In this document: one piece after another, positions 1 to 64,000 of the stretch | Layout of the letters: every line of letters starts with the position of its first letter | Numbering within the stretch: the stretch's first letter is position 1 | NCBI GenBank assembly: GCA_031127225.1 | Contig: JARIEV010000004.1 | Coordinates: 1-64,000 of the forward strand | Length of the DNA: 64,000 nt | Direction: 5' to 3' | From: Gemmatimonadota bacterium | GTDB taxonomy: Bacteria; Gemmatimonadota; Gemmatimonadetes; Gemmatimonadales; Gemmatimonadaceae | Notes under the pieces: generated by a model | The model's input: the letters and a program-made list of their open reading frames with translations, nothing else | Told to the model about the DNA's origin: nothing | Databases searched by the model: none | Position numbers and translations under genes: made by a program

Positions 1-617
1 AGCATCGCGAACAACGGGAGCTGCCGTCCCACCATGGCACTGAGGGCATCGAGCGGCAGCTGCGTCACGCCGGCCAGCGCGATGATCGGCGTGCCGAGCG
101 CACCGAACGCCACCGGGGCGGTATTGCCGATCAGCGAGAGGCCGGCGGCCGGGAGCGGCTTGAATCCGAGCCCGATCAGCATGGCGGCCGAGATGGCGAC
201 CGGTGTCCCGAAACCAGCCGTCCCTTCCACGAACGCGCCGAAGCAGAACGCGATGAGCAACACCTGAATGCGACGGTCGTCGGCAATGGAAACCACCGAG
301 TCGCGTACCACGTCGAACATGCCCGTGTCCACCGTAATGGCGAACACGAACAGGGCGTTCAACACGATCCATCCGATCGGGAAGAGACCGTACAGCGCAC
401 CGTACGTCACGGCCGACAGCGCGAGCTGTGTGGGCATGCCCGCCACCAGCACCGCCACCGCCACCGCGGCGGCGAGCCCTGCCACCGCGGCCAGATGCGC
501 CCGCACGTGCCAGATGCCCAGCAGCGCCAGCAACACGATCACGGGAACCGCCGCCACCAGTGCCGACGGAAGCAGGGTGCCCAACGGAAGGTAGGACTGC
601 GGCCACGGAGTGAGCAT
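1..617 (-). CDS. lctP: L-lactate permease (LctP family), 5' part; runs off the left edge
   Basis: Reverse-strand translation from ATG at 617: MLTPWPQSYLPLGTLLPSALVAAVPVIVLLALLG...FCFGAFVEGTAGFGTPVAISAAMLIGLGF, the LctP hallmark. Absent from the ORF track because it leaves the window. Confidence 0.85.
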   Translation of the reverse strand, partial: MLTPWPQSYLPLGTLLPSALVAAVPVIVLLALLGIWHVRAHLAAVAGLAAAVAVAVLVAGMPTQLALSAVTYGALYGLFPIGWIVLNALFVFAITVDTGMFDVVRDSVVSIADDRRIQVLLIAFCFGAFVEGTAGFGTPVAISAAMLIGLGFKPLPAAGLSLIGNTAPVAFGALGTPIIALAGVTQLPLDALSAMVGRQLPLFAM

Positions 618-682
618 GCCGCCAATGTGGGGCTTGGCGGCGCGGCTGTCCAAGGTTGTGACCGACGGCATACTTTTCCCGC

Positions 683-2251
683 ATGTCCAATACACAGACC
701 GACGTGGTGATCGTGGGCGCGGGGCATAACGGCCTCGTAGCCGCCGTGATGCTGGCCGCCCGTGGCCTCTCGGTCACCGTGCTCGAAGAGCATGGCATGG
801 TGGGCGGTGCCGCCCGCACCGAATATCCGTTCCCCAAGGCGCCGGGGCTCGGCACCTCCACTGGCGCGTATCTGCTGGGGGTGATGCCCCCGGAGATCAT
901 GCAGGCCACGGGCATCGCGCTACCGCTCAAGCGGCGCGATCCGCACTACTTTCTGCCCACCACCGACGGGCGCTACCTCATGCTCGGCTCGGACCGCGAC
1001 GCCACGCGCGATCAGCTCACGCGCTTCTTTTCGGCCGACGACGTCCGCGCCAACGATGCGTTGCTGGATGAAATCGGCGCGATCCGCGACGACATCGCAC
1101 CCACGTGGATGCAGGAGCCGCTGTCCATCGAGGAAACCGCCGCACAGTTCGTACGGCCCGCGCTGCGCGACGCGTTCGTGCGCCTGTGCCGCGGCTCGGT
1201 GGGCGAGTATCTGGATCGGTTCGATTTCAAAAGCGATCTGCTGAAGGCGATGTACGCCGTGACCGACGGGTTTTCCGGGCTGTTCGGCACGTGGGACACG
1301 CCGGGCACGGGGATGAACTTCCTGGTGCACAACATGTGTCGCCTGCCGGGCAGCGACGGCACGTGGATGATCGTGGAAGGGGGGATGGGCACCGTCACGC
1401 GGCAGCTCGCCGATCGCGCACGCGCAAACGGCGCCGTGATCCGAACGGGCGCGAAGGTGGCATCCATCATCGTAGAGCGCGGCGTGGCCGTGGGCGTGCA
1501 ACTCGGCAACGACGAGGTGATTCGCGCCAACACGGTGCTGGTGAACGCCGATCCGTTCCGCATGCGAGACCTCGTGGGGCGCTCGGAGTTTCCCGACCCG
1601 TACAACGAGCGGCTGGATGCGATGGCGCGACCGGGCTCGACCTTCAAGGTCAATCTCGCGCTCAAGGGGCTGCCGAAGTTCACCTGCCTCCCCGAGTCCG
1701 CGCAGCGCAATGGCGCCGCGTTCGGGCCCACCATTCACCTGCTCCCCGACGAAGCCGACGTAATGCGGTCGCTCCGGGAGGGGTTCGAAGATGTGCAGGC
1801 CGGTCGCCTGCCACAGTTTCCGACGATCGAGTGGTACATCCACACCACCATCGATCCCACGCTGCGCGACGAGCACGGTCACCACAACAGCGCGCTGTTC
1901 GTGCAGTGGGTGCCGCACACGCTGGCCGAAGGGTCGTGGGACACCGCGCAGCATACGTACACGTCGCATCTGCTGTCACTGTGCGATCGCTTTGCCCCCG
2001 GCACCAGCGATCTGGTGGTGGACACCTTCCCGCTGCATCCGGCGGCCATTGAGAAGCACTTCGGCATCACCCGCGGACACATCCATCACGTCGACAACGC
2101 GTTCGGATTTTCGGATCGCGTGCCGTACCGTCAGCCGGTGGACGGCTTGTACTCCTGCTCGGCGGGCACCCACCCGGCCGGCTCGGTGATCGGCGCGGCG
2201 GGACACAACGCCGCGCAGCGGGTGCTGCAGGATCTCGGGGTGACGCGCTAA
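683..2251 (+). CDS. Phytoene desaturase-like FAD-dependent oxidoreductase (PYROXD2-like)
   Basis: N-terminal dinucleotide-binding motif DVVIVGAGHNGLVAAVMLAARGLSVTVLEE and C-terminal GLYSCSAGTHPAGSVIGAAGHNAA. Confidence 0.85.
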   Translation: MSNTQTDVVIVGAGHNGLVAAVMLAARGLSVTVLEEHGMVGGAARTEYPFPKAPGLGTSTGAYLLGVMPPEIMQATGIALPLKRRDPHYFLPTTDGRYLMLGSDRDATRDQLTRFFSADDVRANDALLDEIGAIRDDIAPTWMQEPLSIEETAAQFVRPALRDAFVRLCRGSVGEYLDRFDFKSDLLKAMYAVTDGFSGLFGTWDTPGTGMNFLVHNMCRLPGSDGTWMIVEGGMGTVTRQLADRARANGAVIRTGAKVASIIVERGVAVGVQLGNDEVIRANTVLVNADPFRMRDLVGRSEFPDPYNERLDAMARPGSTFKVNLALKGLPKFTCLPESAQRNGAAFGPTIHLLPDEADVMRSLREGFEDVQAGRLPQFPTIEWYIHTTIDPTLRDEHGHHNSALFVQWVPHTLAEGSWDTAQHTYTSHLLSLCDRFAPGTSDLVVDTFPLHPAAIEKHFGITRGHIHHVDNAFGFSDRVPYRQPVDGLYSCSAGTHPAGSVIGAAGHNAAQRVLQDLGVTR

Positions 2252-2261
2252 GCGGGTGACG

Positions 2262-3044
2262 TCACCACGCCAGCCGCACGAGCCGCCGCACCACGAACAG
2301 CAGCACCGCCCCCGCCACGTTCACCGCCACCGATAGCTGCAGCGCGGCCGACAGCGCGTCGCCGGCGCGCGCGAGTCCGGTGGCGGCCTGTTGCAGCACC
2401 GGCGCCACGTGCGCGGGCCACACCGTGGGCGCGAGCTGCGACAGCGCCCACCACAGCGTCAGCGTCAACAGCACCGCCGTCGCGAGCCACGCGGTCAGCG
2501 TGACCACGCCGCGCCACATGCCGCGCACGTCGGAGGCGCTCAGGTGCATCGACCCACCCACCGACAGGCTCACGTAGGCGAACAGCGCCCAGCGCCACGC
2601 CGCCACTTGCGTGAGATCGGCCAACGGCACCAGCGGTACCCCCAGCAGCAACCGCGCCGCCAGCAACAGCACGGCGGCGCCGGCGAGCAGCGGCGACAGA
2701 CCGATCACAATGGTGCCCACGCGCTGAACCGCGCTGGCCGGATTGTAGCTGTGTTCCACCGACCCCAGCGCGCCATCCGTGGCCTGCGGATCGAACCACT
2801 TCACGCGATGCACGCGATGGCCGAAGAGTACGCAGGCGATCACGTGACTCCCTTCGTGCACGATCGTGCCCGGCAGCCCGAACAGGTACAGCTGCAGGCG
2901 ACGCCCGAAGAGCTGCGACGACTGCCGAGCGAGCGCCTGCGCCGACCAGTGCATGGCGAGCAGCAGGAGGACCGGGGCGAGGAGGGGGGCGACAGTCGGG
3001 ATCACCGAGGGCAAAATAGCTGGGCGATCGCCACGAATTCGCAC
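2262..3044 (-). CDS. Membrane zinc metalloprotease-like protein (HExxH, M50-like)
   Basis: HEGSH motif in GTIVHEGSHVIACVLFGH plus several hydrophobic segments. Confidence 0.55.
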   Translation of the reverse strand: MRIRGDRPAILPSVIPTVAPLLAPVLLLLAMHWSAQALARQSSQLFGRRLQLYLFGLPGTIVHEGSHVIACVLFGHRVHRVKWFDPQATDGALGSVEHSYNPASAVQRVGTIVIGLSPLLAGAAVLLLAARLLLGVPLVPLADLTQVAAWRWALFAYVSLSVGGSMHLSASDVRGMWRGVVTLTAWLATAVLLTLTLWWALSQLAPTVWPAHVAPVLQQAATGLARAGDALSAALQLSVAVNVAGAVLLFVVRRLVRLAW

Positions 3045-3084
3045 CCCGCTGCCGCCCCCTCTCCAACCCGCTAGCTTTCCCCCA

Positions 3085-3369
3085 ATGGAAACGGAAAAGC
3101 TCTACACGCTGGTCGGACCCGACGGCTCCCGCATCACCAGCACCACCAAGGGTACCCTCGGCGGCTATCGCAAGGAACGCCGCTACGGCCGCCTCGACTG
3201 CAAGGTGGCGCGACGGGCCCTGGCCAACGGCGCTCTTTATGCGCAACAGCGCGTGTTTTTCGCCGACGAAGCCACCGCCATCGCCGCCGGCTACCATCCG
3301 TGCTCGGCGTGTATGCCCGAGCAGTACAAAGCCTGGCGCGCTGCCGGCGGCCACTCGGCCCGCCCGTAA
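3085..3369 (+). CDS. Small stand-alone Ada-type metal-binding-domain protein
   Basis: METEKLYTLVGPDGS...YGRLDCKVARRALANGALYAQQRVFFADEATAIAAGYHPCSACMPEQYKAW; resembles the Ada Zn-binding FRPCxRC region. Confidence 0.6.
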   Translation: METEKLYTLVGPDGSRITSTTKGTLGGYRKERRYGRLDCKVARRALANGALYAQQRVFFADEATAIAAGYHPCSACMPEQYKAWRAAGGHSARP

Positions 3370-3379
3370 AATCGCCCTC

Positions 3380-3521
3380 GGCCACCCAGAACCCAAGAAC
3401 CCACTACCCACTCCCCAAGCCCACAGCCCACAGCCCACAGCGCGGTCAGCAACGGCGGGCCATGAGCTCCGGGCTGTTGGCCTGAGGCAATGGGTACTGG
3501 GTTCTGCGTACTGGGTTGGCC
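3380..3521. repeat. Long imperfect, low-complexity inverted repeat (intergenic)
   Basis: Left arm GGCCACCCAGAACCCAAGAACCCACTACCCA matches the reverse complement of the right arm (GGCCAACCCAGTACGCAGAACCCAGTACCCA); the left half also holds a tandem CCCACAG x3. Confidence 0.65.
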
Positions 3522-3562
3522 GGTCGCCCAGCACCCGCCGTGACCGCCGCGTACTGTTGGGT

Positions 3563-5818
3563 ATGCTGCTCCTCCTGACGTCGCCGCGCCGCGCCCTCGC
3601 GACGGGCCTCTGGGCCCTCGCACTCGCCCTCCCCGTGTACACTGCCCGCGCCCAGGCGTCGGGCCAGGGACCGAGCCCCGACCCGGCGCTCACGACGGTC
3701 AATCCCGAATCGGTGCCGCGCCCGGTCATGCGTGCCGTTCGCGCCACCGGCCCGATCGTGGTGGACGGCACCCTCGATGAGGCCGCGTGGCGTACCGCGC
3801 CGGTGCTCACCGACTTCGTGCAGCAACTCCCGAACACCGGACGACAGGCGCGCTTCCGCACCGAGGTGCGGGTGCTCTACGACGCCACCAACCTGTACGT
3901 GGCAGGCGTGAACTTCGACCCGGAGCCCGGGAAGGCGATCACGGTGGGACTCGAGCGCGACTTCGTCTCAACGAACAGCGACATCTTCGGGCTGGTGCTC
4001 GACACGTTCAACGACAAGCGCAACTCGTTCCTGTTCATCGTGAACCCCAAGGGCGCGGTGCGCGACGAGCAGACGTTCAACGACTCGCGCAACGTGGTCG
4101 ATGCGTGGGACGGCATCTACACGGTGCGGACCGCGCAACAGGACTCCAGCTGGACGGTGGAGATGACCATTCCGCTCAAGACGCTGCGCTTCGACGCCAC
4201 GCGCGATCCGCAGACGTGGGGGATCAACTTCATCCGCCGCGTGCGTCGCGTGAACGAAACGTCGTACTGGGCGCCGCTCGAACGGCAGTACCGCCTGCAT
4301 CGCATGTCGAAGGCGGGCACGATGGAGGGGATCACCGGACTCCGGCAGGGACGCAACCTGCAGATCAAGCCGTACGCGCTGGCTGGCAACTCCGTAGGGG
4401 CGCAGGTCCCGGCCGCCTCGCTCGGCAGCAAGGCCGACGTGGGTGGCGACCTCAAGTTCGGCGTCACGCCGTCGCTCACGCTCGATCTCACGTACAACAC
4501 TGACTTCTCGCAGGTTGAAGTGGACCAGCAGGTGGTCAATCTCACGCGCTTCGGTATTCTCTTCCCCGAGCGGCGCGAGTTCTTCATCGAAAATTCCGGT
4601 TCGTTCACCTTCGGGGACGTGGCCGAACGCAACTACCGCATGGGCGCGGCGCTGAGCGACTTCACGCTCTTCAATTCGCGCCAGATCGGCCTCACCGCCG
4701 ACGGATTGCCCATCCCGATCGCGGGCGGTGGCCGCCTCACCGGGCGCATACACGGCTGGGAAGTGGGGCTGCTGGATATGCAGACGCAGCGGTCGGGCAC
4801 CTCCCCCACCGAGAACTTCGGCGTGGCCCGCGTGCGCCGGAACATCTTCGGCAACTCGGACATCGGACTGCTGGCCGCCAACCGGCAGGCCACCGACAGC
4901 AGCGGCCGCTACAACCGCTCCTATGGCGTTGACGCGAATATCCGCCTGCTCGGCAATCTGATCATCAACTCCTACCTCGCCGTCAGCGACGCCGATACCG
5001 CCGCCTCGGATGGCACAGCGGGACGTATCTCGGCCGCCTATCGCGGCAAGCTCTGGAACACGTCGGCGATGTACAAGCGCGTCTCCGATCAGTTTGACCC
5101 GGGCATCGGCTTCGTGCGCCGCCGCAGCTTCCAGCAACGCTACGCGACGGCAGGTATTCACGCGCGCCCGAAGCTCGCCGGGGTGCAGGAGCTGAATCCG
5201 TTCGTCGAGGCCGACGTGTACACCGATCTCGATGGCGGTGCCCAGTCGCACCAGTTCACCGCCGGCCTCAATGTGTTTTTTCAGCCCGACGGCGAACTCA
5301 AGCTCGAAGTGAACGACTGGTTCGACCGACTCGACCGCCCGTTCACGCCCTTCGCGGGGCGCAGCATCCCCGTGGGCCGCTACAACTTCCGCAACGCCAA
5401 GGTCACGTACGTCTCCACGCAGCGGTATCCGGTGTTCGGCACCGCCAGCGTGCAGACGGGTGAGTTCTACGACGGCACCAATCAGACGCTGAGCGGTGGG
5501 CTCACATGGCGTCCGCGCTACGATGTGAGCATTGAAGGGACTTATCAGCACAACGACGTCGCGCTGGCCAGCGGCACCTTTGCCGCCGATCTGGCGGGGA
5601 TGCGCCTCAAGTACGCGTACTCCACCACGCTCTTCGGCAGCGCGTTCGTGCAGTACAACACGCAGACCCGCAGCTTCGTGACCAACGCCCGGCTGGCGTG
5701 GCGCTACGCGCCGCTCAGCGACCTGTTCCTGGTGTACACCGAACGACAGAACACGTTCACGAACGTGCGCAACGAGCGGTCGGTGGCGATCAAGCTCACG
5801 CGCATGGCCGCGTTCTAG
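3563..5818 (+). CDS. Secreted DUF5916-type protein (CBM9-like N-terminus, outer-membrane-like C-terminus)
   Basis: Signal peptide; IVVDGTLDEAAWRTAPVLTDFVQQLPNTGRQARFRTEVRVLYDATNLYVAG; FGILFPERREFFIENSGSFTFG; beta-strand-rich C-terminal half. Confidence 0.7.
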   Translation: MLLLLTSPRRALATGLWALALALPVYTARAQASGQGPSPDPALTTVNPESVPRPVMRAVRATGPIVVDGTLDEAAWRTAPVLTDFVQQLPNTGRQARFRTEVRVLYDATNLYVAGVNFDPEPGKAITVGLERDFVSTNSDIFGLVLDTFNDKRNSFLFIVNPKGAVRDEQTFNDSRNVVDAWDGIYTVRTAQQDSSWTVEMTIPLKTLRFDATRDPQTWGINFIRRVRRVNETSYWAPLERQYRLHRMSKAGTMEGITGLRQGRNLQIKPYALAGNSVGAQVPAASLGSKADVGGDLKFGVTPSLTLDLTYNTDFSQVEVDQQVVNLTRFGILFPERREFFIENSGSFTFGDVAERNYRMGAALSDFTLFNSRQIGLTADGLPIPIAGGGRLTGRIHGWEVGLLDMQTQRSGTSPTENFGVARVRRNIFGNSDIGLLAANRQATDSSGRYNRSYGVDANIRLLGNLIINSYLAVSDADTAASDGTAGRISAAYRGKLWNTSAMYKRVSDQFDPGIGFVRRRSFQQRYATAGIHARPKLAGVQELNPFVEADVYTDLDGGAQSHQFTAGLNVFFQPDGELKLEVNDWFDRLDRPFTPFAGRSIPVGRYNFRNAKVTYVSTQRYPVFGTASVQTGEFYDGTNQTLSGGLTWRPRYDVSIEGTYQHNDVALASGTFAADLAGMRLKYAYSTTLFGSAFVQYNTQTRSFVTNARLAWRYAPLSDLFLVYTERQNTFTNVRNERSVAIKLTRMAAF

Positions 5819-5860
5819 CAACTGCCACGGCCTGGACAACAGCAACGACAACGGCAACAG

Positions 5861-5908
5861 CCGGAACACGGATCAGCGAAAAGCGCGGTTGGCTTATCCG
5901 TGTTGCGG
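5861..5908. terminator. Hairpin downstream of the DUF5916-type gene
   Basis: CCGGAACACGGAT ... ATCCGTGTTGCGG, 13-bp arms with one mismatch; no obvious T tract. Confidence 0.5.
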
Positions 5909-5950
5909 TCGGGTCGCGTGCAAGAAATCGATCCGGGCGTAGATTCGGAC

Positions 5951-7684
5951 ATGCCTTCCTTCAGCCTTCGCCCCGTTCGGGGCCCCGTTGCCGTTGCCGT
6001 GACCGCTGCGCTGACGGCCCTGCTCGTCGTGCCGCACACCGTGCTCCATGCGCAGCCGGCCTCGCCGAGTCGCAGCTATCCGCAGCTGCTGTCGCTCTTC
6101 ACCGAGTGGCGCTCCTTCGAAGAGCCCCCGCGCGTGGGTGGTGTGCCCGACTATACGCCCGCGACGACGGCGCGGCGCCTCACGGCCCTCGGGGTGCTGC
6201 AGCGGAAGCTGCAGGCCATCGACACCACCGGCTGGCGCGTCCCCGAACAGGTGGACTGGCACCTGGTGCGCGCCGAGATGAACGGCATGCAGTATCACCT
6301 CACGGTGCTCAAGCCGTTTGCGCGCGATCCGGCGTACTACGCCTCGGTGCGGACCGAAGAGAGTGACACGCCCGCCGAAGAAGGACCCACGATTCACGGC
6401 GCGATCCGCTTGTGGCGCTACCCGGTGTGGCCGCGCACGGTGCTGGATACGTCGCGCGCACTGAGCGCCGACGAATCCCGCCGTCTTGGCGCGCAGCTGG
6501 CCTCCATTCCGCCACTGCTCACTACGGCGCGCACCCACCTGGCCAAGGGCAACGCCAAGGACCTCTGGGTGGGCGCCGTGCGCACCTTCGAGGACCAGCA
6601 CGAGGCGCTGGGGACGCTCGCCGAACGCGTACGCGCCACCACCCCCGGTGACACGGCGCTGCTGAGCACCGTGGCGCGCGCCGCGGCCGCGACGGAGTCG
6701 TTCACGGCGTGGCTGCGCACCGAAGTCCCGAAAAAGACCGGCCCGAGCGGCATCGGCAAGGCGCAGTACTCTTGGTTCCTGAAGAACGTGCTGCTCGTCC
6801 CGCTCACGTGGGAGGACGAAGTCACTATCACGCGCCGTGAACTCGCCCGCGCGCACGCGTCGCTCCGGCTCGAAGAGACGCGCAACGCGAAGCTGCCGCC
6901 GATGCCGGTGGCGGGATCGGCCGCCGAGTTCGCGACGATGCAAGCCGAGGCGCTGCCGAAGTACATGCAGTTCTTCCGCGATCAGGGCATCGTGACCGTC
7001 GAGCCGTGGATGGAGCGCGCGCTGCGCGAACGGTTCCAGTCGTACTCGCCCGAGGCCACGCGCAATTTCTTCTCGCAGGCCACGCACCGCGATCCGCGCA
7101 CGCTGTGGACGCACCTCTGGCATTGGTGGGACAACGGCCGCTTCCGCGAGCATCCGCACGCCAGTCCCATCCGCCGCACGCCGCTGTTGTACAACGTGTG
7201 GATGAGCCGGGCCGAAGGCATGGCCACGTCGATGGAAGAGTGGATGATGCAGGCAGGGCTCTACGACAGTTCGCCGCGTTCGCGCGAGATCGTCTGGACC
7301 ATGCTCGCAGCGCGCGCCGCCCGCGGCCTCGGCAATCTGTACGCGCACGCGAACGAGCTCACGATGGCCGACGCCGCGTCCATGCACGTGAGCTGGACGC
7401 CGCGTGGCTGGATGCGCCGCGATCCGCTGCTCGGATTCGAGCAGCACCTGTATCTGCGGCAGCCCGGATACGGCGCGAGCTACGTGACCGGAGGGCGCCT
7501 GATGGAGGAGACGATAGCCGAGCGCGCCCGCCAGCTCGGCAACGCCTTCACCATGCAGCGCTTCTTCGACGAGGTGAACACAGTCGGGATGATCCCCGTA
7601 TCACTCGTGTACTGGGAACTCACCGGCGATGCGCGGATGATCCGCGAACTGCAGCCCGGTGTGGGACCGCGCCCGTTCCGGTAA
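5951..7684 (+). CDS. Secreted DUF885-like protein, metallopeptidase motif apparently lost
   Basis: Signal peptide; distant similarity in order and spacing to the DUF885 protein at 17893 (GMATSMEEWMMQAGL versus GWAHYAEEMVIEQGF), but no HEAxPGH. Confidence 0.5.
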   Translation: MPSFSLRPVRGPVAVAVTAALTALLVVPHTVLHAQPASPSRSYPQLLSLFTEWRSFEEPPRVGGVPDYTPATTARRLTALGVLQRKLQAIDTTGWRVPEQVDWHLVRAEMNGMQYHLTVLKPFARDPAYYASVRTEESDTPAEEGPTIHGAIRLWRYPVWPRTVLDTSRALSADESRRLGAQLASIPPLLTTARTHLAKGNAKDLWVGAVRTFEDQHEALGTLAERVRATTPGDTALLSTVARAAAATESFTAWLRTEVPKKTGPSGIGKAQYSWFLKNVLLVPLTWEDEVTITRRELARAHASLRLEETRNAKLPPMPVAGSAAEFATMQAEALPKYMQFFRDQGIVTVEPWMERALRERFQSYSPEATRNFFSQATHRDPRTLWTHLWHWWDNGRFREHPHASPIRRTPLLYNVWMSRAEGMATSMEEWMMQAGLYDSSPRSREIVWTMLAARAARGLGNLYAHANELTMADAASMHVSWTPRGWMRRDPLLGFEQHLYLRQPGYGASYVTGGRLMEETIAERARQLGNAFTMQRFFDEVNTVGMIPVSLVYWELTGDARMIRELQPGVGPRPFR

Positions 7685-7695
7685 CGGGCGACTGG

Positions 7696-8178
7696 TCAGG
7701 CCGTCTTGTGCTTGGCCAGTCGAGGGAACCAGTTGAGCAGCTTGACGGCAGCAACGACTTCCGGCCGCAGCGTCCAGCGCGTCTGCGGCGCTTCGGCGCC
7801 GCCGTCCGCGAAAGTGGCAAACACCGAGGCCTGCGGCGCCTTCGGGGGCACAGTGTACAGCAGACGGCCGGCGAGCTTCGCGCCGAACCGGCCGTAGTTG
7901 AGATTCACCGCGCCCGGCTTCTCGAAGCCGGCGGCGTCGGCGAGTTCGGTGGTCGTGAGCGTGTAGTCGGGGGCCAGACAGTGCGCGCGCAGCATGCTCC
8001 ACTGCGCATCGGAGATCGTGTTGGCCACGTGCAGCAGGCGCAGCGCCTTGTGATACTCGGTCGATGTGGGCATCGCCGCCGCCGTCGGTGCGGCAGCCGG
8101 GGTCGCTGGGGTCACGGGCAAATCTCCTGAAAAGAGGTACAGCCGCGCTGAGGAGATCGCCGCCGTCACATCGCACAC
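7696..8178 (-). CDS. Hypothetical protein resembling a domain fused to HNH endonucleases
   Basis: TTTELADAAGFEKPGAVNLNYGRFGAKLAGRL; no HNH domain present. True start may be internal (MPTSTEYHK). Confidence 0.45.
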   Translation of the reverse strand: MCDVTAAISSARLYLFSGDLPVTPATPAAAPTAAAMPTSTEYHKALRLLHVANTISDAQWSMLRAHCLAPDYTLTTTELADAAGFEKPGAVNLNYGRFGAKLAGRLLYTVPPKAPQASVFATFADGGAEAPQTRWTLRPEVVAAVKLLNWFPRLAKHKTA

Positions 8179-8275
8179 ATCACGTCAACACGCGGATCAC
8201 ACGCCGACGGACGGGAAAGGCACCTGCACGCTACCCTTGGAACATCCCTCAGGTCGTCCCCGCGCGCAACGGCCC

Positions 8276-8302
8276 GACCGGAATCGCCTCCGGATTCCGG
8301 TC
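8276..8302 (-). terminator. Hairpin just downstream of the M20 peptidase gene
   Basis: Perfect 10-bp arms GACCGGAATC / GATTCCGGTC with a 7-nt loop. Confidence 0.5.
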
Positions 8303-8315
8303 GACGCCCAGTGAC

Positions 8316-9629
8316 TCAGGGTACGATCTTCGCGGGCGGCACGATCTTGATCCCGTCGGCGAACGTGGCGGTGAGCAGGTAGAGCAGCTTCGTGGACGGC
8401 AGCGCACTCGACGCCAGCGCGAACTCGGTGAGCTGGTGCGCCCCGTTCGCCTTCGAACCGCCGATGGCAATGCTGGGGATCTTGCGCACCACCCCCGGAT
8501 TAGCATCGGTGGCGCCCGTGGCCACCGCTTCCGACGCGCCCGGCATCCCCGGCGTCATGCCGAGCGCCCGGTTGATGTCGATCGCGGTCTGCACCAGCGG
8601 GTGCGCGCGGGCCCCTTCGAGCTGCTTCTCCGTCCCGCCGGCGCCGCTCTTCTGCTCAATCTCGACCTTCAGTCCCACCTTCTGCTCGGCCGCCACGTCC
8701 TGCGTGATGCGCGTGATCGTGCGGTCCAGCGAATCGAGCAGCGCGGGATCAGAGCTGCGCAGATCGACCGTGAAGTAGAGCTCCTGCGGCACGGCGTTAA
8801 AGATGCTGCCGCCGTGAATCTGGCCGATGTTCATCACGGCTCCGTTGGGGAGCGCCTCGAACTGCAGCTGATACAGCCGGTCGATGGCTTTCGCCACCGC
8901 CTTCACCGGCGTCGGAATGCCACGCGACGACAGCGTGTGCGCGCCGGGATGCGTGAACACGTACTTCGTCCAGTAGATGCCCAGCGCACCGTACGCCACG
9001 CTGCCGTACGCGCCGTCGGGCACGATGAGCAGATCAGGCTTGGCGTTGTGCTGCAGCCAGTACTCCATCCCCTTCAGTCCGAGCTCTTCCTGCACCGTGC
9101 CGATGAAGATGATGTCGCCCTTGCTGGTGAACTTGGTGGCGTTCATCACCCGCAGCGTGGCGAGCATGTTCGCCACCGAGGCCGTGTTGTCGCCCACGCC
9201 GGGCGCGAACAGCGTGTCACCGGAGCGACGCACCTTGGTGTTCGTTTCCGGCGGGAACACGATGTCGGTGTGCGCGGCGATCACGATCGTGGGGCCGCCA
9301 CCGGTGCCTTTGCGCACGCCGGTCACGTTACCGATGGAGTCCACCGACACCGCGAGCCCTTCCTGTTCGAACACCTTCTTCACGTACGCGCCGCGCTGCT
9401 GCTCGAGCCGTGATTTCCCCGGCATTTCAGCAATGCGGATCCACTCCTCGACCTGCTGCGGGAACTGCTGTTCCAGACGCGCGAGCCCCGACGTCACGTC
9501 GGCGCGCTTGAGCAGCGCGGGGTTCCAGCTGGTGGGGAACGTCTGCGCCGCGAGCGACGACGCAACGGTGAGCGAGAACGACAGCGACAGCGCCGCACAG
9601 ACGGCGGCGAAACGGACAGGACGACGCAT
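8316..9629 (-). CDS. Secreted M20 family metallopeptidase
   Basis: Signal peptide; TIVIAAHTDIVFP, GVGDNTASVANMLATLRVM, GTVQEELGLKGMEYWL. Confidence 0.85.
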   Translation of the reverse strand: MRRPVRFAAVCAALSLSFSLTVASSLAAQTFPTSWNPALLKRADVTSGLARLEQQFPQQVEEWIRIAEMPGKSRLEQQRGAYVKKVFEQEGLAVSVDSIGNVTGVRKGTGGGPTIVIAAHTDIVFPPETNTKVRRSGDTLFAPGVGDNTASVANMLATLRVMNATKFTSKGDIIFIGTVQEELGLKGMEYWLQHNAKPDLLIVPDGAYGSVAYGALGIYWTKYVFTHPGAHTLSSRGIPTPVKAVAKAIDRLYQLQFEALPNGAVMNIGQIHGGSIFNAVPQELYFTVDLRSSDPALLDSLDRTITRITQDVAAEQKVGLKVEIEQKSGAGGTEKQLEGARAHPLVQTAIDINRALGMTPGMPGASEAVATGATDANPGVVRKIPSIAIGGSKANGAHQLTEFALASSALPSTKLLYLLTATFADGIKIVPPAKIVP

Positions 9630-9646
9630 GATGGATGAGGTCGGAG

Positions 9647-11407
9647 TTACGGAAACAGCGGCGGGGCGATGCGCTTCTTCGTGGCCTGTTCGAAGGCGTA
9701 CGCCAGACCGACGAGCGTGGGTTCACCGCATGCCGACGCGGTGAAGGTGATCCCGAAGGGGGCGGGGCGCGGGGTGAAGCCGGCCGGGAAGGCCTGGGCG
9801 CCCTGCCCGACCGGAACCGGCAGCAGCGCATAGGGCACAGTAACGGACGGATATCCCGGACGCGCGCCGATGTTGGCGCTGCTCACGCCGGGGAACAGCA
9901 GGGCATCCAACTGATGCGCCTTCATCGTGGCGTCGATGCCGCGCGTGGCCGAGAGCAGGATGTCCTTGCGACGATCGGCCTCGTAGCGCGACTTGTCGGC
10001 TTGCACGTCCATCTCGTCGGAGATGTCGAGCAGTGCCTGACCGTACTTGATGGCACCGGCACGCTGGTGCGCGATGTTCCACTGGCGCAGCCCCGTGAGC
10101 GACGGCACCGGCGCCTTGTCGCCCAGCAACGCCAGCCACGCGTTGAAGTCGCGCTTCATGCCGTACTTGAAGGCGATCGAGCAGTCGGCGTCGCGCCCCT
10201 TGGCCTGTTCGAGACCGCTGCAGGGGTTCCAGTTCAGGAAGTTGTCGGCCGGGACCGGCTCCACCACGCTCGGGATGTCGGCCGGATCCACCACGATGGC
10301 GCCCTGCGCTTTGAGCACGGCGATCACCTCGTCCATCGTGGCGTGCTGTGCGGGGCTCAAGCCACCACGCGGCGTGCTGCTGCCAGCGGCCGGCGGCACG
10401 GTGGGCTCGTAGAAGAACGCGCGGGGGATGCCGATCCGCGCGCCCTTCAGTTTGCCCGCGTCGAGAAAGGCGGTGTAGTCGTTCCGGGGCGGCGGGGTGC
10501 ACACCTTCGTGGCGGCATCATTCGCGTCGGGGGCCGTCCCTTCCAGCGCCCCCAGCATGATCGCCGCGTCGCGCACGGTGCGCGTCATCGGGCCGGGGGT
10601 GTCCTGATCGGCGGTGATCGGAATCACGCCGTAGCGGCTCACGCGCCCCACGGTGGGCTTGATCCCCACCAGAAAATTCTGCTGCGCCGGGCTGAGAATC
10701 GACCCGGACGTTTCCGTGCCCACGTTGCCGGCCCAGAAGCTCACGCTGGTACCCACGCCCGAACTCGAGCCACCGGTGTTCAGGACCGGGCGTCCGTCAA
10801 AGAGGGACTCGCGCGGATCACGCCGCGGATCCCAGGGATTCATGCCGTAGCCGGTGAGCCCCGTGTAATTGCCGGGCATCCCCGACGCCGTCCAGTTGGC
10901 GAGTTCGGTGAGCTGCGTCTTGGCGATGATGATCGCACCGGCCGCCTTGAGGTGGCGCGTGACCGTGGCGTCGTACGGCGGCAGCAGATCGCCGAAGGCC
11001 AGAGCGCCGCCCGACGTCACCATCTCCATCGTCTGGATGTTGTCCTTGAGCGCGATCGGGATCCCGTGCAGCGGTCCGCGCACGCGCCCGGCCGCCCGCT
11101 CGCGGTCGAGCGAATCCGCAATCGCCAGGGCGCGCGGATTCACCGTGATCACCGCGTTCAGCTTGTCCTCGTAGGTCGCGATACGGGCCAGATACTGCTG
11201 GACGATTTCACGCGAGGTGATGCGCTTCTGCTCGAGGGCAGTGCGCAGGTCGGCGAGGCTGGTTTCCAGTACAGACACGGGGGCGGCGGCCGCCGGGCGC
11301 TGCGCCACGAGCGGGGCCGCGCCGCACACGAACGCCGCCGCGAGCACGGCGGCGATGGGGGCCACCCGGGATGTCCGGGGGCGCGCAATCGGGTAGAAAA
11401 GAGGCAT
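9647..11407 (-). CDS. Amidase-signature enzyme (secreted)
   Basis: GPLHGIPIALKDNIQT, NTGGSSSGVGTSVSFWAGNVGTETSGSILSPAQQN; catalytic Ser-rich motif. Confidence 0.9.
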   Translation of the reverse strand: MPLFYPIARPRTSRVAPIAAVLAAAFVCGAAPLVAQRPAAAAPVSVLETSLADLRTALEQKRITSREIVQQYLARIATYEDKLNAVITVNPRALAIADSLDRERAAGRVRGPLHGIPIALKDNIQTMEMVTSGGALAFGDLLPPYDATVTRHLKAAGAIIIAKTQLTELANWTASGMPGNYTGLTGYGMNPWDPRRDPRESLFDGRPVLNTGGSSSGVGTSVSFWAGNVGTETSGSILSPAQQNFLVGIKPTVGRVSRYGVIPITADQDTPGPMTRTVRDAAIMLGALEGTAPDANDAATKVCTPPPRNDYTAFLDAGKLKGARIGIPRAFFYEPTVPPAAGSSTPRGGLSPAQHATMDEVIAVLKAQGAIVVDPADIPSVVEPVPADNFLNWNPCSGLEQAKGRDADCSIAFKYGMKRDFNAWLALLGDKAPVPSLTGLRQWNIAHQRAGAIKYGQALLDISDEMDVQADKSRYEADRRKDILLSATRGIDATMKAHQLDALLFPGVSSANIGARPGYPSVTVPYALLPVPVGQGAQAFPAGFTPRPAPFGITFTASACGEPTLVGLAYAFEQATKKRIAPPLFP

Positions 11408-11475
11408 ACGCCAAAGTGGCGACGAATCGCACCGGCGTCCAATGCGGTCGCGGACCGCGCGTGGGGTGGTGCGGG

Positions 11476-12048
11476 CTAGTCGGCCCGCACGTCCAGCCCC
11501 AGCGCCTGCGCGATCGTGAGCGCCTGCTGCACGTCGATGATGGCGCCCGCCAGACGCACGGTGGCCGGATCGAGGGTGCTCAGGTCGCTGCCGCGCAAAT
11601 CACAGTCGGTGAAATCGGCGCCGTCCAGCGCCGCGCCCGAGAGGTCCGCGTCACGCACCGATCCATCGCGACAGCGCGCGCGGGTGAGATCAGCCTCACG
11701 CAACCGCACGCCGCGAAAGCGCGCCCGGGAAAGATCGGCGCCGGCCAGCCCCACGTGCGACCAGTTGCCGCCCGCGACCTCCATGAGGTCGAAGGTGCAC
11801 CGGCGGAAATTGCTCCCCACGAACTTGCAGTCGGTAAACCGGGCCTCGAAGAACGAGCAGTTGGTGAAAGTGCAGTTCACAAACGCCGCGTCGGTGTGCA
11901 CCGAACAGTTGAACTGCGCCCCCTGAAAGGTGCAATCGGTGAACACCGCACCGCGGTTCACCAGTTCGGTGGCCTCGAGATCGGAAAACCGGACGGCGGT
12001 GTGCGTCTGCCCCGAGATGTCCTGTCCTTCCCAGTCGGTCGTGCTCAT
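11476..12048 (-). CDS. Pentapeptide-repeat protein
   Basis: A(D/N)LxxA-type repeats: ADLSRARFRGVRLREADLTRARCRDGSVRDADLSGAALDGADFTDCDLRGSDL. Confidence 0.85.
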   Translation of the reverse strand: MSTTDWEGQDISGQTHTAVRFSDLEATELVNRGAVFTDCTFQGAQFNCSVHTDAAFVNCTFTNCSFFEARFTDCKFVGSNFRRCTFDLMEVAGGNWSHVGLAGADLSRARFRGVRLREADLTRARCRDGSVRDADLSGAALDGADFTDCDLRGSDLSTLDPATVRLAGAIIDVQQALTIAQALGLDVRAD

Positions 12049-12175
12049 CGGGACGGCCGGCTGAACACGGCGCCGTGCGGAATCCCCGCCCCGCGGCTGC
12101 GGGCGGCAACCAACAAGCCGGCGAACAGTGACGCGACGATGATCGGTGCACGGAGCGGAATCAGCATGCGCTGAT

Positions 12176-12361
12176 CTACTCGGTCACCGTGCGACCCGCC
12201 ACGAGTTCGGCCTTTTCACGGAAGCTGAAGATCGCGCCGCACTGCGTGCACACGTAGCTGCCGGTGCGCTCGCCGAGGTCGTACTCCTTGGAGAAGGCCG
12301 GATGATCACAGGGCTGCACCCCCCATTCCGCCTGAAGGGCAAGCGCGCGTTTCTTCTGCAT
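12176..12361 (-). CDS. Small zinc-ribbon-like protein
   Basis: 61 aa with C-D-H and CTQC motifs; intact ORF. Confidence 0.5.
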   Translation of the reverse strand: MQKKRALALQAEWGVQPCDHPAFSKEYDLGERTGSYVCTQCGAIFSFREKAELVAGRTVTE

Positions 12362-12442
12362 GACGTCGTGGCTGAGGTGCGGGACGCACAGACCACGAGC
12401 GGCCTGTGCTGGTGCAAGCTAGCAGGTTCCCGCCATGGTGGA

Positions 12443-12715
12443 CTACTCGACGATCTCCTCCTCTTCTTCGTCGTCGTGCACCACCACGTTCTCCCCCACA
12501 TCCTCCAGCACGTCGCGCGCGTCGGCCGCGTAGCCCTCGGGCACCAGCACGGAAACCCCGCGCGCCGTCGCCCCCTGAAAGCCGGGGCCGAAGATCCCGA
12601 CCGTGTCATTGTTGTCGCGCATCGCCGGAATCTCCGCCGCTTCAAGACGGGCGATGATCATGTCCGCCTCGAGGCCGGAGGGGACGGTAGTGAGGACGTG
12701 CCAGGCATTCGTCAT
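12443..12715 (-). CDS. DUF2007-type putative signal-transducing protein
   Basis: MTNAWHVLTTVPSGLEADMIIARLEAAEIPAMRDNNDT...VLVPEGYAADARDVL. Confidence 0.7.
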   Translation of the reverse strand: MTNAWHVLTTVPSGLEADMIIARLEAAEIPAMRDNNDTVGIFGPGFQGATARGVSVLVPEGYAADARDVLEDVGENVVVHDDEEEEEIVE

Positions 12716-12818
12716 ACAGCGCTCCATTCGGTGGGATGCGCGGTCGCATGACCGCATCCCTTCATACTCGGCACACCGCCTCCGCGTTCCCGTCCGAGGC
12801 GGCGTCATCGATATCGCG

Positions 12819-12855
12819 ACACAGCCCCCGATCCGCGAGGGATCGGGGGCTGTGT
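12819..12855 (-). terminator. Strong hairpin downstream of the LVIVD-repeat gene
   Basis: Perfect 16-bp arms ACACAGCCCCCGATCC / GGATCGGGGGCTGTGT, 5-nt loop. Confidence 0.75.
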
Positions 12856-12878
12856 GGCACCACAGACCAGCAGCGTGA

Positions 12879-14861
12879 TTACATCGCCAGCGTCTGCAGA
12901 TCCTGCAGCGCCTTCTTCAGCAGGTCCGTCTTCTTCGGGTCGCAGCTGCGGTTCGACTCGACGTCCGACACCAGCTTCGTGAGCGTCGTGTTGCGCGCCG
13001 CGCCCGACGTCTTCTCAGCGCTCGAGATCGACGCACGGATGTCGGCGATCTTCGCCGGCGCCACGCACCCCTTCCGCTCCAGCTGGTCCGTGAACGCCTT
13101 CGCCAGCGCGAAGCTCGGCGGCCACGAGATCTTCGGCTGACCCTGCGCGTTCAGGTAGTCCCACTTCACGGTGTTGGCCGCATCGATCTCGTTCTGCGAG
13201 ATGTACTGGCTCGGCACCAACTCGGCCACGTCCAGACCACGCGCGATTTCCGAGCTCACGATCGAACCGTTGTACCAGTACACCGACCACGAGCCGCCCA
13301 TCGCCATGCGGGTGGAGTCCACCGGGCCGCGATCGAACGAGGCGATTTCCTTCGGCGCCGACGGGTCCGTCCAGTCGAACACCGAGATGCCGCCCTGATA
13401 CCACGACTGCACCATCACGTCACGACCCGGGATCGGGATCAGCGAGCCGTTGTGCGCCACGCAGTTTTCGTTCGACGACTGCACCGTCGGGATCTTGTAG
13501 TAGCTCTTGAACACGAGCTTCTTGTTCACGATCGAGAAGATCGCGTTGGCGCCCCACTCCGGCTTGTCACCGGCGCGGCACTTGGGCGAGGAACCGCCAC
13601 CCCACTCGTCGGAGAAGAGCATCTGCGTGCCGTCGTTGTTGAACGTCGCCGAATGCCAGTAGGCGAAGTTCGAGTCGGCCGCCGCATCGAGACGCACCGG
13701 CGCCGTCGGGTTGCTGATGTCGAGCAGCAGACCGTGCCCTTCGCACGCGCCGCCAGCCAGACCCAGCGCCGGGTACACCGTGATGTCATGGCACTGCGAG
13801 CGCTCGCCACCGCGACCGGTCGGTGCACCGCCCGCCGCGCCGGCGAACATCGTGTTGATCGCACCCTGCGCCATACCACGCACCGTCGCGCTGTCGGCCG
13901 CGTTCACCGACGTGCCGCCACGCGCCTTCATGGCGTTGTCCAGCAGCGGGCGGATCACCTGCGGCGGCACGACCATGTCGGCGCCCGACTGCGGGTTCTT
14001 GGCAATGAACGCACCGGCCGCCTTCGCTGTGGCGAGCGTCTTCGCCGCCGCTTCCTTGTCGGCGTCGGAGAGACCGTGGGCTGGCGCGGCGCCGAGGCCG
14101 GCGAAGATGTTGGCGCGACCGACCACCGCAGCGCTGGCCGGGTTGGCGAGCGGCACCTTGATGATTTCGATGCGCAGGCGCGACGAGTTCGGATCGTCGG
14201 CCGCGACGTCGGCACAGCCTTCGAGTTCACCCGCCGAACGGATGCCCGACGAACCGGAAACGTAGATGTACACGTTCTCCTTGTCCTTCGGATCCTCGAG
14301 CACGGTGTGCGTGTGCGAGCCACGGCACGTCTGTACGTTCGCGATCAGCTTCGGGTTCTTGATGTCGCTGATGTCGAACACGCGCACACCACGCATGCGC
14401 TCCTTGCTGACGGGATCAGGCACGCCACCCGGCTTGCAGTCTACGCGGCCGTTGTTCGCTTCGGCCGACATGAACATCAGGTTCTTGTACACCGAGATGT
14501 CGTTCTGCGACGCGGGGCACGAGTAGGCCACCACGAGCACCGGCTTGGCCGGGTTCGAGATGTCCCAGATCACCGGACCGTTGTAGTTGCCCTGGATCGC
14601 GTACTTGCCCGTGAAGGCCAGATCGGAGTTCGTGATGCCGAGGAAGCCCGGCGGCGAGACCGCCTTGGCGACGACCTTCATGTTGGAGATCGCTTCGCCG
14701 GCGTCGAACAAACCGGCCTTGAGGCCGACGCGCGGATCGTTCATCGGCGACGGTGCGGTCTTGGGCTTCGCCGGCGCGCACGCCGCGAGGCCCAGCAGCG
14801 CCACGGCCGCGTAGCCTGCGACAACACGTGCCCCGCGACGACGCGGAAGTGCTTCTGACAT
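12879..14861 (-). CDS. Lipoprotein with LVIVD-type repeats
   Basis: LLGLAAC lipobox; GPVIWDISNPAKPVLVVAYSCP, RGVRVFDISDIKNPKLIANVQTCRGSHTHTVLEDP, GLLLDISNPTAPVRLDA. Confidence 0.7.
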   Translation of the reverse strand: MSEALPRRRGARVVAGYAAVALLGLAACAPAKPKTAPSPMNDPRVGLKAGLFDAGEAISNMKVVAKAVSPPGFLGITNSDLAFTGKYAIQGNYNGPVIWDISNPAKPVLVVAYSCPASQNDISVYKNLMFMSAEANNGRVDCKPGGVPDPVSKERMRGVRVFDISDIKNPKLIANVQTCRGSHTHTVLEDPKDKENVYIYVSGSSGIRSAGELEGCADVAADDPNSSRLRIEIIKVPLANPASAAVVGRANIFAGLGAAPAHGLSDADKEAAAKTLATAKAAGAFIAKNPQSGADMVVPPQVIRPLLDNAMKARGGTSVNAADSATVRGMAQGAINTMFAGAAGGAPTGRGGERSQCHDITVYPALGLAGGACEGHGLLLDISNPTAPVRLDAAADSNFAYWHSATFNNDGTQMLFSDEWGGGSSPKCRAGDKPEWGANAIFSIVNKKLVFKSYYKIPTVQSSNENCVAHNGSLIPIPGRDVMVQSWYQGGISVFDWTDPSAPKEIASFDRGPVDSTRMAMGGSWSVYWYNGSIVSSEIARGLDVAELVPSQYISQNEIDAANTVKWDYLNAQGQPKISWPPSFALAKAFTDQLERKGCVAPAKIADIRASISSAEKTSGAARNTTLTKLVSDVESNRSCDPKKTDLLKKALQDLQTLAM

Positions 14862-14941
14862 GTCTGTTCCTGTGAAGAAGAGGTGGTGGTGATCCTGCGT
14901 GTCGTACATGTCCTGCCTGGGATACCGCTGGCCGCCGGCCA

Positions 14942-15670
14942 TTACGCCGGCGGAGCGAAGCCCATGTCCAGCATCATGGTGAACATCCGCTTGATCTCGG
15001 TGCTCTGATCGACTTCCACGTCGTTCGCAAACTTGAATACGGTCTCGTCCTGCCCCGCCCCCTGCGCCGCGAACAGCGTCTTCACCATCGACACCGCCCC
15101 ACGGTGGTGCTGGATCATGAAGGTGAGGAACAGGCGGTCGAACTCCGTGCCGCGCGCCGTGTTGAGTTCCTTGAGCTGCGCGTCGGTGAGCATGCCGGGC
15201 ATCGCCATCTGCCCCATGCCGGCCATCCCCGCCATGTCATGACCGGCGTGCGCGGCCATGTCGTGCGCGGCACCGCCCATGGTGACGTTGCCAAGCGTGT
15301 CCACCATCGGCACCGTCTGACGGCGATCCTTGAGCCACGTCTGCATGATCGTGATCTCATCGGACTGCGCATTGATGATGCGGGCCGTGAGGCGCTGGAC
15401 CGACGGGCTGGCCCCGTGCGTGGGGGCCCAGCGGGAGATGGTGATGGCCTGCGCGTGGTGGTGGATCATGCCACTCATGAAGTCCACATCGGCCTGGACC
15501 CACGCGTAGCGCAGGCTGTCGGCCTGGGCGCGGGCGATCGCCGCGGCGTCGCCCATCTGGAAGGCAGGTCCGGCCGATGAGGCCGACCGCGAGGTGGCGC
15601 AGGCCGTCATGACGACGAGCCCGGCGCTCACGGCGGCCAGGCGGATCGGACGGCGGATCGTGGTACGCAT
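14942..15670 (-). CDS. DUF305 family lipoprotein with Met/His-rich insert
   Basis: DVDFMSGMIHHHAQAITIS ... FLTFMIQHHRGAVSM; insert HDMAAHAGHDMAGMAGMGQMAMPGM. Confidence 0.85.
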   Translation of the reverse strand: MRTTIRRPIRLAAVSAGLVVMTACATSRSASSAGPAFQMGDAAAIARAQADSLRYAWVQADVDFMSGMIHHHAQAITISRWAPTHGASPSVQRLTARIINAQSDEITIMQTWLKDRRQTVPMVDTLGNVTMGGAAHDMAAHAGHDMAGMAGMGQMAMPGMLTDAQLKELNTARGTEFDRLFLTFMIQHHRGAVSMVKTLFAAQGAGQDETVFKFANDVEVDQSTEIKRMFTMMLDMGFAPPA

Positions 15671-15801
15671 CGGTATGCTCACGTGATGGGACACCGGCAG
15701 CGGACGGAAAGGTGTAATCTCTAACGGTACAGGGGGAGAGGACGCCCGCAAGCCGTGAAACCTAATCCATGCGTCCCCCGGACAGCCCAGGCAGGCGAGG
15801 G

Positions 15802-16533
15802 CTAGGACTCGCCCAGTGGGATCGCCCGTGACCCCGTCACCGTGACCAGGGCGAGCCGCCGCAGGTGCACCGAATCGGCCGCGGCCACGTACGCCGACGC
15901 CTGCTGCGCCGACACCAGCGCCCGCGTGAGCTGGGCTAGGCCGCCGCACACGTACCGGTTGCACAGATTCGAGCGCAGCGCGCGCGGCAGATTGCAGCCG
16001 GCCGTGGTGTGAAACACGCACGAGCCGCGGTAATGACGGGCCGGCAGGTACGACGCGTAGCGGGCTTCCAGTGATTCGGCCGTCACCGTCTCCCCGTCGT
16101 CGGTGAGCTGGGCCCGCACCCGCATGATGCTGTCGGCATGCAGAAAACCGTGCGTCCCGCCCGCCGTGCAACACTCCCCGCGGCAGGTCCCGCAGCTGGC
16201 CCCGATGATATCCGGCATCGCCGGGATCGAATCGGGGAGCGCCCATCCGGCGTCCTCGCGGGCCTGCACGGCCTCCGCACTCATCGGCGCGCGGTTGTCC
16301 CGCACCGCCTCCCGGAACGCCTCGGCAATCGTGCCCCGCAGCTTGTCCAGAAACGCGTCGCGCGACGCCTCGGGGAGCTCGGTGGTGTTGCGCGTATTCG
16401 CCGGCAGCAGGATCACCGGCAGCGCCGGGAGCCCGTGTTCCGCACGGTCGGCGCCGGCGATCTGTTCCGCCTGAGCCGTGAGCCGGGCATTCCGGGCCCG
16501 CTGGGCCGCGATCGGACTTTCGCGCGAAGACAT
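15802..16533 (-). CDS. Cys-rich YkgJ-like protein (metal-cluster binding predicted)
   Basis: CGTCRGECCTAGGTHGFL ... GSCVFHTTAGCNLPRALRSNLCNRYVC. Confidence 0.55.
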   Translation of the reverse strand: MSSRESPIAAQRARNARLTAQAEQIAGADRAEHGLPALPVILLPANTRNTTELPEASRDAFLDKLRGTIAEAFREAVRDNRAPMSAEAVQAREDAGWALPDSIPAMPDIIGASCGTCRGECCTAGGTHGFLHADSIMRVRAQLTDDGETVTAESLEARYASYLPARHYRGSCVFHTTAGCNLPRALRSNLCNRYVCGGLAQLTRALVSAQQASAYVAAADSVHLRRLALVTVTGSRAIPLGES

Positions 16534-16601
16534 GCCACAACCTATCAAGCGGGGCCTCCCGCGGGGCACGGAATCCACGCCGATATGGTTGATTCCGCCA
16601 T

Positions 16602-17843
16602 ATGACGAAATCCCGGTGGACGATCCCCCTCGGCGCCGTCCTCGTACACCTCGGCATCGGCTCGGTGTACGCGTGGAGCACGCTCAACCGCCCCATCATC
16701 GCCGCGATGCCGCCCCAAGCGTGGTGGGCGAGTCCGCCGTATACCACGTTCACCTCGGCGCTCGTCCTGCTGGGGCTCAGTGCGGCCACGCTCGGGCCGT
16801 GGGTCGAGCGGCAGGGCGCCCGGGTCGCCGGAGGCACGGCCGCTGTCTGCTTCGCCAGCGGGCTGGTGCTGGGTGGCATCGGCCTGCTGCTGCAGCAACC
16901 GCTGCTGCTCTTCCTGGGGTTGGGCATCCTGTGCGGGATCGGCTGCGGCATCGGCTACATCGCCCCCGTCAGCACGCTCGTGAAGTGGTTCCCCGAGCGG
17001 CGCGGCATGGCCACCGGCTTCGCCATCATGGGCTTCGGGGGTGGTGCCTTCGTGGCGGGATACGCGAATGCGTTCCTGATCGAGCGCGTGGGGGTGGCGA
17101 ACGCGCTGTTCGTGCTGGGGGCGGTCTATCTGGTGCTCATGCTCATGGGGGCACAGCTCCTGCGCCCCGCCCCGGAGGCCGCGCCGCCGACATCGACCGG
17201 CCCGGGCTATCAGGCGTTCGGCCTCACACGCCGCGAGGCGGTGCGTACGCCACAGTTCTGGCTGCTCTGGGGGATGCTGTGCGTGAACGTTACCGCCGGC
17301 ATCGGCATCCTCGCCCAAGCGTCCCCGATGATGCAGGACCTCTTCGGCAAGTCCCCCGCCGAAGCGGCCGCCGTGGTCGCGATCATCAGTCTGTTCAATG
17401 CCGGGGGACGGCTGCTGTGGTCCAGCGCGTCCGACCTGCTGGGACGGCGCGCCACCTATTTGGTGTTCTTCGTGGTGCAGCTGGCCCTCTTCCTGCTCAT
17501 CCCCCGCTTTGCGCAGGCCGGCGCCTGGTGGCCGTTCTTGGTCTGCCTGCTCGCCGTGTTCACCATGTACGGCGGCGGCTTCGCCACGATGCCTGCCTTC
17601 CTCGCCGACCTGTTCGGTCCGCGGAACGTCAGCGCGATTCACGGGGCCGTGCTCACGGCGTGGAGTGTGGCCGCGGTCACGGGTCCGGTCATTATTACCG
17701 AGCTGTCGAAGCGGGCGCGCAGCGCGCTCGCGCCGGGGGCACCGCGCGTGCACATCTACGATCAGCCGCTGCTGCTGCTGGCCGGGCTGCTCGCGGTCGG
17801 GCTGATGCTCACGCTCGCGGTGAAACCGCTGCGGAAGGCGTAG
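16602..17843 (+). CDS. MFS transporter, oxalate/formate antiporter (OFA)-like
   Basis: GSVYAWSTLNRPI, GIGYIAPVSTLVKWFPERRGMATGFAIMGFGGGAFV, 12-TM-like hydrophobic pattern. Confidence 0.85.
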   Translation: MTKSRWTIPLGAVLVHLGIGSVYAWSTLNRPIIAAMPPQAWWASPPYTTFTSALVLLGLSAATLGPWVERQGARVAGGTAAVCFASGLVLGGIGLLLQQPLLLFLGLGILCGIGCGIGYIAPVSTLVKWFPERRGMATGFAIMGFGGGAFVAGYANAFLIERVGVANALFVLGAVYLVLMLMGAQLLRPAPEAAPPTSTGPGYQAFGLTRREAVRTPQFWLLWGMLCVNVTAGIGILAQASPMMQDLFGKSPAEAAAVVAIISLFNAGGRLLWSSASDLLGRRATYLVFFVVQLALFLLIPRFAQAGAWWPFLVCLLAVFTMYGGGFATMPAFLADLFGPRNVSAIHGAVLTAWSVAAVTGPVIITELSKRARSALAPGAPRVHIYDQPLLLLAGLLAVGLMLTLAVKPLRKA

Positions 17844-17892
17844 GGTGGGAATCGTTTGCCAAGGGCCGTGATCGGCGGCAGGTTACGCCCCG

Positions 17893-19650
17893 ATGCGAAC
17901 CCCTACCCGATTCACCGCCCTCGCGCTGCTCGCCCTGAGTGTCGCCTGCACGGCCGCCGAGCCCGCCGCCGATGCCCCCGCCCCGGTGAGCGCGTTCGCC
18001 GACTTCGTTGACCGCTACCTCGACGGCTTCGCGATGCGCCATCCGTCGATCGCCGGCGGCAACGGCCTCCACGATCACGACGACCGGCTCGACGATTTCT
18101 CGGCGTCCGCGATCGCGGCGGAAATCGCCACGCTGCACACGGCGGCCACCGAACTCGCCGCCTTCGACGACGCCTCGCTGACACCCGACGAGCGGGTCGA
18201 CAAGCGCATTCTCGCCGGCGTGATCGACGGCTGGCTGCTGGAGCAGGAATCGCTCGCAAACTGGAAGCGCAATCCGATGCTGTACGCCGGTGCGCTCTCC
18301 GACGGGGTGCACAATCTCATGACGATGGAGAACGCCCCCGCCCCCGTGCGGATGCGTCGCATCATCACCAAGCTGGCCGGCGTCCCCGCGATGCTGCAGG
18401 CGGCACGCACCAATCTGGTCAATCCGCCCAAAATCTTCGCCGAGCGCGGACTCGGCATGATGCGCGGCGCGAGCGGCATGCTGTCGAAAGACCTGCCGCT
18501 GGCGTTCACCGCGGAGGCCGGCACGCCGCTCATGGATTCACTCACCACCGCCGCCGCCGCGGCCGTGCGTGACATCGACGCCTACACCGCGGAGTTCGAG
18601 CGCACCGTGCTCCCCACCGCGACCGGCGACTGGAAGGTCGGTGGGGACGCCGTGGCGCGTCGGTATCGCGCCGAGGAGCTGATCGACGTGCCGCTGGCGG
18701 AGCTCGCGGCGCTGGGCGAACGTGAAATGCAGCGCGCGCACGAACAATTCCGCGCCGCCGCAGCACGTCTGGCCCCCGGCGCCGATCCGCTGGCCACGTG
18801 GCTGCGGGTCCGTCGCGACCATCCCAAACGCGGCGGTGTCGTCACGGCGGCGCAGGCCATCGTCGACTCGCTCACGCGTTTCATCGCCGCGAACGATCTG
18901 GCCGTCGTCCCGCAGGGGGAACGGGTCGTCGTCGCCCCCGCGCAGCCGTTCGCGCTGGGCTTTGCGTCCATGCACGCCTCGCCGCCCCTCGAGACCACGC
19001 CGGTCAAGAGCTACTACTACATCACCGATGCCGATTCGCTGGCCCCGGCCGCGGAGCAGGAGGCGTGGCTCGAGCGGTACAACTACGCCTCGCTCGCCAA
19101 TACGTCGGCGCACGAAGCGATGCCGGGCCACTGGCTGCACGCCGTGCACATGCGTACCACACCGGGCAAGATCCGGCGCATCTGGATCGGACTGAATCCG
19201 TTTCCGCAGCCGTCGTCGGGTCAGGACGGCTGGGCGCACTACGCCGAGGAAATGGTGATCGAACAGGGCTTCATGAACGGCGATCCGCGCTACGAACTCG
19301 CCCAGCTCAGCGATGCCATGACGCGCATCTGCCGCCTGCTCTCGGGGATCCGGCTGCACACCGGCGAGTGGACGCTGGCGCAGGCGCAGGCCTGTTTCGA
19401 GCAGGACGCCTACGTGGCCGCGCCGGCCGCCAAGCGCGAAGCCGAGCGCGGCACCTACGATCCCACCTACGGTGGCTACTTTCTGGGCAAGCGCGGCATG
19501 CTCACGCTGCGCCGCGATGTGAAGGCGGCGCAGGGTGACCAGTTCAGCCTCCGCGATTTCCACGAACGCGTCATGAAGAACGGCATCGCCCCCATCTGGG
19601 CGCACCGGCAGCTGCTGCTGCCGGGTGACACCTCACGGGTAATTCAGTGA
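17893..19650 (+). CDS. DUF885 family lipoprotein (putative metallopeptidase)
   Basis: Lipobox LLALSVAC; canonical HEAMPGHWLH; GWAHYAEEMVIEQGF. Confidence 0.85.
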   Translation: MRTPTRFTALALLALSVACTAAEPAADAPAPVSAFADFVDRYLDGFAMRHPSIAGGNGLHDHDDRLDDFSASAIAAEIATLHTAATELAAFDDASLTPDERVDKRILAGVIDGWLLEQESLANWKRNPMLYAGALSDGVHNLMTMENAPAPVRMRRIITKLAGVPAMLQAARTNLVNPPKIFAERGLGMMRGASGMLSKDLPLAFTAEAGTPLMDSLTTAAAAAVRDIDAYTAEFERTVLPTATGDWKVGGDAVARRYRAEELIDVPLAELAALGEREMQRAHEQFRAAAARLAPGADPLATWLRVRRDHPKRGGVVTAAQAIVDSLTRFIAANDLAVVPQGERVVVAPAQPFALGFASMHASPPLETTPVKSYYYITDADSLAPAAEQEAWLERYNYASLANTSAHEAMPGHWLHAVHMRTTPGKIRRIWIGLNPFPQPSSGQDGWAHYAEEMVIEQGFMNGDPRYELAQLSDAMTRICRLLSGIRLHTGEWTLAQAQACFEQDAYVAAPAAKREAERGTYDPTYGGYFLGKRGMLTLRRDVKAAQGDQFSLRDFHERVMKNGIAPIWAHRQLLLPGDTSRVIQ

Positions 19651-20798
19651 CCGCCAGTAACGACATCGTTCGTGTGGGAGTGCTCGGCGCCGGCGCCTGG
19701 GCACAGTTCGCCCATCTGCCGGGATGGAAGCGCGATCCGCGCTGCACGATCGTCGCGATCGCCGATCCCATCGTGGAGCGCGCGCGGGAGTTCGCCGCGC
19801 AGTTCGACATCCCGCATGTGTACGCCACGCACGAAGAGCTCATTGCGCGCACCGACATCGATGTGGTCGATGTGTGCACGCCAAGTGCGACGCACTTTGC
19901 CTTGAGCTGTGCCGCGCTGGAGGCGGGCAAGCATGTGCTGTGCGAAAAGCCGGTGGCGTATGACTTCACCGAAACGCGGCGCGCGGCGGCACTGGCGGCG
20001 AGCAAGGGCCTCAAGACGAAGCTCGGCTTCACGTTCCGCTACAGTCCGGCCATGCGGTACATGAAGGCGCTGATTGATGAGGGATTCATCGGCACGCCCT
20101 TCATCTTCAACGGCTACGAGCAGAACTCGCAGTGGCTCGACCCGCAGACACCGTTGCGTCAGGTCGATCACGAGGCCGACCAGACCGAGATCCACGTGTC
20201 GTCGCTGGAAGGCTACGGCGCCCCGATCATGGACATCGGGCACCTGTTCATGGGCAGTCGCTTCAAGTCGGTGGTGGGCACGATGAAGAACTTCATCCCC
20301 GAGCGCATGGTGCGCGCCACTGGCACGATGATGCGCATGAATATCGACGACGGCGACATATTTATCGGCGAGTTCGACAACGGCGGCATCGGCTCGATTC
20401 AAACGAGCTTCGTGACCGTGGGCAACTATCCCGGCATCGAAGCACGGGTGTACGGCAGCAAGGGCGCGCTGATCTGCCGGCTGGTGGAAGAGAACGGCAT
20501 CTGCGAAACGCTCAAGGGCGCCACCGCCGGCTCGGTGGAATTCAAGGAGATGGAAATCCCAGAGCGCTTCTACCCGGCCGGCGGCAGCGCGCGGGAATCG
20601 TGGCGGTCGCTGTTCTATGCCAATCTCATCAGCTCGTTCATCTCCGAGATCCGCGGCGAGGTTGAAGGCAACGAAGGCAACTTCGAAGACGGAGCGCACG
20701 TGCAGGAACTCATCAACGCCGTCGAGCGGTCGTTCCGCGAGCGGCGCTGGGTGAACATTCCCCTCGACGCGCCGTCCACGGCGGGACCGGCCTCCTGA
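19647..20798 (+). CDS. Gfo/Idh/MocA family oxidoreductase
   Basis: GTG start in a 4-bp overlap; VGVLGAGAWAQFAHLPGWKRDP, HVLCEKPVAYDFTETRRAA. Confidence 0.85.
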   Translation: MTASNDIVRVGVLGAGAWAQFAHLPGWKRDPRCTIVAIADPIVERAREFAAQFDIPHVYATHEELIARTDIDVVDVCTPSATHFALSCAALEAGKHVLCEKPVAYDFTETRRAAALAASKGLKTKLGFTFRYSPAMRYMKALIDEGFIGTPFIFNGYEQNSQWLDPQTPLRQVDHEADQTEIHVSSLEGYGAPIMDIGHLFMGSRFKSVVGTMKNFIPERMVRATGTMMRMNIDDGDIFIGEFDNGGIGSIQTSFVTVGNYPGIEARVYGSKGALICRLVEENGICETLKGATAGSVEFKEMEIPERFYPAGGSARESWRSLFYANLISSFISEIRGEVEGNEGNFEDGAHVQELINAVERSFRERRWVNIPLDAPSTAGPAS

Positions 20799-22480
20799 CC
20801 GCACCCACCGCCTCCCCGCTCGACGCGTTTCTCGCGCACTACTTCGCCCGCCATCCCGTGAACGCCACGTTCACGGGGCTGCACACGCACGACGACCGGC
20901 TCCCCGACTGGACGCGGGCGTCACGCGAGGCCGAGGTGCGCGAACTCAGCGCCCTGCACGCCGCACTGTACGATGTGTTCCCCGCGCGCGATGCAGCGAC
21001 GCTCGCGGATAACACCGAGGCGCTCGACGCCGAGCTGGCGCGCGCGAACATCGACGTGCGCATGCTGGAAACGGACACCCGCTTCTTCCACGATAAGAAC
21101 CCGGCGCTCTGGACTGGCGAGGCGATCTTCAGCATCGTCGGCCTGCTGTTGCGCCCCACAGCGCCGATCGGATCATGCGCCGCGTCGCTCGCGGCGCGGC
21201 TCGACGCGATCCCGCAGTTCCTGAGCGACCTGCCGCTGGCGCTCACGCAGGCCGTCCCGCCGCTGTGGACCGACCGCGCGGTGCGGGAAGCGCGCGTCTT
21301 CGCCGGTTTCCTGCGCAGCGGACTCGCGCGCTGGCTCACCGAGCACGACGTAGACGCCGCGGCGGCCGCCACCGTGCAGACGGCCGCCACCCGCGCGGCT
21401 CTGGCGTTCGACGACACGGTCCGGTGGCTGGAGGCACAGCCGCGCGACGCCGAGGCGTCGTGCGCGATCGGGGCCGAAGCGTACGGCCAACTGCTGCAGC
21501 GCGGACATTGGTGCCATGCGTCCGCGGATGACCTGCTCGGGCGCGTGCTCGCGGCGATGCCGGACGCGCAGGCGCGCTTCCGTGCGTTGGCCACGGAGGT
21601 GGCCGGCAGCCCGGAGGCACTGGGCTCGGCCCTCGCGAACGACCGGCCCACCGAAGAGGCGTACCTGCCCACGTTTACGGCGCAGTTCGACGCCTGTCGC
21701 GCCTTCGCGTTACAGCACGATCTGGTGTCCTGGCCTGACTGGCCGCTGCGCTATGTCGCGATCCCCGGGTGGGCCCGCGACATCGCGCCGCACCTGTATT
21801 TCCTGTTCTACGGCTCGCCGGCGCCGTACGAGACGCGCCCCGAGCATCGGTATCTGGTCACACCGGTGGACGACACCATCGCCCCCGACGAGCGCGCCCG
21901 GCGCCTCGCGGCCTGCAACCACAGCGTGATCACGCTCAATCACGTGGTGCATCACGGCGCGCTGGGACATCACGTGCAGAACGGACACGCCACGCACCGC
22001 AACGCGTCACGCATCGGGCAGATCGCCGCAGTGGACTGCGCCAGCCGCATCGGCATGTTCCTCGGCGGCTCGATGGCCGAAGGATGGGCCTGCTATGCCA
22101 CCGAACTGGCCGACGAACTCGGATTTCTCACCCCGCTCGAACGGGCGGCCGAGCAGCAGAGCCGCGTCCGCATGCTCGCACGCGCCATCGTCGATATCCG
22201 CCTCCATACCGGTGCCTGCACCTTTGCCGAGGCGGTGGCGTACTACGTGCATGAGGTGGGGATGCCGGAAGGCGTGGCCACCGGTGAGGCGACCAAGAAC
22301 TCGATGTTCCCCGGCACCGCCGTGATGTACTGGCTCGGCACGCAGGGCATTCTCGATCTGCGCGAGACACTCCGGGCCCGCGGCGATTTCGTACCGCGGT
22401 CTTTCCACGACGCGCTGCTCAGCCGAGGCTCGATCCCGGTCCTGCTGGCCGCGCAGCTTCTCACGGCTCGCCTCACATGA
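20795..22480 (+). CDS. DUF885 family protein, divergent catalytic motif; probable CTG start
   Basis: Frame stays open upstream of the caller's GTG (20858) and encodes the conserved-looking N-terminus DAFLAHYFARHPVNATFTGLHTHDDRLPDW; CTGA overlaps the upstream stop. HHGALGHH replaces HEAxPGH. Confidence 0.7.
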   Translation: MTAPTASPLDAFLAHYFARHPVNATFTGLHTHDDRLPDWTRASREAEVRELSALHAALYDVFPARDAATLADNTEALDAELARANIDVRMLETDTRFFHDKNPALWTGEAIFSIVGLLLRPTAPIGSCAASLAARLDAIPQFLSDLPLALTQAVPPLWTDRAVREARVFAGFLRSGLARWLTEHDVDAAAAATVQTAATRAALAFDDTVRWLEAQPRDAEASCAIGAEAYGQLLQRGHWCHASADDLLGRVLAAMPDAQARFRALATEVAGSPEALGSALANDRPTEEAYLPTFTAQFDACRAFALQHDLVSWPDWPLRYVAIPGWARDIAPHLYFLFYGSPAPYETRPEHRYLVTPVDDTIAPDERARRLAACNHSVITLNHVVHHGALGHHVQNGHATHRNASRIGQIAAVDCASRIGMFLGGSMAEGWACYATELADELGFLTPLERAAEQQSRVRMLARAIVDIRLHTGACTFAEAVAYYVHEVGMPEGVATGEATKNSMFPGTAVMYWLGTQGILDLRETLRARGDFVPRSFHDALLSRGSIPVLLAAQLLTARLT

Positions 22481-24138
22481 CCATCTCCCCGCGCCCCATG
22501 CGCCGACCCGTCCGACGGTGGCCGCGTGCCTTCACGCGTGGCCCAGCAGGTGCGCTTTCTCTGGCGCTCGCCACGGCGCTGTCCGCCTGCGGCGGCGGCG
22601 GCGACAGCGCCCGCACCGGTCCGTCGAACGAACTGCTCATCGTAGGCTACGACCGTGAGCCCGACACCATGAACCGCTACGCCACGCACATTCTCGAGGA
22701 CATCGAGTCGTGCGTGGTGGAGGGGCTCGTCACCAACGACGAGCAGATGCGCGTGGTCCCGCTGCTGGCCACCGAGATCCCCACCGTGGCCAACGGCGGC
22801 GTGACCGTGCGCCCCGATGGTGGCATGGACGTGACCTGGAAGCTGCGCCCCGGTGTCACTTGGCATGACGGCACGCCGCACACCTCGGCCGACGTGCAGT
22901 TCACCGTGGACGCGATCAACAAGGGTGACTGGAAGCCCGAGAGCGTCGACGGTTTTGACCGGATCTCCTCGGTGGACACGCCGGACTCGCTCACGGCCGT
23001 GGTGCACTACAAGGAAACGTACGCGCCCTACGTGCTGCAATTCGTGCGCGGGACGCTCCCCAAGCACGTGCTCGCCGGACGTGATCTCAACACCGCCAAC
23101 GACTACAACCGCGCACCACTCGGCACCGGCCCGTACACGGTGAAAGAGTGGAAGACCGGCGAATACATCCTGCTCGAACGCTCCGCGACCTACTGGCGCG
23201 GCACACCCAAGATCAAGCAGCTGCTCTTCCGGTTCCTCACCAACACCACCACCCGCATCAACCTGCTCAAGTCGGGCGAAGTGCACATGGTGGCGCTGGT
23301 GGCGTGGGATAAAGTGCGCGAACTCACCGGTGTGTCGGGGCTCCGCCTGAACCGCGTCGTGGGCAACGGCTACGAGCACGTCACGCTCAATCAGCGGCAC
23401 TTCCCCGCCTTTGCCGACGTACGCGTCCGGCAGGCGCTCGCGCATGCCGTAGACCGCGATCTGCTGGTCCGCACTATTCTCGACGGACAGGTGGAAGTGG
23501 TGAACGGCCCGATTCAGCCGCTTTCACCCGCGTATGAGCCCAAGGTGGCCACCTATGCGTTCGACCCGGCCAAGGCGCGCGCGCTGCTGGACGAGGCCGG
23601 GTGGGTGCCGGGCCTCGACGGGATCCGCGTGAAGAACGGCACCCGGCTCGCCTTCACGCTCATCACGCAATCGGGCTTCGCCATCCGCGAGAACGTGTCA
23701 CAGGCGCTTGAGCAGGCCTTCAAGGCCGTCGGCGTGGGCATGACCGTCAAGTTGCTCGACGGCACCACCATCAGCAGCGTCTGGTTTGCCGGGGACTTCG
23801 ACGCCATGCTGCATTGGTGGCAGATGGGAGCCGACCCCGAGCTCACGCTCTTCTTCGCCGGCGATCGCACGCCACCGGCCGGACGCAACATCAATTTCGT
23901 GAACGACACCGCGCTCACCGCGCTGCTGTACCGCGCCGACCGCACCGCCGACGTGGAGCAGCGCAATACGCTGCTGCGCGACGCGCAGCGACGCATCGCC
24001 GCGCTCGCACCGGAAATCGTGCTGTACAACACGGCGAAAATCGATGTCGTGCCGGCCACGCTGTCGGGCTTCACCGGCAACCCCACCAACGCCGGGCCCT
24101 TCTGGAACGTGCACGCGTGGGAGATCACCACCAAGTGA
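22477..24138 (+). CDS. Peptide/opine-type ABC transporter substrate-binding lipoprotein (SBP_bac_5)
   Basis: LSACGGGG lipobox; TWKLRPGVTWHDGTPHTSADVQFT; ATGA overlap with the upstream gene. Confidence 0.9.
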   Translation: MTISPRPMRRPVRRWPRAFTRGPAGALSLALATALSACGGGGDSARTGPSNELLIVGYDREPDTMNRYATHILEDIESCVVEGLVTNDEQMRVVPLLATEIPTVANGGVTVRPDGGMDVTWKLRPGVTWHDGTPHTSADVQFTVDAINKGDWKPESVDGFDRISSVDTPDSLTAVVHYKETYAPYVLQFVRGTLPKHVLAGRDLNTANDYNRAPLGTGPYTVKEWKTGEYILLERSATYWRGTPKIKQLLFRFLTNTTTRINLLKSGEVHMVALVAWDKVRELTGVSGLRLNRVVGNGYEHVTLNQRHFPAFADVRVRQALAHAVDRDLLVRTILDGQVEVVNGPIQPLSPAYEPKVATYAFDPAKARALLDEAGWVPGLDGIRVKNGTRLAFTLITQSGFAIRENVSQALEQAFKAVGVGMTVKLLDGTTISSVWFAGDFDAMLHWWQMGADPELTLFFAGDRTPPAGRNINFVNDTALTALLYRADRTADVEQRNTLLRDAQRRIAALAPEIVLYNTAKIDVVPATLSGFTGNPTNAGPFWNVHAWEITTK

Positions 24139-24148
24139 CACACGCGCC

Positions 24149-25099
24149 GTGATCGGCAGGCTCATCGCCCGCCGGATCGTGCAGAGCGTGCCGCTGCTGG
24201 TGCTGATCTCGCTGCTGGTGTTTGCCCTGCTGCAGGCCGTGCCGGGTGGGCCGCTGGCCGCATATCTCGAAAACCCCAACGTGCGGCCGGAAGACATCGC
24301 CCGCCTGCGGGCCTCGCTTGGCCTCGACCGTCCGTTGTCCGCGCAGTACCTGTCGTGGCTCGCCGCGTTCGTGCGCGGCGACTGGGGCTACAGCATCGCC
24401 GACGGGCGCCCGGTGCTCACGCGCATGCTCGAGCGCGTGCCGGCAACGCTGGAACTCGTGGGGATCTCCACCCTGCTCGCCCTCGCGCTCGCGGTGCCGG
24501 TGGGCGTGTTCGCGGCGGTGCACCGCACGTTCGACCGCCTGTCGTCATTCGTGGCGATCGCGGGCATCTCGCTGCCCGTGTTCTGGTTTGGGTTGCTGCT
24601 GCAGCTTGTTTTCGCGGTCGCGCTGGGATGGCTGCCGTCGTCCGGGCGGAGTTCGTTCGGTGCCGCGTCGCTGGGCGATCGCGTGGCGCATCTGGTGCTC
24701 CCCGCTGTGGTGCTGGCGGCCGTACAATCGGCGGCGTGGTCACGGTATCTGCGGCGCGCCATGCGCGAAACGATCGGCCGGCCGTTCATGAATGCCGCGC
24801 GCGTGCGCGGCGTCTCCGAGCGCGGGGTGCTGCTCCGCCACGCGCTCCCCAACGCCCTCGGCCCGTTCATCACCGTGGTGCTGCTCGACGCGGCCATGAT
24901 GGCCTCCGGCGCGGTGGTCACTGAAAGCGTGTTCGCGTGGCCGGGCGTGGGCAGCCTGTTCACCGAAGCGCTGGTGAAACGCGACTACCCTGTGCTGATG
25001 GCCTTCCTCTTGTGCGGTGCCGTCGCCGTGATGGTGCTCAACCTCCTCGCGGACATCGCCGTGCGCACCATCGACCCGCGCACCCGGAGTACCGCATGA
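24149..25099 (+). CDS. ABC transporter permease, DppB-like
   Basis: GTG start VIGRLIARRIVQSVPLLVLISLLVFALLQAVPGGP; GDWGYSIADGRPVLTRMLERVPATLEL. Confidence 0.9.
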   Translation: MIGRLIARRIVQSVPLLVLISLLVFALLQAVPGGPLAAYLENPNVRPEDIARLRASLGLDRPLSAQYLSWLAAFVRGDWGYSIADGRPVLTRMLERVPATLELVGISTLLALALAVPVGVFAAVHRTFDRLSSFVAIAGISLPVFWFGLLLQLVFAVALGWLPSSGRSSFGAASLGDRVAHLVLPAVVLAAVQSAAWSRYLRRAMRETIGRPFMNAARVRGVSERGVLLRHALPNALGPFITVVLLDAAMMASGAVVTESVFAWPGVGSLFTEALVKRDYPVLMAFLLCGAVAVMVLNLLADIAVRTIDPRTRSTA

Positions 25100-25902
25100 C
25101 ATCCGGACCGCGCGGCGGACTTCTCTTTCTCGGCGCGCTCGTCGTCGCCTCGCTGCTGGCACCCGCGCTGGCCCCGTTCGCCGCCGACGCGCTCGATCTC
25201 GCGAACCGGCGTGCCGCGCCGAGTCTCCTGCACTGGTTCGGCACCGACGAACTCGGACGCGACGTCCTCACGCGCGTGCTGATCGGCGCGCGCGTATCGC
25301 TGGCCATCGGCGTGGGCTCCGCGCTCATGAGCGCGGCCATCGGCGTGGCGGTGGGTGCGGTGGCCGGCTACGCCGGCCGGTGGATCGACGACGCCCTCAT
25401 GCGCGCCACCGACGCCATGCTGGCCATTCCACGGCTGCCACTGCTGATGCTCGGTGCGGCCGTGCTACAGCCCGGCGTCCCCATGCTGATCCTGCTGGTG
25501 GCGGCCGCCGGCTGGATGGAAACCGCCCGCGTGGTCCGCGCCGAGGTGCAGTCGCTGTCGTCGCTCGACTTCGTGCAGGCCGCGCGGGCCATCGGCGCCA
25601 ATCCGATGGGTGTCATCGTGCGCCACATCATCCCGGGCATCATCCCCGCCGCGACGGTCGCCACCACGCTCGCGATCGGACGCGGCATCCTGCTGGAAAG
25701 CACCATGAGCTTCTTTGGCGTGGGCGTGCAACCGCCCACCGCCAGCTGGGGCAACATGCTGTATCAGGCGCAGACCACCATGACGAGCGAACCGTGGCTC
25801 GCGATCTTCCCGGGACTCTTCATCTTCGCCACCGTGCTCGCCTGCAACGTCGTCGGTGATGCCATCGGCGCGTCCCCCACTCACCGCCCGTCCGCCCGAT
25901 GA
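25096..25902 (+). CDS. ABC transporter permease, DppC-like
   Basis: HWFGTDELGRDVLTRVLIGARVSLAIG; ATGA overlap with the upstream gene. Confidence 0.9.
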   Translation: MTSGPRGGLLFLGALVVASLLAPALAPFAADALDLANRRAAPSLLHWFGTDELGRDVLTRVLIGARVSLAIGVGSALMSAAIGVAVGAVAGYAGRWIDDALMRATDAMLAIPRLPLLMLGAAVLQPGVPMLILLVAAAGWMETARVVRAEVQSLSSLDFVQAARAIGANPMGVIVRHIIPGIIPAATVATTLAIGRGILLESTMSFFGVGVQPPTASWGNMLYQAQTTMTSEPWLAIFPGLFIFATVLACNVVGDAIGASPTHRPSAR

Positions 25903-26852
25903 CCTTCCCCCTCCCCTTTGCGCCGCGGTGCATCATGATCGGCGCCAACGCGCATGTGGCCATCGCCGACGCGATCCGTGCGCGACGCCCCGATCTCGAC
26001 GTGCGTGGCACGGTTTTCACGGAGGTCACGGCGGACGATCTCGCGTGGGCCGAGGCGTACATCGGCTTCAAGCGCCCGCCGTCGGTTTCAGACATGGGCA
26101 ACGTGCGCTGGATTCAGTGCACCGGCGCCGGCGTCGATTCGTGGGTGGCGTCCGATCTCGATCCGTCCATCCTGCTCACGCGCAGCCCCGAGTCGTTCGG
26201 CCCCATGATCGCCGAGTGGGCGGTGTCGCGGATCTTCGCGATTCAGTTGCAGGTGCTGGAGTTGGCCGAGGCGCAGCGCGAGAGACGTTGGGCGCCGCGT
26301 GACATCGCGCGCGTGGCGGGCACGCGGGCCCTCGTGGTGGGCACCGGAGACATCGGCCGCGCCGTCGCGTCGTCGCTGCACGCCTTGGGCGTGCACGTCA
26401 CTGGCGTGTCGCGCAGCGGAACGGCAGCAGGCGCCGCCTTCAGTGCCGTGCACCCGTCGAGCGAACTCGCGAATCTGGTCGGTGACGCCGACTGGATCGT
26501 GGTCGCCGTGCCCGATACCCCGGCCTCTCGCGGTCTCATTTCGCGCGACGTGCTGTCGCGCTGTCAGGGCGCCGTGCTGCTGAACGCCGGCCGTGGCTCG
26601 GTCGTCGAGGAAACCGCGCTGCCCGAAGCGCTCGACAACGGCTGGCTGCGCGGCGCGGCGCTCGATGTGTTCGCCACCGAGCCGCTGCCGGCCACCTCGC
26701 CGCTCTGGAGCGACCCACGCGTGATGGTGTCGCCGCACATCTCCGGGCTCACCACCATCGACGGCGCCGCGCATGGCTTTCTGGAGTGTCTCGAGTCACT
26801 CGAGCGTGGGGAGTTGCCGAAGTGGGTGGTCGACCGCACGCGCGGCTACTGA
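25899..26852 (+). CDS. D-isomer-specific 2-hydroxyacid dehydrogenase
   Basis: VVGTGDIGRAVASSLHALGVHVTGVSRSG; LLNAGRGSVVEETALPEAL; ATGA overlap. Confidence 0.85.
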   Translation: MTFPLPFAPRCIMIGANAHVAIADAIRARRPDLDVRGTVFTEVTADDLAWAEAYIGFKRPPSVSDMGNVRWIQCTGAGVDSWVASDLDPSILLTRSPESFGPMIAEWAVSRIFAIQLQVLELAEAQRERRWAPRDIARVAGTRALVVGTGDIGRAVASSLHALGVHVTGVSRSGTAAGAAFSAVHPSSELANLVGDADWIVVAVPDTPASRGLISRDVLSRCQGAVLLNAGRGSVVEETALPEALDNGWLRGAALDVFATEPLPATSPLWSDPRVMVSPHISGLTTIDGAAHGFLECLESLERGELPKWVVDRTRGY

Positions 26853-26868
26853 GGCGCCGAATCGCCCG

Positions 26869-27852
26869 CTAATCGCGAATCCGCACCGCGCGCTGCCGCT
26901 CCCGGTTCACCTCAAGCTGCAGCACGTCGGGGCGCGCGTAGTGCCCCATTGCATCGAAGTTCTGCCGCTCTTCGCGCACTCGCACATGGTGCACGTCGGC
27001 GGCAATGATGCGCTCCTCGTGCGCAACCGGCGCCACCAGCCACACGGCATCGGGACCCGCTATACAGGTGCCACCCTCGCCCATCACCTCGGGCAGCACG
27101 CGCTGCAGCAGCGCGAAGTGCGGCGTCTGCTCCGGCACCTGATCGCGTCGCAGTAGCCCCGCCACCGACATCACGTACGACCGGCCCTCGCGCGCCATGA
27201 AGCGCGTGATCTCCTCCGTATTGCGCACGCTCCCCGGCCACACCGCGACGTGCAGATCTTCCCCCTGCCCATACAGACTGGCGCGCGCGAGCGGCATCCA
27301 GTTCTCCCAGCAATTGAGCGCCCCCAGTGTGAACGCACCCACGCGGTGCGTGCGCAGCCCATGGCCGTCGCCAGGTGACCAGGTGAGTCGCTCTTCGTAG
27401 GTCGGCATCAGTTTGCGATGCACCGTCACCACCGCACCACTGGCGTCGATCGTGACCACGCTGGCGTACACGCTGTGCCCGCCCCGGTCGAGCGGGCGCT
27501 CGATGATGCCCAGCACCACCGTGATCGCCCGGGCCTTCGCGGCCGCGCACACGTCGTCCAGATGCCCCGCCTCGATCTGCACCGCCTGATCGAGGTAGTG
27601 CGCGTGCAGCGCCTTCTGCACCGACGAATCGAAGCGCGCGCCGTCGGTCCACTCGATCCACCACGGATAGCCGGGCACGAACGCTTCAGGAAAGGCCAGC
27701 AGCTGCACCCCATCGTCGGCCGCGGCGTGAATGCCAGCGATCACCTTCACCAGCGTGGCGGCACGGTCCAGCCAAACGGGCGCCATCTGCGCGCCGGCGA
27801 TACGAAGAGAATCGGAAGTCATGACGAAGTCGGTGGGAAACGAATGCGGCAT
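26869..27852 (-). CDS. Carbon-nitrogen hydrolase (nitrilase-like)
   Basis: VQLLAFPEAFVPGYPWWIEW, LMPTYEERLTWSPGDG, LGALNCWENWMPLAR. Start at ATG 27852 (MPHSFPTDFV) supported by coding-type conservation in the scar at 31204-31275. Confidence 0.85.
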   Translation of the reverse strand: MPHSFPTDFVMTSDSLRIAGAQMAPVWLDRAATLVKVIAGIHAAADDGVQLLAFPEAFVPGYPWWIEWTDGARFDSSVQKALHAHYLDQAVQIEAGHLDDVCAAAKARAITVVLGIIERPLDRGGHSVYASVVTIDASGAVVTVHRKLMPTYEERLTWSPGDGHGLRTHRVGAFTLGALNCWENWMPLARASLYGQGEDLHVAVWPGSVRNTEEITRFMAREGRSYVMSVAGLLRRDQVPEQTPHFALLQRVLPEVMGEGGTCIAGPDAVWLVAPVAHEERIIAADVHHVRVREERQNFDAMGHYARPDVLQLEVNRERQRAVRIRD

Positions 27853-27936
27853 AACGCTGGCTTCTGCAGCGCGCTTCCGATTATACCCGACTGCAGCACG
27901 CATCGTGACGCCGGCGCCATTCACACGCTGACGGGT

Positions 27937-28060
27937 GAGCACGATCTCGCCGCCGGCATGCTCAGCTGGTCGCACTCCGGATTTCACGTGCACACCGCCG
28001 TGTGGGAGGACCCCTTCGGCTCCCCGAGGACGATCGCGCCTTTGCCACCCGCCAGTCGGT
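27937..28060 (+). pseudogene. Frameshifted remnant of an IS91-type (Y2) transposase
   Basis: MLSWSHSGFHVHTAVWEDP then, in another frame, PEDDRAFATRQSVLTRVAQY; the LLSWxHSGFxVH pattern is typical of IS91-like transposases (recalled, not searched). Confidence 0.5.
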
Positions 28061-28273
28061 GCTCACGCGGGTCGCACAATACCGGTCAACGACTCCGGTC
28101 AACGACGCGGACCCCTTGAAAGAAAAAATTGCCGTGAATCGCGCGGTTCACCCCCATGCGTAGAAACGACCCGGTGCGCAATCGCGCGGTACCGCACTTG
28201 ACCGAGGGGCATCGCATCATGAGCGGGACAGCGATCCCGCGCTGCCGCATGACCCTCCGCCCACGCGTTGACA

Positions 28274-28435
28274 GTGTATTTACGGCGTAGTACCTTTTCC
28301 TTCGCGTTCAAGTGGGACCCTGACAAAGCTGCTTCGAACGCGACCAAACACGGGATCGACTTCCGTGAGATCTCTGCCCGTTACGCCAGCCGCGAGGAGC
28401 GACGACGCTATGCACAAACGCCGCGAGGCGGGTAA
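28274..28435 (+). pseudogene. brnT: brnT toxin with an internal in-frame deletion
   Basis: FKWDPDKAASNATKHGIDFRE (BrnT N-terminus) runs directly into ISARYASREERRRYAQ (BrnT C-terminus); the middle is missing. No ATG start. Confidence 0.7.
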
Positions 28436-28823
28436 GTCCAAGATCGTACGGGTGCGGGCCGATCTGGCCACGCCGCGTTCGCGCAAGACCGCGCGCAACA
28501 CCGTGCCCAGTGACGCAGAGATCGAGCAGCGGGCAGCGAACGATCCCGACAACCCGGCACTGACCGCCGCGCAGCTTGCGTCGATGCACCTCTTGCGCGA
28601 CGCACCGCCCAAAGTGTTGTTGAGTCTGCGCGTCGATGCCCACGTGCTGGCCGCCTATCGCCGCAGTGGGAAAGGGTGGCAAACGCGGATGAACGAGGTG
28701 CTGGCAGCGGCGATCACCACGAGTGAGCCGAGTGTGTCCGCGGTCGTTGATGACATCGAAGCGTCGGCACGACGCACGCTGGCCCTTGCACAGCAGTTGC
28801 GGCAGCGCCGCGGGGACAGCTGA
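28410..28823 (+). CDS. brnA: BrnA-type antitoxin
   Basis: DAEIEQRAANDPDNPALTAAQLASM ... KVLLSLRVDAHVLAAYRRSGKGWQTRMNEVLAAAI. Confidence 0.7.
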   Translation: MHKRREAGKSKIVRVRADLATPRSRKTARNTVPSDAEIEQRAANDPDNPALTAAQLASMHLLRDAPPKVLLSLRVDAHVLAAYRRSGKGWQTRMNEVLAAAITTSEPSVSAVVDDIEASARRTLALAQQLRQRRGDS

Positions 28824-28948
28824 CGGTTCGCCGTCGCGGTCGTGCAGACGCTCGCGGCCATGGTGGGCGCGATGCGCACCAAGAGCACCAGCTCGCGATC
28901 GAAACGCTCCGACCACAGGTGATAACGATCGGCAACTGGCGCTGCGCC

Positions 28949-29356
28949 TCAAGCCGATCGCGGAGCCGCGCTGGCGATATCGGTCTCCGAGAAGTCCGCG
29001 CCTTTGTACAGCAGCGGCAGTCCGCGCACCTTCGCCAGCGCATAGCCAAATACGTCGCCGAAGTTGAGTGCGGCAGGATGCCCACTGCCCTTGCCGAAGG
29101 CCACGAATGCCGCATAGGCGGCGTCCATTTCCGCGATCCCCGGCGGAATCAGCTCGAACATCGGCAAGCGCAGCAGATCGTCCACGAGCACGACCGCTCG
29201 CTCGCCACGTCTCCCGTGGACCAGCATGCGCGCCTCGACGACCGAGACCGTGCTCACCAGCACACGCGGCGCGCGCCGGATCACGTCGATGAACGCCTCA
29301 CGTTCCGGTTCCGCGAACACGATGGCAATGATGGCGGACGTGTCAGCAACGATCAC
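28949..29356 (-). CDS. vapC: VapC-type PIN-domain toxin
   Basis: MIVADTSAIIAIVFAEPERE ... HPAALNFGDVFGYALAKVRGLPLLYKGADFSETDI. Confidence 0.9.
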   Translation of the reverse strand: MIVADTSAIIAIVFAEPEREAFIDVIRRAPRVLVSTVSVVEARMLVHGRRGERAVVLVDDLLRLPMFELIPPGIAEMDAAYAAFVAFGKGSGHPAALNFGDVFGYALAKVRGLPLLYKGADFSETDIASAAPRSA

Positions 29357-29592
29357 GCCGGCAATCCGCGCTCATCCCATTGCAGCGGATCGTACGCGTC
29401 CGGTCGGTCGGCGATGCGGTCGAGCTGGGCGAGCAAGGCCTCGAAGCGCTCGGACTGGTGCTGGGCTCCTTCGGATGCACTGATGAGCTGATCCAACGCG
29501 CGCTCCACCACGGCGGTCTTACTGAGGCCGAGGCGTTTTGCCATAAGTTCAACCTTCTGGACGACGACGGGGTTGGCGATTTGCAGCGCCAT
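29353..29592 (-). CDS. vapB: VapB-type antitoxin
   Basis: MALQIANPVVVQKVELMAKRLGLSKTAVVERALDQLI; ATGA overlap with vapC. Confidence 0.85.
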   Translation of the reverse strand: MALQIANPVVVQKVELMAKRLGLSKTAVVERALDQLISASEGAQHQSERFEALLAQLDRIADRPDAYDPLQWDERGLPA

Positions 29593-29603
29593 AGCCGCTC
29601 CGA

Positions 29604-29632
29604 TGTTGATATGTACATCATCAATATACATT
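29604..29632. promoter_or_regulatory. Candidate vapBC operator
   Basis: AT-rich TTGATATGTACATCATCAATATACAT just upstream of vapB; TTGAT/ATCAA inverted arms and a nearby ATGTACAT palindrome. Confidence 0.4.
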
Positions 29633-29654
29633 GAGGGCTTGTGGCGGCAAGGAC

Positions 29655-29712
29655 TTCAAGGGGTCGTCAAGGGGTCAGAGTACTTAGGCGCTCAAGGACG
29701 CTGACCCCTTGA
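29655..29712. repeat. REP-like palindrome
   Basis: Perfect 12-bp arms TCAAGGGGTCAG / CTGACCCCTTGA (29667-29678, 29701-29712) plus an extra TTCAAGGGGTC copy at 29655. Confidence 0.65.
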
Positions 29713-29767
29713 CACGTTACCCGACGAGCCGATCGTGACCACGCTGGGCCTGCTTGGACGCGGACCG

Positions 29768-31015
29768 TCATGGCCCCAGCGCACCAATGGGGATCACCAT
29801 GATGCCATCCTCGCGTCGGTAGGCCCCACCCGTCCCTACGATCACGCCGAGCACACTCGGCGCACCGAGCACGCGCGTATCGACCTTGGCGGCAAACCGG
29901 CGTAGCGACTTCACGGCGTCGTCGATGGCGAAGGTCCCCAATTTGATTTCGAAGGCGCCCCATCGCCCATCGCTGAGCGTGACAATCGCGTCCACCTCCA
30001 GCCCCGTGTTGTCACGGTATTGCTCAACCGTGCCGCGCACGGCGTCCGCATAGACGCGTAAATCGCGGATGACGAGTGATTCAAAGAGTAATCCTGCCAA
30101 TCGCAGGTCCTGCAGCAGCGCGTGCGGGGTCGCGCCGATGGCCGCGGCGGCTAACGCCGGATCCGTGAAGTGCACCACCGGTGCGGAGCGTTGTCGCGAC
30201 CGCGATCGCAAGTGGGTCCCCCACGACTGGAGCGGCTCGATCAGGTGGATGCGAGTCAACGTGTCGAGATACAGCGCGACCGTGTCGGGATCGATTGGCC
30301 GACCCGGTGTCACAGCATCGGCCGCAATGGCGGTCGCCGTCATCGGCCCGCCGCTGTGGCGTGCCAAGGCTCTGATCACGGCGTCCAGTCGCGCCGGTCG
30401 TGGTGTGCGACCGAGGAGCCGTGGAATATCCGCGTGCGCCACCGAGGCGAGGTACTCGCGATGGACGTCGAGCGTGTCGGCGGCCGTGCCTTGCACGCCC
30501 GGGAATCCACCCACGGTCACATGCGACAGCAACTCCGGGACTGTGAGCCCGGTGTCAGCCGCTGTCATGACGTCGGCGTTGAGCAATGCCGCGAGCGACA
30601 CCGCACCGGAACTGACCCCGAGTTCGGCAAGGGTGCAGGGACGCATCTTGATGCGAATGAAGCGGGCAGCACCGGTATGGCGCGTGTCGTTGTCGACGGG
30701 CACCGCCGAACCGGTGAGGATGAACTGGCCAGGCTGCGCGCGATCGTCGATGGCGCCGCGCACACTCCCCCAGATCTCTGGTACCAGTTGCCACTCGTCC
30801 AGCAGTCGTGGTATCGGCCCTCTGAGGAGGGCGTCGGGGGCGGTCTGCGCCAGCAATCGCGCGTTCGGGTCTCGGTCGAACGAGACACTGCTTGCCGCGT
30901 GCTCCAACGCCGTGCGTGTTTTGCCGCAGCCGCGCGGACCGTCGAGGACCACGCCACCGGCGCTTCGGAGCGCGCTGTCGAGGCGCGCGTCAACGATTCT
31001 GGGGCGATAGGTCAC
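29768..31015 (-). CDS. AAA+ ATPase with DUF4143-type C-terminus
   Basis: Walker A GPRGCGKTRTALEH; RLLDEWQLVPEIWGSVR; FILTGSAVP; C-terminal YRDNTGLEVDAIVTLSDGRWGAFEIKLG. Confidence 0.9.
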   Translation of the reverse strand: MTYRPRIVDARLDSALRSAGGVVLDGPRGCGKTRTALEHAASSVSFDRDPNARLLAQTAPDALLRGPIPRLLDEWQLVPEIWGSVRGAIDDRAQPGQFILTGSAVPVDNDTRHTGAARFIRIKMRPCTLAELGVSSGAVSLAALLNADVMTAADTGLTVPELLSHVTVGGFPGVQGTAADTLDVHREYLASVAHADIPRLLGRTPRPARLDAVIRALARHSGGPMTATAIAADAVTPGRPIDPDTVALYLDTLTRIHLIEPLQSWGTHLRSRSRQRSAPVVHFTDPALAAAAIGATPHALLQDLRLAGLLFESLVIRDLRVYADAVRGTVEQYRDNTGLEVDAIVTLSDGRWGAFEIKLGTFAIDDAVKSLRRFAAKVDTRVLGAPSVLGVIVGTGGAYRREDGIMVIPIGALGP

Positions 31016-31080
31016 GTGAAGGGGCGTACCGGGGGCGCGTGGCTGAATATTGGGCGGCTGATGGTGAAAGAAAGCCAGCT

Positions 31081-31188
31081 ATACCGGTTTTTGCAAGTCT
31101 GCTACACGGTATTTTGTACGCTTATTATACGGTTGTTTGCAACTTTTAAATACGGCACTTTGCAATCAATTATCACCGATTTTTGCAA
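31081..31188. repeat. Five-unit direct-repeat (iteron-like) array, 23-bp period
   Basis: ATACCGGTTTTTGCAA(31081) ACACGGTATTTTGTAC(31104) ATACGGTTGTTTGCAA(31127) ATACGGCACTTTGCAA(31150) TCACCGATTTTTGCAA(31173); every offset is exactly 23 bp. Confidence 0.9.
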
Positions 31189-31203
31189 TAAGTAGCGGCC
31201 TGC

Positions 31204-31275
31204 GGCGCCATCTGTGCGCCGGCAATGCGGAGAGAGTCGGAGATCATGACAAAGTCGGTTGGAAAAGAATGCGGC
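31204..31275 (-). pseudogene. Scar: diverged copy of the 5' end of the nitrilase gene
   Basis: Ungapped 72-bp match to 27779-27850 at roughly 86% identity by eye; encodes PHSFPTDFVMISDSLRIAGAQMAP. Confidence 0.85.
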
Positions 31276-31279
31276 CGAA

Positions 31280-31375
31280 CTACTGATCGGGCTCGTGCAT
31301 CCGCACCACCATCCCCGGTCCAGTGAGCGGCTCACGATCGAGACGCAGCTCGATGAACGTGGTCGTGAACGGATG
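31280..31375 (-). pseudogene. Scar: diverged copy of the 3' end of the lipase-like gene
   Basis: HPFTTTFIELRLDREPLTGPGMVVRMHEPDQ* versus HPFTTTFVEVRLDREPLTGAGMVVRLHTSDEAVQP* at 32157-32264. Confidence 0.85.
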
Positions 31376-31401
31376 GCCGCACACGACCGCGTCGCGGTCG
31401 G

Positions 31402-32160
31402 TCAGATAAGGCCCCGCAACGCCGCAAGGCGGGCGGAGAGATACCGTACGTAGTCTGCGCGACGCTGAACCGGGTCGGTGCCCAGCCAGCGATCCGGCAC
31501 CATGTCCACGGCGCCGGCCAGCACTTCGCGCGAGAGCAGCGGTGCCAGCTGCGCGTGCGCGTCGTCCAGCAGCGGCGCCACCCATCCGAACAAATGGCCG
31601 GTCACATCGTACGGACGCACCGCGTGCGCGTCCGTGACCGCGCTCCAGTCGTGATGAAAGGGCAGCGCCGCGCCGTGATCAATCAGCCAGATCGTGCCGC
31701 GGCGGATCATCAGGTTGGGATTGCGCAGGGAGCGGTCGAAATTCTGCACCACGGTATCCAACCAGAGCACGCGCGCGGCCACGTACAGATCGACGCCGGG
31801 CACTTCGGCGGCGGTCAGATCGCGCGCCGCCTCCAGCACCGTGAACCCCAGATTGAGTCCCGCGCTCGCATCCAACAGGTCGCGTAGCTCGTCGTTGATA
31901 TCGTCACTGGGCACGGCCGCGGGCAGCGTCACCAGCACGCGGGGCGGCACCGACAGCCCGATCGCCTCCGCCAGTTCAGCCACGATCACCTCCGCAATGA
32001 GCGGTGCCACGCCCTGCGATGCGCCGTGCAGTTTCGTGAACCACGCCCCCGAGGGGGAATCCACGATCACGGGAAGCGAACTACCACGCCGCTCACGGCG
32101 CAACACGCGGGTGCTCTCCACCTGCGGCAAGGCGGCGCACCGTGACGCAACGCGGCTCAT
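31402..32160 (-). CDS. HipA-like kinase-domain protein
   Basis: FTKLHGASQGVAPLIAEVIVAELAEAIGLSVP; NFDRSLRNPNLMIRRGTIWLIDHGAALPF; ATGA overlap with the upstream lipase-like gene. Confidence 0.7.
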   Translation of the reverse strand: MSRVASRCAALPQVESTRVLRRERRGSSLPVIVDSPSGAWFTKLHGASQGVAPLIAEVIVAELAEAIGLSVPPRVLVTLPAAVPSDDINDELRDLLDASAGLNLGFTVLEAARDLTAAEVPGVDLYVAARVLWLDTVVQNFDRSLRNPNLMIRRGTIWLIDHGAALPFHHDWSAVTDAHAVRPYDVTGHLFGWVAPLLDDAHAQLAPLLSREVLAGAVDMVPDRWLGTDPVQRRADYVRYLSARLAALRGLI

Positions 32161-33572
32161 GGTTGCACAGCCTCGTCGGAGGTGTGCAGCCGCACCACCA
32201 TCCCCGCCCCCGTGAGCGGCTCGCGATCGAGGCGCACCTCCACGAACGTCGTGGTGAACGGGTGAAAAAAGCGCACGTCCCCACCGGGGAGAATGCTGGA
32301 AAGATCGAGCGACCCATGCCACGTGCCGGCGCGATCGGGGACGCCCGTTGGCGCGGGGTCCGTCAGCGCGCCGGTGTAGTGCACCCGCGACGTGCCCGTG
32401 CTGGCGTACAGCTGCGCCGTTAACCGTCGCGGGCGGCTACCCAGCAGCGACGCGCGCGCGAGCGACGACAGATTCACGTGGAAGCAGCGATAACTGGGAT
32501 CGCCGCGATACACGTGCACGTCCTGCGCGAAAGCGTCGATGGCGGAACCGTCTCGGAGCGCCAGCTGCAGATTCCAATCGGGAATCGCGTCGCCGCGCTC
32601 GTCGACGGCGCGCACCACGAACTGCTGCCACGGCACCATCGCCTCGCGCGTGGCACGCACGGCCGCGTCGGCCGCGGTGCGCCACGCCGTATACCGGCCG
32701 CGCGACGACACGCGCAGCGCGTCGATCACCAGCTGCTGCAGCGCGGGCGGTGGGGCCGACAAAATCGTACCGTGATCCACACCCGCCACGGGATGCATGG
32801 GGACGTCATCGTGCGTCCAGTGCTTCACCTGCACGCGCGCCGCGTCGGCACACTCGGCCGTGAGATCGAGCACGATTTTGCGGCTGTTCAACGCGCAGCC
32901 AGCCCAGCGCACGGTGCCGTCGGTCCCGGGGCTGTTGGCAATCGCACGGACCCCGCGGGCACCACGCGCTCCACAGAACACGAACACATACGGCGTGTCG
33001 CGGCCAGTATCGTAGAAGCAGCTGTCGCCGAACAGATCGGCCTGCGACAGCTCCCAGCTGAACCGGCTCCCCAGCTCGAGCGCGTCGAGCACCTGATTGC
33101 CCGCCTCGAGAAAATCGGGGCCGGGGGTTTTGCGTCCCTTGACGAGTGCGCCGAGGAAGCTGCGCCCCTTGTGCGCGAGCGGCGATCCGAAGGTGGCCGG
33201 CGCCAGCGCGATCAGGTGTTTGAGCCGCGCGCGCCGTGCCGCCGTCATGCCGCGCCGCGTCAGCCACGCGCGCAACACCAGCATGCCCGTGGAGTGTACC
33301 ATCACGTCGAACGGTTCGTCGTCCGCCAGTCCGACCCGCTGCCGCAGCAACGTGTCGAATCCTTCGGCGATATCGCGTACCGACACTTCGTTGGTGAGCG
33401 ACTCGTAGCTCACCGTCACCAGTTGCCGGGAGCTCCAACCGGCTGCGTGCAAGATGCGGTGCCACGCGGCGAAGGCGTCGCCGTCGGCACTGTACCCGTG
33501 CAGCAGAATCAGCGGCCGGACCGCCGCGCGCCGGACAGTCGGGCTCACTAGCGCGTGTGCGACACGAGCCAC
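32157..33572 (-). CDS. Alpha/beta-hydrolase (lipase-like) with C-terminal extension
   Basis: PLILLHGYSADGDAFAAW; VMVHSTGMLVLRAWL; LKHLIALAPATFGSPLAHKG. Confidence 0.7.
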   Translation of the reverse strand: MARVAHALVSPTVRRAAVRPLILLHGYSADGDAFAAWHRILHAAGWSSRQLVTVSYESLTNEVSVRDIAEGFDTLLRQRVGLADDEPFDVMVHSTGMLVLRAWLTRRGMTAARRARLKHLIALAPATFGSPLAHKGRSFLGALVKGRKTPGPDFLEAGNQVLDALELGSRFSWELSQADLFGDSCFYDTGRDTPYVFVFCGARGARGVRAIANSPGTDGTVRWAGCALNSRKIVLDLTAECADAARVQVKHWTHDDVPMHPVAGVDHGTILSAPPPALQQLVIDALRVSSRGRYTAWRTAADAAVRATREAMVPWQQFVVRAVDERGDAIPDWNLQLALRDGSAIDAFAQDVHVYRGDPSYRCFHVNLSSLARASLLGSRPRRLTAQLYASTGTSRVHYTGALTDPAPTGVPDRAGTWHGSLDLSSILPGGDVRFFHPFTTTFVEVRLDREPLTGAGMVVRLHTSDEAVQP

Positions 33573-34804
33573 GGGACGGCACGCCGCACGCCATTCCCCA
33601 CCATCAGCAGATGCCCTTCGTGGCGGAACAGTTCGTACACCGCGCCCGGCGTCGCCTTCGCAGCCGCTTCCACACGCGCTGCGGGAATGATGCCGTCGAG
33701 TTCCGCGCCCACATACAGCGACGGCGGTGCACCGGGCACAGTGATCGGACTGCCGCCGGCCAGCATCGCCACCGCCGCGAATTGTGCCGGACGCGCCTGT
33801 ACCAAGCGTGCCGCCGCACCGGCGCCCATGGAGTGTCCGATCAGATACACGCGCGTACTGTCGATCCGGAATTCGTTGCGCAACAGCGCCATCAGCGCAT
33901 CAAAGTGGGCGGGGGTCACACCGAACACATCCGTGCGCGGCGACACCAGGATCAGCCGCTGTTCGGCCGCCAGCTTCGACACGATGCCGCTGCCGTACGC
34001 ATCGACGAACATATTTTCGTCGCCGCCGGCCCCGTGCAGCACGAGCAGCACACCGACCGGCTTGCGCACATTCGCCGAGGGGGGCGCGACGATGCGCATG
34101 GGCACAAGAGCGTTGTTCGCGCCCCGGTACACGCGCCAGAAATCGCCCACCAGACCGATGTACGGATCGCGCCCGCGCTCGAGCACACTCACCTCGCGCG
34201 CGAGGTCCCGCGACAGCGTGGCGGGATCGTGCAGAAACTCGGCGCTGCGCTCAGGCGACGGCACATCGACCAATAACCTCGCGCGCTCGCGCGTGGACAG
34301 CAGCGCCTGCGCCAGCGGTCCCGTGCTGTCGACACCGGCCAGTCGCGCGAGATATTCGTCGCGCGCGGCGCTGACCGGCGCACCATGGAGCGAGCGCGGA
34401 CCACGCACCGGCGTGGAAGCCACCGGCGTGGAAGCCACCGGCGTGGAGGCCACCGGCACGCCGCTCAACTGCAACTGCGCCGCATCGATGGTGCCCACGG
34501 CCGCGGCGAACTGGCCGCTGAAAAAGCTGAGCGCCGCGCGGTCGACGATGCGGTTGATCTGCGCGCGCAGACTGTCCGGCAGGGTCTTCGCCGTTTCGCG
34601 CTGCGTGTACGCGGCATCGACGCGCATGTATGCAGCCGCGAGATCGGCGCGCGTCACCTTCGGGGTGGTCGGCGCTGCCGCGGGCACAGGTGCTGGAGGC
34701 GTCGCGGACACCTGCGCCCACGCGCTGGCCGGTGCACCCACGAGGGTGGCGGCCAGCGACGCCGCCAACGACGCGGCCAGGGCGGAACGGGAGATCATCG
34801 TCAT
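33548..34804 (-). CDS. Secreted alpha/beta hydrolase
   Basis: Signal peptide; [48 protein letters not shown]. Confidence 0.75.
34406..34460. repeat. 15-bp tandem repeat inside the hydrolase gene
   Basis: CACCGGCGTGGAAGC x3 plus a partial copy; encodes VASTP x3. Confidence 0.9.
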
Positions 34805-35718
34805 GCGGGAAACAGCCCCTCGATCGAGAGATACCGCTCGCCCGTGTCGTAGCAGAACGTGAGCACGCGGGCGCCGTCGGTCATGTCGGGAATCTTCTGT
34901 GCCACCGCCGCCAGCGACCCGCCGCTCGAGATCCCCAGCAGAATCCCCTCCTCGCAGGCAGACCGCTGCGCGTAGCGATACGCGTCCTCCTCGGTGATCT
35001 GCACCACGCCGTCCAGGGTGTCGCGATGCAGGTTGTCGGGGATGAACCCCGGTCCGACCCCCTGAATGCGGTGCGGTCCGGGGTCCCCACCGCTGATCAC
35101 CGCCGACTTGGCCGGCTCCACCGCCCACGTCTGCAGCGCCGGCCAGTGCTGCTTCAGCACCTCGCTCACCCCCGTGAGATGACCGCCGGTGCCCACACCG
35201 GTGATCAGGTAATCCACCCCATCGGGAAAGTCGGCGAGAATCTCGCGCGCCGTGGTCTGCGCATGCGCACGGATGTTGGCGGGGTTGGTGAACTGCTGCG
35301 GCATCCACGCGTGCGGCGTGCTCGCCACCAACTCGGTGGCCCGCGCGATGGCGCCGCGCATCCCCAGCTCGCGCGGCGTGAGGTCGAACGTGGCGCCGTA
35401 CGCCGCCATCAGCCGCCGCCGTTCGATCGACATCGACTCCGGCATCACCAGCACCAGCCGGTATCCCTTCACCGCCGCGACCATGGCCAGACCAATGCCG
35501 GTGTTCCCCGACGTGGGCTCGATGATCACGCTGTCGCGGGTCAGCAGGCCGCGCTGCTCCGCATCCTCGATCATGGCCAACGCGATCCGGTCCTTGATGC
35601 TGCCGCCGGGATTCGCGCGCTCGAGCTTCATCCACACCTCCACGCGCGGATCGAACAGGCGCTGCAACCGCACGTGCGGCGTATGGCCGATGGTATCGAG
35701 AATCGAGGCAGCGCGCAT
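34801..35718 (-). CDS. cysK: Cysteine synthase
   Basis: [66 protein letters not shown]. Confidence 0.95.
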
Positions 35719-35744
35719 ACGGGAAAGCCGGAAGAAGAAGACTG

Positions 35745-36587
35745 CTAGATGTGGAACTCGAGCCCGTCGCCGTCGGCCGGGCGCTGCTCCACCCGACTCG
35801 AGAACTGCACCACCGACCGCGGCGGCACCGACGACGTGAGCCACACATTGCCACCGATGATCGACCCATCGCCAACCACGGTGTCCCCGCCCAGAATCGT
35901 CGCGTTGGCGTACACCACCACGTCATCCCCGAGCGTGGGGTGCCGCTTGCGGTGCGCCAGCCGCTTGCTCACCGCAAGGGCGCCCAGCGTGACCCCCTGA
36001 TAGATCCGTACGCGGTCGCCGATGGTGCTGGTCTCGCCGATCACCACGCCGGTGCCGTGGTCGATCGCGAACGACGCCCCCAGCACCGCGCCGGGATGAA
36101 TGTCGATGCCCGTTTCACGGTGCGACCACTCCGAGAGGATCCGCGGGAACACCGGCACCGCGAGCTGATACAGCGCGTGCGCCATGCGATGTACCGCAGT
36201 GGCCAGAAATCCCGGATACGCCACGATCACCGCTTCCAGATTCTCCGCCGCCGGATCACCGTCCAGAATCGCCTGCGCATCGCGCAGCAGCGCCTCACGA
36301 ATGTCCGGCAGCCGCTCGAAAAACGCGGCCGCGATGCGGTCCACATCGGACACCAGCGGCGCGATCGCCGCGCGCAGCAGGGCATCGAGCGCCGCCGCAT
36401 CGGCATCGACGCCCGCGGCCGGCGCGGTGGGCGATGCAAACTGCGGGAAGAGCAGCGCCAGCGCGCGCCGTGCAAACTCGTCCGCCATCGCCCGCAACGG
36501 ATGCGGCGCGGCGTACGTCCGCCGCTCGTCGCGCAGCGCGTCGAGAAACGTCGTCCAGCGCGTCGGGGCAACGGGGCGATCGGTCAT
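35745..36587 (-). CDS. cysE: Serine O-acetyltransferase
   Basis: [68 protein letters not shown]. Confidence 0.9.
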
Positions 36588-36597
36588 GACGCAGAAT

Positions 36598-37218
36598 CTA
36601 CAGCCGTTCCAGCGACGACACGCGCTCCTGACCGGCCGCACCGACATAGCACTGCATCCCCACCGCGATGAGTCCGGCATCGTGCATCACCCCGCGATAC
36701 CATGAGGCCGGCTGCGGCGGTGGCCAGTGCGTATCCCCTTCGAACTGATCGTCGGCGGTGAACAGTTCGAGGTACGCCACGCCACCGGTCTTGCGGGCCA
36801 CCTGTGCGACGCCGTGCTGCAGCTGCTCCGTGGAGAGGTAGTTCAGCATCCCGCAGCACACGACCAGATCGTACGTGTCCGCCAGCGGCAGCGCGGCGAG
36901 CGTTTCGATCCCGCCCTGCTGTAGATGACGCCGCGCACCGAACCGCTGCACGGCGTACGCGCTGGGATCCACACCGGCATAGGCGATGCGGGGACGCAGG
37001 GCGCGCAGCGCCGGGTACCAGTGCCCCTCGCCGCACCCCACGTCGAGCACCGTCCGCACGCGGCGGCCCAGCACCCACTCGGCGGTATGCAACACGAACG
37101 CCACTTGCCGCGCGAGCTCGGCCGCGGATTTCACCCGATGCACCGGATGCCGGTACCACTTGTCGAAGTACGCCGCGTCGTACCGTTCACCACGACCGGT
37201 GTCCACCGGGGCGGTCAC
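36598..37218 (-). CDS. Class I SAM-dependent methyltransferase
   Basis: VRTVLDVGCGEGHWYPALR; YDLVVCCGMLNYL. Confidence 0.8.
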   Translation of the reverse strand: MTAPVDTGRGERYDAAYFDKWYRHPVHRVKSAAELARQVAFVLHTAEWVLGRRVRTVLDVGCGEGHWYPALRALRPRIAYAGVDPSAYAVQRFGARRHLQQGGIETLAALPLADTYDLVVCCGMLNYLSTEQLQHGVAQVARKTGGVAYLELFTADDQFEGDTHWPPPQPASWYRGVMHDAGLIAVGMQCYVGAAGQERVSSLERL

Positions 37219-39395
37219 AGCATTCCCCAGAACGCGCGATCAATATCGATCGCGAAGCGCCACTGCCCGTTGCGCAGCCCGCGCGCCACATCGGCGCGCA
37301 CGAGATCGTAGAAAAACAGCATCCCCATCCCGGCCGACGGATGCACACCCACCGGGGTGGCACGACCCGCCGGCACCGCATCCGGCGACCCCGCCGCGGT
37401 GACCAGCGCCTGCACGAACGGCGCCAATGTCACGTGATTGGGCGAGCGACCCCACCGCCCCAGGCCAATAGACGGCGCCGGAACCGGCTGCCGGAACTCG
37501 AGGCGCTGCGATAGCATCGCCCGCGAGGCGAACACGTGCGTGTCGTAGCCGGGGGCCGACCACGGTCCACCGGCCAGCAACAGCCACTGCGGCGGCAGAT
37601 CCCGCCCGCCGGCCACACCGGCGAACGTCTGCGCGAAGAACGCCCGATCACCACCCAATGGCTTCGTCAGCTGCACCAGCCCCTGCACACGCGCCACCAA
37701 CGGCTGCCGCGACGGTTGGAGCGCCATACCATCGGTATTCGACGCGGGGCCTGTGGCATCGTACGCGCCCGCGCTCGCCTGCAGCGCCCAGGTGCCGCGC
37801 GTCCCACGCGGCGTCGCCCCCACCCATCCGCCGCGTCCCTCCACCTCGGCCCGCACCCCGGCCATGTCCCACGCCGCCAGCATCGGCGCGAAACGCCGCG
37901 TGAGCGGGGTCGCCTGCACCGTCAACGGCGCGTCCCCCTCGTAGGCCAGACGCCACGTGAACGCACTCGTGGGACGGCGGCGCCACAGCACACCCGCGGC
38001 ACGCGTGTCCACCTGCGTGAGGTAATCACTCCCGAACAGCGCCGCCGCCAGCGAATTGGTCACGCCGGCCCGCTCGGCGAACGCCAGATCGCGGTAGTCG
38101 CGCTCAGCAAACAGTTGCCACAACGGCGTTCGACCGAACGCGGGCACCGCACCGATCGCGAGCTGCCCTTTCAGCGCGCCGTCGGCCAGCCCATAGCGCG
38201 CGCGGCCGCTCACCTGCACGCCAAGCCGGCTGCGATGCGTGGCCCCAATCCCTAGAGCGAGCCCTTCCGTGCGCGAAAACCGCGCCAGATCGCTGATGCC
38301 ACGGCCGGTCACCTTTGCCGTCGCGGGGCGCGTCAGCATCGCGCTGCGAATCGCCGCTTCCGCCTGCACACGCGCACGCACCACGTCCTCGCTGCTCGCG
38401 ATCTGGATCTCCGGCGGCAGCGCATCGATCACACGGCCGGTGAACGGATACGCCCGCGCGGAATCACGGGGCGCCGCGCTCCAGCGCGGCAGCAGTTGGG
38501 TGGCCGCGGGCACGCGTTCGTTCACCGTGTACCCCGAAATTTCCCAGCGCCCCCGCACGATGCCACGCGCGGGAATGTCAAACCACGTGCTCCCGCGCGA
38601 GACCTCGACCTCCTGCCGGCGGGGGAGCCAGTAGCGCTCACGAATCAGGCCGTTCTCGAGCGTCACCACGAGCGTCTCGATGCGCTGATCAAGAATCGCC
38701 GCGCGCGTGAACGTCATCGACAGACGCACCACCGCACCGGTTTCGCGATCGAGATACACCGATCCCACCGCCGCCGGCTGCGCGGCATCACGCGGGCGGA
38801 ACTTCACTTCATCCACCACGATCTCGCGGCCGGGGATGCGGATGCGTAGCGCCGCCCCCGAGGTGTATTCGTACTGCCGCGGCGCGAGGGGACCCAGCGG
38901 ATGCGGCACATCGCGCACGTCCTGTCCGTCGCCCAGCCGGATCCGATCGGGAAGATTGTCCAGCACCACGCTGTAGCGGTCGCGATAGTAGCCCACGTCG
39001 GCCGGCAGCAACGTCGTATCGCGCCGCCCCACCAGCCGCTGCGCACTGCGCCCCGGCTGCCACCACGCGATCGCCAACTGCAGCTCTTCGCTCTGCACCA
39101 CCTTGGGCGGAATGATCACCCCCTCGCCCAGCTGCGCCAAAAACGCCAGAAAGCCGTGCGCCTCGGCGGTGTAGCTCACAAGCGTACTGTCGGCGAGCTG
39201 CACACTCCGCCGCGCGATCGCACGCTGAATCAGCGAATCAGCCGCGGCATCGCGCCACGCCCGGTGTCCAGGCGCCGTCACAGAACGTGAAGGTCGTTGC
39301 GCCACGGCTGGGCGCAGTGGAATACAATGCGCAAGCACCACGCCGGCGAGCACCGTCACGAACGGGTGGGCGAACATCCGAGGGCGCGCCGTCAT
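37215..39395 (-). CDS. Secreted hypothetical protein, outer-membrane barrel-like C-terminus
   Basis: Signal peptide; long intact 726-aa ORF; YLDRETGAVVRLSMTFTRA; beta-rich C-terminus; 4-bp overlap with the methyltransferase. Confidence 0.6.
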   Translation of the reverse strand: MTARPRMFAHPFVTVLAGVVLAHCIPLRPAVAQRPSRSVTAPGHRAWRDAAADSLIQRAIARRSVQLADSTLVSYTAEAHGFLAFLAQLGEGVIIPPKVVQSEELQLAIAWWQPGRSAQRLVGRRDTTLLPADVGYYRDRYSVVLDNLPDRIRLGDGQDVRDVPHPLGPLAPRQYEYTSGAALRIRIPGREIVVDEVKFRPRDAAQPAAVGSVYLDRETGAVVRLSMTFTRAAILDQRIETLVVTLENGLIRERYWLPRRQEVEVSRGSTWFDIPARGIVRGRWEISGYTVNERVPAATQLLPRWSAAPRDSARAYPFTGRVIDALPPEIQIASSEDVVRARVQAEAAIRSAMLTRPATAKVTGRGISDLARFSRTEGLALGIGATHRSRLGVQVSGRARYGLADGALKGQLAIGAVPAFGRTPLWQLFAERDYRDLAFAERAGVTNSLAAALFGSDYLTQVDTRAAGVLWRRRPTSAFTWRLAYEGDAPLTVQATPLTRRFAPMLAAWDMAGVRAEVEGRGGWVGATPRGTRGTWALQASAGAYDATGPASNTDGMALQPSRQPLVARVQGLVQLTKPLGGDRAFFAQTFAGVAGGRDLPPQWLLLAGGPWSAPGYDTHVFASRAMLSQRLEFRQPVPAPSIGLGRWGRSPNHVTLAPFVQALVTAAGSPDAVPAGRATPVGVHPSAGMGMLFFYDLVRADVARGLRNGQWRFAIDIDRAFWGML

Positions 39396-39803
39396 GTCAG
39401 ACTCTTCATGGCGGGGAGTAATCTACACAAAGTCTTTCGCCGACCGGCGATTTCCTTTTCTACATCGCGCCGCTCGCCCGCCCATGATGGTCGCGCGCGG
39501 TCGCGTCATGAGCGCGGTCGCGTTAGATTTAAGCATGCAGGAACCGCAGAGGCCCCGCCGCACCCAAGTGGTCAGACGGCCCGTGCTGATGGGGGCAGTC
39601 GGAGGGGCCGACCGACCAGCGCGCGGGCGGACCAGGAGCCTAGCACCATGCTGCAGCGACCACGAGCCCGGACAAGGGCATGATTCTGTCGGGCGCGCCG
39701 TGATCCTCGACCCGCTCGCAGCGACAATCGCGGAAGGGGCCGTCGGACCCGAAACCACACGCGAACGACAGCGGGCGGGTGCCCCCGTCAGACCACGCCG
39801 GAC

Positions 39804-40673
39804 GTGAACCTTACGCCGCAACACACCGTGCTGATCGCGACGGACATCGACGGAACGCTCCTCGACGAGAACGCACGACTGCCGGTCAGCGTGGCTGCGT
39901 GGCGCGCAGCCGTGCACACGTTCGCCGGCCACGTGGCCGGATGCACCGTCGCCTTCGCCTCCAGCCGAACCCTCGACGAGCTCGTGGTACTGCAACGAGC
40001 CCTCGGGGTGACTGGTCCCTGCATCGCCGAAGACGGCGCGGTACTCGCACTGGACGCCGGGACCGCCGCGGGGCACGACATTGTCCCCTACCCGCACCAC
40101 GACGAGCGCCGACACGGGCGCCGCCATTTGCGTGTCTGGCGCGAGGCACGATCTGCGGCGGACCTACGCAACCTCATGGCTGACGTCGATGACGTGCGGC
40201 GAGCGGATGCATCGTATCTCGCCGCACAGGCCTTGCGCCTCCTTGGCATCAACACACCGGGCGCCGCCCGTCGTGCCGTACGGGCACGCCATCACTCGGT
40301 CCTCCTCGATGCCACCGCGCTGTCCGGTGACCGGATTGCGGCAATCAAGCAGATCGCTGCCGCCCGAGGGCTGCAGTTACGGCGTGGAGGCCGATGGCTC
40401 ACGTTGGCGGCCACGGAAGGAAAGGGAGCGGCGTTGCGGGCGCTCCGGCGCCTTAGCGCCACCGATGGTGTACCACCGGTCGTCGTCGCGATCGGTAACG
40501 AGGAGAACGATGTGTCCTTGCTGCAACAGGCGGACTTTGCCTTCGTGATTCGCAACCCGGGACGCGGCCCCCATCCGGCACTGGTCGCGATCCCGCGCGC
40601 CATTGTGCTCGATACCGAAGGACCCGGAGGATGGACGGAAATGCTGCACCGCTTAATCGGCCTGCGGTCGTGA
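39804..40673 (+). CDS. HAD phosphatase, mannosyl-3-phosphoglycerate phosphatase-like
   Basis: GTG start; VLIATDIDGTLLDENARLP; CTVAFASSRTLDELVVLQRALGVTGPCIAEDGA; VVAIGNEENDVSLLQQADFAFVI. Confidence 0.8.
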   Translation: MNLTPQHTVLIATDIDGTLLDENARLPVSVAAWRAAVHTFAGHVAGCTVAFASSRTLDELVVLQRALGVTGPCIAEDGAVLALDAGTAAGHDIVPYPHHDERRHGRRHLRVWREARSAADLRNLMADVDDVRRADASYLAAQALRLLGINTPGAARRAVRARHHSVLLDATALSGDRIAAIKQIAAARGLQLRRGGRWLTLAATEGKGAALRALRRLSATDGVPPVVVAIGNEENDVSLLQQADFAFVIRNPGRGPHPALVAIPRAIVLDTEGPGGWTEMLHRLIGLRS

Positions 40674-40681
40674 CGCGCCCC

Positions 40682-41830
40682 ATGACTTCCACCAAGCGTC
40701 TACCCGCGGCGCGCACCAATGCCCTGCCGCGCTGGACGTTCACGATGCTCACGATTCCCTCGCGGGTAGAATTTCTCGCGCGGCTCCTGCAGTCAATCGC
40801 CAAACTGCCTTCGGTCGATCGCATCGATATCGTCGTGATTTTCAATGCGGCCACCGGCGAAGAGCCACTCGCGATTGAGCAACGCATACGAGCCATGGCA
40901 CCGACCTTGCCGATTCGTGTGTACGTGAACGCAAACGAGCCGTCAATTGGCAGCGGACGACGGCTCCAGCTCTCCGTCTGCCGGACGCCGCTCATGGCGT
41001 TCTTGGACGATGATCTCACGCTGCATGGTGACATTATCGGATCCATCGAGAAGACGCTGCGCAAGACACCACTGGGGATTCTGGGACTGCCCTCGTACGA
41101 AGAGGATTCGGATACGCTCTTCAAACCGCGTGAGTCCACGCCGTCGGTCGATGTCGACGGTATTCGCTACATGCCCGTGCAGGGCATGTTCGTCGCGGGC
41201 TACCGGCGTCTGTTCGCCGAGATCGGCGGATTCAATCCGCGCCGCCAGTTCTGGGGTGAGTGGACCGAGTTGAACCTGCGGATGTGGCGTCATGGTTTCC
41301 CCACCGGCTACGTACTCGGTCGCGGGTATCTGCGGCACTGGCACAAAGCCCCGGAATCACCCACGCGCAACATGGCCGGGCGTGAGAAGCACGTGTTGTG
41401 GGGCCTGATGTGCACGGCGATGGAGTACGATGCGGTGAGCATCAACGAGGCGACCGATGCCTTTTGGCGCCTCGCACAGGATCGATACCTGACGTACTCC
41501 TTCGGCGCACAACCCAGCCCGAAGCAACTGCTGGCGAGTGTCCTCGAGCTCATGCCCAAGCTGTCGCGTGAGTGGCCCGACATGAACGCGTTTGCCGAGC
41601 AGGCACGACGCCATCCGTTCCAGTTCAAACCGTTTGAACCACTGTCGGAGACGCAGGTTCGGTCCGTGCTGGCCCATGCGCAACGAGCCATTCACGTCTT
41701 CCGTCCCGAGGAATTTTCGCCAGCACAGAACGTCGCCACGACGGAGCAGGTAGGCTGGCTCAGACGGATCGGTCGCGCGATCTTCGGTCGCGCGATTCCT
41801 GCGAATCCGAAGCGATCGCGACGGCCGTGA
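40682..41830 (+). CDS. Glycosyltransferase family 2-like protein
   Basis: FTMLTIPSRVEFLARLLQSIAKLP; CRTPLMAFLDDDLTLHGDII; GGFNPRRQFWGEWTELNLRMW. Confidence 0.65.
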   Translation: MTSTKRLPAARTNALPRWTFTMLTIPSRVEFLARLLQSIAKLPSVDRIDIVVIFNAATGEEPLAIEQRIRAMAPTLPIRVYVNANEPSIGSGRRLQLSVCRTPLMAFLDDDLTLHGDIIGSIEKTLRKTPLGILGLPSYEEDSDTLFKPRESTPSVDVDGIRYMPVQGMFVAGYRRLFAEIGGFNPRRQFWGEWTELNLRMWRHGFPTGYVLGRGYLRHWHKAPESPTRNMAGREKHVLWGLMCTAMEYDAVSINEATDAFWRLAQDRYLTYSFGAQPSPKQLLASVLELMPKLSREWPDMNAFAEQARRHPFQFKPFEPLSETQVRSVLAHAQRAIHVFRPEEFSPAQNVATTEQVGWLRRIGRAIFGRAIPANPKRSRRP

Positions 41831-42117
41831 GGCAAGCAGCACGAATGCCGCGCCGGACATTGGCCGGCGCGAGCAAACGATGCCAGCCGAACAGCGATGC
41901 GGACGCACCGCTGACCACCGGGATGGCTGTCCACCTGCTTCCACAGCTGTTGTCCTGTTTTTGAGACAGGAGCGACTGAGCCGCGCGTTTGCCCGCCCCC
42001 CCTCGGTGCTCCGCAGCCTGCGAGGAAACCATAGCTGCCGGTCACACGGATCGGGACAGTGCGAGCTGGCATCATTGTTGCTCCACATGACTGCAACTTT
42101 CGCTCTTGGAGGAGCAC

Positions 42118-42732
42118 ATGGGGCAGCGTCGCTTGTCACGATGGCAGATCCAACGCTACGCGATCGCCGTGCCGGTGATCGTAGGACTTCACGTCGCCAC
42201 CTCGGCGGCTCGAGGGGCACCCGCTCCCCAGCCGGATGCAAACGGGTCGGTTCCGGCAGCCACGACATCGCGCATCAGCGTGGGCACCGTCGACATTTCG
42301 GGACGTGGGTCTCGTGCCGACCGCGCCCTGTTCATCTGGACCGGCCGGGTGGACCGGGAGGTGTTGATCGTCGTGCGTGGCCGCGAGGTGCGGACGCGCG
42401 GCTTTGACGCCGACCTCCCCAACCGCGCCCGCGTCAACGCGGCACTGCCGCGCACCCGCGGCACCGTGCTGGCACGACTCAACGACGGCCGCGGCGATGT
42501 GGACGTCATCGAGCAGCCGTCACCCCGCAACGGGTATCAGGCCGTGCTCCGGGTGCGCGACCCGCGCGGCGGCGCCGACAGCTACCGCATCACGGTGTAC
42601 TGGGACGACCGCGACGGATTCAACGACCGCGGTGCCGATCGCCGCGGCAACGGCGGTGGCTGGGGACGGGGCGGCCGGCGGAACGATGACCGGTACGACG
42701 ATTGGTATGACAACCGCCGTCGCGACGACTAG
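42118..42732 (+). CDS. Hypothetical exported protein with Gly/Arg/Asp-rich tail
   Basis: Intact ORF; N-terminal hydrophobic segment; tail DRRGNGGGWGRGGRRNDDRYDDWYDNRRRDD. Confidence 0.55.
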   Translation: MGQRRLSRWQIQRYAIAVPVIVGLHVATSAARGAPAPQPDANGSVPAATTSRISVGTVDISGRGSRADRALFIWTGRVDREVLIVVRGREVRTRGFDADLPNRARVNAALPRTRGTVLARLNDGRGDVDVIEQPSPRNGYQAVLRVRDPRGGADSYRITVYWDDRDGFNDRGADRRGNGGGWGRGGRRNDDRYDDWYDNRRRDD

Positions 42733-42765
42733 GACCATGGCCTAGCGGCCAGGTGGCACCAAATG

Positions 42766-42800
42766 AACAGGGCGGCCCCCGATCCGGGAGTCGCCCTGTT
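42766..42800 (+). terminator. Hairpin after the exported hypothetical gene
   Basis: 9-bp arms AACAGGGCG / CGCCCTGTT, followed by TTGT. Confidence 0.65.
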
Positions 42801-42836
42801 TGTACTGATCGCATCACCCGCAACGCACGGATGCAG

Positions 42837-42907
42837 AGGCGCCGGTCGGAATCGAACCGACGGTGGCAGATTTGCAGTCTGCTGCCTTACCACTTGGCGA
42901 CGGCGCC
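42837..42907 (-). tRNA. tRNA-Cys(GCA)
   Basis: Reverse strand GGCGCCGTCGCCAAGTGGTAAGGCAGCAGACTGCAAATCTGCCACCGTCGGTTCGATTCCGACCGGCGCCT: 7-bp acceptor stem, GCA anticodon, GGTTCGATTCC T loop, U discriminator. Confidence 0.95.
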
Positions 42908-43048
42908 GACGCCCGTGGCCACAGACCGCCACAGGACGAACGTCAATCTAGCCCCCCGGCCGCACGATTGGTAGCGAAGTGCGCGGCGATTGTCGGGGCG
43001 GCAACCGGGGCCGCCCCCCGCGGTCCGTCACGGGCGCATATTTCCGCG

Positions 43049-43678
43049 GTGACCGATCTCCTGCTCCCCATCTTTCCGCTGGGCGTCGTGCTCTTCCCCG
43101 GCACCCGCCTGCCCCTGCACCTGTTTGAGCCGCGCTACCGGCAGCTGATTGCCGACGTGCGCGACGGCGACCGGCGCTTCGGCATCATCACCGCGATCCC
43201 CGGCGTCCCCGAGCGCGCCCTGCCCCCCGGGCGCATCGGCTGCGTCGCGGAGGTGGCCGAGCTTGAACTCATGCCCGACGGACGCGCCAACATCGTCGTG
43301 GTCGGACGCGAACGGTTCGCCCTCGACCACTTCGTCGAGCACGACGCCCCGTATCACGTCGCGTCCGGCACCGTCATCAACGACGAACCCGGCGCGTCTC
43401 CCGTGGCCCTCGCCGTGGCGGCCGACGAAGTGATCGACCACTTCCGGCGCGTCGTGCAAGCCGTGCACACGCTCAACGACGACAGCGATCCACCCCCCGA
43501 CCTCGGCGACGACCCCACGCAGATCCCGTGGGAGATCGGGGCGATGTTCGATCTCGACGTGGATAGCCGCTACCGCCTGCTGGCCGAACGCTCCCCCACC
43601 GCGCGACTCACGCAGATCGACCACGTGCTGCGGAAGGCCCTGCCGGATCTCGAACTGCGCGCCGCGATGCACAAGTAA
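43049..43678 (+). CDS. Lon N-terminal (LAN) domain protein
   Basis: LLPIFPLGVVLFPGTRLPLHLFEPRYRQLIADVRDGDRRFGII; GTG start; no ATPase or protease domain. Confidence 0.85.
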   Translation: MTDLLLPIFPLGVVLFPGTRLPLHLFEPRYRQLIADVRDGDRRFGIITAIPGVPERALPPGRIGCVAEVAELELMPDGRANIVVVGRERFALDHFVEHDAPYHVASGTVINDEPGASPVALAVAADEVIDHFRRVVQAVHTLNDDSDPPPDLGDDPTQIPWEIGAMFDLDVDSRYRLLAERSPTARLTQIDHVLRKALPDLELRAAMHK

Positions 43679-43695
43679 CGGCGGACGCCGTCGCG

Positions 43696-44463
43696 CTAGC
43701 GCGCCATCCGCGGCCGGTGCAACCGCCGCCCGCCCACGTACACCGCGAGCACCACCAGCAGGGCGGCGCCGATCAGCGCGGCCGTGAGCGATGGCACGGC
43801 CAGCAGGCGGCTGTCGGTGGATTCCGACATCGCGGAGGCCACGGCCAGCATCCACTGGCGCACGCTCAAGTAGTGCAGCGCGGGGAACGTGGTGGTCAGC
43901 ACCCCTTCCCAGAACAGGACGTACACCAGTCCGGCCACCAGCGCCCGGCGCGTGAGCAGCGCCAGCGCCGTAAAGAGTGCGGCGTACGCGATGCCGCCAA
44001 AGAGCACCGCAACGGCAAACCCGCTCGTCACCTGCTCCGGATCGCTGTTCGCCGCCGCGATCGCGCCGGTGAGCCACACCGCACCAGCCGACAACACCCC
44101 CGTAAGCAACGATGCATACGCCACGCGCACACCGGCGATCCACCAGCGCGGCGTGGTGGTGGTCACGAGATAGAGCAGCGTCCCATCCTCGGTTTCCGCG
44201 CTGAACGCACTCGTGCCCAAAAGCAGGGCGATCAACGGTGTGGCCAGCGCGCACACGAGCGTGTCGTACCGCTGCACCAGAAATACCGCCGGATCACCAC
44301 TGAGACTGCCGCGCGACGCAAACACCAGTGCGAACACCACCGGTAACAGCAACAGCCCGCTCACGCCCGCCACCAGCAACGGCGAAAACGTGCGGGCCCA
44401 CGCGAGCCGCACCAGCACGCGCGCCGTGGCCCATGGCGACACCGGCCCGTAGTCCACGCTCAT
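43696..44463 (-). CDS. ABC transporter permease
   Basis: LLLGTSAFSAETEDGTLLYLVTTTTPRWWIAGVRV; hydrophobic segments. Confidence 0.75.
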   Translation of the reverse strand: MSVDYGPVSPWATARVLVRLAWARTFSPLLVAGVSGLLLLPVVFALVFASRGSLSGDPAVFLVQRYDTLVCALATPLIALLLGTSAFSAETEDGTLLYLVTTTTPRWWIAGVRVAYASLLTGVLSAGAVWLTGAIAAANSDPEQVTSGFAVAVLFGGIAYAALFTALALLTRRALVAGLVYVLFWEGVLTTTFPALHYLSVRQWMLAVASAMSESTDSRLLAVPSLTAALIGAALLVVLAVYVGGRRLHRPRMAR

Positions 44464-45377
44464 CGGGCCACCAGATAGGCGAACACGTGTTCCAACGACT
44501 CATCCATGGGTTGCACTTCGAGCAGCGTAATCGAGGCCTGCTGTGCCGCGCGGGCGACATGACGCGCGAAGCCGGTGTAGTCGGCGGTGCGGATCAACAA
44601 CGACTGCGGCTCGACATCTACGCCCAGCACGATCGGCGCGTGCAGCAGCGCCGCAGCCAGCGCGCGATCGTCGGTGGAGCGCAGCCGCACGGTGTGCGGT
44701 CGGTCGGTCATCAGGCGCCGTAGCGTGCGATGATCGCCGCTCGCGGCCAGACGTCCGGACAGCATCACCAGAATGCGCGACGCCACCCCTTCGATTTCCT
44801 CGAGGATGTGCGAGCTGAGCAACACCGCCGTTCCCTCGTCGGCGCGCGCCTCGAGCAGGCGCATCATGTGCAGCCGCTGCCGCGGATCGAGCCCGTTGAA
44901 CGGCTCGTCGAGCAACACCAGCGTCGGTTCGTGCACCAGCGCCGCCGCGAGCTTGGTGCGCTGCCGCATGCCTTTGCTGAAGCCGCCGACCGCGCGGTCG
45001 GCCACGGTGTCCATCTCCACCATCGTCAGCGCCCGCAGCGCCGCGCCCCGCGGATCCCGCAGCCCCAGCAGCGTGGCGCGCGCTTCCACGAACGCACGCG
45101 CCGACAGCATCGGCGGCAGCGCTTCGCGCTCCGGCACCAGCGCCACCCGGCGGAAGATCGACGGTCGGCCCACTGGTGACTCGCCGTACACCTGCACCGT
45201 GCCGCCCGACGGGGCCAGCAAGCCGGCGGCCATCTGCAGCAGCGTGCTCTTCCCCGCACCGTTCGGGCCCAACAGCCCGGTGATGCCCGCGTCAATCGTG
45301 CAGGTCACATCGTTCACCGCCACCACGTCACCGTACCAATGCGACACGCGATCAAACACCAACGGAGGCGCGGTCAT
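44460..45377 (-). CDS. ABC transporter ATP-binding protein
   Basis: GITGLLGPNGAGKSTLLQMAAGLL; VGGFSKGMRQRTKLAAALVHEPTLVLLDEPFNGLDPRQR. Confidence 0.95.
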   Translation of the reverse strand: MTAPPLVFDRVSHWYGDVVAVNDVTCTIDAGITGLLGPNGAGKSTLLQMAAGLLAPSGGTVQVYGESPVGRPSIFRRVALVPEREALPPMLSARAFVEARATLLGLRDPRGAALRALTMVEMDTVADRAVGGFSKGMRQRTKLAAALVHEPTLVLLDEPFNGLDPRQRLHMMRLLEARADEGTAVLLSSHILEEIEGVASRILVMLSGRLAASGDHRTLRRLMTDRPHTVRLRSTDDRALAAALLHAPIVLGVDVEPQSLLIRTADYTGFARHVARAAQQASITLLEVQPMDESLEHVFAYLVAR

Positions 45378-46282
45378 ACGCGCACCCGGCGGATCCGCCA
45401 GCACGTGCCGGCCACGCCCACCGCGCCGAGCGCGAGAGCCATCGCGACAAAGACCCACAACGATGGCGGCGGTGTGAGCTCCATCGCGCGCGTCGGTTCG
45501 TCGAACAGGATGCGCAGCATGGTGTTGAGCGAGCGGATCGGGTCGATCAGGTCGGCCACCACGGACGAGATGCCCGTGAGATCGTCCAGACCGGCCGAGA
45601 CGGCGGCAGCGGTGAGAAACACCCCGATGATCGACGCCGATGCATACGCGCGTCGCGCCGTCAGCGAGGCCAACGCCGACGCGAGACCACCGATCACCCA
45701 CGCCGTGAGCGTCCCCTGCAACAGCACCGGGCCAACCTTCGGAGCCAGTGCCACGGCCGCCGCGGCCGGATCGGCCGCGATCCCGATCTGCCCCACGGTC
45801 AGCAGCAGCAGCGGCGCACCCGTCACCACCAGCATGGCACACAACACTGCAGCCAGACGCGCGGCGGCGTACTGCAGCCGGGTGACGTCGCGCGTGAGAA
45901 TGAGGGGGAGCACGCGGTGCTGCTGGTCGCGGCTCAGCACCTCCGGCGCCTGCGCCGCGGCAAAGAGCACGTGCAGGAGCAGCGCCGGCCCGATGAAGCC
46001 CGCATACGTGATCGGCATCTGTCCCTGCGTGGCCGAGGATGCCACGAGCGCGCCCAGACACGGCAGCAGCGACACCGCAATCAGGAACACCGGAATCGCC
46101 TTCGCCCGTGCCGGACGGCCCACACCGAACATGCCGCGGAACCCCTGCCAGAACAGCGCGCGTCGCGCCCCGCGCGCGCCCTCACGCGCCCCGTCGTAGC
46201 GCTGGTACCCAAGGTCGTGAATCGTCGTGGCCTGCGGCATCGGCGCACTCACGGAGGGCGCACTCACGGAGGGCGCACTCAC
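45374..46282 (-). CDS. ABC transporter permease
   Basis: TIHDLGYQRYDGAREG ... ALLLHVLFAAAQAPEVLSRDQQHRVLPLILTRDVTRLQY. Confidence 0.8.
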   Translation of the reverse strand: MSAPSVSAPSVSAPMPQATTIHDLGYQRYDGAREGARGARRALFWQGFRGMFGVGRPARAKAIPVFLIAVSLLPCLGALVASSATQGQMPITYAGFIGPALLLHVLFAAAQAPEVLSRDQQHRVLPLILTRDVTRLQYAAARLAAVLCAMLVVTGAPLLLLTVGQIGIAADPAAAAVALAPKVGPVLLQGTLTAWVIGGLASALASLTARRAYASASIIGVFLTAAAVSAGLDDLTGISSVVADLIDPIRSLNTMLRILFDEPTRAMELTPPPSLWVFVAMALALGAVGVAGTCWRIRRVRV

Positions 46283-46285
46283 GAG
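46242..46285. repeat. 15-bp tandem repeat duplicating a GTG start codon
   Basis: GGCGCACTCACGGAG x2 plus GGCGCACTCACGAG; each unit carries GTGA on the reverse strand. Confidence 0.85.
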
Positions 46286-47217
46286 GTCGTCCCCGCGAAC
46301 AGATCTTCGAGATGGCTGCGGCGACGCTCGATGCGCAGCACCCCCACGTCGTTCGCCACGGCCACATCGCGCACCACATCGTGAACGGCGTGCAGGCGGG
46401 CGGTGCTCTCCGCATCGTCGCCGGGGGGCAACTCCACCAGTACGCGCACCCGGTCGTGCTGGACCACGAGTCCGTGGGCCGTCAGCGCCGCCGCGTAGGC
46501 GTCCACGTCACCGTCCACTTCCACCACCAGCGTGCCCGTCACGCCAGTGAGCGCGCCCAGCCGCTCGGCGCGCACCAGCCGGCCGGCATCGATCAGCACC
46601 ACATGCTCGCAGATGCGCTCCAGTTCGCCCAGCAGGTGCGACGACACCAGCACCGACATGCCGAACTCGCGCCCCGTGCGCGCAATCAGCGCGAGCATCT
46701 CGTCGCGCCCCGCCGGATCGAGACCGTTGGTGGGCTCATCGAGAATCAGGATGCGCGGATCGTGCACGAGTGCCTGCGCGAGTTTCACCCGCTGCGCCAT
46801 CCCCGTGGAGTAGCCCCCCATCGGCCGATAGCGCTCCTCGAAGAGTCCCACATGCCGCAGCACTTCCGCCGCGCGCTCACGCGAGGCCGTGGCGGGCAAG
46901 CCCGAACAGCGCGCCATCAGCGCGACGAACTCCGTGGCCGTCATCTCGGGGGGCAGACAATCGTGCTCGGGCATGTAGCCCACCAGCGCCCGGATCGCGC
47001 CACCCTCGCGCGCCACATCGTGCCCCATCACCTCCGCCGATCCGCCGGTGGCGTCGAGCAGCCCCAGCAGGATTTTGACCAGCGTGCTCTTCCCCGCGCC
47101 GTTGGCGCCCACCAGCCCCGTGATACCGGGGAGGATGGACACCGTCAGCGCATCGAGTGCGGTGACGGCGCCGTAGTGCCGCGTCAGCGCGTGCGTCGCA
47201 ATGAGGGAGGCGGCCAT
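46279..47217 (-). CDS. ABC transporter ATP-binding protein
   Basis: GITGLVGANGAGKSTLVKILLGLLDATGG; GYSTGMAQRVKLAQALVHDPRILILDEPTNGLDPAGR. Confidence 0.95.
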   Translation of the reverse strand: MAASLIATHALTRHYGAVTALDALTVSILPGITGLVGANGAGKSTLVKILLGLLDATGGSAEVMGHDVAREGGAIRALVGYMPEHDCLPPEMTATEFVALMARCSGLPATASRERAAEVLRHVGLFEERYRPMGGYSTGMAQRVKLAQALVHDPRILILDEPTNGLDPAGRDEMLALIARTGREFGMSVLVSSHLLGELERICEHVVLIDAGRLVRAERLGALTGVTGTLVVEVDGDVDAYAAALTAHGLVVQHDRVRVLVELPPGDDAESTARLHAVHDVVRDVAVANDVGVLRIERRRSHLEDLFAGTTS

Positions 47218-47293
47218 AGCACCAGGGTCAAAGACGGGCCGGACACACGCGGACGGCGGAACGGCACGTCGGTAATCTGCCACACCGACGCGC

Positions 47294-47845
47294 TCACACG
47301 GACAGGATGCCGCGGAAGCCCCGCGCGGCGTAGTACGACGCCGCGCCATTGTGGTACGTAAACACGCGACCGAAGCGACAGTCGCCGAAGAGCGCGCCGC
47401 CCAGCGCGCGGACGTCCGCCGGCGTACTGAGCCAGCTCGAGGTTTTCAGATCGACGGGCCCGAGTGCCTGCAGCGCGGCGTACTGCACTTCGTTGAGCAG
47501 CGACACCCCCATGGCGGCCGCCATCGCCACCGCACTGCCGGCCGGCTTGTTCTCCTTGCGGCCGTCCAGCGCCGCCCCATCGTAGCACAGACTCCGGCGC
47601 CCGGCCGGGCTCTCGGCGGCGCAATCGCAGAACAGCACGTGGCCCGTGGCGGCGTCGACGCCGATCACATCGGGCTCACCGCCGGTCTGTTCCATCGCCT
47701 GCAGCGCCTCCAGCGCCGCCGGGGTACGGTCAAGCCGCACCAGCACGTCACCCCAGGCGATCCCGGGGTGGCGCGCGGGATGTGCGGCAAAGCGGGTCGC
47801 CAGGATCGCCACCAGGGCGTCACGGTCGTTGGGAGGCAGCGGCAT
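47294..47845 (-). CDS. DUF4256 family protein
   Basis: TGGEPDVIGVDAATGHVLFCDCAAESPAGRRSLCYDGAALDGRKENKPAGSAV ... LLNEVQYAALQALGPVDLKTSSWL. Confidence 0.75.
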   Translation of the reverse strand: MPLPPNDRDALVAILATRFAAHPARHPGIAWGDVLVRLDRTPAALEALQAMEQTGGEPDVIGVDAATGHVLFCDCAAESPAGRRSLCYDGAALDGRKENKPAGSAVAMAAAMGVSLLNEVQYAALQALGPVDLKTSSWLSTPADVRALGGALFGDCRFGRVFTYHNGAASYYAARGFRGILSV

Positions 47846-47887
47846 GGGTGTTGGCAGCGTCGGAGAGAAGGCGCGCGACCCGTGTGG

Positions 47888-48382
47888 TCAGGCCGGCACC
47901 GGGTCGTGTACCGGTTCGACCACCGGTTCGACCACCGCGTCCGGCAACGCCGGCAACGTCACCCCCGCTTTGGCGGCGCGCTTCTCCAGTGTCTCGCGAT
48001 CCAGCAGCCCGCGGATCAGGGCATCGGCCTCGCGATTCTGCAGATACCGGCCCTTCTCCCACCCCTCCACGATCCCCTTCGGCGTGCCGTAGCACAGATC
48101 GGCGAACTGCGGGATGGTCAGCCCCAGCGACTCGCGCAGCTGCCGGATCGCCTTCGGAGCCAGCAGCGCGTGGGCGGCGCGGATCTGTTCGGTGGCGGAC
48201 TTTTCCGCCAGATCGCGCTGATCGATCGTGCGGTTCTCGTGCGCACACTTCTCACAGCGATAGAATTCACGGGAGACGTCCGCCGCCATGCCGCTGATCC
48301 GCATGGTGACCGATTCGGTCTGCAGCGCGTACCGTCCACCGCAGCCGCGGTGGAGGCTCCCGTCGAGCGTCGTCAGGCTCAT
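47888..48382 (-). CDS. Zinc-ribbon plus HTH regulator, MqsA-antitoxin-like
   Basis: CGGRY ... YRCEKCAHENRTIDQ then AIRQLRESLGLTIPQFADLCYGTPKGIVEGWEKG; no adjacent mqsR-like toxin. Confidence 0.6.
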   Translation of the reverse strand: MSLTTLDGSLHRGCGGRYALQTESVTMRISGMAADVSREFYRCEKCAHENRTIDQRDLAEKSATEQIRAAHALLAPKAIRQLRESLGLTIPQFADLCYGTPKGIVEGWEKGRYLQNREADALIRGLLDRETLEKRAAKAGVTLPALPDAVVEPVVEPVHDPVPA

Positions 48383-48522
48383 GAAACACCAGGAAAGATG
48401 ACCGGACACGCCTGGTCGGGATGACATCCTGACAAAGAGTGTCTCGCAGGCAGTTGGATCGTCTTAGAGTCGCTACGACGACGCCGTCCGCGCCACCCCT
48501 GCTTCGCGCTCCGCCCAGCCAA

Positions 48523-49758
48523 ATGTCCGACTTCAGTCTCGTCCGCCAGCCCGTTTTTGGGACGACCGGTGCCCTTATCGGGTACGACATCCGTTTTCGT
48601 GAGGCCGAAGCGGGACAACACGGATTCGCCGAAAGCTTTCTGAGCGGCACCTTCGATCTGGTGCGTAACCGCCTGCCGGCCTTCGTGACCGGCTCGCGGG
48701 CGCTGCTGCTGGACGATGCCTTTCATGTGGCCGAGCCGGGCTCCGCGATCGTCCTGCTTCCGCCGGATCTCGAGGCTGACGACCTCTTGGTGGAGGCGGT
48801 CGCCCGCTACCGGGCGTACGGCGGGCTGCTGGCGCTCGACGCCGTGAGCGAAACGCCGGCACCCTCGGAGGCGCTGGCGGCCTACGTCTCGTGGGTGCGG
48901 ATCGACGTCCGCTCGTACGACGCGGTCACGATCGGCAGGATCTGCGACCGCGTCACGCTGGGCTTCGGCAAGCATGCCCCGAAGCTCATCGCCACGCAGA
49001 TCAATGACCTCGCGCAATATGAGGTCGTACTCGGGCTGGGCTTCGACGCCTTTCAGGGCGCGTTTTTCAGCCGCCCGGAGCCGCTCCCGTCGGCCAACAT
49101 GCCGCAGGCAACCGTCGCCGCCCTGCGGCTGATGGGGATGGCGCGCGACCAGAATGTGAACGACCGGCAGCTGGAAGACGTGATCTCCACCGACCCGGTA
49201 CTCACCTTTCAGCTGCTGCGCCTGGTGAACTCCGCGGCGGTCGGTATGCGCGGGGTCTCCTCGATCGGTCAGGCGCTCCGTCTCATCGGCCGCACGGCCT
49301 TTCTGCGCTGGCTGGCCGTGGCCGTCGCCGCCGCACGCCGGTCGTCCAACGGGGTTGATCAGGAACTGGTGCGGCAGGCCGTCGAACGCGGCCGGCTGCT
49401 CGAACAGCTCGCCGGCGGGTCCCGCGACGCCGGGACGCTCTTCCTGGTGGGCCTTTTCTCCCTGCTCGACGCGGTGTTCCGGATGCCGCTGCCGGAAATC
49501 CTGTCGCGCGTGGTGCTCAGCGACGACGCCAACGCCGCCCTGCTGGAGCGGGCCGGCCCCTACGCCGACGCGATCACCTTCGCAGAATCGTACGAACTCG
49601 GGCTCTTCGAGAACGCGGCCGAGATCGCCACGACCATGGGAATCGACCCGAACAAGGTCGGCGAGTTCTATACGAACGCGATCAGCTGGACGGCCGAGGC
49701 GTTGGGAGCGGCCCTCGAAACCCCTCCGGCGCCGTCCAGCGGCCCCGGCCGGCGATAG
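48523..49758 (+). CDS. EAL/HDOD-domain signalling protein (YuxH-like)
   Basis: LVRQPVFGTTGALIGYDIRF; DPVLTFQLLRLVNSAAVGMRGVSSIGQALRLIGRTAFLRWLAVAV. Confidence 0.8.
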   Translation: MSDFSLVRQPVFGTTGALIGYDIRFREAEAGQHGFAESFLSGTFDLVRNRLPAFVTGSRALLLDDAFHVAEPGSAIVLLPPDLEADDLLVEAVARYRAYGGLLALDAVSETPAPSEALAAYVSWVRIDVRSYDAVTIGRICDRVTLGFGKHAPKLIATQINDLAQYEVVLGLGFDAFQGAFFSRPEPLPSANMPQATVAALRLMGMARDQNVNDRQLEDVISTDPVLTFQLLRLVNSAAVGMRGVSSIGQALRLIGRTAFLRWLAVAVAAARRSSNGVDQELVRQAVERGRLLEQLAGGSRDAGTLFLVGLFSLLDAVFRMPLPEILSRVVLSDDANAALLERAGPYADAITFAESYELGLFENAAEIATTMGIDPNKVGEFYTNAISWTAEALGAALETPPAPSSGPGRR

Positions 49759-49767
49759 CAATCGCGG

Positions 49768-49803
49768 GCGCCATGCATGCATTAAATGGTGCATGCATGG
49801 CGC
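49768..49803. terminator. Bidirectional hairpin between convergent genes
   Basis: Perfect 14-bp arms GCGCCATGCATGCA / TGCATGCATGGCGC, 8-nt loop. Confidence 0.65.
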
Positions 49804-49837
49804 AGTAATGTTCCGTTAGTGTGTCGAAAACCGCACG

Positions 49838-50449
49838 CTAGCGGGCCGGCATCGATGGCAGCTTCTGCACCGTCGGCGTGTCCGCCGCGGCCTGCGCCGC
49901 CTTGGCCGCGTCGCTGAGTGGCTGCGGAGCCCCAGCCGTTATCGTCAGCCGGAGGCGCTCGATCTGGGTGGCCGACGCGTCGAACAGCACCGCCACCAGA
50001 TTCCCCGACCAGATCACATCGCTCGGCACCGACGGCCAAGCGCCGATCGTGTCGCCGCGCGGCGTCAGCCGGAAGCGGTCCAGCGCCGTCACGTCTTTCG
50101 CGGCGGCCACGGTGTCCGCGTAGAAGAACGCCACCATCGACGCCGTCAGCCCGATCTTGTAGCGCACCCCGGGGACGTGCAGATACGCGACGGTCATCGA
50201 GTCGCCGGCCGGCTTGAAGGCCAGCCCCGACTTCACCACGCGGTCTTCGAGCGCGCACCGCTTCCAGGTGCCGTCGCGCGGGCAGGCCGAATCACTGGGC
50301 GTGGCCGGCCGCGGCATCACCGCGACTGCGGGCTTGCTGGCCGCCGCGTCGGGGGTCGGCGGGTCCCCGCCGCCACAGGCGGCCGCCAGCATGGTCCCCG
50401 CGACGGCCAGCACGCGCCGCGCGCGGTCAGAAACACAAGCAGTTCGCAT
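49838..50449 (-). CDS. Hypothetical lipoprotein
   Basis: Lipobox LAAACGGG; intact ORF. Confidence 0.6.
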   Translation of the reverse strand: MRTACVSDRARRVLAVAGTMLAAACGGGDPPTPDAAASKPAVAVMPRPATPSDSACPRDGTWKRCALEDRVVKSGLAFKPAGDSMTVAYLHVPGVRYKIGLTASMVAFFYADTVAAAKDVTALDRFRLTPRGDTIGAWPSVPSDVIWSGNLVAVLFDASATQIERLRLTITAGAPQPLSDAAKAAQAAADTPTVQKLPSMPAR

Positions 50450-50718
50450 CTTCCCAGTGTACCGCGGCAACCGCAGCGCCGCCAAACCGTCGGCGCCCCC
50501 TGTGCACTGGATTCGGCATATGTTCGCTCAAACCATCGAAATCATCGGACTGTACCGTCATTCTCGCAGATTTCGCACATCCATTAGTACATCAAGTCGA
50601 TATCCAGTTGGATTCCGGGCCGGATTCTGACATATTTCTGCAACTTATGCACGAATTGCGGGACAGCGGGCACTTCGGGTGCCTGTCGGACCGCCTCCCA
50701 CTCCAAAACCACATCGCC

Positions 50719-52941
50719 ATGTCCTCCATGAACGGCCCGCGCACAGCCGCCACGCGCGAAATCACGCAGCGTCCGGTTCGCATCACCGTCCGCCCGGAAG
50801 AAAACGGCATTCTGCAGCCGACCAGCGTCTGGTTCGGCATGAACACCTTCGGGCTGCGCCAGATGCGCGCCAAGCTCCCCAAGGACATCTACAAGAAGCT
50901 CGCGGCGTCCATCCGCCTCGGCAAAAAGCTCGATTCCGAGATCGCGCCCGTTGTCGCGCAGGTCATCAAGGAATGGGCCATGTCGCGCGGCGTCACGCAC
51001 TTCACGCACTGGTTCCAGCCGCAGACCGGCCTCACCGCCGAGAAGCATGACGCGTTCCTGAACTTCGACGAGAACAAGCTCCCCATCGAGACGTTCACGG
51101 GTGAGCAGCTCATCCAATCCGAACCGGATGCCTCGAGCTTCCCGTCGGGCGGCCTGCGCGCCACGTGGGAAGCCCGCGGCTACACCGCGTGGAACCCGGC
51201 CTCGCCGGTGTTCATCAGCGAGACCGGCGGCGTGAAGTACCTCTGCATCCCGTCGGTCTTCATCGGCTACAACGGTGAAGCGCTCGACGAGATGACGCCG
51301 CTGCTGCGCAGCTCCGACGTGCTCTCGCACCGCGCGATGGAACTGCTCGAGCTCATCGGCGACAGCGGCGTGCTGCGCGTGAACACCACGCTCGGCGTGG
51401 AGCAGGAGTTCTTCATCATCGACCGCGCGCACTTTGCGCTGCGCCCCGACCTCGTCATGGCGGCCCGCTCGCTCGTGGGCGCCCCGCCCCCGCGCGGCCA
51501 GCAGCTCGAGGACCACTACTTCGGTGGCATCCCCGAGCGCGTCCAGGCCTGCATCAGTGAAGTCGAGCACGAGCTCTACAAGCTCGGCGTACCCATCGTC
51601 ACGCGGCACAACGAAGTCGCGCCGTCGCAGTTCGAAATGGCGCCGATCTTCGAAGACACCGACATCGCCGTCGATCACAACCACCTGGTGATGAGCGTTC
51701 TGCGCAAGATCGCGCTGCGCCACGGGCTGCAGGCCATCGTGCACGAGAAGCCGTTCGCCGGCATCAACGGCTCGGGCAAGCACTGCAACTGGTCGCTCTC
51801 GATCACCTCGGACAACGCGCTCGACGGCACCAACCTGCTCAAGCCCGGCAAGACGCCGCACCAGAACATCCGCTTCCTCGTGTTCCTGGCCGCCGTGCTC
51901 AAGGGCGTGCACAAGCACGCCGGTCTGCTGCGCGCCGGTATCGCCGTGAGCGGCAACGAACACCGCCTCGGCGCCAACGAAGCGCCGCCGGCCATCATCT
52001 CGGCCTTCCTCGGCTCGGGGCTCACGCAGGTCGTCGAAGACATCGCCGCCGGCAAGACGTCGCCCAACAGCGCCGAGCAGGCCATGCTCAAGCTGGGCGT
52101 CGCCAAGCTGCCGGAAGTCGAACAGGACAACACCGACCGCAACCGCACGTCGCCCTTCGCCTTCACCGGCGCCAAGTTCGAGTTCCGCGCCGTGGGAGCC
52201 TCGCAGAGCATCGCCTTCCCGGTCATGCTGCTGCAGGCCGCCGTGGCCGAAGCGATCGGCGACATCATCGCGCAGCTGCGTGAAGAGATGAAGACGGCCA
52301 AGAGCACCGACGATGCCGCGCTCGCCGTGGCCGCCAAGGCGTTCCGCGAGTCCGCCGCCGTCCGCTTCGAAGGCAACAACTATTCCGACGAATGGGTGGT
52401 GGAAGCCAACCGTCGCGGCCTGCTCAACCTGCGTCGCACCCCGGAAGCGCTGGCGCAGATCCTCACCGAGCAGGCGAAGGCGCTGTTCCACAACACGCAT
52501 ATCCTGACCGAAGTCGAACTCGAGAGCCGCTACCACATCCGCCTCGAGCGCTACGTGAAGGACATCCTGATCGAGCTGCACACGATCCAGCAGATGATCG
52601 ACACGCAGGTGCTCCCCGCGGCGTACGCGTTCCTCGGTCAGCTGGCGGGCACGGCTGGGCAGGGCGCGGCGGCCGGCATCAACATGCAGCCCATCGTCGA
52701 TGCCGCGAACTCGGTGTCGAAGATGATCGCCACGCTGCAGAAGAAGCGCGCCGAACTCGCCAAGGTGACCGCCAAGGCCGAGCACATGCACGACGACCTC
52801 GCCGCGCAGGCGACGTACCTCACCAGCACCGGCTGCGACACGATGGCCGAAGTGCGCGACGCCGCCGACGCGATCGAACTCGCCATCGGCGACGAGTTCT
52901 GGCCGCTGCCGCGGTACCGGGAGATGCTGTTCCCGGTGTGA
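50719..52941 (+). CDS. glnN: Glutamine synthetase type III
   Basis: VWFGMNTFGLRQMRAKLP; THFTHWFQPQTGLTAEKHDAFLNF; QEFFIIDRAHFALRPDLVMAARSLVGAPPPRGQQLEDHYFG; FAGINGSGKHCNWSL. Confidence 0.93.
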   Translation: MSSMNGPRTAATREITQRPVRITVRPEENGILQPTSVWFGMNTFGLRQMRAKLPKDIYKKLAASIRLGKKLDSEIAPVVAQVIKEWAMSRGVTHFTHWFQPQTGLTAEKHDAFLNFDENKLPIETFTGEQLIQSEPDASSFPSGGLRATWEARGYTAWNPASPVFISETGGVKYLCIPSVFIGYNGEALDEMTPLLRSSDVLSHRAMELLELIGDSGVLRVNTTLGVEQEFFIIDRAHFALRPDLVMAARSLVGAPPPRGQQLEDHYFGGIPERVQACISEVEHELYKLGVPIVTRHNEVAPSQFEMAPIFEDTDIAVDHNHLVMSVLRKIALRHGLQAIVHEKPFAGINGSGKHCNWSLSITSDNALDGTNLLKPGKTPHQNIRFLVFLAAVLKGVHKHAGLLRAGIAVSGNEHRLGANEAPPAIISAFLGSGLTQVVEDIAAGKTSPNSAEQAMLKLGVAKLPEVEQDNTDRNRTSPFAFTGAKFEFRAVGASQSIAFPVMLLQAAVAEAIGDIIAQLREEMKTAKSTDDAALAVAAKAFRESAAVRFEGNNYSDEWVVEANRRGLLNLRRTPEALAQILTEQAKALFHNTHILTEVELESRYHIRLERYVKDILIELHTIQQMIDTQVLPAAYAFLGQLAGTAGQGAAAGINMQPIVDAANSVSKMIATLQKKRAELAKVTAKAEHMHDDLAAQATYLTSTGCDTMAEVRDAADAIELAIGDEFWPLPRYREMLFPV

Positions 52942-52950
52942 TTTAGGGGG

Positions 52951-53066
52951 ACTGCCAACGGCTTAGGGGGCAGGGAGGAGGGTGTCAGGAAGGAGGAAAG
53001 AGGACAGCGTAGTGTTCCTGCCCCCTCCCCCCTGACACCCTCCTCCCTGCTTTCTAGGCAGTTGGC
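52951..53066. repeat. Long intergenic inverted repeat overlapping the 3' end of the next gene
   Basis: Perfect 20-bp arms GCAGGGAGGAGGGTGTCAGG (52970) / CCTGACACCCTCCTCCCTGC (53031), outer arms ACTGCCAACGGCTTAG / CTAGGCAGTTGGCAGT. Confidence 0.85.
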
Positions 53067-53926
53067 AGTTTCTCCACCCGCAGCAACCGCACCTTCCGCT
53101 CCAACCCCCACGCGTAGCCGCCGAGACTCCCGTCGGCGCGCACCACGCGATGGCACGGCACCACCATGGCCACGGGATTCGCGCCGCAGGCTGTGCCCAC
53201 CGCACGCACCGCCTTCGGTGCGCCGATACGCGCCGCGAGCTCGGCGTACGTGATCGTCTCGCCACGCGGGATGCGCTGCAGCTCGCGCCACACACGCTGT
53301 TGAAACGCCGTACCTCGCAGATCCAGCGGCAGGGCATGCGCAAGCGCCGCACCGCTGGCCAGCGCCACAACGCTCGCGCTGATATCGCCGAGGCTGGCAT
53401 CGTCGCGCACCAGCGCCGCCGCGGGCAATGCATCACGGAGCGACGCCTCCAGCGCGACCGCATCATCGCCCAGCACCACGCGATGGACGCCGCGTGACGT
53501 CATCGCCACAAGCACCAGCCCGAGCGCACACGGCACGATCGTGTAGAACACCGTCTCACCGGCGGCGCCGCGCCGCAGGGTGCCCGGCGACATCCCCAGA
53601 TGCGCGGCAGCGGCCGTGTAGGCGCTGGGCAACGACTCGAACCCCGCCCCGAACGCCGCGTGTGACACCGAGGCACCCGCGGCCAGCGCCGTACGTAACC
53701 GCTCGCTGCGCTGCGCACGCTGCCAGTCGGCGGGCGTGCACCCCACGAGGCGCAGGAAGACGCGCTGCAGATGCGCCCGACTCACATCGAGCGCCGCGGC
53801 CAGCTGCGTCACCGTCATCGCCTCCTCCTTCAGTCGGCTGATGGCGCGCGCCACCAAGGCCACATGCGCGGCGTCGGCGCCACCGGGCGCGGTCGAGTCC
53901 TCGAGATCACGGTGAACCGGGGTCAT
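53054..53926 (-). CDS. AraC-type HTH plus methylated-DNA-protein cysteine methyltransferase (Ada-like without the N-terminal Zn domain)
   Basis: VTQLAAALDVSRAHLQRVFLRLVGCTPADWQRAQR; FQQRVWRELQRIPRGETITYAELAARIGAPKAVRAVGTACGANPVAMVVPCHRVVRADGSLGGYAWGLERK. Confidence 0.9.
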   Translation of the reverse strand: MTPVHRDLEDSTAPGGADAAHVALVARAISRLKEEAMTVTQLAAALDVSRAHLQRVFLRLVGCTPADWQRAQRSERLRTALAAGASVSHAAFGAGFESLPSAYTAAAAHLGMSPGTLRRGAAGETVFYTIVPCALGLVLVAMTSRGVHRVVLGDDAVALEASLRDALPAAALVRDDASLGDISASVVALASGAALAHALPLDLRGTAFQQRVWRELQRIPRGETITYAELAARIGAPKAVRAVGTACGANPVAMVVPCHRVVRADGSLGGYAWGLERKVRLLRVEKLPTA

Positions 53927-54071
53927 GACGGACGATACGCGGGGCACCACCGGACCGCGACACGATTCGTCTCCGCCAACCCCGGCGCCGCCGAAAACTC
54001 GCCTTCCGCCGGAACCGGGTGCATGCTCTGGCATCTCTCCAATGGATTCACGCTCTGCCTTGGTCACGCAC

Positions 54072-54467
54072 ATGGGCACGATCGACCTCGCCGAACTGGT
54101 CGCCGGAATCGTCAAGCACTGGAATGGTGTGGACGTGCGGCCGTATCGATTCGGCGGCGTCGAGTTCCGTCTCGATCATCGCGAGATTGGGCACGTGCAT
54201 GTGAACGGCGTCGCCGATCTGCTGATGCCGGTTCGCCTGCGTCGCGACCTCGTCGCCGCCGGCCGCGCGGAAGCCCACCGGACCCAACCGCACTCGGGGT
54301 GGATCAGCTTCCGCATGCGCAGCGAGCACGACGTGCCGGCCGTGGTCGAACTCTTCCGCCTCAATTACGACCGGCTGCGTGGCGTCGCACGTCCGCGGTC
54401 CGTCACGTCGCTCGTGTCCCGGCCCACTCTGCTCGCCGACCGCAGTGCGGACGACCTGCCGGCGTAG
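54072..54467 (+). CDS. Luciferase-like/DUF5519-type small protein
   Basis: FRLDHREIGHVHVNGVADLLMPVRLRRDLVAAGRAEAHRTQPHSGWISFRMRSEHDVPAVVELFRLNYDR. Confidence 0.6.
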   Translation: MGTIDLAELVAGIVKHWNGVDVRPYRFGGVEFRLDHREIGHVHVNGVADLLMPVRLRRDLVAAGRAEAHRTQPHSGWISFRMRSEHDVPAVVELFRLNYDRLRGVARPRSVTSLVSRPTLLADRSADDLPA

Positions 54468-54484
54468 TCCTCCGCGAACCCGCG

Positions 54485-55162
54485 TTACACAGGCGACTCG
54501 GTACGTTCAACCAGCGCGGGGGCCGGGGCCTTGCGCGACAGCAGCTGCGTCACGAAACGCTGGCCTTCGGAGATGCGTTCGATTTCGATCGACATGGCAT
54601 CCACCGCCTGCTCGATGCGCTCCAGACGCGCCGTCCCTTCCAGCAGCTGCGGACTCGGCTTTGGCTGATTCGAACGCTTGATCATGATGCGCGCCGCCGC
54701 CCAAGCCAGCGGACCCCACACCATCACGATCGATACGATGGAGATCGCCGTGAGCTGTCCCGAGCTGAAGGGACCATACCGTTCCGCCGTCGCCTCTTCG
54801 GACACCAGCTCGCCGGGGGCCCGGGCCAGTTCGCGGCCGTTCGTCGCGATATCCCGCTCTAGCTGCACGATGCGTTCGTCCATGACCGACAGTCGCTGCT
54901 CCAGCCCCTTGGCGGAGGGCGACTCTGCTGTCGTGCGCCGCAATTCTTTCGCGACCTCGTCGCGACGGCTCTGCACTGACGTCAACTGACGGGACAACTC
55001 GCTGCGCTTGGCCTTGAGCGCGTCGACGTCGGCCGAGGTGAGCGGCTTCAGGCTGACCGGAGCCGCGTCGAGACCCGTAGTAACGCCGACAGGCTGCTGA
55101 GGAACCGGGGCCGAGGCGGGAGCCGTCGGCGCGGAGGCGGGTTGCAGGAGGAGCATGGTCAA
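54485..55162 (-). CDS. Hypothetical coiled-coil membrane protein
   Basis: Heptad-rich KAKRSELSRQLTSVQSRRDEVAKELRRTT; one TM segment SIVSIVMVWGPLAWAAARIM. Confidence 0.6.
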   Translation of the reverse strand: MTMLLLQPASAPTAPASAPVPQQPVGVTTGLDAAPVSLKPLTSADVDALKAKRSELSRQLTSVQSRRDEVAKELRRTTAESPSAKGLEQRLSVMDERIVQLERDIATNGRELARAPGELVSEEATAERYGPFSSGQLTAISIVSIVMVWGPLAWAAARIMIKRSNQPKPSPQLLEGTARLERIEQAVDAMSIEIERISEGQRFVTQLLSRKAPAPALVERTESPV

Positions 55163-55236
55163 ACCTACGCAAAGAAGCCAAAAGCGGTTACATCACTAGG
55201 GACGCGTCCGAGTCCACCCGTGCCTGATCCGTGACC

Positions 55237-56445
55237 ATGACGACTGCCACTCCTTCGCCGGCCCTCGACACCGCGACCGTGCTCCTCGAGGCACAACAGC
55301 TCGCACCGCAAGTCATCGACTGGCGCCGGGCGTTGCACCGTCGCCCCGAAGTCGCGTTTCAGGAGCACGAAACCGCGCGATTCATCAGGCAGGTGCTGGA
55401 GCAGATCGGCGGCCTCGAGATCTCGCGTCCCACGGAGACGAGCGTGATGGCACGCCTCCGCACCGGTCACGCCGGGCCGGTGGTCGCCGTGCGGGCGGAC
55501 ATCGATGCGCTCCCGATCCACGAGGAGAACGACGTCGAGTACCGCTCGCAGTCCGACGGCGCCATGCACGCCTGCGGGCACGACGGGCACACGTCCATCG
55601 TGCTCGGCCTCGTCACCCTGCTGGCGCGTCACCGCGACCAGCTGCGCGGCGAGGTCCGTTTTCTCTTCCAGCACGCGGAAGAACTCTCGCCCGGTGGCGC
55701 CGAGGAGATGGTGCGGCTGGGGGTCATGGACGGCGTCGATCAGGTCATCGGGCTCCACCTGTGGTCCGGGATGCCGGTGGGGCGCATCGGACTGATTGCA
55801 GGCCCCGCGATGGCCGCCCCCGACACCTTCTCGTGCACCATCACCGGAAAGGGCGGCCATGCCGCCATCCCGCACGACACCATCGACCCCATCGCCATCG
55901 GCGCGCAGGTCGTGTCGGCGCTGCACCACGTCGTCTCACGCCTCGTCGATCCGCTCGATCCCGTGGTCGTGTCGGTCACGCAGTTCATCGCCGGCACCAC
56001 GTTCAACGTCGTCCCTGAGTCGGCCTATCTCGCGGGCACCGTGCGCACCTTCGATCCCGCGCTGCGCACCACCGTGCCGGCCATGCTCGAGCGCATCATC
56101 AACGGCGTGACCAGTGCCTTCGGCGCCACCTATGCGTTCCAATACGAGTCGGGCTACCGTCCGGTCATCAACGACCCCGCGCTCACGGCGCGGCTCACCG
56201 ACGTGGTCACGCGCACCTTTGGCGCGGACACCGTGATCGACATGCGTCCCACGATGGGCGGTGAGGATTTCTCGGCGTATCAGCAGCGCGCACCGGGCGT
56301 CTTCGCGTTCATCGGCGCGGGCAACGTGGAGGCGGGCATCGACTTCCCGCATCATCACCCGCGCTTCCAGATCGACGAGCGCGCCCTCGACATCGGCCTG
56401 CGCTACCTCACCGCGGCCACCCTCGATCTGCTGGGCACGGCATGA
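55237..56445 (+). CDS. M20 family amidohydrolase (hippurate/N-acyl amino acid hydrolase-like)
   Basis: LHRRPEVAFQEHETARFI; AMHACGHDGHTSIVLGLVTLL; FLFQHAEELSPGGAEEMV; MGGEDFSAYQQRAPG. Confidence 0.9.
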   Translation: MTTATPSPALDTATVLLEAQQLAPQVIDWRRALHRRPEVAFQEHETARFIRQVLEQIGGLEISRPTETSVMARLRTGHAGPVVAVRADIDALPIHEENDVEYRSQSDGAMHACGHDGHTSIVLGLVTLLARHRDQLRGEVRFLFQHAEELSPGGAEEMVRLGVMDGVDQVIGLHLWSGMPVGRIGLIAGPAMAAPDTFSCTITGKGGHAAIPHDTIDPIAIGAQVVSALHHVVSRLVDPLDPVVVSVTQFIAGTTFNVVPESAYLAGTVRTFDPALRTTVPAMLERIINGVTSAFGATYAFQYESGYRPVINDPALTARLTDVVTRTFGADTVIDMRPTMGGEDFSAYQQRAPGVFAFIGAGNVEAGIDFPHHHPRFQIDERALDIGLRYLTAATLDLLGTA

Positions 56446-56630
56446 CCAGACCGTACCGACTGTTGGCCCTCGTGCCAGCCGTCGCGATCGTGGGAGCGCC
56501 GTGGTTCGCCAACCGCATCGAGCCGCGCCTCCTCGGGATGCCGTTTCTGCTGGGCTGGATCGTGGGGTGGGTGCTCATGACGTCCGTCGTCATGGCGCTC
56601 ATCGGTGTCCTCGACCGTCGGACGCCGTGA
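56442..56630 (+). CDS. DUF3311-type small membrane protein
   Basis: 62 aa, two hydrophobic segments, ATGA overlap upstream and GTGA overlap with the symporter. Confidence 0.7.
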   Translation: MTRPYRLLALVPAVAIVGAPWFANRIEPRLLGMPFLLGWIVGWVLMTSVVMALIGVLDRRTP

Positions 56631-58096
56631 TCATCTCGCTGGGCATCCTGTCGGCCACGCTACTGCTGGCGTTGCTGCTCAGTGTTCGTGGCGCGCGCAG
56701 TACCGGCGGCACCACCAGCCTCGAGCAGTGGAGCGTGGGCAACCGCGGCTTCGGCACGGTGCTCGTGTTCATGCTGCTCGCCGGCGAGATCTACACCACC
56801 TTCACCTTCCTTGGTGGCAGTGGCTGGGCCTACGGACGCGGCGCGCCGGCGTTCTACATCATTGGCTACGGCGCGGTGGCGTACATCATGTCGTACTGGC
56901 TGCTGCCGGCCATCTGGACGCGCGCCACGACGTGGCGGGTGCTCTCGCAGTCGGAGTATTTCGCGCGCGCCTACGACAGTCCCGCCCTGGGCAACCTCGT
57001 GGCGCTGGTCAGCATCGCATCGCTCATGCCGTATCTCGTGCTGCAGCTCAAAGGACTCGGCATCATCGTGTCGGAGTCGTCGTACGGGGCGATCAGCGCC
57101 ACGGCGGCCATCTGGATCGGCACCACGGCCACGGTGGTGTACGTCGTGCTCTCGGGGGTGAAGGGCTCCGCGATGACGGCGGCGCTCAAGGATGCGCTCG
57201 TGCTAATCACGGTGGTGGGGCTGGGCATCGTGCTGCCGTACACGCTGCACGACGGGATCGGCCCCATGTTCGCGCGCATTGCCGCCGAACGCCCGGGCTT
57301 TCTGACGCTGCCGGAGAGCGGCTTGTCGCCCAGCTGGTTCGCCAGCACCGTTCTCGTCACGGTGTTCGGCTTTTACATGTGGCCGCACACCTTCGGCTCC
57401 GTCTTCACCGCGCGTGACGCCTCGGTGTTCCGCCGCAACGCGGTGCTGATGCCGCTCTATCAGCTGGTGCTGCTGTTCGTGTTCTTCATCGGGTTTGCCG
57501 CCCTGCTCAGCGTGCCGGGGCTCGAGGGTGCCGACGCCGATCTCGCGCTGCTGCGCGTGACGCGCGCGCAGTTCGGGCCGTGGATCGTCGGTCTCGTGGG
57601 CGCGGCCGGGATGCTCACGGCGTTGGTCCCCGGCTCCCTGATCCTGATGAGTATCGCCACCACGCTGGCGCGCATCGTGCGGCCACGGCGTGACGGCGAT
57701 CCACCCGATAGCGCCACGTGGGCCCGTGTGTTGGTACCGGTACTCGCCGGCGTGGCGCTCCTGTTCACGTTCCGCGGCGGCACCACGCTGGTGACGCTGC
57801 TGCTCATGGCCTACAGCATGGTCACACAGCTCTTTCCGCCCCTGCTTGCCTCGCTCATGCCGGCCGCGCGCATTACCGCCGGCGGTGCCATCGCGGGCAT
57901 CCTGGCGGGTGAAGCCGCCGTCGCCGCCAGCACCCTCAGTGGCCTGTCGATGCCGGCGCTCCTGCCGCAGTGGCCGCACGCGGTGACCGACATCAATGCC
58001 GGATTTCTGGCGCTGCTCCTCAACGTGTGCACCATGCTCATCGTGAGCCGCCTCACGCCGTCGCGCACGCCGCCGCGCACGCGGCGCGTCGGCTAG
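56627..58096 (+). CDS. Sodium:solute symporter (SSS family)
   Basis: GEIYTTFTFLGGSGWAYGRGAPAFYIIGYG; many TM segments; GTG start overlapping the upstream stop. Confidence 0.85.
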   Translation: MIISLGILSATLLLALLLSVRGARSTGGTTSLEQWSVGNRGFGTVLVFMLLAGEIYTTFTFLGGSGWAYGRGAPAFYIIGYGAVAYIMSYWLLPAIWTRATTWRVLSQSEYFARAYDSPALGNLVALVSIASLMPYLVLQLKGLGIIVSESSYGAISATAAIWIGTTATVVYVVLSGVKGSAMTAALKDALVLITVVGLGIVLPYTLHDGIGPMFARIAAERPGFLTLPESGLSPSWFASTVLVTVFGFYMWPHTFGSVFTARDASVFRRNAVLMPLYQLVLLFVFFIGFAALLSVPGLEGADADLALLRVTRAQFGPWIVGLVGAAGMLTALVPGSLILMSIATTLARIVRPRRDGDPPDSATWARVLVPVLAGVALLFTFRGGTTLVTLLLMAYSMVTQLFPPLLASLMPAARITAGGAIAGILAGEAAVAASTLSGLSMPALLPQWPHAVTDINAGFLALLLNVCTMLIVSRLTPSRTPPRTRRVG

Positions 58097-58500
58097 TCGA
58101 CGGCGCGGGGGAAGCCCGCGGTGTCGGTGAGCACTTCAGCGATGCAGATCCGGTGTCCCTCGGGATCCTCGAGCTCGAACTCCACCTGACCGTAGGGCAT
58201 GAGTTCGGGACCGCGCACCAACGGCGTCCGACGGCGCGCATGGTCGAGCAGCGTCGTGAGCGCGTCACCCTCGAGCCGGAGATACACGTCCCAATCGTGC
58301 GCCATCGGTACGCGCGGTACCGGCTGCCGTGACCGGCGCAGCATGAGTTCCACACCGTCGCGACGCAGGATACAGAACGAGAAGGGCGCCACGGCGGGAA
58401 ACGGATCCGCGACGAAGCCGAGAATGTCCTGATACCACGCCATCACGCGCGCGACATCGGCGACGCGGAGGACCGGAACAGCGGAAGCGAAACGGAGCAT
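58093..58500 (-). CDS. VOC/glyoxalase-fold protein
   Basis: VPVLRVADVARVMAWYQDILGFVADPFP ... YGQVEFELEDPEGHRICIAEVL. Confidence 0.8.
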   Translation of the reverse strand: MLRFASAVPVLRVADVARVMAWYQDILGFVADPFPAVAPFSFCILRRDGVELMLRRSRQPVPRVPMAHDWDVYLRLEGDALTTLLDHARRRTPLVRGPELMPYGQVEFELEDPEGHRICIAEVLTDTAGFPRAVD

Positions 58501-58573
58501 GCGGGAGGAATGCCCGGACGTGTCAGGAAGTGCCCGCGGGGGCGTGTACCGCCGAGGCGGGTACCGCCGGGGG

Positions 58574-59764
58574 TTACCGCCCCGCCCGCAGTACGGCTGG
58601 CGACGCGGGCAGCTGCTGCAGCAGGAAATCGCGCAGGTTGCCTCCCATCACGCGCGCGATCGTGTCCTGATCCATGCCCGCCTTGAGCAGCCCGTCGGTG
58701 ATCGCCGCCATGCCGCGCGCATCGAAGGGGGTACGCGTGGCGCCGTCGAAGTCGGACCCCAGCGCCACGTGGGCGACGCCGGCCACCTGCACGGCGTGAC
58801 GAATCGCCTGCACGATGTTCGCCACCGTTGGCTCGCACACCGCGCCGTCCCAGTAGCCGATGCCGACCAGTCCGCCGTTGGCCGCAATGGCGCGCAGCTG
58901 CTCGTCGGTGAGATTGCGCGGCCCCGGGCACGTGGACGCCACGCCCGTGTGCGACACCACCACGGGGCGCGTCGCCATCGCCAGCACCTCCTGCATCGCC
59001 TGCGGCGAGACGTGCGCGAGATCCACGATGATCTGCAGCGCCTCCATCCGCGCCACGACCTGGCGCCCCAGCGGCGTGAGCCCGGCGTGCGTCATGCCAT
59101 GCGCACTGGCTGCCACCTCGTTGTCGAAGAAGTGCGTGAGCCCCATCATGCGAAAGCCCGCGGCATATAGCGTGTCCACACTCGCCAGCGACCCGTCGAG
59201 CGCGTGCAGCCCCTCGATGGCCAGCAGCGCCGACACCTGCGCCGGATCGCCCGCCCGTCGGTCCACAAAGGCAGCGAGCTCGTCACGCGTCGTGATCAGC
59301 GTGAGCGTGTTCCCCGAGCGCAGCGCCGCATCCCGCAGGCGCTCGGCCTGATACACCGCGCGCGCTCGCAGGCTCGTCCACGTGGCGCGCGGCCACCGCT
59401 GCGCCAGCGCGAGCAGCAACACGTTGTCGGTCTCGCCGGTGTTGTGGTCGTAGTTCATGCCACGGGGCGTCTTCGTGACCACCGCAAACACCTGCAGCGC
59501 CACGTGCGCCTCCTGCAGCCGTGGCACGTCTACGTGCCCGCGCGTGCTCCGGTCCAGCGGATCGCGCCCCCACAGCAACTGATCCGCATGCAGATCAGCC
59601 ACGAACAGTCGACGGTGCAGCGCCGATCCGGCCGGCGACACCGCGGGGACCGCCGTGCTCACCACGGTGTTCATCACGGAGTCGGCGATGCGCGCCCCAA
59701 CGGTAAAGAAGCCCGCCACCACCACGACGACCACCGCCGCTACGCCGGTCAGCACCCGCTTCAT
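58574..59764 (-). CDS. Membrane dipeptidase (M19)
   Basis: FVADLHADQLLWG; LLAIEGLHALDGSLASVDTLYAAGFRMMGLTHFFDNEVA; VVSHTGVASTCPGPRNLTDEQLRAIAANGGLVGI; HVALGSDFDGA. Confidence 0.9.
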   Translation of the reverse strand: MKRVLTGVAAVVVVVVAGFFTVGARIADSVMNTVVSTAVPAVSPAGSALHRRLFVADLHADQLLWGRDPLDRSTRGHVDVPRLQEAHVALQVFAVVTKTPRGMNYDHNTGETDNVLLLALAQRWPRATWTSLRARAVYQAERLRDAALRSGNTLTLITTRDELAAFVDRRAGDPAQVSALLAIEGLHALDGSLASVDTLYAAGFRMMGLTHFFDNEVAASAHGMTHAGLTPLGRQVVARMEALQIIVDLAHVSPQAMQEVLAMATRPVVVSHTGVASTCPGPRNLTDEQLRAIAANGGLVGIGYWDGAVCEPTVANIVQAIRHAVQVAGVAHVALGSDFDGATRTPFDARGMAAITDGLLKAGMDQDTIARVMGGNLRDFLLQQLPASPAVLRAGR

Positions 59765-59773
59765 GTCATGTCC

Positions 59774-60133
59774 TCAGCGCAAACCGCGCGGCATCGGGTC
59801 ACCGGACATCTCGCGGGCATTCGGCAACGAATTCGGCACGCTCTCGCCACGCAGATCGCCGCAGCGATCGATGGCCTGTTCAGAGCCAGCGTCGATGGTG
59901 TCGGGCAGCATCATGCGATCCACCCGCATGCTGTCCACTTCAGTGCGCGCCGTCCCCCACGCCTCCGTGCACAACGCACGCACGCGATCGATGCGCGCGA
60001 GCCGCTCCACCCCCGAGGTCGTCGCACGGTTCAGGAGCTGCCACGACCACACACTGAGCCCGATCGTCAGGATCATGCCCGCGAGCGCCAGCGCGCGCGT
60101 CTGCCCCGGCGTCCGGGGCGCTTCGGGAGCCAT
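59774..60133 (-). CDS. Hypothetical small protein with one N-terminal TM segment
   Basis: Intact ORF abutting the amidase stop; hydrophobic ALALAGMILTIGLSVWSW. Confidence 0.5.
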   Translation of the reverse strand: MAPEAPRTPGQTRALALAGMILTIGLSVWSWQLLNRATTSGVERLARIDRVRALCTEAWGTARTEVDSMRVDRMMLPDTIDAGSEQAIDRCGDLRGESVPNSLPNAREMSGDPMPRGLR

Positions 60134-61810
60134 TTACCGCCCCCGCGCAGGCGCCGGGATCGGCGCGGTGGCGAGAAACTGCGGCGCACGGCGCGCCGTG
60201 GTCGCCTGCTCGAAGGCGTACGCCAGGCCGATCAGCCGCCCCTCGCTCCACGCGCGACCGATGAACGACATCCCCAGCGGCAGCGGGCCCACGAATCCCA
60301 TCGGCACGGTAATGCTCGGGTACCCCGACACGGCGGCCACGCTGGAGTTGCCGCCCGTGTAGCGATCCCCGTTCAGCAGATCGGTGGGCCACGACGGACC
60401 ATTCGACGGCGCCACGATGGCGTCGAGTGAGTGCTCCGTGAGAATCGCGTCCAGCCCCTCGTCCCGCGACAGGCGCCGGCACGTCTCGAGCGCCTCACGG
60501 TACGCGGCCTCGTCCAGCGAGCCCATCGTCTGCGCGCGCTCCATCTGCTCCTGACCGAAGAACGGCATCTCGGTGTCGGCATGGGCGCGATTGTACGCGA
60601 TCACCTCGTCCATCGTGCGCACCGACACCGTGCCGCCGCGTTCAGCGAGATAGGCGTTCACCCCGGCCTTGAACTCGTACAGCAGCACCGTGAGTTCTGC
60701 CTCGTCGTACTTCCCCACCGTCGGCACGTTGGCGGGGTCCACGATGATCGCACCCGCGCGGCGCAGCGCCTCGAGGCCGCGCTCGAACGCGGCATCAGCG
60801 CCAGGGTGGAAGCCGGCCATGTTGCGCGCGACGCCGATCCGCGCCCCCTGCAACGCCTTCGCGTCGAGAAAGGTGGTGTAGTCGGTCGCGCTCTTCCCCG
60901 CACTCGCGGCCGTGGCCCGGTCACGCGAATCAACACCGGTCAGCGCCCCCAGCAGCGCCGCCACATCGGCCACGCGGCGCCCCATCGGCCCGGCCGTGTC
61001 CTGCGTGGACGAGATCGGAATGATCCCGCTGCGACTCCACAGCCCTACCGTTGGCTTGAGCCCCACCAGTCCGCAGATCGACGACGGACAGATGATCGAC
61101 CCGTCGGTTTCGGTGCCGATACCGATTGCCGCCAGATTGGCCGAAATCGCACTCCCGGTGCCCGAACTCGAGCCGCACGGATTGCGATCGGTCACGTACG
61201 GGTGCCGCGTCTGTCCGCCGCGCCCACTCCAGCCGCTCGTGGAGCGCGTGGACCGGAAGTTCGCCCACTCACTCAGGTTGGTCTTGCCCAGCAGCACCAC
61301 ACCCGCCGCGCGCAGACGCTCCACGATGAAGGCATCACGCGGAGCCGGCTGCCCCACCATCGCGAGCGACCCGGCGGTGGTCTGCATGCGATCCGCGGTG
61401 TCGATGTTGTCCTTGATCAGCACCGGAATGCCGTGCAGCGGTCCGCGCACTTTGCCGGCGCGCCGCTCCGCGTCGCGCTGCGCCGCAATCGTGAGCGCGT
61501 CGGGGTTGAGCTCGATCACCGATCCCAGCGTGGGACCGGCCCGGTCCACCGCGGCGATGCGCGCGAGGTACGCCGCCGTGAGCGCGCGCGACGTGAGCGT
61601 GCCCTTCGTCATGCGCGACTGCAGCTCGGCCACGCCCACTTCGGCATAGGCGAACACATCCGGCGCGGCGGTGTCGTCCTCCGGCGGCCTGGGCGGGAGC
61701 GCCGCCGCCGCGTGCACCGGTACGACGGTGGCCATGGTGCCCAATGTGGTCGCGGCCGCCGTGGCCAGCGACGACGCCACGAACCCGCGCCGATCCATCC
61801 GCTTCGTCAT
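60134..61810 (-). CDS. Amidase-signature enzyme (exported)
   Basis: MDRRGFVASSLATAAATT (Tat-like); GPLHGIPVLIKDNIDTADRM; NPCGSSSGTGSAISANLAAIGIGTETDGSIICPSS. Confidence 0.9.
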   Translation of the reverse strand: MTKRMDRRGFVASSLATAAATTLGTMATVVPVHAAAALPPRPPEDDTAAPDVFAYAEVGVAELQSRMTKGTLTSRALTAAYLARIAAVDRAGPTLGSVIELNPDALTIAAQRDAERRAGKVRGPLHGIPVLIKDNIDTADRMQTTAGSLAMVGQPAPRDAFIVERLRAAGVVLLGKTNLSEWANFRSTRSTSGWSGRGGQTRHPYVTDRNPCGSSSGTGSAISANLAAIGIGTETDGSIICPSSICGLVGLKPTVGLWSRSGIIPISSTQDTAGPMGRRVADVAALLGALTGVDSRDRATAASAGKSATDYTTFLDAKALQGARIGVARNMAGFHPGADAAFERGLEALRRAGAIIVDPANVPTVGKYDEAELTVLLYEFKAGVNAYLAERGGTVSVRTMDEVIAYNRAHADTEMPFFGQEQMERAQTMGSLDEAAYREALETCRRLSRDEGLDAILTEHSLDAIVAPSNGPSWPTDLLNGDRYTGGNSSVAAVSGYPSITVPMGFVGPLPLGMSFIGRAWSEGRLIGLAYAFEQATTARRAPQFLATAPIPAPARGR

Positions 61811-61819
61811 CCCCGCTCC

Positions 61820-62992
61820 TCAGACCGCGCCCAGGGCGCGCTCGAAATCGTTCAGCAGATCACGCACATCCTCGAGCCCGATGCTCAGGCGTACGAACCC
61901 CTCCGGCACGGCGTCACCACCCCAGCGCGCGCGGCGCTCGGCACTCGTGTGCACACCGCCGAAGCTGGTCGCTTCGTAGATCAACTCGGAGGCGGCGAAG
62001 AACCGCGCCACCGCCGCGGCATCGGGCAGCACGAAGCTGATCACGCCCCCAAACCGCTTCATCTGCGTGGACGCGATGGCGTACGACGGATCCCCGGGAA
62101 GACCGGGATACCGCACGCCATGCACCTTGCTGTGCGCCGCCAGCATCGTCGCGATCGCCATCGCGGTATCGCACTGTCGCGACAGCCGGACGTCGAGTGT
62201 GGCGAGCGAGCGATGCGCGAGCCACGCTTCCATTGGCCCGGCGATGACGCCCATCCGCGTGCGCCACGTGCGGATCGTCTCCGCGTGCGCGGCATCACGA
62301 CAGGCCACGTGGCCGAGCACCAGATCGGCGTGCCCCGTCATCGCTTTCGTGTCCGACACCACCGCGAAGTCAGCCCCCAGCGCGAGCGGCTGCTGCAGCA
62401 GCGGTGTGGCCGTGGTGTTATCCACCGCCACCAGCGCGCCGGCATCGTGCGCCGCCCGCGCCAGCGCGGCGATATCGCACACGTCGAGCGACGGGTTGGT
62501 GGGCGACTCGAGCCAGAGCAGCGCCGCCCCGTCCAACGCGGCGCGCAAACCGTCACCCACCGTCGGCGCCGTCACCACCTCAATCCCCTGCGCGGCAAAC
62601 CATGCGCCCGGGAACGCCTGCGTCGCGATCACGCGCGTGGTGTAGTAGCTCTCCGCCGGCATCACCAGCTTGCGCCCCGGCGGCACCATCGTGGCCAGCA
62701 CGGCGGCCGTGGCCGCCATGCCGCTCGGGAACAGCAGGCACGGTCCGCCTTCCAGCGCTTCCAGCGCCCGCTCATACGCGTTCCACGACGGGTTGTGAAA
62801 GCGCCCGTAGGTATACGGGGAGTCGGCTGGGTCGCCCGACACGTGGTACGGCGCGGCGAACACCGGACCCGGCAAATACGGCGCCCCCGGTGTCGCGTCC
62901 GGCAGTCCGGCGCGGACCACCCGCGTCCCGTCATGCCAGAGCGAGTCCGACGCGGCGTTCACGCCGTGCGGGCGCACGCCGGGGGTGCTCAC
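61820..62992 (-). CDS. PLP-dependent Cys/Met metabolism enzyme (cystathionine/methionine gamma-lyase-like)
   Basis: GTG start; YTYGRFHNPSWNAYERALEALEGGPCLLFPSGMAATAAVL; LLWLESPTNPSLDVCDIAALA; VVSDTKAMTGHADLVLGHV. Confidence 0.85.
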   Translation of the reverse strand: MSTPGVRPHGVNAASDSLWHDGTRVVRAGLPDATPGAPYLPGPVFAAPYHVSGDPADSPYTYGRFHNPSWNAYERALEALEGGPCLLFPSGMAATAAVLATMVPPGRKLVMPAESYYTTRVIATQAFPGAWFAAQGIEVVTAPTVGDGLRAALDGAALLWLESPTNPSLDVCDIAALARAAHDAGALVAVDNTTATPLLQQPLALGADFAVVSDTKAMTGHADLVLGHVACRDAAHAETIRTWRTRMGVIAGPMEAWLAHRSLATLDVRLSRQCDTAMAIATMLAAHSKVHGVRYPGLPGDPSYAIASTQMKRFGGVISFVLPDAAAVARFFAASELIYEATSFGGVHTSAERRARWGGDAVPEGFVRLSIGLEDVRDLLNDFERALGAV

Positions 62993-63186
62993 GTCTTCGG
63001 CGGGTATACCGTGGCGTCCAGCGGCCGCGCCTCGTCGATCAGCATCACCGGGATGCCGTCCTGCACCGCGTACACCAGCGCGCAGGTGCGGCACGCCAGC
63101 ACCTCCGCCGGCGCCGTGTAGTAGTCCAGCGAGGACTTGCACTTGGGGCAGACGAGAATCTGCAGCAGTTCGGGAGAGAGGCTCAT
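62989..63186 (-). CDS. Trm112-like zinc-ribbon protein
   Basis: LLQILVCPKCKSSLDYY...LACRTCALVYAVQDGIPVMLIDEARPL; GTGA overlap with the PLP enzyme gene. Confidence 0.85.
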   Translation of the reverse strand: MSLSPELLQILVCPKCKSSLDYYTAPAEVLACRTCALVYAVQDGIPVMLIDEARPLDATVYPPKT

Positions 63187-63201
63187 GGCACGGACTCGCG
63201 C

Positions 63202-63729
63202 TTACGCGCTGACGGGGCGGAACGGCGCGGGAGCCTCGGCGCTGAACGCCAGCCGCGGCCCCCCGATCAGATCGATGCAATATGGGACCGCCGCCCACAC
63301 CGCGCCGAGGCATTCCTCGATCGCGGCCGGTTTGCCCGGCAGGTTGATGATCAACGAGCGGCCACGGGTACCCGCCACCTGACGCGACAGGATGGCCGTG
63401 GGGACGGTCCGCACCGACACGGCACGCATCTGCTCGCCGAACCCCGGCAGCAGACGGTCGCAGACGGCCATCGTCGCCTCCGGGGTGATGTCGCGCGGGG
63501 CGGGACCGGTGCCACCCGTGGTGACGATCAGCGGGCAGTGATGCACGTCGGCCAGTTCACGAATCGCCGCCTCGATGAGCGGCTGCTCGTCGGGCACGAG
63601 ACGATACTCGGCCTGCCACGGCGTGGCGATCCAGCGCGTGAACACCGACTGGATCGCCGGGCCGGACTTGTCGTCGTACACACCGGACGAAGCGCGGTCC
63701 GAGATGGTGATGATACCTAACCGGATCAC
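63202..63729 (-). CDS. mog: Molybdopterin adenylyltransferase (MogA/MoaB)
   Basis: GTG start VIRLGIITISDRASSGVYDDKSGPAI; LIVTTGGTGPAPRDITPEAT; LIINLPGKPAAIEECL. Confidence 0.85.
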   Translation of the reverse strand: MIRLGIITISDRASSGVYDDKSGPAIQSVFTRWIATPWQAEYRLVPDEQPLIEAAIRELADVHHCPLIVTTGGTGPAPRDITPEATMAVCDRLLPGFGEQMRAVSVRTVPTAILSRQVAGTRGRSLIINLPGKPAAIEECLGAVWAAVPYCIDLIGGPRLAFSAEAPAPFRPVSA

Positions 63730-63882
63730 GGCCGCTTGGGCGAATGGTGGGGATCGATGCGAAAATCCGGGGGCGCCGCCGGACATCGCACAACTTACGA
63801 CACGAAACTTGAACTCAGAACCCATCACGCACGTGAGTCTCGCGTTCTGAGTCGACGTGTGGCGTCACGGGTCGAAGTGTGG

Positions 63883-64000
63883 CTACTTCGCTACCATCCC
63901 CGTGCACGACGCCGGCAGCGGAGCGTCGGGCGCGCCGTACTGCGCCCGCACCACCTGCGCCGCGACCCCCACCTGCCCCGGCGTCAGCACAAACAGCGTG
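63883..64000 (-). CDS. 3' end of an unidentified CDS running off the right edge
   Basis: Reverse frame ...TLFVLTPGQVGVAAQVVRAQYGAPDAPLPASCTGMVAK* open to the edge. Confidence 0.5.
   Translation of the reverse strand, partial: TLFVLTPGQVGVAAQVVRAQYGAPDAPLPASCTGMVAK

Follow-up and report, generated by a model that had tools for sequence, protein, structure and literature searches.

The stretch of DNA analysed here, referred to as the window, comprises 64,000 nucleotides of a contig from a Gemmatimonadota bacterium and harbours an ATPase gene preceded by a short array of direct repeats (Table 1). The encoded protein matches the Pfam families PF13173 (AAA_14) and PF13635 (DUF4143) and no Pfam family beyond these two, so that it is not a Rep-family initiator. 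It carries a Walker A motif (GPRGCGKT), a Walker B motif (LLDEWQ) and a sensor motif (TGSA). The AlphaFold2 model of the protein (pLDDT 92.7, pTM 0.92) has Orc1/Cdc6-type and archaeal Walker ATPases (2QEN, 2QBY) as its nearest solved folds, at a best TM-score of 0.42-0.48, with lower scores for others; a sequence search of the PDB gave no lead. Alignment of 114 homologous proteins revealed that the Walker A and B motifs are near-invariant, as are residues E312, D342, E356 and K358, which were assigned to the PD-(D/E)XK motif from the sequence pattern and the secondary structure of the model. Since these catalytic-type residues are near-invariant, ATPase and nuclease activities are probably kept in the array-bearing family; nuclease activity of the window ATPase itself is speculative.

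Table 1 Features of the window discussed in the text (positions are those of the window)
Feature	Position	Strand	Remarks
BrnA-type antitoxin gene	28365-28823	+	Same accessory island as the ATPase gene
VapBC-like pair (Rv0623-like antitoxin and PIN-domain gene)	28949-29631	-	Adjoins the ATPase block
REP-like palindrome	29655-29713		20-nt arms
ATPase gene	29768-31015	-	415 aa; AAA+ ATPase, winged HTH, PD-(D/E)XK domain
Codons of residues 335-337 (D-N-T)	30005-30013	-	Turn in the PD-(D/E)XK domain; covary with half-site A
Codons of residues 242-244 (D-P-D)	30284-30292	-	N-terminus of the wHTH recognition helix; covary with half-site B
Array of five 16-nt direct repeats	31081-31188	-	Consensus TTGCAAANNNCCGTAT; exact 23-bp register, just upstream of the ATPase gene
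Repeat unit 5	31081-31096	-	TTGCAAAAACCGGTAT; nearest to the gene
Repeat unit 4	31104-31119	-	GTACAAAATACCGTGT; degenerate
Repeat unit 3	31127-31142	-	TTGCAAACAACCGTAT; exact; TTGCAA could serve as -35-like element
Repeat unit 2	31150-31165	-	TTGCAAAGTGCCGTAT; exact
Repeat unit 1	31173-31188	-	TTGCAAAAATCGGTGA; most distant from the gene
HipA-like kinase gene	31402-32322	-	Matches the PADLOC candidate PDC-M66A

The minus-strand sites of the array start at positions 31081, 31104, 31127, 31150 and 31173, with a step of exactly 23 bp. Two units match the consensus exactly, one has a single mismatch and two more degenerate units have three. The lag-23 identity of the array was matched by none of 100,000 local shuffles, which rules out a chance repeat, and the best lag-23 score elsewhere in the window is 42 matches versus 56 in the array. 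An Rfam search of positions 29500-31500 returned no family at E<=0.1, and a known structured RNA element was rejected on this ground. In the own genome, every motif match with 0-1 mismatch falls inside the array, while matches with up to 2 mismatches (11 in total) are at the noise level set by a reversed-pattern control (13). Sites with 0-1 mismatch are likewise essentially restricted to the array in three Corynebacterium genomes. The possibility that the array sites form part of a wider regulon was therefore rejected. The Pfam matches, the shuffles and the genome-wide motif scan thus bear out both components described in the earlier note, an ATPase gene and an adjoining phased repeat array. 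Elsewhere in the window, 15-bp tandem repeats of frame-keeping length are found at 34406-34457 and 46242-46283.

The gene and array lie at the boundary of a nitrilase and a hydrolase gene, within an accessory island that also harbours the VapBC-like pair, the BrnA-like antitoxin gene and the HipA-like kinase gene. Other congeneric genomes have the nitrilase gene next to the hydrolase gene, with sequence matching 31204-31375 linking the two. This segment, previously described as a scar of chromosomal genes, is indeed a relict of the nitrilase/hydrolase boundary at the chromosomal locus. In the congeneric genome G372 the sole homology to positions 20001-45000 of the window is 29762-31186 (86% identity), which comprises the gene and the array in an unrelated context, and in genome G172 the homologous block corresponds to 29754-31210. 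Since G372 shares only this segment, the ends proposed earlier for the block (29768 and 31188) are close to those of the conserved unit. The palindrome, taken earlier (as 29655-29712) for one of the borders, lies outside the unit, because it is kept in the congeneric genome G296, which is 96-98% identical around the site and lacks both the block and the ATPase. No clean empty site was seen; G296 has other DNA there, about 400 bp in place of the ATPase block (L295, 1581-1987) that by eye resembles a fragment of a LuxR-type HTH gene. Inspection of the gene-array block for terminal repeats (by eye), a target-site duplication or a recombinase revealed none. Gene and array recur as a block in differing contexts. 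A shortened orphan array with the same motif and without the ATPase is present in G172 (contig C144; L301, 4885-4990), where the nitrilase/hydrolase boundary occurs a second time.

The array is a property of a widespread family. An upstream 23-bp array accompanies 162 of 179 non-redundant homologs at p<1/300, and 171 at p<=1%, and the array-bearing homologs span a dozen or so bacterial phyla. The earlier note had named an ATPase without the array, or an array without linkage to the ATPase, as observations that would refute the pairing; the former is not the rule, and the latter was encountered once, as the shortened remnant in G172. A periodicity test on the sequences upstream of 90 Gemmatimonadota homologs, covering every lag between 8 and 60, was significant at p<1/300 in 75 cases, with sharp peaks at 23 and 46 and without signal at lags 22 and 24. 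A scan of a genome collection (80 loci) found arrays upstream of 75 of 79 genes at p<1/300 versus 2 of 77 downstream of the same genes. By record title, these loci belong to Gemmatimonadota, Actinomycetes, Chloroflexi, Cyanobacteria, Spirochaetaceae, Clostridiales, Alpha-, Gamma- and Deltaproteobacteria, Nitrospirales, Elusimicrobia, Acidobacteria, Myxococcales and Rhodothermales. Another 48 loci, among them viral-contig copies and plasmid copies from Collinsella, Bacteroides, Prosthecochloris and Lentilactobacillus, carried the array in 43 cases. A compositional artefact of AT-rich upstream DNA is rejected by the local shuffles and the downstream control.

The array is not common to all DUF4143 proteins. 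In a sister subfamily from the same phylum (C178/L003-like), which shares the Pfam domain, the PADLOC model and the genomes with the array-bearing type, a 23-bp array was found at only 2 of 29 loci, and any other upstream periodicity was absent from these loci too. In one genus a genome may contain as many as 9 members of this subfamily (L245-L274), and sister-type copies are sometimes found near the array-bearing type on one contig (G128 C151, G059 C75).

Presence of the array-bearing family is patchy, with matches in 77 of 395 genomes of the phylum at E<=1e-40. Several diverged copies with differing motifs occur per genome; the motif divergence of such same-genome paralogs is not beyond that expected from their protein divergence. 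Several copies of the family are located on Mb-sized chromosomes. Only 9 of 72,556 plasmid records and 4 of 50,697 phage records were matched, by which a mainly plasmid or phage gene is rejected. Among 483 ORFs at 79 loci no neighbour gene recurred. This rejects a conserved partner gene and upholds the earlier description of a compact unit without one: gene and array alone are the unit.

Arrays mostly contain 3-5 sites, four being present at 70 of 125 loci. The sites have a single orientation, a reverse-oriented site of at least 60% strength being present at just 3 of the 125 loci, and almost no additional sites occur at spacings other than 23 bp. The aligned 23-mer consists of half-site A (family consensus TTGCAAA), half-site B (approximately CNCCGTT) and a linker of 6-7 bp. 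In the window half-site A is TTGCAAA and half-site B is CCGTAT, and motifs vary widely from homolog to homolog.

This variation follows that of the protein. Mutual information was calculated between the 415 protein positions and the 23 motif columns, permutation-standardised and average-product corrected. The top of the resulting list is dominated by residues 335-337 paired with columns 5-7 and residues 242-244 paired with columns 13-17. In the AlphaFold2 model residue 243 starts the recognition helix (243-255), and residues 335-339 form a beta-turn between strands 328-334 and 340-347, beside the PD-(D/E)XK residues. The pairings can be read as a code. In half-site A, RDNT pairs with TTGC and REK with GCC, and the base in column 15 is C with D or E at residue 244, G with H and T with R. 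Shared ancestry was controlled for with 56 disjoint nearest pairs and a partial correlation that takes overall identity into account. Residues 244 and 242 then rank first and second of 316 for half-site B, and residues 337 and 336 fourth and eleventh of 316 for half-site A. In a tree-aware test, based on a tree built without the candidate contact residues, 10 of 15 changes in column 6 fell on branches on which residue 336 changes (p 3e-8, the highest-ranking among 349 residues) and 16 of 30 changes in column 15 on branches on which residue 244 changes (p 3e-5, the best residue for this column). The half-site B columns 13, 14 and 16 were topped by other residues, and residue 243 found no support in this test. 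In a hold-out set of 32 loci, whose phyla partly overlap those of the training set, the two couplings reached z values of 5.4 and 5.2 versus 1.4 and 1.3 for the crossed pairs, and no residue predicted better out of sample than 336 and 244. Because the covariation of motif and protein survives the tree-aware test and the hold-out, the ATPase very likely binds its own array, as predicted from the sequences through two of its domains. Array and ATPase thus co-vary in sequence and, as the G372 block in its unrelated context indicates, also co-transfer, both as asked in the earlier note.

Consensus scanning places the best predicted promoter over array sites in 88% of the loci, and in the commonest layout the -10 box lies 23 bp past the start of the last array site. 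A formal promoter scan of the window gave no match; by eye, a candidate -10 element (TACAAA) can be discerned in unit 4, 18 bp beyond the TTGCAA in unit 3, and a homolog of 99% identity (L018) has TATAAA at this place. As the half-site TTGCAA itself looks like a -35 box, the promoter overlap is suggestive only. The position of the array over the predicted promoter points to autoregulation, by which the ATPase likely controls its own expression; repression would be likelier than activation, which is possible.

On these grounds we consider it probable that the array serves the ATPase as a multi-site operator of its own, on which an oligomer of a candidate defence protein would control its own gene. 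In the proposed mechanism one protomer would occupy each 23-bp unit, the wHTH recognition helix (242-244) reading half-site B and the turn in the PD-(D/E)XK domain (335-337) reading half-site A. Three to six protomers may bind as a contacting head-to-tail AAA+ oligomer, since the spacing is rigid at 23 bp and the orientation single. A length of 23 bp corresponds to approximately 2.2 helical turns, so that successive protomers would be rotated by approximately 70 degrees, near the step of a six-membered AAA+ spiral. Together with the absence of 22- and 24-bp arrays, this step suggests direct contacts between array-bound protomers. The oligomer would cover the promoter and thereby control, most likely repress, its own gene. 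The array-bound state might keep the ATPase scarce and inactive, and a perturbation, for example takeover by a phage, could free or remodel the bound ATPase; such a defence trigger is speculative. The gene itself would encode an ATPase-nuclease of the PDC-S01 candidate-defence group that stands alone and spreads horizontally.

The assignment to this group is based on the PADLOC profile PDLC04790, a PDC-S01 model that matches the window ATPase over residues 2-413 of 415 (E 3.2e-59). A 2026 study of archaeal immunity ranks PDC-S01 fourth among prokaryotic defence systems by frequency, counts 29,494 such systems in bacteria and 9,986 in archaea, and describes it as an ATPase fused to a PD-(D/E)XK domain; most PDC candidates, which were defined in a 2024 preprint (bioRxiv 2024.01.29.577857, as cited there), await validation (PMC12988326). 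The window ATPase resembles these systems as a single gene that combines both domains. It differs in its array and DNA-recognition code, neither of which is mentioned for PDC-S01 in the available text of that study (PMC12988326). The label also takes in the array-less sister subfamily, whose match to this model is even stronger, so that the array is a mark of one PDC-S01 subfamily. A defence role is plausible on the basis of the PADLOC candidate label. Of the roles guessed in the earlier note (defence, segregation or mobility) it is the one that stands, by that label only. Segregation and self-mobility are unsupported: the gene has no partner, copies on plasmids or phages are few, and neither a clean empty site nor a recombinase was seen.

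It is a distinct possibility that the array is an ordinary autoregulatory operator of an ATPase with a housekeeping or stress function rather than a role in defence, in which case the spacing would reflect cooperative repressor binding. The overlap of the array with the promoter and the restriction of the sites to the array agree with this, as does the fact that defence is a candidate label. The patchy presence in the phylum (77 of 395 genomes), the occurrence in many phyla, the several divergent copies per genome and the invariance of ATPase and nuclease-type residues speak more for an accessory gene involved in conflict than for housekeeping. More tentatively, the protein may be an ATPase of immunity or conflict that works as a single gene and uses its nuclease domain to read sequence as well. 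Its AAA+ protomers would then assemble on the private cis array at a fixed pitch of 23 bp; the array would act both as a self-address and as a safety platform, and a two-part code that can be re-written would give every copy an address of its own. The array may also be a functional target, that is, an assembly or cleavage platform for the nuclease (for licensing, self-marking or homing-like copying), with autoregulation being secondary. In favour of such a target, the PD-(D/E)XK domain itself appears to touch the site and its catalytic-type residues are near-invariant, and the movement of gene and array as a block and the shortened orphan array in G172 also fit. We consider it unlikely: the nuclease would cut an array left intact next to its gene, neither a clean empty target nor terminal repeats nor a target-site duplication came to light, and the promoter overlap already accounts for the array.

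A minimal replication or segregation element, of the iteron/Rep or parS/ParA type, is very improbable. Rep initiators of iteron plasmids are winged-helix proteins that bind direct repeats of approximately 17-22 bp and often autoregulate. The array and ATPase share several features with these systems: head-to-tail repeats of near-equal length, close to 22 bp and located at or near the own promoter, recognition by a wHTH, and regular direct repeats beside the gene of the binding protein, binding being deduced here from covariation. Furthermore, Cdc6/Orc1 proteins are among the fold neighbours. The ATPase differs from Rep proteins in combining AAA+ and PD-(D/E)XK domains instead of tandem wHTH domains, in having half of its site apparently read by a nuclease-type domain, and in its few plasmid copies and a motif that changes between homologs. 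A location at plasmid origins is contradicted by the 9 matched plasmid records among 72,556 and by the copies on Mb-sized chromosomes, and no centromere-binding partner of the ParA/parS kind recurs at the 79 loci. Orc1/Cdc6-type and archaeal Walker ATPases (2QEN, 2QBY) share the order of an AAA+ domain followed by a winged helix, but to our knowledge neither has a PD-(D/E)XK reading module or a promoter array. That another host regulator binds the repeats, the ATPase being simply the regulated gene, agrees with the location of the arrays at promoters and is scarcely credible, as the motif tracks ATPase residues at two independent positions that look like DNA contacts, both within the sample and outside it, and paralogs within one genome differ in motif.

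With the ATPase's own multi-site operator as the preferred reading, the homologs likely constitute an ATPase-nuclease family that extends across phyla, whose operator arrays are private and rigidly spaced and whose recognition code involves two domains. No report of an upstream array or a recognition code for DUF4143/PDC-S01 ATPases was found in a search of freely accessible published papers, and the novelty is therefore provisional. PDC-S01 is abundant, yet no account was found of what the protein recognises. The private array and two-part code would provide a testable handle, as the DNA target, the contact residues and control of the promoter are all predicted. The data also suggest that a PD-(D/E)XK domain can be half of a sequence-specific reader in an AAA+ oligomer, and the recognition code might be rewritten to obtain orthogonal DNA-binding ATPases. 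In a Thermus study, the one paper found in this search to name DUF4143, a DUF4143 gene was upregulated 6.6-fold with plasmid in Ago-encoding cells. The cyanobacterial copies L124 and L130 of the array-bearing family sit between genes that, by sequence appearance, resemble type I restriction subunits.

Follow-up and report, generated by a model that had tools for sequence, protein, structure and literature searches.

A 23-bp-phased repeat array upstream of an AAA_14-DUF4143 ATPase gene as a probable autoregulatory operator

The array and the gene behind it

The window is the whole 64,000-nucleotide stretch of contig JARIEV010000004.1 that was analysed, from a Gemmatimonadota bacterium (assembly GCA_031127225.1). 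Its reverse strand carries the gene of an AAA_14 and DUF4143 ATPase, and upstream of this gene, at positions 31081-31188, lie five 16-bp units separated by 7-bp spacers, every offset being exactly 23 bp. The unit starts given in the original prediction (31081, 31104, 31127, 31150 and 31173) and their constant 23-bp offset are borne out by the sequence, as is the AT-richness of the array (GC 0.36 vs 0.68 for the window). The distance between the array and the ATPase start codon at 31015 on the reverse strand is indeed 66 bp, and the alignment of homologues supports this GTG as the start. In the gene sense the units follow the pattern TTGCAA-A(2-3)-N-CCG-TAT or come near to it, and each is followed by an unrelated 7-bp spacer. 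The features of the locus are as follows.

31173-31188, reverse strand: array unit 1, farthest from the gene, TTGCAAAAATCGGTGA in the gene-sense reading
31150-31165, reverse strand: array unit 2, TTGCAAAGTGCCGTAT in the gene-sense reading
31127-31142, reverse strand: array unit 3, TTGCAAACAACCGTAT, then AATAAGC; a TATAAT at 31129-31124 straddles unit and spacer
31104-31119, reverse strand: array unit 4, degenerate, GTACAAAATACCGTGT
31081-31096, reverse strand: array unit 5, nearest to the gene, TTGCAAAAACCGGTAT; its TTGCAA is the putative -35 box in relatives
29768-31015, reverse strand: AAA_14 and DUF4143 ATPase, 415 residues, GTG start; predicted AAA+, winged-helix and PD-(D/E)XK-like parts; PADLOC PDC-S01 (PDLC04790)
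30917-30940, reverse strand: Walker A motif GPRGCGKT, residues 26-33; K32 is invariant in 215 of 215 homologues
30284-30292, reverse strand: residues 242-244 (DPD), at the N-terminus of the predicted winged-helix recognition helix 243-255; covary with the right half-unit
30005-30013, reverse strand: residues 335-337 (DNT), in the nuclease-like domain at the tip of the hairpin formed by strands 328-335 and 340-347; covary with the left half-unit
29942-29998, reverse strand: E340-x-D342 ... E356-x-K358, a PD-(D/E)XK-type motif kept in about 98% of 215 homologues
29754-31210, reverse strand: block of array and ATPase gene, 98% identical to that of a congeneric species (G173), with different flanks on both sides

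The weakest of the five units is the second by coordinate (31104-31119, ACACGGTATTTTGTAC), and the TATAAT that had been pointed out on the reverse strand at 31129-31124 is present. Within a 400-bp region the lag-23 segment scores 23, the maximum in 1000 dinucleotide shuffles being 13; in the entire 64 kb it is outscored by just two 15-bp tandem repeats. TRF at a score of 40 leaves the array unreported because the spacers are unrelated. The units had been thought to lie on one face of the DNA, which is wrong: at 10.5 bp per turn, 23 bp amounts to 2.19 helical turns, and each unit is therefore rotated by about 69° relative to the preceding one. A CRISPR array, for which identical repeats of about 25-35 bp, spacers of similar length and cas genes were required, was rejected, as the units are imperfect, 16 bp long and separated by 7-bp gaps, and a scan of neighbouring proteins revealed no cas genes.

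The protein matches PF13635 (99 bits) and PF13173 (41 bits), both above cut-off, and the PADLOC profile PDLC04790 (PDC-S01) along residues 2-413 with an E-value of 3e-59. In its AlphaFold2 model (mean pLDDT 91.7), an AAA+ core is followed by a winged-helix region, and the C-terminal part forms an alpha-beta-beta-beta-alpha unit made of helix 304-325, strands 328-335, 340-347 and 352-358, and helix 361-377. Residues E312, D342, E356 and K358, together with the Walker A and B motifs, are kept in 98-100% of the 215 homologues. The E...D...ExK signature of PD-(D/E)XK enzymes is thus found on the expected core, and the protein appears to have a nuclease fold of this type and is predicted to be a nuclease. 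The winged-helix and nuclease-fold assignments are drawn from secondary structure, motifs and fold matches. Foldseek finds the archaeal AAA+ ATPases 2qen and 2fna and Cdc6/Orc1 on DNA at low TM scores; the match to Cdc6/Orc1 2qby has an E-value of 2e-5, yet a TM of only 0.28. A sequence search of the PDB gave only weak AAA matches and no DUF4143 structure, and the viral contigs searched with the protein contained no match.

The window's own genome also contains a C-terminal fragment (residues 273-415) of a second close paralogue, 63% identical (L137, G000:C120:12143-12571).

The array as a family feature

The search for homologues covered the phylum of the window, named genomes of many phyla, one related family and plasmids. 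Their upstream regions were scanned for periods of 17-30 bp, with in-gene stretches as the control and the 99th percentile as the threshold. Of 175 distinct homologues with 40% identity or more to the window protein, 152 have an above-control array, and the best period is exactly 23 in 141. At 30-40% identity the array is found in 12 of 14 (period 23 in 11), and below 30% in 17 of 26 (period 23 in 11 and 22 in 4). About 20 phyla are represented among the named genomes with an array, and arrays are also carried by annotated plasmids of Bacteroides, Collinsella, Prosthecochloris and Lentilactobacillus. Arrays mostly contain 3-7 units, four being the commonest number, and some lie 130-200 bp from the aligned start.

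The wider DUF4143 family served as a control; its other subfamilies, with Walker A motifs such as GARQVGKT, are mostly without an array. Three Bacteroidota genes with the Walker A motif GPRQSGKT (L218, L320 and L322) have arrays with a 22-bp period (TAAGTTCATGTAATTTCAAAAT) that end near the start codon, and they constitute a second array-bearing DUF4143 subfamily with a different period. A strong period-21 signal at another locus (L223) was rejected as an array, since it stems from a distant upstream tract of unrelated short repeats.

The period, position and orientation of the arrays are constant while the unit sequence varies between paralogues and clades: units may begin TTGCAA..., read TTGAAA...TGTCTC, or have the form of CGCCGAATCACCCG, GCCAAATCTGCCGCT, TCATATTTCTGCCG and others. 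The original prediction had staked its case on TTTGCAA arrays phased at about 23 bp upstream of homologous ATPases. The phased arrays are there at most homologues; TTTGCAA is one of many unit sequences. In one genome (G017), for example, six paralogues have different units and the same period of 23, and the reader must therefore be gene-specific. A seventh paralogue in this genome is split (L307, G017:C1:2413000-2418500), its residues 1-348 and 341-416 lying about 1.4 kb apart, apparently because of an insertion sequence with an IS3-type transposase ORF.

Within arrays, the core positions carry 0.7-1.0 bit of information and the spacers 0.5-0.6, which is near the 0.37 of unrelated units. As the cores are more informative than the spacers, the units are kept alike by selection and not by recent duplication. 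Pattern searches for sites in trans detected no excess of units outside the array, either in the window's genome or in a complete genome with six paralogues, and the unit therefore acts in cis.

Covariation of protein residues and unit bases

Unit similarity drops as the proteins diverge (Mantel r 0.50). Shared descent alone could produce this value, and the Mantel test was therefore judged insufficient and was replaced by partial correlations for half-sites and by phylogenetically disjoint pairs. Only the similarity of the units and the overall identity of the proteins were used to register the arrays. In 139 arrays of the main clade, each variable protein column was scored against the similarity of the left half-unit, the right half-unit and the spacer, with overall identity and the other half removed.

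The left half-unit covaries most strongly with residues 336 (0.55), 337 (0.50) and 335 (0.41), and the right half-unit with residues 244 (0.43) and 242 (0.28); for the spacer, no protein column exceeds 0.15 in these 139 arrays. Over all arrays, histidine at position 244 is always accompanied by G at unit base 11 (62 of 62), and aspartate by C in 22 of 24. The pairing persists in the non-redundant set (His244 with G, 16/16; Asp244 with C, 17/19) and in 45 arrays from phyla other than that of the window (5/5 and 11/13, respectively). In the non-redundant set, TT(G/A)C is the usual partner of Asn336 and CGCC that of Lys336; one exception (L185) has Asn336 paired with TTGAAA. The window protein (N336, D244) and its array (TTGCAA, C at base 11) fit this code.

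The disjoint pairs, by which shared ancestry was removed, were taken from a tree built without the covarying columns. Base 11 switches in all nine phylogenetically independent pairs that have histidine in one member and an acidic residue in the other at position 244. When the loop changes, the similarity of the left half falls from 0.85 to 0.52 (39 distance-limited disjoint pairs, p 2e-4) and the right half is unaffected (p 0.95). When the helix changes, the right half falls from 0.79 to 0.38 (39 distance-limited disjoint pairs, p 1e-5) and the left half is unaffected (p 0.78); the spacer similarity shifts as well, to a smaller extent. The N336/K336 switch is represented by only four independent pairs with a mixed outcome, and the evidence for the left half therefore rests on all changes at 336 and 337.

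One mark of an operator, protein residues that covary with its bases, is thus present. The array, its constant period and position, its uniqueness in the genome and the residue-to-base code are all computed properties. The original suggestion of an operator or iteron to which the ATPase binds, possibly to regulate its own gene, gains support from this covariation and from the phased arrays of most homologues.

Relation to the promoter

A second mark, a site at the gene's own promoter, is found in the relatives from the spacing of the -35 and -10 boxes to the last unit. In genes with Asn or His at 336, anchored on the last unit, a TAnnnT occurs 17 bp after TTGCAA, which then becomes the -35 box. 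In genes with Lys or Asp at this position, a -35-like box begins 5 bp past the last unit, with a -10-like box about another 17 bp downstream. The arrays of the relatives, as judged by this spacing, overlap or abut the predicted sigma70-like promoter of their own gene, which is the anatomy of an autoregulatory operator. Repression would be more probable than activation, because the array overlaps the -35 box. In the window itself, a sigma70 consensus scan of the region yielded no promoter-like site, and the expected -10 position is occupied by TTTCTT instead of TAnnnT, with no recognisable -10.

In a clade of 33-39% identity (L106, L110, L115 and L116), every unit ends in GGTATA(A/G)TA. Each unit may thus contain a -10-like element, so that the promoter would be embedded in the array.

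Readings of the array as part of an RNA leader or as a phase-variation tract were dropped, since the arrays of relatives sit at or upstream of the -35 box. The DUF4143 gene TT_P0211 of Thermus thermophilus rises 6.6-fold with a plasmid present in an Argonaute-bearing strain (PMC4406477); as a lead only, this indicates that genes of the wide DUF4143 family can be inducible.

Proposed mechanism

By combining these findings, it is possible to describe how the array might work. It is probably an autoregulatory operator, and the protein that binds it would be the product of the gene behind it. Each 16-bp unit would be a bipartite site, its right half read by residues 242-244 of the winged-helix recognition helix and its left half by residues 335-337 in the hairpin beside the nuclease active site. 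Each unit would hold about one protomer, and 3-7 protomers would form a spiral with one protomer every 23 bp. Occupancy of the array would then control transcription of the gene, more probably by repression, since the array overlaps or directly abuts the -35 box of its own sigma70-type promoter. The lone ATPase-nuclease would thus be kept scarce, and derepression might follow titration of the protein, a change of its nucleotide state or its activation.

A purely regulatory role leaves the conserved nuclease residues unexplained. The array might be read by the encoded protein mainly for a purpose other than transcription, either as a docking or assembly platform, in the manner of ORC- and DnaA-type AAA+ proteins, on which the nuclease is kept resting or primed, or as a defence target that is itself sensed or cut. 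This is unlikely, although the retention of the Walker A/B and PD-(D/E)XK residues in 98-100% of homologues is what it would lead one to expect, and the predicted base-reading hairpin is only six residues from the predicted catalytic D342. The fold similarity to archaeal AAA+ ATPases and DNA-bound Cdc6/Orc1 points the same way, but the TM to ORC proteins is low (0.2-0.4). PDC-S01 is also listed among phage defence candidates (PADLOC; PMC12988326). The position at the gene's own promoter, however, is needed by an operator and not by a pure platform.

The two roles might be joined, and we consider this a tentative possibility with a modest chance of being right. The array would then be the sensor or safe dock of a single-gene defence system as well, in which an AAA+ nuclease is parked on a private, fast-diversifying sequence that occurs nowhere but at its own promoter and is partly read by a loop beside the catalytic centre. 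An invader that displaced the protein would cause both its release and its overexpression.

Neighbourhood and mobility

The ATPase gene lies in a stretch rich in toxin-antitoxin and defence genes: the segments 28365-29631 and 31402-32322 around it contain a VapB/VapC pair and an ORF for a BrnA-type antitoxin, as well as a HipA_2-type kinase that matches PADLOC PDC-M66A. The neighbours on the contig resemble ordinary chromosomal genes.

It is very improbable that the array is bound by a separate host regulator, be it a housekeeping factor or, for example, the VapB-type ribbon-helix-helix protein encoded nearby. The VapB/VapC pair does lie just downstream, and ribbon-helix-helix proteins often occupy tandem operators. 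Against such a regulator, the units differ between paralogues of one cell and track the ATPase's own residues, and no neighbouring family is conserved: among 50 divergent loci, no flanking ORF family is common to more than two, and the ATPase itself is therefore most likely the reader of the array.

The block that is 98% identical in the congeneric species begins 22 bp upstream of the array and ends 14 bp past the stop codon. It comprises exactly the array and the gene, and these form one transferable module. The block adjoins fragments of nitrilase (CN_hydrolase) genes in both genomes, and these edges are what would speak for the array as a mobile-element end or a site of recombination. The array, however, is one-sided, adjacent to a promoter and found in many unrelated contexts with no flanking recombinase in common, so that such an end, which had been suggested, has only a slight chance of being the main explanation; what stands is that array and gene travel together.

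The nitrilase fragment in the window is the 5' part of a gene of this family (31204-31280), directly upstream of the array, and an intact copy lies at 26869-27993, 3.3 kb from the fragment. In the congeneric genome the corresponding place holds a different fragment of the same gene (L136 9202-9225), and an intact copy lies at L136 1302-2483. The locus has the appearance of a spot where insertions recur.

That the array is a functionless by-product of vertical descent, tandem duplication and drift has a negligible probability: shared ancestry would give the observed fall of unit similarity with protein divergence, but the spacers are unrelated while the cores are alike, the period of 23 holds across phyla, and the residue-specific covariation survives phylogenetic pairing, with a double dissociation that contradicts this reading.

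Comparison with known systems

Repeat operators bound by the product of their own gene are known from iteron/Rep systems, from the control proteins of restriction-modification systems and from toxin-antitoxin operons, and iteron-binding Rep initiators of plasmids autoregulate. The iteron/Rep systems generally have phased direct repeats of about 20-23 bp beside the gene of a winged-helix binder, with occupancy tied to its own promoter, which resembles the arrangement described here. The window gene differs in being chromosomal, without a Rep domain or replication origin, and its protein is an AAA+ ATPase with a nuclease fold and two separate predicted reading elements. An iteron-controlled replicon was rejected for this locus, as the protein is of the AAA_14-DUF4143 type and not a Rep-type initiator with an origin.

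The control proteins of restriction-modification systems and type II toxin-antitoxin operators are, in general, similar in that a risky nuclease is held by a repeated operator at its own promoter and that many insulated paralogues occur per genome. The window system, in contrast, is without a separate controller, antitoxin or methylase, and a single polypeptide is predicted to be both reader and effector.

Cdc6/Orc1 binds repeated origin boxes. Like archaeal Cdc6/Orc1 and the proteins 2fna and 2qen, the window protein has an AAA+ core followed by a predicted winged helix. The TM is only 0.28-0.42, however, and the window protein has an additional C-terminal nuclease-like domain that apparently reads bases; unlike those of Cdc6/Orc1, its predicted sites are at its own promoter.

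By profile search the window protein is a member of PADLOC PDC-S01 and Pfam AAA_14-DUF4143. In the literature searched (subscription papers and preprints lay outside it), DUF4143 is named in one paper out of 5.39 million, and no upstream array, DNA recognition code or autoregulation was found for this family, nor any phased array read by an AAA+/winged-helix/nuclease protein with a hairpin on the nuclease side as base reader. The self-bound operator itself is thus a known arrangement; what appears new is a phased array with a reader of this kind.

Significance

PDC-S01 reportedly ranks fourth in abundance among the defence candidates of prokaryotes, and experimental validation is described as pending for most PDCs (PMC12988326). 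The near-universal and exactly phased self-recognition array offers a first mechanistic handle on the family: it points to the DNA that is probably bound and to two sites predicted to read bases, and it supplies many orthogonal pairs of protein and site. The findings further suggest that a hairpin of a nuclease fold may serve as a sequence reader. With this handle, the function of the PDC-S01 ATPases becomes directly testable.
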